Source: Methanococcoides sp.
GTDB taxonomy: Archaea; Halobacteriota; Methanosarcinia; Methanosarcinales; Methanosarcinaceae
DNA: 43,689 bases
Direction: 5' to 3'
Assembly (NCBI GenBank): GCA_021108185.1
Contig: JAIORJ010000080.1
Location: 1 to 43,689, forward strand
How positions within the stretch are numbered: the stretch's first letter is position 1; each line of letters opens with the position of its first letter. The position numbers were made by a program, and so were the translations under genes. Shown here in pieces: positions 1 to 43,689 of this stretch. Below the pieces are notes generated by a model, which did not search any database, was not told the DNA's origin, and worked only from the letters and a program-made list of their open reading frames with translations.

Positions 1-185
1 GATACTGATCTGCTGAGAAAGAAAATCATTGAAATGCCTTATACTGAATGGAAGAAGGTGGGGTTTCTAAGGGTACGTTGCATTATATGAAGCAGAATGC
101 TAGGAGTGATAAGCCGTTTACCTTGAATTCTCATGTAAGGGAAAGGGTGGAAAACTGGAATAATGAAGTTTCTGTTAATGGATAA
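1..185 (+). pseudogene. 3' fragment of a cas1-like gene, frameshifted
   Basis: The first 60 bases read LLRKKIIEMPYTEWKKVG in frame 1. The reading then continues in frame 3 from base 69 as KGTLHYMKQNA, followed by DKPFTLN and HVRERVENW, and stops at 183-185. One base seems to be missing near 64-68, where the intact copy at 25536-25820 has an F-S-K codon series. The pattern (RKKI, EWKK-GFSKGTLHYMK, PF-LN-HV-ERL) matches what I know of the C-terminus of archaeal Cas1, the integrase of CRISPR adaptation. The gene continues left of the window, so its main body cannot be judged. The shift removes the normal C-terminus, so this copy is probably inactive. The Cas1 assignment is by remembered family pattern. 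Confidence 0.6.
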
Positions 186-334
186 TTCATATGTGAATTG
201 TGAAATTTACAACTCAAATTTACATGTAAAATATGGTTTTACAGGCATCACACTTAATTTGTGAAAATCGGGACTACAGGCGTTGAAATATATTTAACAA
301 CTTCTTTATGTTGCTGAAGGGGTAATTCTGATCT

Positions 335-433
335 GTTAAGGAAGAAATCATTTACATGTCCTACAACTAATGGAAGGAGATGGGATTCTTGAAAGGTACT
401 TTGCATTACATGAAGCAAAATAATAAAGAGTGA
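335..433 (+). pseudogene. Second cas1-like 3' fragment, with an internal stop
   Basis: Read from 335 the frame gives EEIIYMSYN, a TAA stop, then WKEMGFLKGTLHYMKQN and a TGA at 431-433. It is the same C-terminal motif as the fragment at 1-185, about 330 bases further on. It lacks the final PF-LN-HV-ERL part. With a stop inside and no start it cannot be expressed as such. Two adjacent partial copies suggest repeated duplication or recombination followed by decay. Confidence 0.55.
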
Positions 434-668
434 AGAAGAACTATACAACAGAATCAATCAGTATCGAAAGGAGCAAAGAACTGCTGCACTAACTACATAT
501 GATGTTCAGCCCTTCATAGAAACTCAATCATGTGACCTGCATCCCGATATAGTTTTGAAAATCATCATATTGGGAAATGTATGTTCATGGGGGACATATG
601 ATACAGCCTGCCTTCATTTTGAGGAACATATACATGCTTTCCGGCATTTTCAAGTATTTAATATATGA
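414..668 (+). pseudogene. Open frame without a start, unrecognised gene relic
   Basis: An uninterrupted frame of 84 codons runs from 414 to a TGA at 666-668. It includes EELYNRINQYRKEQRTAA and DVQPFIETQSC. It begins right after a stop and has no ATG or GTG near its beginning. It overlaps the end of the second cas1-like fragment in another frame. The composition is protein-like (acidic and basic residues mixed, then aromatic and His-rich), but I recognise no family. It may be the tail of a gene whose front was lost when the cas1 fragment arrived, or a chance frame. The bases between 186 and 334 show nothing I can name. Confidence 0.25.
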
Positions 669-697
669 ATAAACTCTTTTCGGAAAATTTTTAAAGT

Positions 698-2815
698 TCA
701 GTTTTTTAATAACTCTAAAATTTTCTCATGTGGAATATTAGGGCTGTAATGATTATTCCAACCATCCATTCCTTCAGAACAAAACATTGCATTTAAAACC
801 GCTTCTTCTGTAGCTTCAACTGTTGCCTCATAGAGCTTATTTGTCAAACTATCTCCAACCATCTCTAAAGACGTAATTTTTTTTCGTGAATGCTCATATC
901 TGCTTATATGATTACCTGTACTAAATGAAATTATTATTTCCCCACTAGTCGTTCTTGCATGTGAGCCGACTCTTGCAAGACCTAAAGCAGCTCTTCGTGA
1001 TAATCTATTCAACTGACTTGATAACATTGGAGCATCAGTTGCAACAACTACAATTATAGAGCCGTCACATTTAGTTCTTCTAGTTTCTTTAGGACAAATT
1101 TCATCTAAATCTTTGCCAACAACTTTGCCATTAATAGTTAAATTCCTCATAATGCCAAAGTTTGATAATACTAATACCCCCACGGTATACCCCCCGTCAT
1201 TCTTTGGCAAACACCTTGAAGAAGTACCAATCCCTCCTGCAAAATCAAAACTAGTCATTCCCGTCCCTGCACCAACAGAACCTTGCAGTACTGCCCCAAC
1301 TTTTGCTGAGTTAATAGCTTTTTTAACATCAGTACTAGTTATAGACCTAATTCTTGTGTCATTCAAAAAAGAGTCATTAGCTTCACCAACTACAGGAATT
1401 ATTACGCTTCTATCTCCGTGCAACTTTGGATATTTTTCAAGCATATATTCAATAAGTCCATCATGAACTCTCCCGACAGACATGGTATTAGTTAGCATAA
1501 TTGGAGTTTCTAGCCATTCCCATTCTAATACTTGTGTCATACCTGCCATTTCACCTATACCATTTAAAACAAAACCACCAGCCATTAATCTTGTTTCATA
1601 GACATCTTTTGCCGGTATTATAGCAGTTACGCCTGATCTTATTTTGGTTTTTTCCCCTGTTTCAGGTATTACAACATCATTCATATGTGTTGAATGCCCC
1701 ACCATAACTCCTTTTACATCAGTTATTGCATTAAACTCACCTGTTTTATAATGCCCAGTGATTATTCCTTCTTCTCTTAATGTTTTGTTCTGTTTATTTT
1801 TTAATTTCTCTTGCTTTTTAGAGTTTCTAATAATTCCTTTTAGATTGGTTCTTTTTATAGCTGAATGAATAATATTATTTATTACATCTTTATATTCCAA
1901 ACCTACATTCTTTGCCCCTAACATTAAAGAAGCCTTTGGATGAAGTGAAGGAAGCGGATTCATTTCAATAAAATAAGGAATATTATCTTTGCTGAGTCTT
2001 ATATCTGCTCTTGCAAAGTCATTATAATTCATCAACTTAAAAATTCTTTTACAGTCCTCGATTATTTTTTCTTCTACATCTTTGGGTAAATCTGTAGGAA
2101 TAGATGATTTAACGCAATTATTGTATTCACCACGTTTTATCGTATAGTCATAGATATTATATTTATAATTTATTTTTTCTATATCAAAAGTATTTTCTAC
2201 TATGCCTAATGCAAGTTCAGGAAAATATTCAAGCATCGGAACAGTAATTTCACGTCCTTCAATATATTCTTCAACAATAACTCCAGCAGGATATTTATTC
2301 AGCAATTCACTAACTTTTTCACAACATTCTTCAAAATTAAGAGCGATTGAATCTTGAGTTATTCCTTTACTTGAACCTTCAAAGTTAGGCTTTATTATTA
2401 CTGGATAATTTAAATTATTTTTTACTGAATCATTATTTTTCACAAAAAAACCGTTGGAAACTTTTATATCATGTGACTTTAAAACTTCTTTAGTTAAGTG
2501 CTTATCTAAGTTTAAAAACAATAAAGAACAATTACTTCCTGTATATGGAATTCCTAAATTTTTAAATAAACTAGGATAAAATGCTTCACGAGATTCTCCG
2601 ACAGAACCTTCAGCAAGATTGAAAATCAAATCTGGCTCAGAAAGTTTTATTTTTTCTATTACTTCATCTACTTCACCTGAAACTTCAACAAGACTTGTTT
2701 TATAACCAAGTTCTTTTATTGCCTTTTCGACTCTTAGAACATCTTCTTTTGATAAAAATTCAGCATTTTCTTCATTTTTATCTTTTCGTAAATTATAAGC
2801 AACTAATATTTTCAT
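698..2815 (-). CDS. Fusion of a D-Ala-D-Ala-ligase-like ATP-grasp enzyme with a DmpA/S58 aminopeptidase
   Basis: This 705-residue protein has two enzyme halves. Residues 1-320 resemble D-alanine-D-alanine ligase: an MKILVAYN start, a KPNFEGSSKG nucleotide-binding loop at 142-151, VEEYIEGREITV at 181-192, and the metal and substrate part with E284 and N286 in FIEMNPLPSLHP. A Lys/Asn-rich linker spans about 321-350. Residues 352-705 match the P1/DmpA family (S58): ITDVKGVMVGH near 364, GSVGAGTGM at 512-520 and GGIGTSSR at 527-534, where the family self-cleaves to expose a Ser nucleophile. Known members release N-terminal D- or beta-amino acids. No signal peptide is seen. The gene is clearly richer in A+T than the genes from 3183 on and sits alone among cas1 relics, which suggests transfer. 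Substrate unknown. It could make a small peptide or unusual amino-acid conjugate, or salvage peptidoglycan pieces. Confidence 0.85.
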   Translation of the reverse strand: MKILVAYNLRKDKNEENAEFLSKEDVLRVEKAIKELGYKTSLVEVSGEVDEVIEKIKLSEPDLIFNLAEGSVGESREAFYPSLFKNLGIPYTGSNCSLLFLNLDKHLTKEVLKSHDIKVSNGFFVKNNDSVKNNLNYPVIIKPNFEGSSKGITQDSIALNFEECCEKVSELLNKYPAGVIVEEYIEGREITVPMLEYFPELALGIVENTFDIEKINYKYNIYDYTIKRGEYNNCVKSSIPTDLPKDVEEKIIEDCKRIFKLMNYNDFARADIRLSKDNIPYFIEMNPLPSLHPKASLMLGAKNVGLEYKDVINNIIHSAIKRTNLKGIIRNSKKQEKLKNKQNKTLREEGIITGHYKTGEFNAITDVKGVMVGHSTHMNDVVIPETGEKTKIRSGVTAIIPAKDVYETRLMAGGFVLNGIGEMAGMTQVLEWEWLETPIMLTNTMSVGRVHDGLIEYMLEKYPKLHGDRSVIIPVVGEANDSFLNDTRIRSITSTDVKKAINSAKVGAVLQGSVGAGTGMTSFDFAGGIGTSSRCLPKNDGGYTVGVLVLSNFGIMRNLTINGKVVGKDLDEICPKETRRTKCDGSIIVVVATDAPMLSSQLNRLSRRAALGLARVGSHARTTSGEIIISFSTGNHISRYEHSRKKITSLEMVGDSLTNKLYEATVEATEEAVLNAMFCSEGMDGWNNHYSPNIPHEKILELLKN

Positions 2816-3182
2816 AATTCAACCCCCAATTATTTTTTGCTGCTATAGTTTAAAAAGCTACGCCTGTAAAATGAATTGGATAGTTAGTTATTTGTCTATT
2901 TGTACAGTAAATACAAACTTGAACTTTTAAATTTATTAGTTACACAAAAATATAGGGGCTTTTTTAAGTCTACTATACACAAGGTTGTGCATATAACTCA
3001 CACCACCCGTACACTTTTTTGCTGTTAGCTATATCCTCGATTTCATGTGCGGGAGGTAAGATTCGAGCCGATTTGGGTCAAAAAATTCTAAGAGTTGTAT
3101 TTTTAGACACCATATATTATCAAAAAATAAATTGAGGGCTATGAATCAGACCGTCAAAAAAACCATCCAAATTCCCCATTCT
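2816..3182. other. Intergenic stretch, AT-rich, no gene
   Basis: These 367 bases separate the fusion gene from the TPP enzyme gene. I see no coding frame with protein character. The one recognisable thing is a tRNA-3'-end-like fragment on the minus strand at 3048-3072, listed separately. Downstream of the TPP gene the minus strand has a run of seven T near 3157-3163 that may help termination, without a clear hairpin. Confidence 0.4.
3048..3072 (-). pseudogene. Possible tRNA 3' end relic (T-arm plus acceptor)
   Basis: On the minus strand this reads ATCGG, CTCGAAT, CTTAC, CTCCCGC, A. This is the order T-stem, T-loop, T-stem, acceptor strand and discriminator base of a tRNA, with the stem now mismatched. 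No matching 5' half is found upstream. It points its 3' end toward the accessory strip at 1-2950. This is the arrangement left by elements that integrate into tRNA genes. Weak evidence on its own. Confidence 0.25.
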
Positions 3183-4718
3183 TCACCCATACAGAACACA
3201 GTCAGCCTTGACATAAATAACAGAAACCCCATCAACGGCAAGTCTGTCCTTCACAAGCTCTTCAAGTTCCTTTATCCTGCTACCAGCAAGCTCCGGATCA
3301 TTGAACTCAAAGACAGTGACATCATCACAGAGCGCTTTTACAGCTTCCGTAAGGTCAGGTGTGGATTGTCCGCCTGTCATTGCTGCTGTCCTGTTGTCCA
3401 GCACCATAACGAGTACGTCACGTTTGGCCTCGACAGCATTTATCAGGCCTACGATGCCGGAATGTGACAGTCCGAAGTCACCTATGACAGCAACGGACTT
3501 TTTATCGAAACCTGCAGCTGTGGAAATAGCAGCACCAAGTGCAAATCCGACATCAACGGCTTCAAGGGGTGCAGGGGCACTGCGTATGGAGCAGCCCATA
3601 TCACCTGCTATGAAAATATCCAGATCATGAAGCATTCTGTAGACCGGCAGGAAAAGACAGTCCTCGCACAAAGAACGTGAACCTCTTCCCCCAATGGTCT
3701 CAATAAAAGTATATTTAGTTACCTTATCTTTATCGATGTTCTCGATCGCAAAACCGATCTGCTCTTTTTCAATGCGACCATATGGGAGATGCCCGCTCAT
3801 TTTTCCCAGTACGTTCTCACAGATACTGATGTGGGATTCGATAAAGGCTTCACTTTCCTCAATAACAAGAACTTTTTCATGGTCGGATATGAAATCTCTT
3901 AATTTCCTAACAGGAAGCGGAGATACAACATTAAGTGAAAGATGCGAAACCTCAAGCTGTCTTTCGGACAATAGCTCATCTACAAGCAAAGAGGGATAGC
4001 CAGAAGAAATTATGCCGGTCTTGCCTGCTTTAACATATCGTGTCAGAGAAGTGTTCTCTGCTTCATCCACAAGCAATGGCTGTACATTTATGTGAAAATG
4101 CTGGTGTTTGCCACGCATTGTCAGCTTCCAGACAGACCTGTCAAATGTAGCTTCTGTCTTCTTAATGTCCTCGGATCTTGTGACAGGACCTGTGGCTTTT
4201 TCCAGACGATCCGTTATCCTGACTATAACAGGGATCTTTGTACTTTCGGATAGTTCGAATGCTCTGATAAGTGACCTGTATGTAGCATCCGGGTTCGACG
4301 GGTCGAACACCGCGACCTCTGCCACCTCACCGTACCATCGTGAATCCTGCTCGTTCTGGGATGCTCTGACCCCCGGATCATCGCCTGCTATTATTACAAG
4401 TCCTGCGCCGATCGTATGTGTGACAGAGGTTATGAGAGGGTCGGAAAGGACATTCATGCCGACGTGTTTTGTGATGGTCAGTGCCCTTCTGCCTGAAACG
4501 GAAGCACCGAGTGCGGTCTCCAGTGCGGCCTTCTCATTGGTCATCCACAGAGTGGTGACGTCAGCGGGACTGTTCTTTTCAAAATGTTCTATCACGGCAG
4601 TGGTGGGAAACCCGGCAACTGCCGTTATCATCTTTACACCACAGTCCATGGCTGCAGCATAAAGGGCTTCAAGTCCCGTGACCTCCACAGGTCCATTTTG
4701 ACCCTCACGAGCGTTCAT
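3183..4718 (-). CDS. TPP-dependent enzyme, indolepyruvate ferredoxin oxidoreductase alpha (IorA)-like, no ferredoxin domain
   Basis: A 511-residue protein. The N-terminal half resembles the pyrimidine-binding domain of 2-oxoacid oxidoreductases, with an NEKAALETALGAS segment and the likely catalytic glutamate at 62. The C-terminal half has a thiamine diphosphate site: GDMGCSIRSAPAP at 372-384, then GDFGLSHSG at 413-421 and VLDNRTAAMTGGQ at 440-451, a GD...N motif. C351 and C354 (CEDC) lie where IorA has CPGCPHR. Typical IorA proteins are near 600 residues and end in a two-cluster ferredoxin domain, which is missing here, and no IorB-like gene lies beside it. Its ATG overlaps the stop of the marker 11 gene (ATGA), so the two are translationally coupled. 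The reaction is unknown; the pairing suggests a methanogen-specific step. Confidence 0.85.
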   Translation of the reverse strand: MNAREGQNGPVEVTGLEALYAAAMDCGVKMITAVAGFPTTAVIEHFEKNSPADVTTLWMTNEKAALETALGASVSGRRALTITKHVGMNVLSDPLITSVTHTIGAGLVIIAGDDPGVRASQNEQDSRWYGEVAEVAVFDPSNPDATYRSLIRAFELSESTKIPVIVRITDRLEKATGPVTRSEDIKKTEATFDRSVWKLTMRGKHQHFHINVQPLLVDEAENTSLTRYVKAGKTGIISSGYPSLLVDELLSERQLEVSHLSLNVVSPLPVRKLRDFISDHEKVLVIEESEAFIESHISICENVLGKMSGHLPYGRIEKEQIGFAIENIDKDKVTKYTFIETIGGRGSRSLCEDCLFLPVYRMLHDLDIFIAGDMGCSIRSAPAPLEAVDVGFALGAAISTAAGFDKKSVAVIGDFGLSHSGIVGLINAVEAKRDVLVMVLDNRTAAMTGGQSTPDLTEAVKALCDDVTVFEFNDPELAGSRIKELEELVKDRLAVDGVSVIYVKADCVLYG

Positions 4719-5623
4719 AACTTAGCTTCCAGATCGATTGATTCATCAGGACGGGCAAACCATGCAAGAGATGCCAATGCACCTATCACACCATTGCCAT
4801 CGAGCCAGATATCAACACCATTCTTGCGTGCATGTTCCATTGCAATATCCTTGGTCAGTTCACCGCTGCGACACATAGTACTGTATTCTTCCATATGGGA
4901 TGCCTCGAATGAGGAAAGTACCACCATACCGGTCTCATCGGACACACTGTATTTGAGCAGTGCGTTTTTCATGTCCTCAAGGAGCTCTTGCTTCGCTTCC
5001 TCGCTTACACAACCAAATTCAAGCACTGTGGATACGCAGTTCTGTGTTTTAGCCGAGACCGGGAACAATTGAACAAGGGAATGGGAAAGATAGACGGATT
5101 CATTGCTATTGAGTGCCGTAGCAATGTTGTGTGTCATTGACCACGTAGCTCCCTCTTCTTTCGTATCGGTATCATCTATCCCGATTAGTACACGCTGCCG
5201 TCTTGGAACGACTATGGTCCCTTTGGCAGCCTTTCCGCCACCTGAGTCACCCACATCATAGCGTAGCACTCCCTGTGCAAATGCCCTGCATTTCGTGGCA
5301 CCCACGCCTCCGCCTCCAAGACCTGCATAGGTGATGGATACCTCATCCCCGTCAACCACAACCGATTCGATCCCGGCAGCAGCCACTGATGGCTTAAGTG
5401 TAAGATCGCAAACATCAGCTTTCACGAGGTAGCGACTCATGTTACCCACTGCACGTGCCTTCTGTACAAGGGGTGACCGGGCATAATGGAAGCGTGACCA
5501 TGCAGCACCACTATAGCAATTCGTATGCTCGATGATCTCTGCATACTCGTTATTTTCATCACAGACCACATAGATTCCCCTGTAGGGGATCGTGTAAGGA
5601 TCTGTAAGTTCTACTTCTTTCAT
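4715..5623 (-). CDS. Methanogenesis marker protein 11
   Basis: The 302-residue protein has features I associate with methanogenesis marker 11: an N-terminal DPYTIPYRGIYVVCD segment, a Gly-rich GLGGGGVGATKCRAFAQ stretch at 101-117, IGIDDTDTKEEGATW starting at 147, and the C-terminal DIWLDGNGVIGALASLAW. The IGIDDTD motif is shared with the kinase-like domain of TiaS, the tRNA-Ile2 agmatinylcytidine synthetase, so an ATP-using activation step is plausible. The family is conserved in methanogens and its function is not settled. It is the first gene of a two-gene unit with the overlapping IorA-like TPP gene downstream. Its start has no clear ribosome site. Confidence 0.85.
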   Translation of the reverse strand: MKEVELTDPYTIPYRGIYVVCDENNEYAEIIEHTNCYSGAAWSRFHYARSPLVQKARAVGNMSRYLVKADVCDLTLKPSVAAAGIESVVVDGDEVSITYAGLGGGGVGATKCRAFAQGVLRYDVGDSGGGKAAKGTIVVPRRQRVLIGIDDTDTKEEGATWSMTHNIATALNSNESVYLSHSLVQLFPVSAKTQNCVSTVLEFGCVSEEAKQELLEDMKNALLKYSVSDETGMVVLSSFEASHMEEYSTMCRSGELTKDIAMEHARKNGVDIWLDGNGVIGALASLAWFARPDESIDLEAKL

Positions 5624-5701
5624 CTGATTGAATGAATTATGGGTAATGGTTTAAAGCTTTTGTTAAAAGCTCATCATAAGTGGTAAAAAATAATTCAGCC
5701 A

Positions 5702-6391
5702 TCAGTTTATGTAGCCTTCCTCTTTCAAACTGACATACCTTCCGTCCCCGATGATCACATGGTCCAGGACACTGATGCCAAGGATCTTCCCGCCTTCAAC
5801 GAGCTTTTCCGTTACTGCTATGTCCTCCCTGCTTGGCGCGGGATCGCCGGAAGGGTGATTATGTGTTAGTATGACTGACGCTGAAGATTCCATGAGAGCT
5901 GATTTGAACACTTCACGCGGATGCACGATATTTGCGTTCAGGCTGCCAATGGAGATCACCTCTTCCTTGATGATATTGTTCTTCGTATCAAGATAAAGGG
6001 CTGTAAGATGTTCTTTTTTCAATTCGCGATGTCTGGGATAGAGCAGAGAATATACATCGTTTGCCGAGCGTATCTTCCTTTTAGGATCATCTGTGAAGAT
6101 CTCCAGCTTTCTCGCCAGTTCAAAGACCGCTGCTATCTGGGTAGCTTTGGCAGGACCGATACCTCTTATCTTTGTGAGCTGGGTGATGTTCGCCTGGCTC
6201 AATTGTTTCAGATTGTATTCCGAGAGGATACGACTGGACATACTGACCACGTTCTCGTCCTTTGAACCAGTACGAAGAATCACGGAAAGCAATTCCGCAT
6301 TGGAAAGAAAACCGGGACCATGTTTCAACAAGCGCTCTCTTGGCCGATCTTCCGATGGCATGTCATGTATTCGTACCTGATAACCACACAT
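5702..6391 (-). CDS. radC: RadC/JAB-domain protein
   Basis: A 229-residue RadC-family protein. Residues 13-40 match the family N-terminus (SEDRPRERLLKHG, then LSNAELLSVILRTG). A helix-hairpin-helix segment is at 75-92 (IRGIGPAKATQIAAVF). The C-terminal JAB/MPN domain carries a full metal motif, H177-x-H179, S187 and D190 in THNHPSGDPAPSRED. The biochemical role of RadC is unsettled; DNA repair or mobile-element biology are proposed for bacterial members. The ATG is preceded about 27 nt upstream by a TATA-like element (6414-6424) and has no Shine-Dalgarno sequence, so a leaderless mRNA is likely and supports this start. It is divergent from the MobB-MoaE gene. Confidence 0.92.
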   Translation of the reverse strand: MCGYQVRIHDMPSEDRPRERLLKHGPGFLSNAELLSVILRTGSKDENVVSMSSRILSEYNLKQLSQANITQLTKIRGIGPAKATQIAAVFELARKLEIFTDDPKRKIRSANDVYSLLYPRHRELKKEHLTALYLDTKNNIIKEEVISIGSLNANIVHPREVFKSALMESSASVILTHNHPSGDPAPSREDIAVTEKLVEGGKILGISVLDHVIIGDGRYVSLKEEGYIN

Positions 6392-6413
6392 GTAACAGAG
6401 TAATATTCTTTAG

Positions 6414-6424
6414 TGATATAAAGC
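6414..6424 (-). promoter_or_regulatory. TATA box of radC (leaderless)
   Basis: Minus strand GCTTTATATCA. Its centre is about 27 nt from the ATG at 6391, the usual archaeal TATA-to-start distance, so transcription should begin at or next to the start codon. Confidence 0.55.
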
Positions 6425-6490
6425 AATCGAAATTTAAGTTTAGGTTTTATATTTTTAGAAAGAATAAACTTTTGTTACCCGTTCACCGTA

Positions 6491-6500
6491 CTTATATATA
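6491..6500 (+). promoter_or_regulatory. TATA box of the MobB-MoaE gene (leaderless)
   Basis: CTTATATATA is centred about 27 nt before the ATG at 6523. This favours a leaderless transcript and selects the second of two close ATG codons (6517, 6523). Confidence 0.6.
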
Positions 6501-6522
6501 TTATTCAGGAATAGGAATGGGC

Positions 6523-7347
6523 ATGAAAGTCATTTCAGTCATAGGTTACAAGAACACAGGGAAAACGACCTTCGTTACTCGAATGGTAAAGGAACTTTCA
6601 GAACTTGGTCGTGTGGGAACGGTCAAACTGATGCTTGACCATCGTCTTGATGACCCGAATACTGATACCGGCAAACATTTTGATTCCGGTGCCGACATGG
6701 TCACTGCCGTCACGGACAGGGAACTGGTGACCATTAGCCGTACTCCTTCTTTTGAAAAAGCACTGGATGAGCTTGCTGATGCAGGAATGGATTTTGCCAT
6801 CGTTGAAGGTGCAAAGGACAGTGATGTTGCAAAGGTCGTTCTCGGGGATATGGATGAGGACGTTTCTAATGTTATTGCAAGACTTCCTGAAAAAACCGAG
6901 TGGGACCTTAAAGATATCGTTTCAATGCTAATGGAACAACCGGACCACGTTACGCTCAATTCCCTTATAGAAAAGGTCAGAGCAAATCCCAACATAGTAA
7001 AAGCGGGTGGAATTGGTACTTTTATCGGAATCGTAAGGGTGGATAACGAGGATTACGAGACCAAAATGCTCGAATTCGAGAAGTATGATAAGGTCGCAGA
7101 TGCCAGCATCCAAAAGATACGTGAAGAAATGATGCAACAGGATGGCATCATCGATGTTCTCATTCATCATAAAGCCGGAAGGATAATGCCACTTGAAGAT
7201 ATCGTATATATCGTGATAGCAGCAGGCCACCGCCAGCAACTGTTCGCAGCCCTCAGTGAGACACTGGAACGGGTAAAATCAGAAGTACCCATATGGAAAA
7301 AAGAGATAACCATCGATGGTAATTTCTGGGTCCATGATCATGCCTGA
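6523..7347 (+). CDS. MobB-MoaE fusion, molybdopterin cofactor synthesis
   Basis: About 274 residues from the chosen ATG (MKVISVIGYKNTGKT). The N-terminal 140 residues are MobB-like, a P-loop GTPase (GYKNTGKT at 8-15) that assists attachment of the guanine nucleotide to molybdopterin. From about residue 144 to the end the protein is MoaE, the large subunit of molybdopterin synthase: GGIGTFIGIVR, HHKAGRIMPLED, GHRQQLFAAL and the Lys-rich VPIWKKE catalytic end. MoaE works with the thiocarboxylated MoaD; a MoaD/ThiS-like gene lies at 14577. In methanogens the cofactor serves formylmethanofuran dehydrogenase. The open frame extends upstream to 6262, but that part overlaps radC and has no family match. 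The gene ends in a hairpin shared with the convergent kinase gene. Confidence 0.9.
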   Translation: MKVISVIGYKNTGKTTFVTRMVKELSELGRVGTVKLMLDHRLDDPNTDTGKHFDSGADMVTAVTDRELVTISRTPSFEKALDELADAGMDFAIVEGAKDSDVAKVVLGDMDEDVSNVIARLPEKTEWDLKDIVSMLMEQPDHVTLNSLIEKVRANPNIVKAGGIGTFIGIVRVDNEDYETKMLEFEKYDKVADASIQKIREEMMQQDGIIDVLIHHKAGRIMPLEDIVYIVIAAGHRQQLFAALSETLERVKSEVPIWKKEITIDGNFWVHDHA

Positions 7348-7378
7348 AACTATCTGAATATCGAATATAAAAATATGA

Positions 7379-7412
7379 AAATGATGTCTGGTCATTGAAC
7401 CACACATCATTT
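7379..7412. terminator. Bidirectional terminator between convergent genes
   Basis: AATGATGT-C-TGG and CCA-C-ACATCATT form a stem of about 11 pairs with one C-C mismatch around an eight-base loop. It lies in the 77-base gap between MobB-MoaE and the histidine kinase, which read toward each other. Confidence 0.6.
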
Positions 7413-7424
7413 CAATTGCTATTC

Positions 7425-9932
7425 TCAAGAAGCACTTTCAAGATCTATTGGTATGCTGAACCCAAATTTACTTCCTTTTCCAATTTCACTTTCGACCCAA
7501 ACCTTACCATTGTGTATTTCCACAAACTTTTTCACAATATTGAGACCCAAACCAATGCCCCCGTGTTTCCGAGTAGTTGATGAGTCAGCTTGGAAAAATT
7601 TATCAAACAATTTGATCTGATCAGTTGGTGAAATTCCAGATCCTGTATCTTTTACAAAAAAGCACATTGAATCCCCACATTTCTTTGTTTCGATCGTAAC
7701 ATGACCACCATTGGGTGTGAATTTAATGGCATTGTGCACAAGGTTATAGATTATATGCTTGAATTTAAACTTGTCAGCTTTTAGGATAGTATTATCAAGA
7801 TCGATTTGATGGGTCAAAATGATATCCTTTTCCAATGCAAAGGACATCATGGAAATTTCAACTTCATCAATGATATTAGCTATTAAGAATTTTGTTGGTC
7901 TGAATTCCATAACTCCGGATTCGATCTTTGAAGTGGTAATGATCTCATTGAAGATCTCTAGCAAATGTTTGCCATTAAACAATATATTTTTGACATATTT
8001 TGCCTTTTTTTCATCCAGGCCTTCGGATCTTTTAAGCAAAACATTTGAGAAGCCTATTATCGAATTCAAAGGTGTCCTTATCTCATGACTCATGTTCATT
8101 ATAAATTCAGATTTGGATTTATTCGAATCCTCTGCCAGTATTTTTGCTTGTAGCATTGCATCCTGCGCCTTAACAGTTTCAGTTATATCAGAGATAATTC
8201 CATTCAATGAAAGCGGTTTTCCCTGTTGGTCCTTGTCCCAACTTAATTTTGCTTTTACCCACCGTATATTCCCGTCTTTATTTATGATACGGTATTCAAA
8301 AGTCCCATCTTCTAATTTTGTTTGCAACTCTTTAGTTTTTGCAATTACCCAGTCCATATCTTCAGAATAAAGCGTGTTCTGCCATAATACAGGGTCATTT
8401 AACCACTCTTCTACAGTATAACCGTAAATTTGTTCGATGGCTGGATTTACATAGGTTACTACAAGTGTGTCAGGATCAAGACAGAAGATTATATCATTTA
8501 TGCTTTCGGAAAGGCGATGATATTTTTCTTCAGAGATCTGCAAAGCATTCTCGATCTGCTTCCGGTCGGTTAGATCCCTGATAATTGCCATATCTGCGGG
8601 CCTGCCTTCGTACTCTATAACAGATGCGTTTATTTCCACGAGAACATTTCCGCCATCCTTTGAGATGATATCTACCTCATAATAATTCGGAATTTGGTCC
8701 CCACAGATTCTTTTTTCATACCTCTCCTTTACAAGACCTCTATCCTTGGGAGAAACAAATTCAATGAAAGACTTTCCGATTATTTCTTCAATTGAGTATC
8801 CGGAAATATCCGACATTTTTTTGTTCGCATATTTAAGTACATAATCTTGAATAATGATGATCCCATCATTTCCTTTTTCCACAAGATTCGAATATTTCTC
8901 TTCACTCTTCCTCAATGTAATTTCTGCCCGCTTGCGTTCGAGTGCAGAACCTATGATTGGAGCTATCATATAAAGGGAGATCACATCTTCTTCTTTACAG
9001 CCTCCGACGCCCAGAACACTGTCAATTCCAATAAAACCGTCAAGTTCATTATTGATGTACAAGGGCAAAACTATCACAGATTTAATATCTTGTGCCATAA
9101 GCAGCTTTTTTTCTGCCGATGCTTCCGGTGGCATAGCTGAAACGTCTTCAATGTGGATCAATTCACCATTATGGAGTTTGCCCATCCACCATGGATATAG
9201 GTCGAGGGATACATCTTGCAGATTTTCTATTTGTGGTTCCACTCCAGCCACACAAAACTCATGTGTATTATCTGCACGAGTTCCATTATCGTGAAACTGA
9301 AAAATATAGCTTCTATGATTTTCACATAAGTTGCAAAGTTCCTCAAGAGCATAATTAATGCTATCATCCATGTCTTTGTTGGAAATGAACTTCGATGAAA
9401 TGGATGCGATCGTTTTTTCGATCTCAAGTTTCCTTTCAAGGGATCGATTTGTACGTTTGATCTCTGATATATCGTCCAGGACCAATGAGACCTTTGGACC
9501 ATTTTTGTCCGGGATCAGGATCGTAGAAATAAAATAATTAACTTTTATGGGCTGGTCATTGGTTACTATTTCCAATTCACCTTCCCTTTTGTAAATGTTC
9601 TTACCGGTTTTGAAAGTATGCATTAAAGAGTTTCGTATGACACATTTTGAGCATTCCCTGTTTTTTCCACAGCCATCCCTTTTGAAGGAATTTATACATT
9701 TAAGTGCTTCACCAACAAGAAATCCAAAACTATCCTTTTTTTCATTTCCTAATGCAATGGTAGCGGTTTTATTGATGTTTTCAATATTACCTTCATGGCC
9801 CACAAGGATCATGATCAAAGGAATATCATCAAAGATTGATTTTAAGATTTCCAGAGTTATGATCGATCCATCCAGGGATCGATAAGATCCTTCAGTAGCC
9901 AGATCATTCCGAATATTCTCGTTTTCAACCAT
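7425..9932 (-). CDS. Cytoplasmic PAS-GAF-PAS-PAS sensor histidine kinase
   Basis: An 835-residue kinase without transmembrane segments. In order: PAS 1 (about 28-160), GAF (170-335), PAS 2 (345-460), PAS 3 (467-590), HisKA with MSHEIRTPLNSIIGF (phospho-acceptor H616), and an ATPase domain with HNAIKFTPNGG, DTGSGISP and GGIGLGLNIV. No receiver domain follows and no response regulator is adjacent. PAS 1 has four cysteines, C79, C88, C94 and C97, spaced C-x8-C-x5-C-x2-C, which suggests metal or iron-sulfur binding and redox sensing. The signal is unknown. Methanosarcinales carry many such orphan kinases. An upstream frame with a hydrophobic N-terminus may be a lost membrane part. Confidence 0.93.
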   Translation of the reverse strand: MVENENIRNDLATEGSYRSLDGSIITLEILKSIFDDIPLIMILVGHEGNIENINKTATIALGNEKKDSFGFLVGEALKCINSFKRDGCGKNRECSKCVIRNSLMHTFKTGKNIYKREGELEIVTNDQPIKVNYFISTILIPDKNGPKVSLVLDDISEIKRTNRSLERKLEIEKTIASISSKFISNKDMDDSINYALEELCNLCENHRSYIFQFHDNGTRADNTHEFCVAGVEPQIENLQDVSLDLYPWWMGKLHNGELIHIEDVSAMPPEASAEKKLLMAQDIKSVIVLPLYINNELDGFIGIDSVLGVGGCKEEDVISLYMIAPIIGSALERKRAEITLRKSEEKYSNLVEKGNDGIIIIQDYVLKYANKKMSDISGYSIEEIIGKSFIEFVSPKDRGLVKERYEKRICGDQIPNYYEVDIISKDGGNVLVEINASVIEYEGRPADMAIIRDLTDRKQIENALQISEEKYHRLSESINDIIFCLDPDTLVVTYVNPAIEQIYGYTVEEWLNDPVLWQNTLYSEDMDWVIAKTKELQTKLEDGTFEYRIINKDGNIRWVKAKLSWDKDQQGKPLSLNGIISDITETVKAQDAMLQAKILAEDSNKSKSEFIMNMSHEIRTPLNSIIGFSNVLLKRSEGLDEKKAKYVKNILFNGKHLLEIFNEIITTSKIESGVMEFRPTKFLIANIIDEVEISMMSFALEKDIILTHQIDLDNTILKADKFKFKHIIYNLVHNAIKFTPNGGHVTIETKKCGDSMCFFVKDTGSGISPTDQIKLFDKFFQADSSTTRKHGGIGLGLNIVKKFVEIHNGKVWVESEIGKGSKFGFSIPIDLESAS

Positions 9933-10304
9933 ATTAGTTTGCCCCTGTAATCCCCATGTACAATATTAAATCTATCTATATATACTTCTCCATTATTTAT
10001 AGTATTATGAAATAAAAATAGATATATTATATAAAGCAAATGTAAGAGATGGAAGGGGCTTTTCAAGGTCATAACTACAACGACCTCTGCTGAAGCTGCA
10101 ATGAGAAGAGTACTAATTATCAAAATAGTAGTCTCATATTTTATATTCATTTTAATAAAAATTCTTACCTTTTGCTAACATCAATACATTTTCTAATATA
10201 TTTATAATCCTACATAAATTTTATAAAACGATCTACGAAACATTAATGTATGTCCTATGTTAACCTGTGACATATTTTAATATACATTAAAAATGGTGAT
10301 AATT
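9933..10304. other. Divergent intergenic region with a possible kinase N-terminal relic
   Basis: This gap lies between the kinase (minus) and the symporter pair (plus). On the minus strand a frame starting at 10150 begins MNIKYETTILIISTLLIAA, a basic-then-hydrophobic start like the first membrane helix of archaeal sensor proteins. It then runs out of frame with the kinase and overlaps its first codons. I read it as a decayed membrane-anchor exon-like front of the kinase or as chance. On the plus strand AT-rich elements near 10272-10284 may be the symporter promoter. Confidence 0.3.
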
Positions 10305-10424
10305 ATGTTAGGAATAGATGACCCTTATATCTGGATGGCTTATGTACTTTGCATCATAAGTGCCCTGGGTTGTATAGTATATGGTTTATTAAAATGGAAT
10401 GAAGAAGAGCAGGAGGAACTTTAA
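10305..10424 (+). CDS. Symporter small accessory protein
   Basis: A 39-residue membrane microprotein, MLGIDDPYIWMAYVLC at its start, one transmembrane helix (about residues 10-29), then an acidic tail WNEEEQEEL. A GGTGAT ribosome site at 10295-10300 sits four bases before the ATG and excludes the in-frame ATG at 10293. The stop overlaps the ATG of the symporter gene (TAATG), so the two are coupled. Small one-helix partners of this type are known next to sodium/solute symporter genes. I infer a role in assembly or stability of the transporter. Confidence 0.8.
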   Translation: MLGIDDPYIWMAYVLCIISALGCIVYGLLKWNEEEQEEL

Positions 10425-12010
10425 TGGCAGTTAGCACACCCTTGCTTGGAGTGATCGTACTTATTTATCTTATGATAATCTTCTACCTTGGATTACTGGG
10501 ATACAAAAAAACGAAAGAAATAGACGACTACATGGTAGCCGGAAGAAGTATTCATCCCTACATTCTTGCACTTTCCTATGGTGCGACCTTTATTAGTACC
10601 TCTGCGATAATTGGTTTTGGCGGAGCTGCCGGAGCTTTGGGGATGGGTCTTCTCTGGCTGGCAGTGATGAACATCGTCGTAGGTATATTCATTGCTTTTG
10701 TTGTATTCGGAAAACGTACAAGGCGTATGGGTGCCCGCCTTAATGCCGTGACATTTCCGGAGTTTTTAGGCAAGCGATTCCAGTCGCGCTTCATACAGGG
10801 ATTCTCAGGAGCCATCATTGGTATTTTCATGCCCCTTTATGCAGGTATTGTCCTGATAGGAGGAGCACGTTTTCTCGAAACAACACTTGGTGTCAATTAT
10901 GATATTGCAGTGCTCATACTGGCGATCATAGTAGCTGCTTACGTAATTACTGGTGGACTGATAGCTGTCATGTACACTGATGCATTGCAGGGTGCTTTTA
11001 TGTTCATTGGAATGATCGTACTGCTTGTGCTTACATACATAAAGCTTGGTGGTGTAACGGCAGCACACGAAGCCCTTTCAGGAATGAACGGGCTTGTACC
11101 TGAGTCACTTGTTGCCGGAGGACATTTGGGATGGACAACCATGCCAGCGTTCGGATCACCAATCTGGTGGACATTGATATCCACACTTGTCCTTGGTGTA
11201 GGTATAGGTGTGCTAGCGCAGCCACAGCTTGCTGTCAGGTACATGACCGTTGAGAATGACAGGGCATTGAGCCGTGCTGTGCTTGTGGGTGGACCATTCA
11301 TCCTGATGATGACCGGTGTGGCTTTTACGGTAGGTGCACTTTCAAACGTATATTTCCAGAAAACACAGGGAATTATTGCAATTGTAGCAGCTAAGGGAAA
11401 TACCGACCTTATAATTCCGGAGTACATCAACAGTGCCATGCCAGAACTGTTCGTGGTCCTGTTCATGCTGACACTTCTTGCAGCTGCAATGTCAACGTTG
11501 AGCTCACAGTTCCATACAATGGGAACAGCCATCGGACATGACTTCTATCGTGAATTCATCAAGAAAGGAGATGTCGGGCAGACAGTGAACATAACAAGGC
11601 TTGGGATCGCTTTGACCATTATTACAAGTGTGATCCTTGCATACATACTGCCCATAAGCATCATCGCAAGGGCAACTGCTATTTTCTTCGGTCTCTGTGC
11701 AGCGGCTTTCCTACCCATGTACGTAGGTGCATTGTTCTGGAAGAGGATGACAAGGGAAGGTGCGATTGCAAGTCTTCTGGTGGGTACAGCAGGAAGCCTG
11801 TTCTGGCTGACATTCATACATTCAAAGGAAGCAGTACCTCTTGGCATATGCAAAGCCCTTTTCGGAGTGGATACCTTGCTTACGGGCACTTGGACAGTTG
11901 TAGACCCCATAATAGTGGCAACTCCAATTGCAATGATCGTTGCCGTTGGTGTAAGCCTTGTTACACCACCACCATCAGCTGAGCATCTAAAAGACTGTTA
12001 TGGGAAATGA
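10424..12010 (+). CDS. Sodium/solute symporter (SSS family)
   Basis: A 528-residue polytopic membrane protein of the SSS family (LeuT fold). Visible marks are the first helix GVIVLIYLMIIFYLGLLGY, DDYMVAGRSIHPY near 35, ALSYGATFISTSAIIGFGGAAGALG (the conserved helix 2 region), VYI-like YVITGGLIAVMYTDALQG near 174-192 and LTLLAAAMSTLSSQFHTMG in the sodium-site helix. The C-terminal half continues with further membrane helices and a short cytoplasmic end. The substrate cannot be told from sequence: proline, carboxylates and other small solutes are all carried by this family. It overlaps the small accessory gene upstream and ends in a clear terminator. Confidence 0.93.
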   Translation: MAVSTPLLGVIVLIYLMIIFYLGLLGYKKTKEIDDYMVAGRSIHPYILALSYGATFISTSAIIGFGGAAGALGMGLLWLAVMNIVVGIFIAFVVFGKRTRRMGARLNAVTFPEFLGKRFQSRFIQGFSGAIIGIFMPLYAGIVLIGGARFLETTLGVNYDIAVLILAIIVAAYVITGGLIAVMYTDALQGAFMFIGMIVLLVLTYIKLGGVTAAHEALSGMNGLVPESLVAGGHLGWTTMPAFGSPIWWTLISTLVLGVGIGVLAQPQLAVRYMTVENDRALSRAVLVGGPFILMMTGVAFTVGALSNVYFQKTQGIIAIVAAKGNTDLIIPEYINSAMPELFVVLFMLTLLAAAMSTLSSQFHTMGTAIGHDFYREFIKKGDVGQTVNITRLGIALTIITSVILAYILPISIIARATAIFFGLCAAAFLPMYVGALFWKRMTREGAIASLLVGTAGSLFWLTFIHSKEAVPLGICKALFGVDTLLTGTWTVVDPIIVATPIAMIVAVGVSLVTPPPSAEHLKDCYGK

Positions 12011-12026
12011 ACTTTGAAGAATTCTT

Positions 12027-12055
12027 AGTGGATGACACCATCCACTTCTTTTTTT
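12027..12055 (+). terminator. Terminator after the symporter gene
   Basis: AGTGGATG and CATCCACT form a perfect eight-pair stem with loop ACAC, followed by TCTTTTTTT. It begins 17 bases after the symporter stop. Confidence 0.8.
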
Positions 12056-12109
12056 GTTTATAAATGGAAATTTTGTAAGGGATAGTTCCATTAATATGAT
12101 CTTTTAAGA

Positions 12110-12250
12110 TCAGATCCATCCGAATAAGAAACATTCAAGGAACCAAAAAAGCAAAGCTATTGTCAATATGAGAAATATCTGCCAGACCTCAACCTTCAAG
12201 GATATCTGATTGCCCCCGCTAAAAATGGTTTTGTTGATGTAACAGGATTC
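12110..12250 (-). pseudogene. C-terminal relic of a membrane protein
   Basis: On the minus strand an open frame reads NKTIFSGGNQISLKVEVWQI, then a hydrophobic helix (FLILTIALLFWFLECFLF) and a stop at 12110-12112. It has no start codon and is closed by a TAA just upstream. The order SGG, charged stretch, tryptophan, membrane helix, end is like the C-termini of large archaeal/bacterial membrane proteins with von Willebrand-type or glutamine-amidotransferase-like outer domains. That comparison is from memory. I read it as the last piece of a deleted gene. The rest of the gap 12056-12451 shows nothing further. Confidence 0.35.
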
Positions 12251-12451
12251 TTATTGCCGATTCCTACTTATAAATATAACGCTTATGGAGATCAACCAAG
12301 ATATTATAAGATATTTTATATTATCATAAATGAAAATGTTGTGAAAACCTTTGTTGATGATAGAGTGTTTTAGCATTGGGACTTGAATTGTCGATAGGTT
12401 TTTTAAGAATTAGGATTCTATGAACTTCCAGCAACTAAGGGATGAACTAAA

Positions 12452-13444
12452 ATGAGCTACAAAGTAGGTATTATGGGTGCTACTGGTGCAGTAGGCAGGG
12501 AAATCATAGAAGTACTACACGATAGGAACTTTCCTGTGGAAGAACTAAGGCTTTTTGCATCAGAGAGAAGTGCAGGCAAGACAATAGATACTCCTTTTGG
12601 AGCTATTACTATTGAAAATGCTGATATGGCAGATTATTCACAACTGAATATTGCATTTTTTGCGATAAGCGGTGACTGGAGCAAGGAAAATGCAGATAAG
12701 GCAACAAGTGCCGGCTGCTATGTTATCGATAACAGCAGTGCTTTCAGATACGATGATGAGGTTCCGTTGGTGGTACCCGAGATAAATGCCGATGCAATCG
12801 GAGATTCTAAGCTTATTGCCAACCCGAACTGCACAACTGCCATTGCAGCGATCCCCTTATACGCACTTCATAAGGAATATGGGTTGAAGAAGGTCATAAT
12901 CAGCACATATCAGGCTACCAGCGGGGCTGGAGCAGCCGGCATGAGCGAATTGACCGAAGAAACGAAGAACTATCTTGAAGGTAAAGAGGTTAAGAACAAG
13001 GTCTTTACATATCCTATCGCTTTCAATACGATACCCCATATTGACAGTTTCCAGGAAAACGATTACACCCGTGAGGAAATGAAGGTAGTCTGGGAGACAA
13101 GGAAGATCTTCTCAGAACCGGATATCCCTATCAGCTGTACCTGTGTAAGGATACCGACCATGAGAGTGCATGGTGAGAGCATTGTCATAGAGACAAAAAG
13201 ACCGATCGATCCGGTTGATGCAAAGAAATTATTAGGACAGGTCGAAGGTGTTGAATTAAAGGACGATATTGAGAACAATATCTATCCAATGCCATTGAAC
13301 GCTACTAAAAAGTATGATGTGGAAGTTGGCAGAATAAGACAGAACCTTGTATTTGGAGACCACGGGCTTGAGTTCTTTGTCTGCGGTGACCAGATCCTTA
13401 AGGGAGCAGCCTTGAATGCTGTTCAAATTGCTGAAAAGCTCTAA
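12452..13444 (+). CDS. asd: Aspartate-semialdehyde dehydrogenase
   Basis: A 330-residue enzyme that reduces aspartyl phosphate to aspartate semialdehyde, the branch to lysine, threonine, methionine and isoleucine. The NADP-binding start is VGIMGATGAVGREIIEVL. The active cysteine is in IANPNCTT near 127. Further marks are YQATSGAG and the histidine in RIPTMRVHGES. The form is the bacterial-type class rather than the archaeal/fungal one. An AAGGGATGA ribosome site precedes the ATG. It stands alone, with a weak hairpin (about 13475-13492) after it. Confidence 0.95.
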   Translation: MSYKVGIMGATGAVGREIIEVLHDRNFPVEELRLFASERSAGKTIDTPFGAITIENADMADYSQLNIAFFAISGDWSKENADKATSAGCYVIDNSSAFRYDDEVPLVVPEINADAIGDSKLIANPNCTTAIAAIPLYALHKEYGLKKVIISTYQATSGAGAAGMSELTEETKNYLEGKEVKNKVFTYPIAFNTIPHIDSFQENDYTREEMKVVWETRKIFSEPDIPISCTCVRIPTMRVHGESIVIETKRPIDPVDAKKLLGQVEGVELKDDIENNIYPMPLNATKKYDVEVGRIRQNLVFGDHGLEFFVCGDQILKGAALNAVQIAEKL

Positions 13445-13562
13445 TATAAAAATACTATTTATATAAAAATGATTGAAGGTCGTCTGTGACTTTCATCCAT
13501 TTACTTTTTTGATCTTTAAGCCAACTATCCCTCAGTTGACATTGCAATGGTATATGATCGAG

Positions 13563-13636
13563 AGGCAAAAGTCATATGACGAAGTTCTAGAGGGGATAGA
13601 TAGATTATTTCATAATTGAAATTTTGACTTTTGCCT
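13563..13636. repeat. Perfect 12-base inverted repeat
   Basis: AGGCAAAAGTCA at 13563-13574 is matched by TGACTTTTGCCT at 13625-13636 with 50 bases between. No target duplication flanks it. It could be a protein-binding pair, the ends of a tiny mobile element, or a long-range RNA stem. No gene lies inside. Confidence 0.45.
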
Positions 13637-13987
13637 ATGTTCAATTTGTTTACATGGAATATAAATGTATTCTTGATGAGCATTTTATTATAATCCTGCA
13701 AAACCTTAATACCGAAGCCCTCAACATTTTAGAAATATGTTGAATATTTTTAATAATATTAGCATAGTAGGTGCGCACATTGTCGCATATCTGGAAATAA
13801 TATTAATAAAATGTAGATGAATCTAAAAAATATATAATTAAAAATATGCGAATGATACGCCTTCTTTTAATGTATTGACTAAATTAGATAAATATTATTT
13901 AATAGAATACTAAATAATTATATATTATCATAAAATATTAGGTAATTTTAAACACAATGTTTGAGATGTCCTTGCGATTTATAATAA

Positions 13988-14106
13988 AGCTTATATATAT
14001 CATTGTGCATCCATTCCAAAATCATAGCTATATGCTGTGATACATAAGGATTTAAATATAATAATCGCATATCTTAAATTGGGTACTTAATGTGCTTTAT
14101 ATATAA
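13988..14106 (+). promoter_or_regulatory. Three tandem TATA-like elements before the winged-helix gene
   Basis: AGCTTATATATCA at 13988-14000, TTTAAATATA at 14051-14060 and CTTTATATATAA at about 14095-14106. The first two would give leaders that include the GGTGAT ribosome site at 14114-14119. The last would start near the ATG at 14124 and exclude it. This may allow regulated start choice. The base composition makes chance matches likely. Confidence 0.35.
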
Positions 14107-14123
14107 TTGGTACGGTGATGGAC

Positions 14124-14498
14124 ATGATTAGCACTGGTGGAAAGCTATTAGATGACTCTAGCGAAGAGATTATCGATTCGTTGAAGAGTTTGGGAATGAC
14201 GCGCAACCTTGCGACTACTGTAGCCTATCTTTCGAATGTGAGCGAATCCTCATCTCAAGAAATAGAGATGAAGACTGGACTCCGTCAACCGGAAGTTAGT
14301 GTTGCAATGAGGTCAATGCGCGAGCACGATTGGATTTCGATCCATAATGAAAAGGTTACAGGTAAAGGTAGACCTACGAAGATCTACACTTTGAAAACAC
14401 CTTTCAAGGATATTGTAAAACATTATGAGTCAAAGATCCGAGAAGAGAACGATGCAAGAATGCGTATAATCGATAAATTAAAGGATCTTGCAAAATAA
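14124..14498 (+). CDS. Winged-helix transcriptional regulator
   Basis: About 124 residues from the ATG at 14124, chosen because GGTGAT at 14114-14119 lies four bases before it; GTG 14115 and ATG 14118 are inside that site. The centre is a winged helix: LATTVAYLSNVSESSSQEIEM, then MKTGLRQPEVSVAMRSM as recognition helix and a wing with VTGKGRPTKIYTL. A charged helix follows (KHYESKIREENDARMRIIDKL), probably for dimerisation. It resembles small TrmB/ArsR-type regulators widespread in methanogens. MreA of Methanosarcina is a methanogenesis regulator of similar general type, but I cannot claim orthology. Its long upstream region with several TATA-like elements suggests it is itself regulated. Confidence 0.8.
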   Translation: MISTGGKLLDDSSEEIIDSLKSLGMTRNLATTVAYLSNVSESSSQEIEMKTGLRQPEVSVAMRSMREHDWISIHNEKVTGKGRPTKIYTLKTPFKDIVKHYESKIREENDARMRIIDKLKDLAK

Positions 14499-14499
14499 A

Positions 14500-14533
14500 G
14501 GATATCCAATATAAGGATATCCAACTTTTATTT
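14500..14533 (+). terminator. Terminator after the regulator gene
   Basis: GGATATCC at 14500-14507 and again at 14515-14522. Each copy is palindromic, so the two pair to form an eight-base stem with loop AATATAA, followed by CTTTTATTT. Confidence 0.65.
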
Positions 14534-14576
14534 AAACCATTCCTTTTTGACTAGATCTTATTGATCGGCTTTGTTT

Positions 14577-14789
14577 TTAACCGCCGGATATCGCTTTTAA
14601 GATAGTGACCGTGCCTTCGACAACTATATCGTCGATAGGGACAGCTTTTCCATCATTTAATAAAATAACAAGTTCCTGATTGATATCCATAATATTCAGA
14701 AGGTCCTCATACGTAGAATCATCAGGAACGTTTATTATCTGTCCATCCGGGTTATCAGGAAAGATCTTGACTTTAATTGTTGTGCTCAA
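14577..14789 (-). CDS. MoaD/ThiS-like sulfur carrier or ubiquitin-like modifier
   Basis: A 70-residue beta-grasp protein that ends in SGG, the C-terminal Gly-Gly that is adenylated and turned into a thiocarboxylate or used for protein conjugation. The end KAISGG follows the family pattern, and LLNDGKAVPIDDIVVEGTVTIL matches the MoaD/ThiS core. It starts with TTG at 14787-14789, and that codon overlaps the stop of the 41-residue gene upstream (TTGA). Candidate roles are molybdopterin synthase small subunit (a partner for the MoaE half at 6523), sulfur carrier for tRNA or thiamine, or SAMP-like tag. Sequence alone does not decide. Confidence 0.85.
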   Translation of the reverse strand: MSTTIKVKIFPDNPDGQIINVPDDSTYEDLLNIMDINQELVILLNDGKAVPIDDIVVEGTVTILKAISGG

Positions 14790-14911
14790 TCTAGTACTTC
14801 ACCACCCTCTCCCTTGAGATCGTCGAGGTTTTCGTGTATCAATTTATCATCAAAAAGCTCAACCTTTTTTACGCCTTTACGTTCAGAATCACGTTTGTTA
14901 AATTTAGACAT
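14786..14911 (-). CDS. 41-residue protein coupled to the MoaD/ThiS-like gene
   Basis: The protein begins MSKFNKRDSERKGVKKVELF and ends with an acidic, Gly-containing tail (LKGEGGEVLD). A strong ribosome site, GAGGTGA, lies just before the ATG. The stop overlaps the TTG start of the sulfur-carrier gene, so its translation probably delivers ribosomes to the next gene. It has a basic N-terminal third and an acidic C-terminal half, no cysteine and no membrane segment. I do not recognise it. It may be a partner, a target of the modifier, or mainly a leader peptide for coupling. Confidence 0.6.
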   Translation of the reverse strand: MSKFNKRDSERKGVKKVELFDDKLIHENLDDLKGEGGEVLD

Positions 14912-15022
14912 ACATTTCACCTCAGTAAATAAGTTGTATCGTATAGTAATTAATCTTTTCTAACCCCTTAACCCATCGAACTACTTTTAGTACTAATTAG
15001 AATGAGGCACTTGCAAGTAATC

Positions 15023-15034
15023 TTTAAATTATAT
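15023..15034 (+). promoter_or_regulatory. TATA box of the HAD phosphatase gene (leaderless)
   Basis: TTTAAATTATAT is centred about 26 nt before the ATG at 15054, and no ribosome site lies before that ATG, so the mRNA should begin at the start codon. Confidence 0.5.
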
Positions 15035-15053
15035 TAGACCCGAACTGACAACT

Positions 15054-15704
15054 ATGTTCGACACATTGATCTTCGACGCAGATGGCGTCCTTGTGAACTC
15101 TATGCCATTTCATGCTGATGCATGGATACAGACCTTCTCTGAAGTTGGCATCGATGTGGTCAGGCAGGAGATCTATGATATTGAAGGTTCAAACTTCGTA
15201 GGAGTTATCAAGCTTATTTTTAAAAAGGCAGGAAGAGAAACAAGTCCTGAACTGATAGAAAAATTACGTATGAGAAAGCGTGAACTTTTCTTCCAATATG
15301 AAAAGGTAACTGCTTTCGAGGGCATGTATGATTTCCTAAAAGAAAAAAAGGACAAGTACAATTTGGCTGTTGTTTCAGGTTCAGACCGACCTATAATCGA
15401 TAAAATGTTCAATAAGCTCTATCCTGACATATTCGACCTGCTTATCACAGGCGCTGACGTCACCCATGGAAAGCCTCACCCTGAACCTTATCTTAAGGCT
15501 GTGGACAATTTTGGTGTAGAGAAAAAGAAATGTCTTGTTATCGAGAATGCGCCACTGGGAGTAGAATCCGCAAAGAACGCAGGCCTTTATTGCGTTGCTG
15601 TTTCAACTCATGTTGACCCTAAAAAACTTGAAAAGGCAGATAAGGTTTTTAATGATCACAGCGAACTTCTGGAATTCCTAAGAGAATTGGATCTCAAAAA
15701 ATAA
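15054..15704 (+). CDS. HAD-family phosphatase
   Basis: A 216-residue HAD hydrolase of the phosphoglycolate phosphatase/beta-phosphoglucomutase type. Motif I is DADGVLVNS (nucleophile D8, acid D10). A helical cap follows with MPFHADAW. Motif II is VVSGSD, motif III the lysine in THGKPHPEPY, motif IV IENAPLGVESAKNAG. The gene is alone between a divergent sulfur-carrier pair and the convergent fttA. The substrate, a sugar phosphate or phosphoglycolate, cannot be fixed. Confidence 0.88.
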   Translation: MFDTLIFDADGVLVNSMPFHADAWIQTFSEVGIDVVRQEIYDIEGSNFVGVIKLIFKKAGRETSPELIEKLRMRKRELFFQYEKVTAFEGMYDFLKEKKDKYNLAVVSGSDRPIIDKMFNKLYPDIFDLLITGADVTHGKPHPEPYLKAVDNFGVEKKKCLVIENAPLGVESAKNAGLYCVAVSTHVDPKKLEKADKVFNDHSELLEFLRELDLKK

Positions 15705-15713
15705 TGAAAAGGT

Positions 15714-15730
15714 GGTGTGGATATCACACC
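15714..15730. terminator. Hairpin at the convergent gene ends
   Basis: GGTGTG, loop GATAT, CACACC. It fills the 19-base gap between the HAD gene and fttA and overlaps the fttA stop codon. It may end transcription from either side or protect 3' ends. There is no long T run. Confidence 0.4.
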
Positions 15731-17634
15731 AGCCTTATAGTTTCAAGGTTTGTAAGTGCCCGGGTCTCCAGACGATATTTTTTATGCAATGAACTTGCAA
15801 GATCGATGCATGAGCGTTCATCACCATGCTCAGTGAAAACACGTTCTGGTTGTGGTTTCATCTTCTTGAAGTATTCCATCAACTGTTTTCGATCGGAGTG
15901 ACCGGAGAAACCATCAACTACCTCGACGCCCATATTCATCTTTACAACCTCAGTTCCGTTCTTGGATGAAACTGGGATCTCCTTCCAGCCTTTCTGTATA
16001 CGTCTTCCAAGGGTACCATCTGCCTGATAACCGACAAAAACAAGCGTGTTGTTAGGGTCAGGTGCAAACGCCTTGAAATACTCCATAACCGGTCCTGCGT
16101 TCATCATACCTGAGGTAGAGAGGATAACGCATGGGTGTGGGTCTTCTATGATCTTCTTTCTAAGCTCGTGCGAATCGACCGGTTTGAAGCATTCTGCAAG
16201 GAATGGGTTCTGGCCTTTCTGGAATATGAGCTTCCTTAGGTTGTTGTTCAAATATTCCGGATAGGTCGCATGAATAGCTGTTGCTTCCCAGATCATACCA
16301 TCGAGATAGACAGGAATATCATCAATGATCCCTCTCCTGATAGCATCTTCAAGAACGATCATAACCTCTTGACTTCTTCCTACTGCAAAAGCAGGAATAA
16401 GCACGATACCTTTGTTATCGAGGGTATTTTTTATGATCTGCTGAAGGTTCTTTTCGGCTTCCTTTAATGAGGGCTGTACTGCAGAGGAAGCACCGTATGT
16501 AGATTCGGTTATTACGGTCTCTACACGCGGGAACTTGTTCACTGCAGGATCGAAAAGCCTGGTAGGACCATATTTGTAATCACCAGTGACAACTACGTTA
16601 TGTAATCCGTCACCGATATGGAAATGTGATATTGCAGAACCGATAATGTGTCCTGCATTATGGAAGGTCAGCTTGACATCAGGAGCAATATCTGTAACTT
16701 CTTCAAAATCAAGTGTAATAGTATGTTTGAGTGCATCACGCACATTTGTGGATTCGTACGGGGTCTTCTTACCATCCTTTGCAGCAACATCAATGAAATC
16801 AAGCTGCAGAAGTGTCATTATATCCCTTGTAGGGGATGTGCAATAGATAGGACCTTCGTATCCGTACTTGTAAAGCAGCGGAACAAGTCCCTGATGGTCA
16901 AGGTGCGCATGTGTAATCACAACAGCATCTATCTGGTTAAGTGGCTGAACTTCCGGCAGATAGAGGTATGGTGTCATATTATCATCAGAACCAACGTTCA
17001 CACCACAATCGATCATTATCTTGGATTCCGGCGTTGATAATAGGAAACAACTTCTACCAACCTCTTTACATCCACCAAGGGAGGTCACCCTGACCCAGTG
17101 GTCCTTGGAAGTACATTCCCTGTGAATGTTACGACCTACAGACTTGAGTATTTCCTTCCTGTCCTTATGATTGGTACGCATGAACTCTCTGATGTTCTTC
17201 ACGGTCCTTGATTTAATTGGAGGTGTACGAACCACTTTAGGAGTCCAACCGATCTTTTTCGTGATCTCACGAAGGGTCTCACCATGCTTACCTATTACCA
17301 AACCCGGTTTTTCCGCTTCGATAACAACTTCCCCCACATCAGGGTCAAAATGAAAATTAGATAGAACAGCATCCTTTGGAACGGTATCCTTTATCTTCCC
17401 AATAGCTTCTTCGGGAGATACCAATACTTTAGGATCCGGACGAACAACGATCCTTGTACGGAGGGTTTTCGCGAGAGTCCTTACGATCTGGCCATTGTCT
17501 GCAAAGTTCTTTGGATCCTCAGTATAAACAACGAGTTGCGGTCCTTCAAATTCAACACTGGTTATAGTTGTGTTGTCCGGGACCTTTTCTTCAATTTTCT
17601 TTTTCAGATCCGCTAATACGTCTTCTATTGCCAT
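15724..17634 (-). CDS. fttA: Transcription termination factor FttA (aCPSF1), KH and beta-CASP ribonuclease
   Basis: A 636-residue protein with N-terminal KH-type domains (residues 1-145, GxxG loop as GKHGET at 115-120), a metallo-beta-lactamase core with HAHLDHQG at 242-249 and a beta-CASP insert (about 385-560: [11 protein letters not shown], then [12 protein letters not shown]). The end has [11 protein letters not shown] and a final histidine in FTEHGDE. This is the archaeal CPSF homologue that cuts nascent RNA and ends transcription. Length and domain order are standard. It follows the proteasome beta gene by about 100 bases, a pairing I recall from related methanogens. A GGAAGG ribosome site precedes the ATG. 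Confidence 0.96.
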
Positions 17635-17735
17635 TAAACAGCCTTCCTATTTCAAAAAAGTTAAAAAAATATTATAGTATATTAAAAAAGTGTGTGAATT
17701 GGACCATAATCCAAAAGAGAATGGTCCTTTTAAAA

Positions 17736-18368
17736 TCAGTTCAATAGTTCACGCTTTTTCATAACCTCTTCAGGGTTCAGTCTTTCATACTTGTCCTTTG
17801 TGATCACAACAACATCAATGTTTTCGCCTGATGCTGAATCTCTCTTCATAGCATTGTGAAGAGCACGGATAGCAAGATCAACACCTTCCACTACGGTCAT
17901 ATCCTCAGTGTAACGGTCTTCAAGAACACCGTAAGCCATTGGAGAACCGGAACCTGTTGAAACTGCCCTTGTCTCCTCGATATTGCCTCCGAGAGCATCG
18001 AGAGAATAGATAGCAGGACCGTTCTTATCAACCCCGCCAATAAGCAACTGGACCATAAGTGGATAATATCTCTGACCGCTAAGCATATTCGAAAGAAGGG
18101 TGGTAATGCCTTTGATAGTTACCGATTCCTGCCTGCGCATCTTAAAAAGCTTGGATTCCACACTTATAATACGTACAATCTGCTGAGCATCACCTACAGA
18201 ACCCGCAGTTGTCATTCCAACCAGATCATCTATTTGATAGATCTTCTTTGCGGTCTTACTTGCAATAAAGTGACCCATGGTTGCCCTCTGTTCAGTAGCA
18301 AGAACTACACCGTCTGTGCAGACTATACCTACAGTAGTTGTACCTTTTAAATGCTTATCATTATCCAT
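17736..18368 (-). CDS. psmB: Proteasome beta subunit
   Basis: A 210-residue precursor with a short propeptide MDNDKHLKG, cleaved before TTTVGIV so that T10 becomes the N-terminal nucleophile. The lysine and aspartate of the active site are in the usual [12 protein letters not shown] and neighbouring segments, and GSVGDAQ and [14 protein letters not shown] are present. It forms the inner rings of the 20S proteasome, which degrades proteins in the cytoplasm with an alpha subunit encoded elsewhere. fttA lies downstream on the same strand. Confidence 0.97.
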
Positions 18369-18498
18369 TAATTATACCTCATAGCAAAAAACGAGAAAAT
18401 CAATAGGTAAAAATGTGTTTTGCTTCCCGCAATACAAACCCTCTTTAGGGTTTTTATTATATAACTGTTTCCACCCATATACACAGTACTACATAAGA

Positions 18499-19005
18499 TC
18501 AATAAGAACCAAGCTCATCAGCAAGAGCCTGCACCCTTTGGATAGCTTCCTCGACTATACCCCTGTCACGCATTCGCTGAATACACCTTTCGAGCGGAAC
18601 ACGCTCATCACCCATTACAAGATTGTCCGCATGGGCTACGATCTTCTCTTCGGTGCTTATTGGAAGGTGATCAACTTCCGGAAGGCCCATGGCTTTTGCT
18701 TCCTCAGAAGTTATGCCTGCACCGATATGATTTCTTATGATATGGATGATATGAGGGTCAAGACCAAGCTCTTCCCCAATTGAAGCACCTTCAATAGCAT
18801 GCCTTATGTCATGTGTGCGTGACCTTCCGAGATCATGCAGAAGAGCACCCACTTCAACAAGCTGGACATCGACCTTATGCCCTTTTTTCTGAAAATCGCG
18901 TGCAATGTTTACAGCAATCTCTGATACGACCTGACAATGCCGAATAACGTTGTCTGCACAACCTTCATCTTTAAGCAGTTTTAGTGCATCAGAAGCTGAT
19001 AGCAT
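18499..19005 (-). CDS. HD-domain hydrolase (TIGR00295-type)
   Basis: A 168-residue HD protein. Metal ligands are H23, H57-D58 (VGALLHDLGRSRTHD) and further His at 69 and 93 (RHAIEGASIGEELG, IRNHIGAG). The family is common in archaea as TIGR00295; its substrate is unknown and is presumably a nucleotide or phosphate ester. It starts two bases after the TFE gene ends, so it is cotranscribed with it. Confidence 0.85.
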   Translation of the reverse strand: MLSASDALKLLKDEGCADNVIRHCQVVSEIAVNIARDFQKKGHKVDVQLVEVGALLHDLGRSRTHDIRHAIEGASIGEELGLDPHIIHIIRNHIGAGITSEEAKAMGLPEVDHLPISTEEKIVAHADNLVMGDERVPLERCIQRMRDRGIVEEAIQRVQALADELGSY

Positions 19006-19007
19006 CT

Positions 19008-19505
19008 TTAGCTGCTCGCTTCAAGCGCATCGAGCCTATCACGCAGCTTTTTAACCGTGTCCGAATTGTCTTCGAACATCATGTCCTCACCGCAAACCGG
19101 ACACATGAACTCACACTTGCTGGCTTCTTTGAACTCGAACCTTACACAACCTTCCGGACATGCGTAGAATACACTATCTACCTCAAAATTATATCTCATT
19201 TCAAGGTTCTTGACAATCCTTTTCTTTTCCTTCACCAAATGTGATTCAATATCACTAAGATCCAACTGCCAGAGATAAGTAAGCCATCCACTGCTGGAAT
19301 CCCTTTCCCTCCTGCAAACGGCAAGGTTGTTCTCGTTCATAATGAAAAGGGTCCTTCTGACGATATTGAGCATTACACCAGAGGCTTCAGCGATCTGTTC
19401 ATCGGTGACCTCACCTTCCGGCATATTCTCTATCATCTCTATCCCCTCTTCACCTATCAATTGCATTAGATAGCCCCGGACGACTGGATCATTTGAATCT
19501 GTCAC
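19008..19505 (-). CDS. tfe: Transcription initiation factor E (TFE alpha)
   Basis: About 165 residues. An N-terminal winged helix (GEVTDEQIAEASGVMLNIVRRTL) is followed by a charged helix and a zinc ribbon (CPEGC, then CPVCGED). TFE stabilises the open promoter complex with RNA polymerase. The open frame begins at a GTG at 19512-19514, but GGTGAT at 19510-19515 is itself the ribosome site and lies four bases before a second GTG at 19503-19505, so I take that one (MTDSNDPVV). The same four-base spacing is seen at 10305, 14124 and 43566. The HD gene follows directly. Confidence 0.95.
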   Translation of the reverse strand: MTDSNDPVVRGYLMQLIGEEGIEMIENMPEGEVTDEQIAEASGVMLNIVRRTLFIMNENNLAVCRRERDSSSGWLTYLWQLDLSDIESHLVKEKKRIVKNLEMRYNFEVDSVFYACPEGCVRFEFKEASKCEFMCPVCGEDMMFEDNSDTVKKLRDRLDALEASS

Positions 19506-19725
19506 TAATATCACCTTGTAAATAAGATAGCATGAATAGATAAATATGTTAAGATTAGGTTTCTTAGGTATTTTGTTATTTATAGCTAATCCACGAAAAC
19601 ACAGATAAGTGTTTTTTTAGCCTATTATCGCATTTTAATATTATCTGGCAGCTTCGTAACAGAATCCAACTTTATTTAATTTATAGTCTGATTATTTGCC
19701 ATTAAAGCTTGATAGCATAAGCATT

Positions 19726-20871
19726 TCACTTAAATATATCCTTTAAAATACTATGCATCTCGAGTGTATTTCCCATGACATCTTCACGCGTACCACCACT
19801 GCAAAGAATAGAGGTCAGAGGATCATCAGGGAGGGCATCATACCCCATAGTGGGAATATCAGCAGTAGACATGTCCTTTATCTTTTCACACATCTGCTCA
19901 TTGATGCTAACTGCGCGATCAGCATACATGACTGCCCTTATTGCATATTTTAGAATATCAGGCGTACCTGTGGGAAGGATGCCATCGAAAGATTTGACAT
20001 GCATATCAAAAAGATTAATACCGGTCGCCATTTCCACAGAATCAAGACTTCCCTGGAACCTTGCATTCAGCTCTATAACGAACGGACCTTTATCCGTTAG
20101 CAAAAAATCTACTCCGTTCGACCCAACAAGTCCAAAGTTCTCTGCAAGCTTTTCCGAGATCTCATACATCTGACCGGTATAAGGTGTCCTGTAAGGTGTG
20201 ATATTCCCGCAATATGAGAACGGCAGACTGGAAAGCCAGGGTACGCCTATGAGCTGCTCATTGGCTGCAAGAGGAACTGAGTTCGTCCCATTGGCAATAA
20301 GCGAAACACTTGCAGGAAATCCAGAAAGGAATTCCTGCACCATAATATCAGCAAGTTCTAATGTAGGATCCATAAGAGGTAATTCTTCAAGAGCTGTGTT
20401 CAATTCCGATTCGTTCTGAACTACCCTATTCAACCTTCCCCCACCTGCACATTTTGGCTTGACCATTAAAGGATATCCAATATCTTCTGCTTCATCGACA
20501 ATACCGGAGACCGGATGCGGTATCCCCATAGACTCCATCTCTTTTGCAAAGGAAGATTTGTCAGATACCTGTTTCATAACAGCAGGAGCATTGTTCAATA
20601 TCCTGCAGGAAAGACCGGAAAGGTCAAGTTCTTCAAAACCTGACCCCAGAACAATAGCATCAGGAAAGGCATCGAAACTATCGATAAGTTCGATAATGAC
20701 CTCCCTATCGATATTTTTTATGTCGATACCCTCACATGTTAGAAGTGCTCTGGAATCGACTGTATTCTCCTGAAGGTCCTTATCACAGAATGCATCGATG
20801 GCATAGACATTATAACCTGCCTTGGATGCTGAACAAGCAATATTTCGGCTGCTATATCCGATAATAAGCAC
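19726..20871 (-). CDS. ATP-grasp family protein (COG2232-like)
   Basis: A 381-residue ATP-grasp enzyme starting at GTG with a Rossmann-like front (IIGYSSRNIACSASKAGY). ATP-binding marks are YPLMVKPKCAGGGRLNRVV, VQEFLSGFPASVSLIANG and FVIELNARFQGSLDS with the metal-binding E and N. The group is annotated as carboligase-like but has no settled substrate; methanogens use related enzymes in cofactor synthesis, for example MfnD. It begins 23 bases after the NMD3-like gene ends and is likely cotranscribed. A GGAGA site is very close to the GTG, so the start is uncertain. The gap 19515-19725 after it shows nothing I can name. Confidence 0.85.
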   Translation of the reverse strand: MLIIGYSSRNIACSASKAGYNVYAIDAFCDKDLQENTVDSRALLTCEGIDIKNIDREVIIELIDSFDAFPDAIVLGSGFEELDLSGLSCRILNNAPAVMKQVSDKSSFAKEMESMGIPHPVSGIVDEAEDIGYPLMVKPKCAGGGRLNRVVQNESELNTALEELPLMDPTLELADIMVQEFLSGFPASVSLIANGTNSVPLAANEQLIGVPWLSSLPFSYCGNITPYRTPYTGQMYEISEKLAENFGLVGSNGVDFLLTDKGPFVIELNARFQGSLDSVEMATGINLFDMHVKSFDGILPTGTPDILKYAIRAVMYADRAVSINEQMCEKIKDMSTADIPTMGYDALPDDPLTSILCSGGTREDVMGNTLEMHSILKDIFK

Positions 20872-20894
20872 ATTCTCCAGAAACGGACACCACC

Positions 20895-21956
20895 TTAGAG
20901 TTTATGTTCGCTATCCTCAGGCAATGCGAAAAGCCCTTGCTCAGTGCTTATTACAGGAATCTCACTGCCTGCGGAAGATGAAAAGAACATTGGTTTTTTC
21001 AATGTGACCGTAAGATATGTAGTTGGGTCAAGTACCATAATATCATCACCCTCAACAGCTACAAGGACCGCAGCCACCGCATCTTTACGGTTAGCGATAA
21101 GTTTAGCTCCTTTCAGATTATCCGTTTCGATCAGGAATCGTGAACCTGTTGACAGAGAGACACCTTTTGTGTTCTTACCGGAGTTCTTGATCTCTATAAC
21201 ATCGCCCTTAAAGAGGATGATATCACCAGACATGAATTCCGGCAACCTCATCGCATAGGTCATTCTGTATATGTCCTTGCCTTCCTTGTGACTATGCAAA
21301 GTAGCTGATTCTGTAAAACTGCCACCAAGCTCATTGGAGATGTTCTTACATATGTGCCGGCATGCATTGCAAGAACCAAGATAGAGATCGGTACCATCCT
21401 TTGAATCGCTGCTGTTGGTTATAAAGGCAAGTCTATCCCCCTTCTTCCATAGCTTTTCTACCATCAAAGCAGAGATCATCTTGCAGGAATCGATCTCTTC
21501 TGCGGTTGGGAGTCTGTTGGTCGCCCTGATCTGTAAAATACCTTCAAAATAACCGCCTGCCATGCGACTACATCGGTCACATGCTCCACGTATCACACGC
21601 ACTTCGGCCCTAAGGTCCTGATGGAGTGATTCACCTTCCACCATGGCATCGACCTCTACCCTTACCTTGTAAAAATGAGGGGTCATCTGGTGGGGGTTGA
21701 CACATATCTCGACATCATCAGCTTCGTTGTGTATCAAAAGTGCATCTTCCACAGTCCTGATGACTATCTCATCCAGGTCACCCACATCCCTCCATTTGTT
21801 CCTGTCGAATCGTGCTCCACATTTGGCACAGGTATTTGCATGAAGAACAAGTGGAAGCTCAGCTAAAGTAAATGTTTTTAAAAAGCATTCCCTACAAGTG
21901 TTCTTGTAGAGTTTTTCCGTTTTCGCCCCACATTTTGGGCATAAGATCTGACTCAT
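20895..21956 (-). CDS. NMD3-like ribosome maturation protein
   Basis: A 353-residue protein starting at ATG 21954-21956 (MSQILCPKCG); the codon before it is TTG. Paired zinc knuckles are CPKCG and CRECF at the start, CAKCGARF near 40 and CDRCSR near 130. The NMD3 pattern continues with CNACRHICKNISNELGG and C-terminal beta-barrel-like domains. Eukaryotic NMD3 exports the 60S subunit; archaeal homologues probably act in late large-subunit maturation. An ATP-grasp gene follows closely. Confidence 0.92.
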   Translation of the reverse strand: MSQILCPKCGAKTEKLYKNTCRECFLKTFTLAELPLVLHANTCAKCGARFDRNKWRDVGDLDEIVIRTVEDALLIHNEADDVEICVNPHQMTPHFYKVRVEVDAMVEGESLHQDLRAEVRVIRGACDRCSRMAGGYFEGILQIRATNRLPTAEEIDSCKMISALMVEKLWKKGDRLAFITNSSDSKDGTDLYLGSCNACRHICKNISNELGGSFTESATLHSHKEGKDIYRMTYAMRLPEFMSGDIILFKGDVIEIKNSGKNTKGVSLSTGSRFLIETDNLKGAKLIANRKDAVAAVLVAVEGDDIMVLDPTTYLTVTLKKPMFFSSSAGSEIPVISTEQGLFALPEDSEHKL

Positions 21957-22082
21957 CAAAGGTCTGAATGGTCAGTAGTTGGATATTAGTCTTTTGTACA
22001 CTAAGTGATTGCAGGTCGAGTACATTAACTTGAGATAATTACTTTAAAAAAAGAATTTGGATATTAAATATAACATCCACAC

Positions 22083-23309
22083 TTACCTTTTGAATTTTGT
22101 TAATCCAGAGAACTTCTGCTTTAACTTCTGTGTGAACAATGGTCGCAAGTTCCAGAGAAGCTTCTTGTTCGCCTTGAAAAGTGCTGATATGAAATCTATC
22201 AGGTCCATCTCCTTGAAATCGACGTCCTTTATAGACCCTGCAAGTGAATCAAGGTCTTCATCCGACAGACTGAAAAAAGTCTCCTTAACGATAAGATTAT
22301 TGGCAATTTCATTACCGAACGAACCACGCCAGCGTCTCTCGTATTCCTGAAGCATTTTTTCAGACACATCGTTCTGAGCAATAGCCTCAGCTGCAACCTC
22401 ACCGGCATACATCCCAGCATCCATTGCATTGCTAATGCCACCACCGGTAAAAGGATCAGATTGCCTTGCAGCATCCCCGACAAGCATCAGACCGCTGGCG
22501 ATGGTCTTTTCGATGGGACCACTTGCAGGAACTGCACCTGCCACCTGTTCTAAGATAGCACCGTTCGGATAGTTAGTCTCAACGAACTCGGTCAGGTATT
22601 CAATGGGCTTCTTCTTTCCGGCACGACTGCCAAGAATACCAATACCCACATTTGCCATGTTATTTCCTTTAGGGAACAGCCAGACATATCCACCAGGTGC
22701 CACTTTGTTGCCCATGTAAAAATGACAGGAACTTTGGTCAATATCAATTCCACTAACAAGGAACTGAGCACATGTTTCAATATGAGATGGTTTTAATGAT
22801 GTATCAATACCTGCCCATCTGCCAACCTTGGATTCCACACCATCGGCACCAATGACAAGCTTAGAACGAATTGAATAGGTCTTGCCAAGATGCATCATCT
22901 CAACACCACAAACAGTTTCGCCCTCGATGATAAGACCGGTAACCCTTGCCTTTACCATGATATCCACACCTGCTTCACCACTCAGTTCCACAAGAGTACG
23001 GTCAAATATCTTCCGGTCCAGGACATAACCAACCTCAGATCCAGCATCTTCCTCAGCCATTGTTAGGGTTGTACCGTTGGGTGAAATTATCTTGGCACTA
23101 CTAACCTCACCACACAGCCACTTCTCATCCGGTTCAATGTGCTGTCTCAACCTTTTTTTACCAACACCTTCAGCACATCTTACAGGTTCCCCTATCTCTT
23201 GCCGTTTCTCGAGCATAAGGACAGAGAGTCCTTTTTTAGCAGCGGTTGTCGCTGCGATCGAACCTGCGGGGCCGGCACCTACAACTATTAGATCATATTG
23301 GTCTTTCAT
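22083..23309 (-). CDS. Digeranylgeranylglycerophospholipid reductase
   Basis: A 408-residue FAD enzyme of the geranylgeranyl reductase family, which saturates the isoprenoid chains of archaeal membrane lipids. Marks: the dinucleotide fold [19 protein letters not shown] at 9-27, [10 protein letters not shown] near 41, [14 protein letters not shown] near 155 and [19 protein letters not shown] near 277. The start is a simple ATG. No partner gene adjoins; the NMD3-like gene lies downstream on the same strand. Confidence 0.94.
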
Positions 23310-23805
23310 TATTCATCCTAAAAAGGTCAATTAATTGCATTCAAGCTTCGATAAGATAGATCCTGTTTCGATATTCAAATCGAATAAAGCTAACCAGCGG
23401 TGATTACAATCGGGTTATTTTATTTAAGAATATTGTACACACATCGTTATGTCATGCACAGGCTTCAAAAGAAAATAGAATGAACTTTGAGTATCCTCAA
23501 AACATTGTAGCTATTTGATCTTTTGTCTGCAAACATAACCGATTTCGCTAGTTAGGGAGTTGCTTATCCAAATTAAATGAGTTGGAGTTAAAATCCGATT
23601 TCGAAGGGATTCGTGGATTCGAATCCCTACCCTCGTATAAATTGACGGGGTAATAGGTAAGGATGAAAAATGCCACTCTTAGAAATTTTAATCAAATGAG
23701 TGCTAAATATAAAGATGTCTTGAAAATATGAAATGTAACTTTTAATCTATATTTCTAATAATATGAGTATTAATTTCTTAAAACGGTTTATCGAAACATA
23801 TTAAA
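23310..23805. other. Intergenic border of the second AT-rich island
   Basis: The 496 bases between the lipid reductase and the 144-residue gene contain one recognisable thing, a tRNA-Leu-like sequence at 23551-23637 (separate entry). The flank 23640-23805 is AT-rich and shows no gene. Confidence 0.4.
23551..23637 (+). pseudogene. Degenerate tRNA-Leu(UAA)-like sequence
   Basis: The length of 87 bases fits a class II tRNA. The anticodon arm is intact: TTGGA, loop GTTAAAA (anticodon TAA at 23589-23591), TCCGA, all five pairs possible. A 14-base variable region follows, then a T-arm GTGGA, TTCGAAT, CCCTA with a broken 53:61 pair and other mismatches, and acceptor strand CCCTCGT plus A. The 5' strand GTTAGGG pairs with it at six positions, two of them wobble. 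The D region (23558-23581) is decayed and lacks the GG of the D-loop. It is probably a pseudogene or an attachment-site relic, not a working tRNA. Its 3' end points into the island at 23806-25820. Confidence 0.5.
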
Positions 23806-24240
23806 TCAATCCCTAGACGCATTAGTTTCATTTAGATAATTTTTATTCCAAACGATTCTAGAATTATCTTTAATTTCAGCCGTTCCTCCAGAGATATCAA
23901 TTTGTTTAATCTTATTCAACCGTTTTCTTTCTATTGTACAGATCAATTCAGGGATTAAGCCTGAATTTATTAGTTTTCTTATTCGAAAATCTTCTGAAAA
24001 AACAGATATTCTTATGTAACCAACACGCAAATAACGTGAAATATCGGTTTTGCTTGTATCTTTTCTTGCTTTTTTAATTACCTTCTTTACAATCAAGTCA
24101 TGATTCGCTCTTATTAGATCATCAAGTGGTAAACTTTGGTTTGATTTTACAACCACTGCCCCTCTTATAATACTATTAAATCCATTTCTGTGAATATTTG
24201 AGTCTCTAACATTTATTGACAAAGAATTTATAGAATCCAT
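23806..24240 (-). CDS. Unrecognised 144-residue protein in the AT-rich island
   Basis: The protein starts MDSINSLSINVRDSNIHRNG and is rich in Lys, Arg, Ile and Asn. There is no membrane segment or cysteine-based motif. A basic middle (KKVIKKARKDTSKTDISRYLRVGY) could bind nucleic acid. The composition differs from the chromosomal neighbours, as for the next gene. It lies 123 bases downstream of the HEPN-motif gene on the same strand, so the two may be one transcription unit. No family is recognised. A toxin-antitoxin style pair is possible but unproven. Confidence 0.55.
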   Translation of the reverse strand: MDSINSLSINVRDSNIHRNGFNSIIRGAVVVKSNQSLPLDDLIRANHDLIVKKVIKKARKDTSKTDISRYLRVGYIRISVFSEDFRIRKLINSGLIPELICTIERKRLNKIKQIDISGGTAEIKDNSRIVWNKNYLNETNASRD

Positions 24241-24363
24241 TAGTTCTTCTTTTTTTAGAGGATAGTAAATTCTAAAGATTGAAATAAAAGTTGAAAGTTT
24301 GAAATAAATACGAGGTAATTTTATTTTTGGGGAAAAAAATATACAATTATCTTCAAGAAGACT

Positions 24364-25452
24364 TCAACAATCAGCCATTTTAATATTATTTTGAATTCTT
24401 AATTTTTTAAGTTTATCTCCACTAAATACAGCCCATCCTAAGAAAGAATATTTCGATTCAAGCCTAAAAAAATATCTATCATAACTCGGAGCGTATCTTT
24501 CAGCTAAAAAAGCTGAACGGAAAGTATTAAAATTTAGTTTTAAGGGATCAAGAAAAGTATTCTGGGTATAAATCATTAATTGACTTCTATTATCAAGGGT
24601 TTCTGATTCAAAACACCTTTTTATTTCCCAACCTGGAGCATTCACTTCAGCTTTTAATTCTTCTGTAATTATGGATAGAGGTATTTTTATATCATATTTT
24701 TCTAAAAGTTCTAGATTAGTAAAGTAAAATAAACGATAGCCTAGTGATAAACCGTTACAAATATCAAGCATTTCATCAAAAAAATCAACTATTTTTTTTG
24801 TGTTAATCTCTATTATATTATTTTTATCCTTATAGATAGTAATATTTGGAGGTTTGTAGATAATTCCACCATGGGCTATAGCATTTCTTATTGTATTATC
24901 ATAAGGGTTTGTTAAGTAGCTATATTCAGTGTTTTTTAATTCTGCAACTCTCTGGAATACATCAAACCCCTCCAGTTTTGCTCCTCTTTTAATTCTTTGA
25001 TAGCAACTGAAAGGATATATTAGGTTTGTGTATGTTGCTTCTGTTAATTTCAAATAAGACGGGTGAAAATACATATCCAAAAATGATAGTAATTCATAGC
25101 TATCAGAAGTTATTTTTGTGTCATGGAAATTTAATGAGTTTATATCTTTTAGTGATTCGAATGACAACGAAGAAAAGTCGTTAAATTTTATGAGAATTGA
25201 AATAAGGTTTTCAACATCTTCATTTTTAAGTTTTTCAAGAAAATGATAAATACTCCAACAAGCTCTCTTGCAATAAAACTTTTCGGGAGTCTGCTCAATA
25301 TATTTTAAGATTGATAAATATTCTTCATGCCTACATTTTTTCAAAATTGGAATTTCGGAATTGATTTTCTTTAACCTAAAATTATGTAGCTCGTTGGTTA
25401 AAGGATTTTTCTCTAATTCATTTTGTATATTAATTTGCACTTCATCAGACAT
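24364..25452 (-). CDS. Unrecognised protein with an HEPN-type R-x4-H motif
   Basis: A 362-residue AT-rich gene. The middle has DNTIRNAIAHGGI, with R189, N190 and H194 forming the R-x4-H motif of HEPN-type ribonucleases. A long helix-rich stretch follows (IVDFFDEMLDICNGLSLGYRLF), as in Apea-like HEPN proteins. The N-terminal 180 residues are mostly helical with no known domain; the last 120 are unknown. HEPN proteins act as RNases in abortive-infection and toxin systems. The gene lies between a tRNA-like relic and a cas1 relic, which fits a defence or mobile-element origin. No ribosome site is visible. The motif is short, so function is inferred. Confidence 0.6.
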   Translation of the reverse strand: MSDEVQINIQNELEKNPLTNELHNFRLKKINSEIPILKKCRHEEYLSILKYIEQTPEKFYCKRACWSIYHFLEKLKNEDVENLISILIKFNDFSSLSFESLKDINSLNFHDTKITSDSYELLSFLDMYFHPSYLKLTEATYTNLIYPFSCYQRIKRGAKLEGFDVFQRVAELKNTEYSYLTNPYDNTIRNAIAHGGIIYKPPNITIYKDKNNIIEINTKKIVDFFDEMLDICNGLSLGYRLFYFTNLELLEKYDIKIPLSIITEELKAEVNAPGWEIKRCFESETLDNRSQLMIYTQNTFLDPLKLNFNTFRSAFLAERYAPSYDRYFFRLESKYSFLGWAVFSGDKLKKLRIQNNIKMADC

Positions 25453-25535
25453 TTGAGTTTGATAATATATTTTACTATATTTAAAATTTTTTGTATTTTT
25501 TGCTTTAAGTTCAGCCTTCTACCCGTCCGATATAA

Positions 25536-25820
25536 TCATTCGTTTCCAATCGAATCATCCCACATCTCCAACCTCACCCTTACATGAGCATTCAGGCTAA
25601 ATGGCTTATCGATTTCAGCATTCTGCTTCATATAATGCAATGTACCCTTAGAGAACCCCATCTTCGTCCATTCGGTATAAGGCATGTCAATAATCTTCTT
25701 CCTCAACAGAACCGAATCATCTCTTTCACCCACATAAACAGGTTTAATAAACTCAATCGTTTTCCTCTTCCCTACAAGTTGATGGCTTAACTCCCTAGCC
25801 TTGAGTATAAGAACTATTTC
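25536..25820 (-). pseudogene. 3' fragment of a cas1-like gene (third copy)
   Basis: Read on the minus strand the frame opens after a TAG at 25821-25823 and gives LILKARELSHQLVGKRKTIEF, then VYVGERDDSVLLRKKIIDM, then EWTKMGFSKGTLHYMK, and ends with FSLNAHVRVRLEMW before the stop. This is about 94 residues of the C-terminal part of an archaeal-type Cas1, unbroken but without the catalytic core that holds the metal ligands. A GTG at 25731-25733 could start a 65-residue product, but I think it is a relic. It matches the fragments at 1-185 and 335-433. Confidence 0.65.
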
Positions 25821-25897
25821 CTACAGCTTCCAAGGACTTAGTATTTAGAAGCAACCGGATATAAAAACAAAAAAGGTTAAAATGGTTCGAATTTAAT

Positions 25898-25917
25898 GGC
25901 ATCCGTTTAGGGATGCC
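25898..25917 (-). terminator. Terminator after the alpha/beta hydrolase gene
   Basis: GGCATCC, loop of six, GGATGCC: a seven-pair stem 10 bases after the hydrolase stop (minus strand). A T-rich sequence follows some bases later on that strand. Confidence 0.6.
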
Positions 25918-25927
25918 AAATTCCTTT

Positions 25928-26872
25928 TTATTCGAACATCATTTCAAGTCCTTCTTGAATATGTGGATGCATCAAACCAGTGTAGCCGTGAGTTGTGCTA
26001 TCAATAGCTGCAAATGACTTAGGTTCTTCTGCGTTTTCAAATGTGATCTGTGCAGAATCATAAGGAATCACACTGTCATTAATTGAATGCAGCATCACAA
26101 AAGGACGTGGTGATATCTCCGTAAGATAATTGTCCGGGTCTATAGACCTGAAGAATTCATAAGCCAGCTTATCTGTTACCTGAGCAGGATCAATTGCAGA
26201 GGAATCATATCCGGATGTACTTATAGCAACAACTCCGGAAAAGGACTCATCAATTGCTGTGGCAATAATAGCGAATCTGCCACCGTTGCTTGAACCCAGC
26301 ATTGCTATTTTTGATGCATCTATCTCCGGCTGATCCCTCAGTACATCAGAAGCTTTCAGGGCATCGTAGACCATGAGGTATTGTACCGGCTCAACGCCGG
26401 TCTTGAACATCTCAACATCCGACTCGAGATCAATTGCCCCAAGATCACGCTGGTCTATGATAATAGAGGCATAGCCCATATCAGCGAGTATTACCGAGAG
26501 ACCATGTTCATTCTCTTTTGTGACGCCAGCACCCGGCAGGACAACTATAGCCGGAATCTGTGACTCAGTTGTTGTTCTTGGAATTGTCAAAAGCGAAGGA
26601 ACGGTTCTGCTTCTGCTCGTATACTCGATTGTACTGACAGTGTAGTTAGAATTAGAGTCATCGATATCAATAACTGAATATTGGATAGCATCACGTTCTG
26701 GATACGAAAGTAAGCCATCTTCTGTAACTGACCACGTCTCGTCCTGGTTAAACATTATCCCGAAAAGACCTGAGAGGATCAAAAGGATACCAATGACCAA
26801 AACTATGTTATTGCTCTTCAGGATCCTTTTCATTTTCAAAGCGTCTTTATTCTTCGATCTGTTCTTAGCCAT
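25928..26872 (-). CDS. Membrane-anchored alpha/beta hydrolase
   Basis: About 314 residues from an ATG at 26870-26872 (MAKNRSKNKDALKMKR). The open frame runs up to 26920, but that part crosses the cdh terminator hairpin, so the inner ATG is preferred. A basic N-terminus precedes one hydrophobic helix (about 22-41), so the rest should lie outside the membrane. The alpha/beta hydrolase core has VLPGAGVTKENEHG, the nucleophile elbow GSSNGG, an acid in INDSVIPY and a catalytic histidine in TTHGYTG. Substrate unknown; esterase or peptidase-like. It stands alone after the cdh operon. Confidence 0.85.
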   Translation of the reverse strand: MAKNRSKNKDALKMKRILKSNNIVLVIGILLILSGLFGIMFNQDETWSVTEDGLLSYPERDAIQYSVIDIDDSNSNYTVSTIEYTSRSRTVPSLLTIPRTTTESQIPAIVVLPGAGVTKENEHGLSVILADMGYASIIIDQRDLGAIDLESDVEMFKTGVEPVQYLMVYDALKASDVLRDQPEIDASKIAMLGSSNGGRFAIIATAIDESFSGVVAISTSGYDSSAIDPAQVTDKLAYEFFRSIDPDNYLTEISPRPFVMLHSINDSVIPYDSAQITFENAEEPKSFAAIDSTTHGYTGLMHPHIQEGLEMMFE

Positions 26873-26891
26873 GGCTAAAGGAACAGTGCTG

Positions 26892-26927
26892 AAATAAAAA
26901 AAGATTTCCGTGTCAAACATGACACGG
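26892..26927 (-). terminator. Strong terminator of the cdh operon
   Basis: On the minus strand CCGTGTCA, loop TGTT, TGACACGG: a perfect eight-pair stem 16 bases after the cdhE stop, followed by TCTTTTTTTATTT. It separates the operon from the hydrolase gene. Confidence 0.8.
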
Positions 26928-26942
26928 AGGATATAGATCGAA

Positions 26943-28349
26943 TTATTTCTGCGGTGGCCAGTTCAGTTCCATCCAGCCAGGCAACCTGCCTGAATCTGCC
27001 GGACCGATCATTACCCCTGCACCAGTCTCGTCTTCCACATCGCCCTGCAGACGTGCTGCAAGTCCCGGAAGCACAATGACCTTATGGGTAAGTTTTTCCA
27101 TATCAAAGCCTGCATCATCAAGTCCTTTCTTGATCTTTGCGGCTGTAAGCTGTCCTCCTGCCACAGCAGCCTCTACACCGATACCATCAGTGTCGATAGC
27201 TGTGAGGTAACAGTCTACACCATTAGATGAAAGGTCACTCTCAACTGTGTAGTATGTGAGTGCGAAGTTGGTTGTTACAAGCAATGGTGAATCCGCTGTT
27301 GGTGAACCTATCTCATAGACCGCAGGATCGACCGTAACAGGCTTCCTTGGGTCAGTGTACATAGTATCACGTATATGCAACTGTGGCATCAGTGCGTAAG
27401 GCTCGATGCTGTGCATGATCATGATGTCACCGTACTTGATAGTGAATATGGAAGCTACAACGGTTTCCCAGTATGATGCGCTTACCTCGTCATCATGTGC
27501 CATCCACGCTGTGAATGGAACTGCCATGATCGGGAATGCGATATCACGGTCACCATTGATGCCTGCTCTTCTGATCTTTAGGAAATTGTTGAGGGTCGTC
27601 TTAAGACCTTTTCCTGTTGGGAATGTTCCCGGATCGAGTACAACATCTTCAATTCCGTTGTCTGCGAAGGTCTTTGCCATTGACTTTAGAAGATCAAGGT
27701 CATTTGGTGCAAAGACAGTTACAGGGACATTGAATTCCTGTGCCAGAGCTGCGACTTCCTGCCAGTTATCCTTGTTCGCTGCATAAAGAAGCGGCCTCTT
27801 TTCAGCTGCGACCTCAAGGCCTGCCCTTAGGACAGCAGGTTCGAACGAGCAGAGGACCATTGGGAAGTCAGTGGTCTCCATTACCTTCTTTACGGTCGCT
27901 GCGAACTTTTCAGGGTCATTTGAGACACTGCGGACAGCGATCATGTCAAGGGTGAGGTAATCACCGACATAGAACTTCTTGAAGTCCTGTATCTTGTTCA
28001 CTCTCTCGACAAGGTCAGCCTCTTCCATGGTGTCCCAGACATCATAGGCAAGAGCTGTCTTGTTGAAGAAAGTAAGCTTATGACGGTGCAATACATCGTC
28101 TCCACCGATACTGATGGCGTTATCTCCGACACCGATGACAACTTCCCTGATCTCAGGAGCAAGAAGAGTTACAAGTTCATCATATTTCTTCTTGTATTTT
28201 TTTTCCTCAATAAGAGGGATACAATCAGTTGCCTGCAGTGATCTGTCGATAAGATGGGAAGCAAATGCCATGCATGATGTTTCACCACACTGACCACAGT
28301 TAGTTCCAGGAAGGAACTTGTATGCTTCGAGGGGGCTGTTTATTTTCAT
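26943..28349 (-). CDS. cdhE: CODH/ACS subunit gamma, corrinoid iron-sulfur protein large subunit
   Basis: A 468-residue protein. The N-terminus carries the four-cysteine cluster site C18-x2-C21-x4-C26-x16-C43 (CGQCGETSC). The rest is the TIM-barrel and corrinoid-binding C-terminal region (GQLTAAKIKKGLDDAGF, LPGLAARLQGDVEDETG). With the delta subunit it forms the corrinoid/iron-sulfur protein that carries the methyl group between tetrahydrosarcinapterin and the acetyl-CoA synthase site. A GGAGGTGTGAT ribosome site overlaps the cdhD end and the gap is three bases. It is the last gene of the operon. Confidence 0.97.
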   Translation of the reverse strand: MKINSPLEAYKFLPGTNCGQCGETSCMAFASHLIDRSLQATDCIPLIEEKKYKKKYDELVTLLAPEIREVVIGVGDNAISIGGDDVLHRHKLTFFNKTALAYDVWDTMEEADLVERVNKIQDFKKFYVGDYLTLDMIAVRSVSNDPEKFAATVKKVMETTDFPMVLCSFEPAVLRAGLEVAAEKRPLLYAANKDNWQEVAALAQEFNVPVTVFAPNDLDLLKSMAKTFADNGIEDVVLDPGTFPTGKGLKTTLNNFLKIRRAGINGDRDIAFPIMAVPFTAWMAHDDEVSASYWETVVASIFTIKYGDIMIMHSIEPYALMPQLHIRDTMYTDPRKPVTVDPAVYEIGSPTADSPLLVTTNFALTYYTVESDLSSNGVDCYLTAIDTDGIGVEAAVAGGQLTAAKIKKGLDDAGFDMEKLTHKVIVLPGLAARLQGDVEDETGAGVMIGPADSGRLPGWMELNWPPQK

Positions 28350-28352
28350 TTA

Positions 28353-29672
28353 TCACACCTCCGCTCCGATCCACTTAGTGATATCGATCTCTTCAGCCTC
28401 AATTGAGCCATAGAGTGTTTGTGTTATTTCCTTGAGCACCTGAACTGATGTCGGGTGCATCATCATGAACATATCGTTGCCTGCAAGTGAGAGGGTCAGA
28501 CCTGTGATAATCTCCCAAATAGGACCTCTGTACTCACGTGGACCCCAGTCGGAATCCTGTTTGAGTGGAGACTCTTTCATCCATGACTCACGTGCACCCC
28601 ATGCATTGGTAGTACCAGAAGACATTGGGAATGTAAGTTCATCATCGCCCATAAGACCTGCAAGTCGAATACGTTCCATGTTAGTGTATGCGTAATCAAG
28701 TCCATAACCAAGCGCTGCTGTGGTCGGGTCCATGACAATGCTATCCCTTGGGACATTACACTGTTTCATGAGCTTTCTGTTAAGTTCTTTTTGTGCATTG
28801 ATCTCAAGTTGGGTCCATGAAAGTACTGCGTGACCGTGGTCAGTAGCAGCTTTTGCAACCCTTTCATAATCAAGGTTTAGACTTGCAGATGCTAAGAGAA
28901 CACGTTCTCCTTCCGCAACTTCAGCCGCCCTTTCGAGAACTTCAGGATCTTTCTTTGGATTGCCTGAACCACCAATTACAATAGGTACTTTTACTGCCTG
29001 AAGAACATCCTCTACGACCTTTGCAGCTTCCCTTGCTGGAGTATCGTTGATGAGAGGATCAGTTGAGACAAGGTGTATAGTTACCATATCTGCATTGAAG
29101 TCCTTTACGACCTTCTTTGCCCAGTCAGCTGGATCGTTGATGACATCACCATAGTTCTCTTTGACAGATTTTGCCATACCTATTGGCATGTCAAAAACAT
29201 CCATTGTAACATAATTACGGTGTGGCATTTCTGCATCGAAGTAATAAGGAAGTGCATTTTCTCCACCGAGAGTGACAGTGTTCTTGCGGGAACCGCCATC
29301 TGCTGATGTTGCACCAAGGGTAACTTCCTGAATAGGTGTTGCCCATTCGCTCATCTTTGAGACATCGAACTTTGTAGGAAGGAGTTCTGGAATTCTTGAT
29401 GCACCTGCAACAGGTGCCTGCTGTGGAACTCCACCCATTGCTGATGCGAAAAGCTGGTCAACAGGGTATCCCAACATTCGTGCAATATTAGCAACATGCA
29501 TTGATATCTGAGCAGCTTCGTGCCCAAGTGCATAGGCCATTGCAGGATTTAATCCGCCGCCTCCGGAAATATCGAGCTCGATGTCACCTTCAATTGTCAC
29601 TCCTTCGAGTGACTGGACATCGAGGTCTTTAAGAATATCAGTAAGACCTGATAATTTCATCTTGTTTGACAT
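28353..29672 (-). CDS. cdhD: CODH/ACS subunit delta, corrinoid iron-sulfur protein small subunit
   Basis: A 439-residue TIM-barrel protein partnering the gamma subunit. It shows [19 protein letters not shown] near 37, the central barrel ([33 protein letters not shown]-type strands) and [22 protein letters not shown] near 317. It helps bind the corrinoid and pass the methyl group. A GGTGA site precedes the ATG. It lies between cooC and cdhE on the minus strand. Confidence 0.97.
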
Positions 29673-29711
29673 ATGAATTCACCATTTTACTTTGTGAAAT
29701 AATGACAGTAA

Positions 29712-30464
29712 TTAAAGGCCGAGTTTCTTTGCTATTTTATCAACTTCCTGAACAGCAACGGAAGTATCAGGAAGATCGAAAAGAGGAAGCCCTTTAAGGT
29801 CCCTTTCCGCAATAACGCTGTCAACAGGAACCGTTCCTATCAGTTCAAGGTTCAGTTCATCTGCTGTTCTCTCGATCTCGGCCCTATTTGCATCTGTGAC
29901 CTTGTTCGCAACAACAACTATGTTCTTGACATTGGTATCGAGCTCTTCAGTAAGATCCCTTATACGTTCTGCTGTGCGTAACCCACGTCTTGAACCGTCT
30001 GTAACTACAATGAGGTCATCGACATCGCGGATCATCTTACGGCTAAAATGCTCAAGTCCGGCTTCGGTATCAAGGATAACTACATCGTAGTTCTTTACGA
30101 GCCTGTCCATGATGCCACGAAGCAGATTGTTCACATAGCAGTAGCAACCGGATCCTTCAGGACGACCCATTACAATAAGATCGTACTTTGGCATCTCCTC
30201 CAGAACTTCATAGAGCTTGGATTCGAAAATGGATTCCTTGTTGATATCAGGAGGGAGATTGTCCCTCTCATCCTGCATGAACTGTTTCATGTCACCAACA
30301 GTCTTCGCTACCTCACATCCAAGCGTCTCCGGCAGATTTGTATCCGGGTCGGCGTCAATAGCAAGGACGACCTTGTTAGTTTTTGTAAGATGGCGGATGA
30401 GAAGAGTGGTTATAGCAGTCTTCCCGGTTCCACCTTTACCTGTTATTGCGATAACTTTTGTCAC
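29712..30464 (-). CDS. cooC: CooC-type nickel-insertion ATPase for CODH
   Basis: A 250-residue MinD-like P-loop ATPase starting at GTG with a GAGG site before it. The Walker A is the deviant form GKGGTGKT at 9-16. GSGCYCYVNN holds the paired cysteines (C-x-C) that bind nickel in this family, and LDTEAGLEHFSR is the switch region. It loads nickel into the CODH C-cluster or the ACS A-cluster using ATP. Its place inside the operon, between cdhC and cdhD, supports this role. Confidence 0.95.
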   Translation of the reverse strand: MTKVIAITGKGGTGKTAITTLLIRHLTKTNKVVLAIDADPDTNLPETLGCEVAKTVGDMKQFMQDERDNLPPDINKESIFESKLYEVLEEMPKYDLIVMGRPEGSGCYCYVNNLLRGIMDRLVKNYDVVILDTEAGLEHFSRKMIRDVDDLIVVTDGSRRGLRTAERIRDLTEELDTNVKNIVVVANKVTDANRAEIERTADELNLELIGTVPVDSVIAERDLKGLPLFDLPDTSVAVQEVDKIAKKLGL

Positions 30465-30476
30465 AGAAAACCTCGC

Positions 30477-31886
30477 TTACTCCTTTTTCTGGATGATCAC
30501 TTTCTCAATGCTTACTTTTGCATTCTTAAGAATGATCTTAATGCCACCAGTATCGGATGAAGCTGGCATCATCATTGGCATACCCTGCATTGGCATTCCC
30601 TGCATCATTGGAGGTGCCGCAAACGCTGGTGTCTCTTGGACTTCTTCTTCAGCTTCAGGCTCTTCCTCAACTTCCTCTTCCCATCTCTGAACGATAGGAT
30701 GATCCTTTTCGGTCAGGAAGTTCTTAAGGGAATCAAGGTCTGCAGCATCTTCTTCGGTTGCAACCTTTTCTGCGATATCAGCTGGAATATCAGCCAACAC
30801 CCGGTCTTTCAGATGCTTTGGCATCCATACGACACGGTCCCAGCCACCATCGGACTGGATGAACTTTGGAGATCTGAAATAATTGATACCAATACCCAGG
30901 AAACCAACTACCTGCTTTCCGCCACCGGTCTGACCTGCCATTGTAGAGAATGGAAGACCGTTAGGTGCAACACCTGCATAATCCCTGTCAACCCATCCAA
31001 TACCATCTACTTCTGGTATGTAGAAACCTACTACCTCGAAACAGCCACAGGATGTGTGTGGGTAATCAAAGAAAGAATGAAGATTGATACGGTCATATTC
31101 ACCGCTTGAAAGTGATTTTGCAAGATCGTTAACACCGGAATACTCACCAGCTACTGTATCGATCGTATCACCTTTAGGAATAGCGAACTGTGGACCTTCA
31201 GGATCCACCTTTGCAGCTGCACGACCATCGAACCAGTTGATAGCACCACAGAGTGATATCCTGTCCGGTGTGATCACACAAACGTTGGAAGGTGCAAATG
31301 ACTGACAGAGAGTACATCCGTAGAAGGTGTCAACATCCTCATCGTGCAGGTCACGTGTCCTGTCATCCCTTGACTTGTAGATGGCCTTTACATTGTCCAT
31401 CTCTTTCTCGATCTCAGCAAGATCTGTTACATAGACAGCTTCGACCTTCTCTATGAATGGAAGCTCGTTCTTGAACAGCATCATGACAGCCTGGGCAATT
31501 GGCTCAAAGGAAGTAAGACCTTTTGCCACAGCATCCTTGCTGACACGGATCCATACATCATATCTCTGGTTCAAATGCATTAAACCCTGGATGTAGTTCT
31601 GGAAATCGTGGTTCCTACGTTCTACAATTGACTCAAGGTCTTCTTCCACAAGTTCTCCTGCGATCTTGTAGATCATTGCGAACGGATGTCTTGAACCTTC
31701 TTCCATTTCAGAAAGATCGGGACCGATAAGTGTGAACTTACCGTCCTCGATCTCATCCATTGGAGTAGCCCTTACAAGCTCATAACCTTTAGATTTCGGT
31801 CCTGAGAGTTCGACATGCATGCCGTCTTTCCTAATCCTCTCCCCTTCGAACATCGGTGAGATCTCGAAAGGATATTCGTCTGCCAT
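30477..31886 (-). CDS. cdhC: CODH/ACS subunit beta, acetyl-CoA synthase
   Basis: A 469-residue catalytic subunit that joins a methyl group, CO and CoA at the nickel-iron A-cluster. All six expected cysteines are present: C191, C194, C203 and C213 for the cubane and C280, C282 (TSCGCFE) for nickel. This matches the spacing I recall for the Methanosarcina enzyme. It is the short archaeal form without the N-terminal domain of bacterial AcsB. Unusual is the tail: an acidic stretch (EEEVEEEPEAEEEV) at 403-416, then a Met-rich repeat at 427-440 (MMQGMPMQGMPMMM), then a final basic beta-like end. A GGAGGA site precedes the ATG. Confidence 0.97.
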   Translation of the reverse strand: MADEYPFEISPMFEGERIRKDGMHVELSGPKSKGYELVRATPMDEIEDGKFTLIGPDLSEMEEGSRHPFAMIYKIAGELVEEDLESIVERRNHDFQNYIQGLMHLNQRYDVWIRVSKDAVAKGLTSFEPIAQAVMMLFKNELPFIEKVEAVYVTDLAEIEKEMDNVKAIYKSRDDRTRDLHDEDVDTFYGCTLCQSFAPSNVCVITPDRISLCGAINWFDGRAAAKVDPEGPQFAIPKGDTIDTVAGEYSGVNDLAKSLSSGEYDRINLHSFFDYPHTSCGCFEVVGFYIPEVDGIGWVDRDYAGVAPNGLPFSTMAGQTGGGKQVVGFLGIGINYFRSPKFIQSDGGWDRVVWMPKHLKDRVLADIPADIAEKVATEEDAADLDSLKNFLTEKDHPIVQRWEEEVEEEPEAEEEVQETPAFAAPPMMQGMPMQGMPMMMPASSDTGGIKIILKNAKVSIEKVIIQKKE

Positions 31887-31934
31887 ATTTTGTCCTCCGT
31901 AATATAATCTAAGTATTCGTGATAATGTATCAAA

Positions 31935-32450
31935 TCATAAGTTATCGATCAGTTCATCCAGCGCTTCAATATGTACATCGGGAGTTATGTTCCCAAAGGA
32001 CATAGTAGCGTTCTGTATATACTCTCTTTCGATTGCGATCGACTTAAGTTTTGAAAAGCTTTTCAAACCGGAAAGTACCTGGTCGATATAGTATTTAAAA
32101 TGCCCCAGTACGATGATAGTATCATACTGGCCCTTACCATCAAGACCGGTCCAGTTAGGATCACAAAGATAGGTTGCCAGTGCATGGACATTGATGTATT
32201 TCGCATTAACGCCCTTATCGACAAGACCACTCATAGAGTGGCCGGTAGCAGCTACCGGCAGATCTGCTTTCTTTGCGATCTCGATGGAACGCTTCAACAA
32301 CTCTTCATCCTTGAGTATCTGGGATCCCACGATGAACAAAGGACGCTTTGCCTTTGAGATCATCTTTCCAGCAACATTTGGCTGCACTGCCTTTGAGCTC
32401 TTGCAACCGTATGTGCAGTGTACCTGAGTATTCTTAATAACGTCAACCAT
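31935..32450 (-). CDS. cdhB: CODH/ACS subunit epsilon
   Basis: A 171-residue protein that binds the alpha subunit to form the CO dehydrogenase component. It begins [20 protein letters not shown] and has a Rossmann-like core ([35 protein letters not shown]). Its exact role, perhaps in electron transfer to flavin, is not settled. A GGAGG site lies in the two-base gap after cdhA. cdhC follows after about 48 bases. Confidence 0.95.
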
Positions 32451-32452
32451 GA

Positions 32453-34867
32453 TTAAGCCTCCTTACAAAGTCTCTTGAGGTTGGTCGGCTGTGCTGAAAC
32501 ATCGGATTTCATCGCTGGTCCTGAAAGGATCTTCTTTCTCTTCCAGTCGATCTCCCAGCCCTGTTCCTCTTCCAGTATCTTAAGCAGTTTTTCACGCTTT
32601 GCAAGAGGAAGGTCTGTCTCGGTCCTGACGAACTTGAACCAGTCGTCTGGCATGATACCAAGATATTTCTGGCTGAGCTCGATGTAATGTGTCAGCTTGA
32701 TCATCCTGCCCATGTTGTTGTCACTTGGACGGATACAGCTCTTTGCAAGCATAGGCATCATTTCCTCAACTGTCTCTGCGGTTGTAAGCAGATAGTCAGG
32801 TGCTGCAGGGATCTGCATTTTGCTTCCATCCCTTGCATCATAAACTGTCCACTTATCTTCCTCGTATGGCTTTCCAATAAGTGCCCTGCGGTACTTTGAG
32901 CCATGTGGGCCGAGAATGACCGGAATACCAAGCCTTGCACATCCTGTTCCGATGGATGCTGCCTTCTGGGAATATGCACCCCATGCAACACCAACCGCAC
33001 CAACACGATTGAGGGTGTAATCTGCTATTTCTTCGTAGTTTCCGGAGATGTTCTTCTGTGCAAAGATAGATGCGACCTTAATGACAGCACCTGTAATATG
33101 TGCATTCGAGACACATGAACCTGTGTTAAGCAGGCCTCCACTCTTGAACCTTGAAGGATACTTCTCATATAGGGTCATTCCGTCTTCGTCCTGGTACATA
33201 CCAAGGTCCATTGCGGAACAACCTGAGACCACAACAATGTAGCTCCTTCTGAGCATCTCATCTGCGATCGTGAAAAGGTCTTTCGTACCATCCGGATAGT
33301 TGGAACATCCAACCAGTGCAACAATACCCGGAGTTGTTCCGAGAACAAGGTTGACACCCTCTTCCCTGATCTCTGGGTCACTGATAGGTCCTCTGCCGAC
33401 ACGAACCTTTCCAACCTCTTCGCTTATTACACGCTGTGAGGACTTTTCGATAACATTGACGATATCGATATCCTTTGGACATGCAAATTCGCAACGGCCA
33501 CATGCGATACATTTGTCATGCAGCAGCTCGAAATTCGAGAGTTCACCTTCGCTCAGAGCGGTCATTGCCTCACTGATAGGCAGGCTATTAGGACATGCAA
33601 CTTCACATTTAAGACAGTGGACACAACTGTCTGCAAGCTCCTTGAGCTCTTCATCTGTTGGAAGTCCCTTGATGCCCTTCTGCTTCCTGATCTCGGACAT
33701 CATCATAGTAAGACGAGGTGCAAGTTCTCCAAGCTTCACGTAATCGAACATCAAAGCGCCTTTTTCCTTTCCGGTTGTAAGGTCTTCGAGGATGTCCTCA
33801 ATACTATCGTTTGACCTGTCCTTAAGTCCATACATGACCTTATCATTTGTCGTGATGACCGGTATCATGAGCTTACTTGCCTCTTTGAGGACATCGGCCC
33901 TTATACACTGTTCATCGACAATGATAACATCAGGTATCCCCGATCTGATGGTCTTAAGTTCTTTTGCAAGAGTACCAACGACCTTTGCCCTTGGAAGTGT
34001 TCGGTCATTGGTCTTGTAACGAGTCATATCAAGAGCGGTACAGCAAAGTCCACCAAGCTCCATCTTTTCGTTAAGACCTTTTTCATCCATATAATCGATG
34101 ATATCAGTGACTGCTGCAACATTGTGCCCAATAACAATCAGAGTAGGCTTCGAAGCATCGAGACATCCCATACCAATGTCTGCAAGGGGTGGTTCATCAT
34201 CTGATTTAGGGAAATCAAGACAGGATATCTGTGCAATATCTGAGATCTCCATACCAACATGATCGAGCATACCGCCATGAAGTGCCTTTGACTCAAAGTC
34301 AATTGCAGCTCCTTCCTGACCTACATGGACAGCTGCAAGCAACTGTGTGATCTGCTCTTCAACATAGCTGAGAACAGAATCAAGATCCCCGAGTGTTTTT
34401 GGACTGACACCTGTGACAAGTTGGACATTTGGAGCTATAATATTAGTAGCACCAACATCGAGGAGATGATCTTCACCATAAATGCCGATCAGGTGGTGAA
34501 GAAGATGTCTTCCGTGTCCTGAATGCGCTGCTGCTCCTGTAATCACACGGAGCATGAACTCACGTGCATTATGCCCCGCAAGGTCAATACCACATGCACC
34601 CTCTTTGTTACCGCTAAGGTCACATGGTCCAAAGGTACAGTAACAACACTGGTCACACATTGGAGTGTAGACCGGATTGTATCTATCAAGGATATTATGA
34701 TCCCAATCTCTTAGTGATGAAACTCCGGGCTTGACTGTTGGGCCCATCTCAAGATCAGTTTCATCTACTTGTTTTTCAATAGCACCTACAATGTTATTGA
34801 TGGTGATCTGAACATTTTCAAGGTCGCTGATAGCCATTGAAAATTTACCTGTAGTTAGCTCACTCAT
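32453..34867 (-). CDS. cdhA: CODH/ACS subunit alpha, carbon monoxide dehydrogenase
   Basis: About 804 residues from the ATG at 34865-34867 (MSELTTGKF), chosen over the open frame start at 34963 because AGGAGG lies about ten bases before it and the TATA box fits. The N-terminus has the cluster ligands [16 protein letters not shown]. Two ferredoxin-type motifs in the middle ([31 protein letters not shown]) carry electrons. The C-terminal part has the nickel C-cluster region ([22 protein letters not shown]). It interconverts CO and CO2 with ferredoxin. First gene of cdhA-B-C-cooC-D-E. Confidence 0.97.
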
Positions 34868-35000
34868 ATTTTTATGGCCTCCTGAATCGAACTTCTCATA
34901 GTTAGACTGTAATATTAAGCTATTTCCCGAGACGTTACGAATTGAATAAAACGTTATAAACATATGTCAGTCTTTGGACTGTTGGATGTAATATGCAAAA

Positions 35001-35012
35001 CCAATATATAAA
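35001..35012 (-). promoter_or_regulatory. TATA box and leader of the cdh operon
   Basis: Minus strand TTTATATATTGG. Transcription should begin near 34981, giving a leader of about 114 bases before cdhA. In Methanosarcina thermophila the cdh leader is reported to control elongation, so the leader here (34868-34981) may also be regulatory. I see no clear hairpin within it. The rest of the gap to the rhomboid gene (35013-35224) shows nothing else. Confidence 0.5.
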
Positions 35013-35224
35013 CATTTTGGCTATTTGTCATGATTATACCAGACAAATTATTTGGTTTGTTTACGCCGTTACACAAATAGAATGACCAAAACATTGCATG
35101 CTACCCATAAATGCATTGGCTTGATCTGAATTATGGAAATATTTGAATGTAGAAGTATAGTATTATAGAAGCATCGTTAAACAATTGTTGGAAATCATTT
35201 TATTAGATAGAAGATATTAACTTA

Positions 35225-36139
35225 ATGAATACACTCCAATATAGTGTTTGGGAGGATAGCTTGGATAATAAATGCTGGATATGTGGCAAACAGGAACCTA
35301 CAATGTTCACCTGCCGCTTTTGTGGAAAGACATACTGTTCCGATCACCGACTTCCTGAAAGACATGCGTGTACAGGACTTGACAGGGATAATGGACAATA
35401 TAAGGAATATTCTGAGAATAATTACCGCAGTGGCCACAGAAGCTCAGGACAAACATCAGATACTAATATGAATGAACTCGTGAAGAACATGATGAAAGAA
35501 GCGGCAAAGACCGCAGCAAAAGGAGCTGCATCACAAGCTGCCCGCAAGACACGTTCATCAATAAAGACAAGTCCCTCAATGGCTATTATATTCATTTGCA
35601 TCATTTCATTCTTCCTGGAAGCCATACCAGGCTACGCAGCGGCGTTCCAGTTAATTCCGGACCTGATGCTCTCAAGACCATGGACACTTATCACACACAT
35701 GTTCCTCCATGCCAGTTTCGGACACCTGTTCTTCAATATGCTGGTTTTGTTCTTCTTTGGCAGGGAACTTGAAAAACGTATAGGTAAAGATCTTTTCCTC
35801 TATGTTTACTTTATAGCAGGATTAGTTGCAGCACTCGGATATTCGATAACCAGTACAGCCGGTTACCCGATCGTAGGAGCTAGCGGCGCGATCATGGGAG
35901 TCTTTGCAGCACTTACCGTACTGGCACCTGAGATGGAAGTATATGTATATTTCATTCCGATGAAAATAAAATATGCACTCGTACTGTTCGTGCTTCTTGA
36001 CTTTATGTTGTTGAATGCAAACGATATGGTAGCCCACACAGCCCACCTTAGTGGAGTCCTGGTAGGAGTTTTCATGGGTTACAGGCTCAAAAAAACGATT
36101 GAACAGCGCAATCGGAATTACTACAGTTTCCGAAGGTGA
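35225..36139 (+). CDS. AN1-type zinc finger fused to a rhomboid protease
   Basis: A 304-residue protein. Residues 17-49 form an AN1-like zinc finger: C17, C20, C30, C33, C38, H41, H47, C49. A hydrophilic, Ala/Lys-rich linker (about 50-115) follows. The rhomboid domain from about 118 has six or so membrane helices with HLFFNM (H167, N171), the catalytic GASG serine S220 and H274 in AHTAHLSG. Rhomboids cut membrane proteins inside the bilayer; the finger, on the cytoplasmic side, may bind substrates or ubiquitin-like partners. The start at the first ATG has no clear ribosome site. The next gene overlaps by four bases. Confidence 0.9.
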   Translation: MNTLQYSVWEDSLDNKCWICGKQEPTMFTCRFCGKTYCSDHRLPERHACTGLDRDNGQYKEYSENNYRSGHRSSGQTSDTNMNELVKNMMKEAAKTAAKGAASQAARKTRSSIKTSPSMAIIFICIISFFLEAIPGYAAAFQLIPDLMLSRPWTLITHMFLHASFGHLFFNMLVLFFFGRELEKRIGKDLFLYVYFIAGLVAALGYSITSTAGYPIVGASGAIMGVFAALTVLAPEMEVYVYFIPMKIKYALVLFVLLDFMLLNANDMVAHTAHLSGVLVGVFMGYRLKKTIEQRNRNYYSFRR

Positions 36140-36558
36140 TCTACCTGAATGATAAAAGGTCCCGTCTTGCAAATTACCGCCCTCGACCTGAAACCGGGGA
36201 AGAGATACCGATACAGTTCATAGAAATGGAAGAAAAGATCGCAGGATGGGCACCTGAATTGAAAAGGACCATATATCTGGACAAGGCATCAGAATATGAT
36301 CCTGAAAATTTCAAACGGGTCAGAGAAGTATTCCTCCTTAAGGTGTATAATTGGTTCCTTGATGGGATCAGTGTTATTGAACTAAAACCTGAGGAGAGGA
36401 TACAATTTGAAGATATCCTGAATGACCACCTCCTTTACGGCGGAGAGGTTCGTTACACACGGAAAAAACAGGGTAAGAAAATACATAATTGTTTTTTGCT
36501 TGCAGAGGGGCCGATAACGGTCCGTGCTAAAAGGATTGCCATGGCAGATATCCTTTAA
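36136..36558 (+). CDS. Unrecognised conserved-looking protein coupled to the rhomboid gene
   Basis: A 140-residue soluble protein beginning at GTG (MIYLNDKRSRLANYRPRPETG) that overlaps the rhomboid stop (GTGA). Other in-frame starts are later, for example the ATG at MEEKIAGW. It has a WAPELKRTIYLDKASEYDP middle, a helix-rich FKRVREVFLLKVYNWFLDGI and a basic C-terminus (GPITVRAKRIAMADIL). There are no cysteine or membrane motifs. I do not recognise the family. The tight overlap suggests a shared role with the membrane protease. Confidence 0.65.
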   Translation: MIYLNDKRSRLANYRPRPETGEEIPIQFIEMEEKIAGWAPELKRTIYLDKASEYDPENFKRVREVFLLKVYNWFLDGISVIELKPEERIQFEDILNDHLLYGGEVRYTRKKQGKKIHNCFLLAEGPITVRAKRIAMADIL

Positions 36559-36636
36559 AAGTGAGCAGAAAGAATATATATAGTATATCCTCATTTCTTT
36601 ATTAGGAAGTGACTCAGGGGAGTTGACCATCTAATT

Positions 36637-36721
36637 ACATCCAATCATATAGAATTATTAAGAATGATCATATTAGATTAGTATTTATATATTTAAAGAA
36701 CAAATATAAACGATTGGATGT
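36637..36721 (+). promoter_or_regulatory. Inverted repeat flanking the promoter of the NYN gene
   Basis: ACATCCAATC at 36637-36646 and GATTGGATGT at 36712-36721 are perfect inverted copies 65 bases apart, with a TATA-like GTATTTATATATTTAAAG at 36681-36698 between them. They may be an operator pair that loops the DNA around the promoter. Confidence 0.4.
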
Positions 36722-36745
36722 GGATTTATATAATTATTCTAAGAA

Positions 36746-37312
36746 ATGGCCGAGGGAAACATGCAGAACGTTAAAACCGGATTTAGTTCCATTGTAAAAT
36801 ATCTTAGTACAAAGAAGGAAACCGGCAGAAGGAGCATTGGTCTTTTGGTCGATGGTCCGAATGTATTACGCAAGGAATTCAACGTCAACCTTGAAGAGAT
36901 ACGTGACGTACTAAAAGAATACGGCAACGTGAAGATCGGGAGAGTATTCCTGAACCAGTATGCATCAGACAAACTTGTAGAAGCCATTGAGAATAATGGA
37001 TTCGAACCTATCATCTGCTCCAGTGATGTCGATGTGCGTCTCGCAGTAGAAGGAATGGAGCTTGTATACAATCCAACAATCGATACAATCGCGCTTGTCA
37101 CAAGGGATGCTGATTTTAAACCTCTTCTGAACAAAGCCAATGAGCATGGAAAAGAGACCATATTATTTGGGGTAGAACCCGGATTCTCAACAGCACTTCG
37201 AAATTCAGCAGATTATGTAATCATACTTGAGAACAACCAGATGAACTACAATGAAGAAGAAGTAGCTGAAAAAAAAAGAATACAAAAAGCTTCTTTAAAC
37301 GTTCATAAATAA
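36746..37312 (+). CDS. NYN/PIN-like nuclease-domain protein (TIGR00288-type)
   Basis: A 188-residue protein with the NYN fold: GLLVDGPNVLRKEF near 32 (metal aspartate and asparagine), VDVRLAVEGMELVYNPTIDTIALVTRDADFKPLLNKANEHG from about 95 (further acidic ligands), and GFSTALRNSADYVIIL. The family is related to PIN RNases and may cut or bind RNA. It is archaeal TIGR00288-like with no settled function. It stands alone, with its own promoter flanked by an inverted repeat. Confidence 0.82.
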   Translation: MAEGNMQNVKTGFSSIVKYLSTKKETGRRSIGLLVDGPNVLRKEFNVNLEEIRDVLKEYGNVKIGRVFLNQYASDKLVEAIENNGFEPIICSSDVDVRLAVEGMELVYNPTIDTIALVTRDADFKPLLNKANEHGKETILFGVEPGFSTALRNSADYVIILENNQMNYNEEEVAEKKRIQKASLNVHK

Positions 37313-37391
37313 GCTAAGAATTCTGCATGATAACATGCAGATCTCGTTTTATATCAATATTATTTAAGATCGTAAGATTCTTGCCTGAACA

Positions 37392-38561
37392 TTAATGTGA
37401 ACACACATTGCGGATCATTTCTTCGAGCCTTTCTCTCGAAAGACCTTTTTTGACCTCAGTACAGTTCTTTACCTTGGATATCAATGCGCATAGCTCATCT
37501 TGGTCAAGCTCATAGCCAAGGTCATTTACAATGCCTTTCAAAGCTTTTTTGCCAGTATGCTTGCCAACAACGAGGTTACGCTTCCCACCGACCATTTCAG
37601 GAGTGAAAAGCTCATATGTCCTTGGCTCTTCAAGAATTGCCATTACATGGATACCAGATTCATGCGTGAACGCATGCTTTCCAACAACTGCTTTATTAAC
37701 AGCTGTGGGAAGACCTGAATATTTTTCAAGTTTCCTGGAAATACTGTTCAATTTAGTCGTATCATACGTTTCAATACCATGCTGCACCCTCAATGCCACC
37801 AGCAGTTCCTCAAGAGATGCATTACCTGCACGCTCGCCGATGCCATTAATAGTTGTATGCAATTGCTTTGCACCCGCTTCAGCAGCAACCAACGTATTTG
37901 CAGTAGCCATCCCAAGATCATTGTGACAGTGGATACATATAGGCGTATTAACGACCTTCTTGACCTCACTAACAAGGTAGTGTGTTGTAGCAGGGCTCAA
38001 TATACCAATGGTATCAGCAATGCTTACATAGTCCACATGATAATCTTCTGCTGCCAGAAAGGCTCTCTTGAGGGTCTCAATGTTCGTCCTTGTAGCATCC
38101 TCAGCGGCAAACCTTACCTTGAGACCGTGGTCCTTTGCATGTTCGATGGCACCCATCGCGCAACTGAAAACATCAGCACAGCTTTTGTGGTATTTGAACT
38201 TTAAATGAAGATCTGACATAGCAATGAAAATGCTGACAATATCAACATCACAATCGATAGCTGCATCGACATCATTTATGACAGAGCGTGCAAGGCAGCA
38301 GATGTTGGCATCAAGACCCAAATTGCTGATCTCCTTGACGATATCTTTCTCCGAAGTCGAGACTACCGGAAAACCAGCTTCAATTACCTCAACGCCGATA
38401 GAATCAAGTTCAAGGGCAAGGTCGATCTTTTCATCTCTTGTAAAAGCAACACCAGGGGTTTGTTCGCCATCCCTTAATGTAACATCACATATCTCGATAT
38501 CAAGAGGACTCTGATCAATGAAGTTCATTAGTTCATTTTTAGAATAATCAGTATTTGCCAT
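37392..38561 (-). CDS. aksA: Homocitrate synthase AksA-type (isopropylmalate synthase family)
   Basis: About 389 residues from an ATG at 38559-38561 (MANTDYSKNE); the longer frame from 38633 runs into the nadK end. The acyl-transferase TIM barrel has CDVTLRDGEQTPGV, HCHNDLGMATAN, ATINGIGERAGN-like TTINGIGERAGNASLEE and HESGIHV. The C-terminal leucine-regulatory domain of LeuA is absent, as in AksA. AksA condenses 2-oxoglutarate with acetyl-CoA and extends the chain for coenzyme B. LeuA- or CimA-like function cannot be excluded by sequence alone. It follows nadK. Confidence 0.8.
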   Translation of the reverse strand: MANTDYSKNELMNFIDQSPLDIEICDVTLRDGEQTPGVAFTRDEKIDLALELDSIGVEVIEAGFPVVSTSEKDIVKEISNLGLDANICCLARSVINDVDAAIDCDVDIVSIFIAMSDLHLKFKYHKSCADVFSCAMGAIEHAKDHGLKVRFAAEDATRTNIETLKRAFLAAEDYHVDYVSIADTIGILSPATTHYLVSEVKKVVNTPICIHCHNDLGMATANTLVAAEAGAKQLHTTINGIGERAGNASLEELLVALRVQHGIETYDTTKLNSISRKLEKYSGLPTAVNKAVVGKHAFTHESGIHVMAILEEPRTYELFTPEMVGGKRNLVVGKHTGKKALKGIVNDLGYELDQDELCALISKVKNCTEVKKGLSRERLEEMIRNVCSH

Positions 38562-38633
38562 AATATTGATTCCCGTTCGAGTGTTTGAAAGGACACTATA
38601 TAAATATGTAGGTTTTGTCTCCAATATATCCAA

Positions 38634-39470
38634 TTATCTAAGCTTGTTCTGTACTCTTTCATAGAATCCACTGGCAGATATATCCACAAATCTGGCAGGC
38701 ATGTCTGACATTGTCAATGTTACCACATCATTTTTCTGAATTGTGTGCGTATACTGCCCATCGACAACAAGTGCAGCTTTCTTCTCCGGTACGATCATCT
38801 CTACTTTGATAATACTGCTTGCAGGAACAACCCAGGGCCTTGCTGATAATTTAAATGGTGCAAGCGGGACGATCAATGTTGCATTCACTGCAGGGTCTAT
38901 CAGAGGACCACCTGCGCTCATAGCATAAGCAGTGGAGCCGGTAGGAGTTGCGATAACAACACCATCTGCACGCATCTCTTCTGCTTTTTGATCATCTATG
39001 GTTATTCTGAACGTCAGTATCTTTGCAGGTCTTGCGGTCGTTAGCACAACCTCATTGGTCGCAGCAGGAATGGCTTCCCCATTAAGATCAATAGCCAACC
39101 TGGAACGTTCGGAATATTTGAAGCCTTCAAGGACTTCCCCAATGGTACTTATCGCTTCGGACGGATTAACCTCCACAAGAAAACCCACCGTACCCATATT
39201 AATTCCAAGTATCGGAAGAGGGTCCTCCATGCGGGCAATATTTCGAAGAACAGTTCCATCTCCGCCAACGGAGATAAGTAGCTCAACACCATGCGCCCTC
39301 ATCAGCTCAACAGGTATTATTTCCACATCTTCAAGCTTTAAAGGGAGGGCTGTATTGGGGGATAATGCTATATCCACTTTCGAACTGAAAGTATCAACTA
39401 TACTGCTGACCATCTCAAGTGCATCCGTGTGGTCACATCTTGATACGATCCCGATCTTCCTGATGGTCAT
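38634..39470 (-). CDS. nadK: NAD kinase
   Basis: A 278-residue NAD/polyphosphate kinase. The ATP-binding GGDGT is at 69-73 (ISVGGDGTVLRNIAR), followed by GINMGTVGFL, a TPTGSTAYAMSAGGP active-site loop near 175 and the C-terminal VPASSIIKVEM and DGQYTHTI region. It makes NADP for biosynthesis. A GAGGTGA site lies at the end of the phosphatase gene and the gap is four bases, so the two are cotranscribed. In Methanocaldococcus jannaschii the homologous pair is one fused protein. Confidence 0.95.
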   Translation of the reverse strand: MTIRKIGIVSRCDHTDALEMVSSIVDTFSSKVDIALSPNTALPLKLEDVEIIPVELMRAHGVELLISVGGDGTVLRNIARMEDPLPILGINMGTVGFLVEVNPSEAISTIGEVLEGFKYSERSRLAIDLNGEAIPAATNEVVLTTARPAKILTFRITIDDQKAEEMRADGVVIATPTGSTAYAMSAGGPLIDPAVNATLIVPLAPFKLSARPWVVPASSIIKVEMIVPEKKAALVVDGQYTHTIQKNDVVTLTMSDMPARFVDISASGFYERVQNKLR

Positions 39471-39474
39471 CTAT

Positions 39475-40275
39475 TCACCTCTTCACAAGCTTTAATATGT
39501 CTGAATGAGCACAGCCGTTCGATGCTATCATATATACAGGGTTTATCACACTATCTTTCAATTTGAGAGCATTTCCATCCCCATCAGTGACGATACCACC
39601 CGATTCTTCTATTATCAACTTACCAGCTGCAACATCAACAAGACGAAGAGAACCACGGACATCCACAAAAGCATCCAGTCTTCCGGATGCCACATAGCAT
39701 AATTCCAGTGAAACGCTGCCAAATATCCTGATCCTCCGAACGTTCTTACACAGATCCACCGTCCTCTCCACATTTTTGCGATACCCATAGAGGCTTACAC
39801 AGAAATCATTTAAAGAAGAGCATTTGGAATGAGAGATCCTTTTATCATTGAAATATGCACCTTCCCCGGATTCCGCATAGAACGTATCTCCGTTCGCAAG
39901 ATTTCTCACATATCCGAAATAGGTAGAAGATAGGTCAGGATTGCCGATGGCAATGGAAATACCATAAACAGGTATATCGTTGGCAACATTGTACGTTCCG
40001 TCAAGCGGGTCCAGTATTATGGTGAACTCCGGATCATCACCGAACACAACCTCACCCAGTTCTTCGCTCAATAAACGGATCGAACGGCCATCGGCTTTTA
40101 AAATTTCAATAATGGCTTTCTCAGAAACATCATCTATCAGTTTAGTGTCGGTCCCATCGGCTCCGACATATACAGTCCGGAATGCTTCTTCAGTGCCCAC
40201 AAGATCGGAAATTGCATTTGATGCAGACTCCGCAAGAAGATCACAGAATTCCAGCATTTGTTGAGATACCGACAT
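39475..40275 (-). CDS. Fructose-bisphosphatase/inositol-phosphatase (class IV) family
   Basis: About 266 residues from the ATG at 40273-40275; a TTG two codons earlier is less likely. Metal ligands are E73-E74 (LLSEELGE) and D91, D94 in DPLDGTYN, plus RLVDVAAGKLIIEESGG near 212. The family includes archaeal fructose-1,6-bisphosphatase, inositol monophosphatase and, fused to NAD kinase in M. jannaschii MJ0917, NADP phosphatase. The close link to nadK (four-base gap) makes NADP phosphatase activity possible; the link to gap makes gluconeogenic FBPase possible. Either or both. Confidence 0.9.
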   Translation of the reverse strand: MSVSQQMLEFCDLLAESASNAISDLVGTEEAFRTVYVGADGTDTKLIDDVSEKAIIEILKADGRSIRLLSEELGEVVFGDDPEFTIILDPLDGTYNVANDIPVYGISIAIGNPDLSSTYFGYVRNLANGDTFYAESGEGAYFNDKRISHSKCSSLNDFCVSLYGYRKNVERTVDLCKNVRRIRIFGSVSLELCYVASGRLDAFVDVRGSLRLVDVAAGKLIIEESGGIVTDGDGNALKLKDSVINPVYMIASNGCAHSDILKLVKR

Positions 40276-40296
40276 GATCAAAAGAAAATTAGGGCA

Positions 40297-41304
40297 TCAG
40301 ATGCCCATTGTTTTATTTGTTATCTCTATGGACCTTGATGCATCCGATTCAAGTTCCATCATTGCACGAATTGCATCGACATTCTCAGGAATTACATCTG
40401 ATTCCTGGTGGATTGCCTGGAAGAAATAAAGTTCCCCCTCATACATCGTTATGGATTCATTCCAGATGCAGTTCTCCCACATGTCGCCCCTTGGCCTGCC
40501 AAGGTCCTTTGCGAGCTCCATTATCTCTGCTGTGGATGTGATACCCTGCCCCACGAACCTTACACGGCTCTGTTCTGCAAGGACACTCTCAACATCTTCA
40601 GCAGTGCATTCCTTTTCAAGCTCAAGGTTAACAGTATGCAGGTGCATGAGTGTTGTAGGAAGTTTTACAGCAGTAGTTGCAATATTGATGTTCGGAATAA
40701 CGGTCTTTACATCAGGACCATGGTGGGATGGAAGCTTGATAGGGTTTGGAACAATAGCATTGATTGGACCAGTTTTAATGTCCCCAGGATCAGCAGCCCT
40801 TCTAAGAAGGGTCACGCGCGCTTTTTTGACCCCAAATTCCTTATCGAGTGGTGATAAGACACGGCAAAGACCAGTGGTATTACAGGAAACTACCCTGACA
40901 AAGTCCTTTCCAAGAGCTTCCTCATAGTTGGTCTCGGCATTGAATGAACAACCTGTAAGCGTATGGGATTCGCCACCCTGCCAAATGGCCTTGATACCTG
41001 CCTTCTCATAAAGATCTTTGTTAGTAGCACCGACCTTCCCTGGAGTACAGTCAACTACGACATCCGCTGCCTCGATCATTTCCTCGACAGTGCCGGAGAC
41101 CTCGATACCTTCCTTTTCCATAACCTCTACTCTGTCTGCAAGGGTATAGACATTGAATCCTTTATCCTTTGCCATTACGGTCTCAAAGTTAGGACGGGTC
41201 TTTGCAACACCGATGAGCTCCATATCATCCTGAAGTGCTACAGCATCTGCCACTCTTTTCCCTATAGTTCCATATCCGTTTATTGCAACTTTAACCTTTG
41301 TCAT
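40297..41304 (-). CDS. gap: Type II glyceraldehyde-3-phosphate dehydrogenase
   Basis: A 335-residue archaeal-type GAPDH. The Rossmann start is KVAINGYGTIGKRVADAV; the active cysteine is C141 in VVSCNTTGLCR; LLRRAADPGD and VPNPIKLPSHHGPD follow. It works in gluconeogenesis and glycolysis. A GGAAGGTG site is present. It is the first gene of gap, phosphatase, nadK and aksA, all on the minus strand with short gaps. Confidence 0.96.
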   Translation of the reverse strand: MTKVKVAINGYGTIGKRVADAVALQDDMELIGVAKTRPNFETVMAKDKGFNVYTLADRVEVMEKEGIEVSGTVEEMIEAADVVVDCTPGKVGATNKDLYEKAGIKAIWQGGESHTLTGCSFNAETNYEEALGKDFVRVVSCNTTGLCRVLSPLDKEFGVKKARVTLLRRAADPGDIKTGPINAIVPNPIKLPSHHGPDVKTVIPNINIATTAVKLPTTLMHLHTVNLELEKECTAEDVESVLAEQSRVRFVGQGITSTAEIMELAKDLGRPRGDMWENCIWNESITMYEGELYFFQAIHQESDVIPENVDAIRAMMELESDASRSIEITNKTMGI

Positions 41305-41446
41305 TTAATGCACCTTCCATCCTGGATTTGACAAATAAGTATTGTATAAAATATCGTAATGATAAACATCTGTAATGCTGAATCACGATCACATAATGGC
41401 AGGAAGTAATCCTGTAGACCACTTGTGATAGGTATGTCCTGTTAAT

Positions 41447-41635
41447 TCAGTTTCCAATAATTATAGTTTCCCCTTTTGAGAAGTCGATCTCTTTTATAGT
41501 ACCAAAGATTATCGTCTTTTCCCCGAATATACCAGTCAGTTCGATGGAATCTCCATCGACCAACATTTTTGTGACGGACTCCATCACCAGTTCCTTTTCA
41601 TCGCCTTTTATTACGATCACATTAAGTTCGCACAT
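41447..41635 (-). CDS. CooT-like small nickel-binding protein
   Basis: A 62-residue protein beginning MCELNVIV, followed by a beta-rich core (KMLVDGDSIELTGIFGEKT and TIKEIDFSKGETIIIGN). The Met-Cys start and length match the CooT family, in which the N-terminal cysteine takes part in nickel binding; CooT helps nickel delivery to CO dehydrogenase in Rhodospirillum. No cdh gene is adjacent, but the cdh operon lies about 6.6 kb away on the same strand. Family assignment is good and the role in CODH maturation is inferred. Confidence 0.75.
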   Translation of the reverse strand: MCELNVIVIKGDEKELVMESVTKMLVDGDSIELTGIFGEKTIIFGTIKEIDFSKGETIIIGN

Positions 41636-41764
41636 ATATACACCTGTTTTTATGGCATTCTGTTTTATGAAATACCCTTTAGGGGAATTCTACCCAAACC
41701 AAACTTGCCCTAAATACTTTTACTATGTTCTTATAATAGATAACTACTTTCACATCAATTTAGC

Positions 41765-42640
41765 TCATCTGACAAGCTGTGCTACGGAATAACCCATTTC
41801 AAGCCCCATGTCCTCGGCAACCGCTTCGCATTTTGTACGGAGGAGGTATGCTATGGGACCAAATGACCTTTCGGACATTGTTTCATAGTTAGCCATTCCT
41901 TTGCTTATGATCAGACTTGCATCCTCAAGGGCTTCAATGAACTCCGGTGGTGCTTCATCAAAGCTTACACCTACTGCATTACAACCGGTGGTCAGGACAC
42001 GGTCGACCTTCTTATCAAGCTCGTATTTTCTTACATCATCCATGGTCACATCTGTAAGCATAGGAGCACCCCTTACTACGAGAGTTATCTTACCGCCGAC
42101 CTTTCGGATAATATCTAAGACCAGTGTATCGAGGATTATCTCCCCGCAGTTGTCTACGACATAGACGACATTATCAAGCAGATCGAACATCTCAGGAGTA
42201 TCATCCACATCAAGTCCTTTACGGAATATATCTGCAAAGGTCCTGTCAAAGACATCCTCCCCCACATCGAATCCCATTATACCGAAATCGAAGAAATTGC
42301 CTATTACGGATGCGAGCACTGCTCTTCTGAACATTTCCAGGTCAGAAGGCTCGCCTTGATAAACAAGAGAATGAGCATAAGGATAGACCTTTTCAGCTAT
42401 CTCATTGCTTAATATCTTAAGATCGAGATAAGGATCATCATCATTGAGCACTTCATATGCTTTCCTGTGGATAGCTGTCGAGACCACACCTGCCGGAACA
42501 CCAGGGACGTAAGTATCTCTAAGAACATCGATGCCCGCAAGCATTGTCTTGTGGATAAGTTCATCATCGTTTGTGGAAAGTTTTGCTTCGTAGTGAACTC
42601 TCGAAAGAAGGCAATATGTACATCTTGCATCCATTTTCAT
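41765..42640 (-). CDS. DUF89 family metal-dependent phosphatase
   Basis: About 291 residues from an ATG at 42638-42640 (MKMDARCTYCLLSRVHYEAKL). The CxxC (C7, C10) is typical of the archaeal/bacterial subgroup. The core shows VIGNFFDFGIMG, YVVDNCGEIILDTLVLD with the metal-binding aspartate and asparagine, GAPMLTDVTMDD and ISKGMANYE. DUF89 proteins are damage-control phosphatases acting on reactive sugar phosphates; the exact substrate is unknown. The first methionines at 42670 and 42640 both fit; a GGATGG stretch before the latter favours it. Confidence 0.85.
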   Translation of the reverse strand: MKMDARCTYCLLSRVHYEAKLSTNDDELIHKTMLAGIDVLRDTYVPGVPAGVVSTAIHRKAYEVLNDDDPYLDLKILSNEIAEKVYPYAHSLVYQGEPSDLEMFRRAVLASVIGNFFDFGIMGFDVGEDVFDRTFADIFRKGLDVDDTPEMFDLLDNVVYVVDNCGEIILDTLVLDIIRKVGGKITLVVRGAPMLTDVTMDDVRKYELDKKVDRVLTTGCNAVGVSFDEAPPEFIEALEDASLIISKGMANYETMSERSFGPIAYLLRTKCEAVAEDMGLEMGYSVAQLVR

Positions 42641-42991
42641 TGTTTTTATCCATCCAATTATAGTGAACATATGGTTATTAGGGCTGACAGAGATCAGATC
42701 GTTATACCAAACAGATGCACCATAAATAAATATAACTAAATATGCCCTATGTGCCCCAACTTTAGTAGATAAACCACATTTATTCGATCAATTATATCCA
42801 AAGCATTAGTAAACAATATCTAAAAATTTGTTGAAAATTTACCTTAAAGGAAAATAAAAATGAGGAAGAATAGGGGGGTTTGCCTCTTCCGTCACCTAGT
42901 AGATAAGCATTTCGTATAATAAAGCCATTACATGGCATTAAGTACGCAAAATGACTGGAAATATGCATTTCGAACCAAACTAAATAACCTT
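42641..42991. other. Intergenic region with a possible hairpin, no gene
   Basis: Between the DUF89 gene start and the IS630-type gene end, 350 AT-rich bases carry no coding frame of protein character. On the minus strand GGAAGA (42885-42890) and TCTTCC (42864-42869) can form a stem followed by TCATTTTTATTTT. That is a possible terminator for the IS630-type gene about 100 bases after its stop. Confidence 0.35.
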
Positions 42992-43402
42992 TTAATCCAG
43001 TCCCTTCATAATAACTCTTACTTGTTTTAGAGAATATTCGACACCAAATTTATCTTTGATCAGCTCTCTGACACGCGCAGTAGTCCAGTTACCTTGCATC
43101 CCTAGATAGAACTTAAGATCACTCTTCTGATCATCAGTTAACTTGGAAGGACGACCACCGGCATAACGTGGTAATAGACCGGAATAACCATCTTTGTTCC
43201 ACCGTTTTTGCCATACGTATGCAACCCTTTTGGTCACCCCGACCTTCCTTGCAGCTTCTTCGACAGAATCACCATTATACCTGTACCGGACAAAATATAG
43301 TCGATCAAGTATTTTAATAAGGATCTCGATATACCTAATTCTTTTATTTAGTTCTTCGTAAGTCAACTTTTTTTGAATAGGATACATTTCGGTTTTTACC
43401 AT
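42992..43402 (-). CDS. IS630-type helix-turn-helix protein, stand-alone
   Basis: A 136-residue protein with a tandem helix-turn-helix: DSVEEAARKVGVTKRVAYVWQKRW, a short RPSKL linker (YAGGRPSKLTDDQKSDL) and a second helix pair (TTARVRELIKDKFGVEYSLKQVRVIMKGLD). This is the DNA-binding N-terminal part of IS630-type transposases. The DDE catalytic part is missing, and no such frame follows downstream, so it is either a truncated element or a domesticated DNA-binding protein. Its ATG lies about 26 nt after a TATA-like element, so it may be expressed from a leaderless mRNA. It is divergent from mtmC. Confidence 0.8.
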   Translation of the reverse strand: MVKTEMYPIQKKLTYEELNKRIRYIEILIKILDRLYFVRYRYNGDSVEEAARKVGVTKRVAYVWQKRWNKDGYSGLLPRYAGGRPSKLTDDQKSDLKFYLGMQGNWTTARVRELIKDKFGVEYSLKQVRVIMKGLD

Positions 43403-43420
43403 GGCAGCCGGTAATGATTT

Positions 43421-43434
43421 AAAAGTATAAATAG
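43421..43434 (-). promoter_or_regulatory. TATA box of the IS630-type gene (leaderless)
   Basis: On the minus strand CTATTTATACTTTT, centred about 26 nt before the ATG at 43402, with no ribosome site before that ATG. It could also serve the plus strand weakly. Confidence 0.45.
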
Positions 43435-43456
43435 TTTAGTTCGGTTCTGCAAATGC

Positions 43457-43465
43457 TTATATACG
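43457..43465 (+). promoter_or_regulatory. TATA box and leader of mtmC
   Basis: CTTATATAC. Transcription would start near 43487, giving a leader of about 80 bases with a GGTGAT ribosome site at 43556-43561, four bases before the ATG. Confidence 0.5.
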
Positions 43466-43565
43466 AGTATCATCAAGAAAGATTTGCAATTAAGCAGGAC
43501 AAACGACCGGTCGCGTTGAAACAATACGAGCGGGCTGCAAGATTGATATAATAAAGGTGATGAAA

Positions 43566-43689
43566 ATGGGAAATCAAGAAATTTTTGACAAGCTCAAAAA
43601 CGCAATAGTGAATCAGGATATTAACGGCTGCTCAGCACTGACACAGGAAGCCCTTGATGCAGGAATTACTGCCTTCGACGTTATCAACG
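43566..43689 (+). CDS. mtmC: Monomethylamine corrinoid protein, 5' part
   Basis: The window ends after 41 codons. The sequence starts MGNQEIFDKLKNAIVNQDI and continues with GCSALTQEALDAGITAFDVIN. It matches the helical N-terminal domain of methylamine corrinoid proteins, closest to MtmC of Methanosarcina as I recall it. MtmC carries the methyl group from monomethylamine methyltransferase MtmB (usually with a pyrrolysine codon) to coenzyme M. MtbC or MttC are less likely. The ATG has a good ribosome site. Confidence 0.88.
   Translation, partial: MGNQEIFDKLKNAIVNQDINGCSALTQEALDAGITAFDVIN

Follow-up and report, generated by a model that had tools for sequence, protein, structure and literature searches.

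A ferredoxin-less, IorA-like TPP enzyme linked to aks genes and methanogenesis marker 11: a candidate decarboxylase of 2-oxosuberate for coenzyme B synthesis by class II methanogens

Introduction

Methyl-coenzyme M reductase (MCR) takes its electrons from coenzyme B. In the synthesis of coenzyme B, 2-oxosuberate loses its C1 carboxyl to yield an aldehyde, and this step is the ThDP-type reaction of the pathway. To our knowledge, only the chain-elongation genes of coenzyme B have been assigned so far. A single set of synthase, isomerase and dehydrogenase acts in repeated rounds to lengthen 2-oxoglutarate to 2-oxosuberate (PMC3087415), and a paper from 2025 still calls the biosynthetic pathway unknown (PMC12068725). 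Our literature search, carried out mostly outside subscription journals, found no gene assigned to 2-oxosuberate decarboxylation, no paper naming methanogenesis marker 11 and nothing on DUF7714.

Here, we analyze a gene pair in a 43,689-nucleotide stretch of DNA from Methanococcoides sp. (contig JAIORJ010000080.1), which we call the window. The pair encodes marker 11 and a TPP enzyme that resembles IorA. We compare both proteins with IorA, ComDE, TiaS and the Aks enzymes, and we use their genomic neighborhoods across the Halobacteriota to ask what they do.

Results

The initial annotation of the window, made from the sequence, had read a start-stop overlap between the two genes, a TPP enzyme lacking both a ferredoxin domain and a partner subunit nearby, and an IGIDDTD motif in marker 11 that resembles the kinase-type domain of TiaS. 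All of these readings hold (Table 1). The TPP enzyme matches the Pfam domains POR_N and TPP_enzyme_C and no ferredoxin domain; IorB sits instead with a true IorA (602 aa, with the ferredoxin motif), which it follows on contig C11 of the same genome; and the motif, at residues 147-153, falls inside the TiaS_TCKD match. Over marker 11, the close relatives L039-L042 are 89-99% identical, and the two genes overlap or almost abut in most genera of Methanosarcinaceae and Methanotrichaceae. Elsewhere in the window, positions 698-2815 encode an unusual 705-aa fusion of a D-Ala-D-Ala ligase-like ATP-grasp with a peptidase of family S58 (DmpA-type), and positions 6262-7347 encode a MobB-MoaE fusion protein whose TTG start at 6262 probably lies upstream of the true one.

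Table 1. Features of the gene pair and of the AksA-type gene in the window
Feature	Position	Strand	Remark
IorA-like TPP enzyme, 511 aa, no ferredoxin domain	3183-4718	minus	candidate 2-oxosuberate decarboxylase of coenzyme B synthesis
Marker 11 protein (302 aa)	4715-5623	minus	N-terminal domain of unknown type, then TiaS-type kinase and ferredoxin-like domains
Overlap of marker 11 stop and TPP start, 4 nt, ATGA	4715-4718	minus	from the ORFs
IGIDDTD (residues 147-153) to Thr160 of marker 11	5144-5185	minus	D150, T152, D153 and T160 invariant; T160 aligns with TiaS Thr18
Glu62 codon of TPP enzyme, presumed ThDP-activating glutamate	4533-4535	minus	invariant in 29 sequences, also in IorA and L166
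Gly413-Asp414 codons, start of the GDG...N ThDP/Mg motif	3477-3482	minus	invariant
Stretch with Cys351, Cys354 and Cys376	3591-3668	minus	proximal [4Fe-4S] ligand pattern of 2-oxoacid:ferredoxin oxidoreductases, together with Cys507
Cys507 codon of TPP enzyme	3198-3200	minus	fourth cysteine of the proximal [4Fe-4S] pattern
Homologue of AksA-type homocitrate synthases; 413 aa if begun at the TTG, which probably precedes the true start	37392-38633	minus	probable AksA orthologue

The best family of the TPP enzyme is IOR_alpha (TIGR03336), with a score of 308.6 bits that is less than half of the equivalog cut-off (650.9) and a match that stops at profile position 534 of 595. Sulfopyruvate decarboxylase beta (TIGR03846) matches only weakly (16.4 bits; cut-off 221.5). 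Residues E62, G413, D414 and N442 are invariant across 29 sequences, giving the family the activating glutamate and the GDG...N motif of ThDP-dependent enzymes. Cysteines C351, C354, C376 and C507 are likewise invariant in the 29 TPP-family sequences, align with those of IorA and of OFOR beta, and are lost in L166. Because the four cysteines of the TPP-proximal cluster are kept, the window's enzyme is probably not free of every Fe-S cluster. Its AF2 model (pLDDT 91) resembles both OFOR alpha subunits and ThDP decarboxylases. In the Methanomicrobiales forms, a large part of the middle domain (about residues 217-339) is missing, with both ThDP half-sites retained.

The C-terminal ferredoxin motif, CxxCxxCxxxC, is present in 21/21 IorA copies versus 0/26 copies of the TPP family, and a maximum-likelihood tree separates the 21 ferredoxin-bearing IorA copies, as one clade with support 100/100, from the family that has no ferredoxin domain. 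The separate clade, together with the separate IorA-IorB genes of the same genome, rules out that the TPP enzyme is a true IorA. Within the TPP tree, L166 and L066 are basal and L166 forms a long branch; the copy in L069 (genome G150) is kept as ambiguous because it lies next to IorA in the tree and has no aks neighbors. The Methanococcoides genome also carries, at a separate locus (L008), a cluster of genes that we named cysteate synthase-like, ComD, ComE and Mmp16-like on the strength of their sequences and a published gene order. That gene order is the one in PMC12068725. The presence of ComD-ComE with these coenzyme M genes, along with the weak score above, excludes the TPP enzyme as ComDE.

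We surveyed 75 Halobacteriota genomes, with neighborhoods drawn from representatives of most methanogen genera of the phylum. A genome was counted as homoaconitase-bearing (AksE) if its small subunit scored at least 220 bits to A4, which holds for 36. In 25 of these 36 class II methanogen genomes, AksA, AksD or both are direct neighbors of the TPP gene; the 25 span Methanomicrobiales families, Methanocella-like genomes (f11), f2, f4 and one Methanosarcina-like genome. In the remaining 11 (seven Methanosarcinaceae genera and four Methanotrichaceae genomes), it lies beside marker 11 and not beside aks genes. The gene order in Methanomicrobiales is marker 11 - radical SAM - TPP - AksA - AksD - AksE - DUF7714 - AksF, although at some loci the ORF list omits a gene or the simple ORF calling has merged one. 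In the Methanocella-like genomes, f2 and f4, the TPP gene adjoins a divergent AksA, then AksD, and in the Methanosarcina-like locus L055 (genome G237) the order is marker 11, TPP, AksA. We estimate that, in a genome of ~2,000 genes, a random gene adjoins one given locus with a chance of about 1% or less. Since a single adjacency is such a rare event, its repetition across families is not due to chance, even if related genomes are not independent observations.

The small subunits of these clusters point to coenzyme B. A YLRT or YLRS loop is found in 10/10 aligned small subunits from TPP-aks clusters, and also in second copies of other class II genomes; LeuD-like copies instead have YLVI, YLTL or other loop sequences. 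In the M. jannaschii enzymes, the YLRT loop denotes homoaconitase and not isopropylmalate isomerase. In the window, the AksA-type gene lies 33 kb from the TPP gene, its product is 71% identical to the AksA that adjoins TPP in G237, and it is followed by NAD kinase, phosphatase and GAPDH genes in the same order as in L055. For the proteins called AksA here, it is the context that suggests AksA over LeuA, the family scores being under the curated cut-offs for both.

The ferredoxin-less TPP family is present in 36/36 AksE-bearing genomes; beyond them, it appears only in G219, which has divergent McrA-family genes, in G134 and, ambiguously, in G150. The Methanococcoides source genome itself gives no AksE signal, probably reflecting an assembly gap because its DUF7714 gene runs off the end of a contig (C71:3-470). 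We did not find the family in the MCR-positive genomes G020, G063, G025, G005, G007, G035, G118, G156 and G209, of which G007, G118 and G156 are only 84-86% complete. The TPP family is therefore a class II trait and not a universal one, and other lineages would need another decarboxylase. Genomes that have marker 11 or MCR and lack the TPP family also rule it out as a universal partner of either.

One MCR-negative genome retains the aks-TPP association. Genome G134 (98% complete) contains overlapping genes for AksA, AksD, AksE (with a YLRR loop), AksF and the TPP enzyme (L166:4991-10241), and our searches of it detected no McrA, no marker 11 above background, no DUF7714 and no member of the radical SAM family. 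The operon is used there without MCR. Its TPP protein keeps Glu62 and Gly413-Asp414, carries Asp in place of Asn442, and has lost the four cluster cysteines (to P, N, S and a gap); the long branch makes this alignment less certain than the rest. A TPP protein without the four Fe-S cysteines inside an Aks operon argues for a non-redox decarboxylation of the Aks product.

Marker 11 belongs to TIGR03280 (methan_mark_11), at 356 bits and above the curated cut-off of 255.8. In its model (pLDDT 92), ~150 C-terminal residues match TiaS (Foldseek E 3.7e-8). A single-sequence search of the PDB gave chance matches only, and an alignment profile was needed to align TiaS. Thr18 is the autophosphorylated residue of TiaS. 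The TiaS match and the invariant D150, T152, D153 and T160 make a kinase or an ATP-dependent ligase the likely activity of marker 11. Many Methanomicrobiales carry tandem marker 11 paralogues (~210 bits, under the family cut-off; L073, L083, L084, L081 and others).

Across the homoaconitase-bearing genomes, marker 11 and the TPP gene are no more than about 4.2 kb apart in 34/36, so that the pair is not separated in most genomes, one of the outcomes by which the initial annotation had proposed to judge its idea. The linkage is conserved and not due to chance. The other outcome, marker 11 occurring without the TPP enzyme, was found in part, namely in the MCR-positive G020 and G063 and in MCR-negative Archaeoglobi. 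Marker 11 has a separate location in G192 and G001, where the TPP gene accompanies the aks genes. Marker 11 and the radical SAM gene are adjacent in G150 and in MCR-negative genomes that we label Ferroglobus-like and Geoglobus-like.

The LipS2/BioB-like radical SAM gene thus adjoins marker 11 even in MCR-negative archaea (L085, L086, L070, L142, L067). Its family is absent from most MCR-free genomes and was found in each MCR-bearing genome searched other than the fragmentary G000 and G076, which gave weak matches only. DUF7714 (PF24830) is found in 35/35 AksE-bearing genomes searched (of 36), as well as in G209 and G219; of 14 control genomes, M. acetivorans alone has it. It is limited to class II methanogens and f31, and shows a distant similarity (58 bits) to the XcbA coenzyme M family. 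In most loci examined, DUF7714 (L072:8710-9510 and homologues) sits beside AksE or AksF.

Discussion

We consider it likely that, in class II methanogens, the TPP enzyme decarboxylates 2-oxosuberate for coenzyme B synthesis, with both the substrate and the non-oxidative outcome inferred from sequence and gene context. The assignment draws on operon membership, phylogenetic co-occurrence and intact ThDP residues, and on an enzyme that lacks the ferredoxin domain, has no gamma subunit nearby and is related to IorA yet separate from it. The role is narrowed to coenzyme B because the conserved neighbors are the 2-oxosuberate (Aks) genes. Counting against the assignment are the MCR-positive genomes that lack the family, the 11 genomes in which the TPP gene is apart from aks genes, and the use of the operon without MCR in G134. 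In the proposed pathway, AksA, AksD/E and AksF lengthen 2-oxoglutarate to 2-oxosuberate, and the TPP enzyme would remove the C1 carboxyl by non-oxidative, CoA-independent ThDP chemistry to yield 7-oxoheptanoate. The aldehyde carbon would then be converted to a thiol, for which DUF7714, encoded beside AksE, is a candidate enzyme. Finally, the carboxyl would be joined to threonine, accompanied by a phosphorylation, with marker 11 as a candidate for one of these ATP-dependent steps.

The main competing explanation is that the protein is a reduced 2-oxosuberate (2-oxoacid):ferredoxin oxidoreductase, which would use its proximal cluster and an outside ferredoxin to produce pimeloyl-CoA or pimelate rather than an aldehyde. 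Its OFOR-like fold agrees with this, as do the four invariant cysteines, which are the proximal-cluster ligands of IorA and OFOR beta and are kept in every methanogen copy. However, no gamma (IorB) subunit or domain is seen in the clusters, a large part of the middle domain is gone from the short forms, none of the four cysteines remains in the aks-linked L166 copy, and the established chemistry needs an aldehyde. The missing gamma subunit, the lost middle domain in Methanomicrobiales and the lost cysteines of L166 favor simple decarboxylation, and we regard the oxidoreductase as unlikely. Least probable of all, in our judgment, is that the enzyme is a paralogue (IOR or sulfopyruvate decarboxylase) acting on aryl or branched-chain 2-oxoacids, its neighborhood being incidental: IOR_alpha is the closest named family and a weak similarity to sulfopyruvate decarboxylase beta exists, but the genome has its own IorA-IorB and ComD-ComE elsewhere, the TPP family forms a separate clade, and the same neighborhood recurs across many families.

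The conserved spacing of the pair, with translational overlap in most Methanosarcinaceae and Methanotrichaceae, could also mean that the two proteins carry out one joint reaction, for example making a group and attaching it to an RNA, a protein or a cofactor. The initial annotation had suggested a joint role in making or repairing a methanogen-specific cofactor. The making part is well supported for the TPP enzyme by its Aks neighbors, which point to coenzyme B, and repair found no support. A single joint reaction is disfavored by G192, G001 and G134, where the TPP gene accompanies aks genes without an adjacent marker 11; by G063, G024, G034, G150 and G219, where marker 11 and the radical SAM gene have no neighboring TPP gene; and by the absence of the TiaS tRNA-binding domains from marker 11. 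We therefore think a joint reaction very unlikely. The retention of TPP with aks genes while marker 11 is elsewhere (G192, G001) favors separate steps of one pathway.

The preferred reading, a decarboxylase acting on the Aks product, leaves the other genes of the cluster with weaker assignments. DUF7714 is a candidate for the aldehyde-to-thiol enzyme of coenzyme B, judging by its neighbors and homology. For marker 11, a late ATP-dependent step of coenzyme B synthesis is plausible, an assignment weaker than that of the TPP enzyme, and we put its being a coenzyme B enzyme at about an even chance. Its operon membership speaks for this role, as does its position in G020 (L087), where mcrA follows ~3.4 kb downstream in the same orientation; the case is weakened by its persistence with the radical SAM gene in MCR-negative archaea. 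More tentatively, and at well short of an even chance, the whole Methanomicrobiales cluster may be a nearly complete class II coenzyme B pathway. The TPP enzyme would decarboxylate 2-oxosuberate; DUF7714, perhaps helped by the LipS2/BioB-like radical SAM protein, would make the thiol from the aldehyde; and marker 11 would activate the carboxyl with ATP for threonine joining, or phosphorylate it.

If the decarboxylase assignment is right, the next coenzyme B step gains a named gene whose substrate and product are defined, and the enzyme becomes a clear case of a ferredoxin-linked oxidoreductase scaffold reduced to a simple decarboxylase. The operon context also brings together a methanogenesis marker listed as 'function unknown', a radical SAM enzyme and DUF7714, and the whole-cluster reading, if true, would give every missing coenzyme B step a candidate gene.

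Compared with known systems, the TPP enzyme shares with IorA (TIGR03336) the order of Pyr, middle and PP domains, Glu62, the GDG...N motif and the four proximal-cluster cysteines; it differs in having neither the C-terminal ferredoxin domain nor an IorB partner, in scoring below half of the family cut-off, in forming its own clade and in lying beside aks genes. With ComDE, it would share the kind of reaction, a non-oxidative ThDP decarboxylation to the aldehyde precursor of a thiol coenzyme, and its short forms retain essentially only the two ThDP domains; in contrast, the sequence similarity is weak (16 bits), and a separate ComD-ComE accompanies the coenzyme M genes of the genome. With TiaS, the tRNA(Ile2) agmatidine synthetase, marker 11 has in common the TCKD and FLD domains, the DDTD motif and an equivalent of Thr18. 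Unlike TiaS, it has its own N-terminal domain of ~140 residues and lacks the OB and zinc-ribbon parts (only TCKD and FLD are matched in Pfam), which are the tRNA-binding parts of TiaS. AksA, AksD, AksE and AksF, with small subunits of the YLRT type, are the conserved operon partners of the TPP gene and make the presumed substrate of its enzyme.
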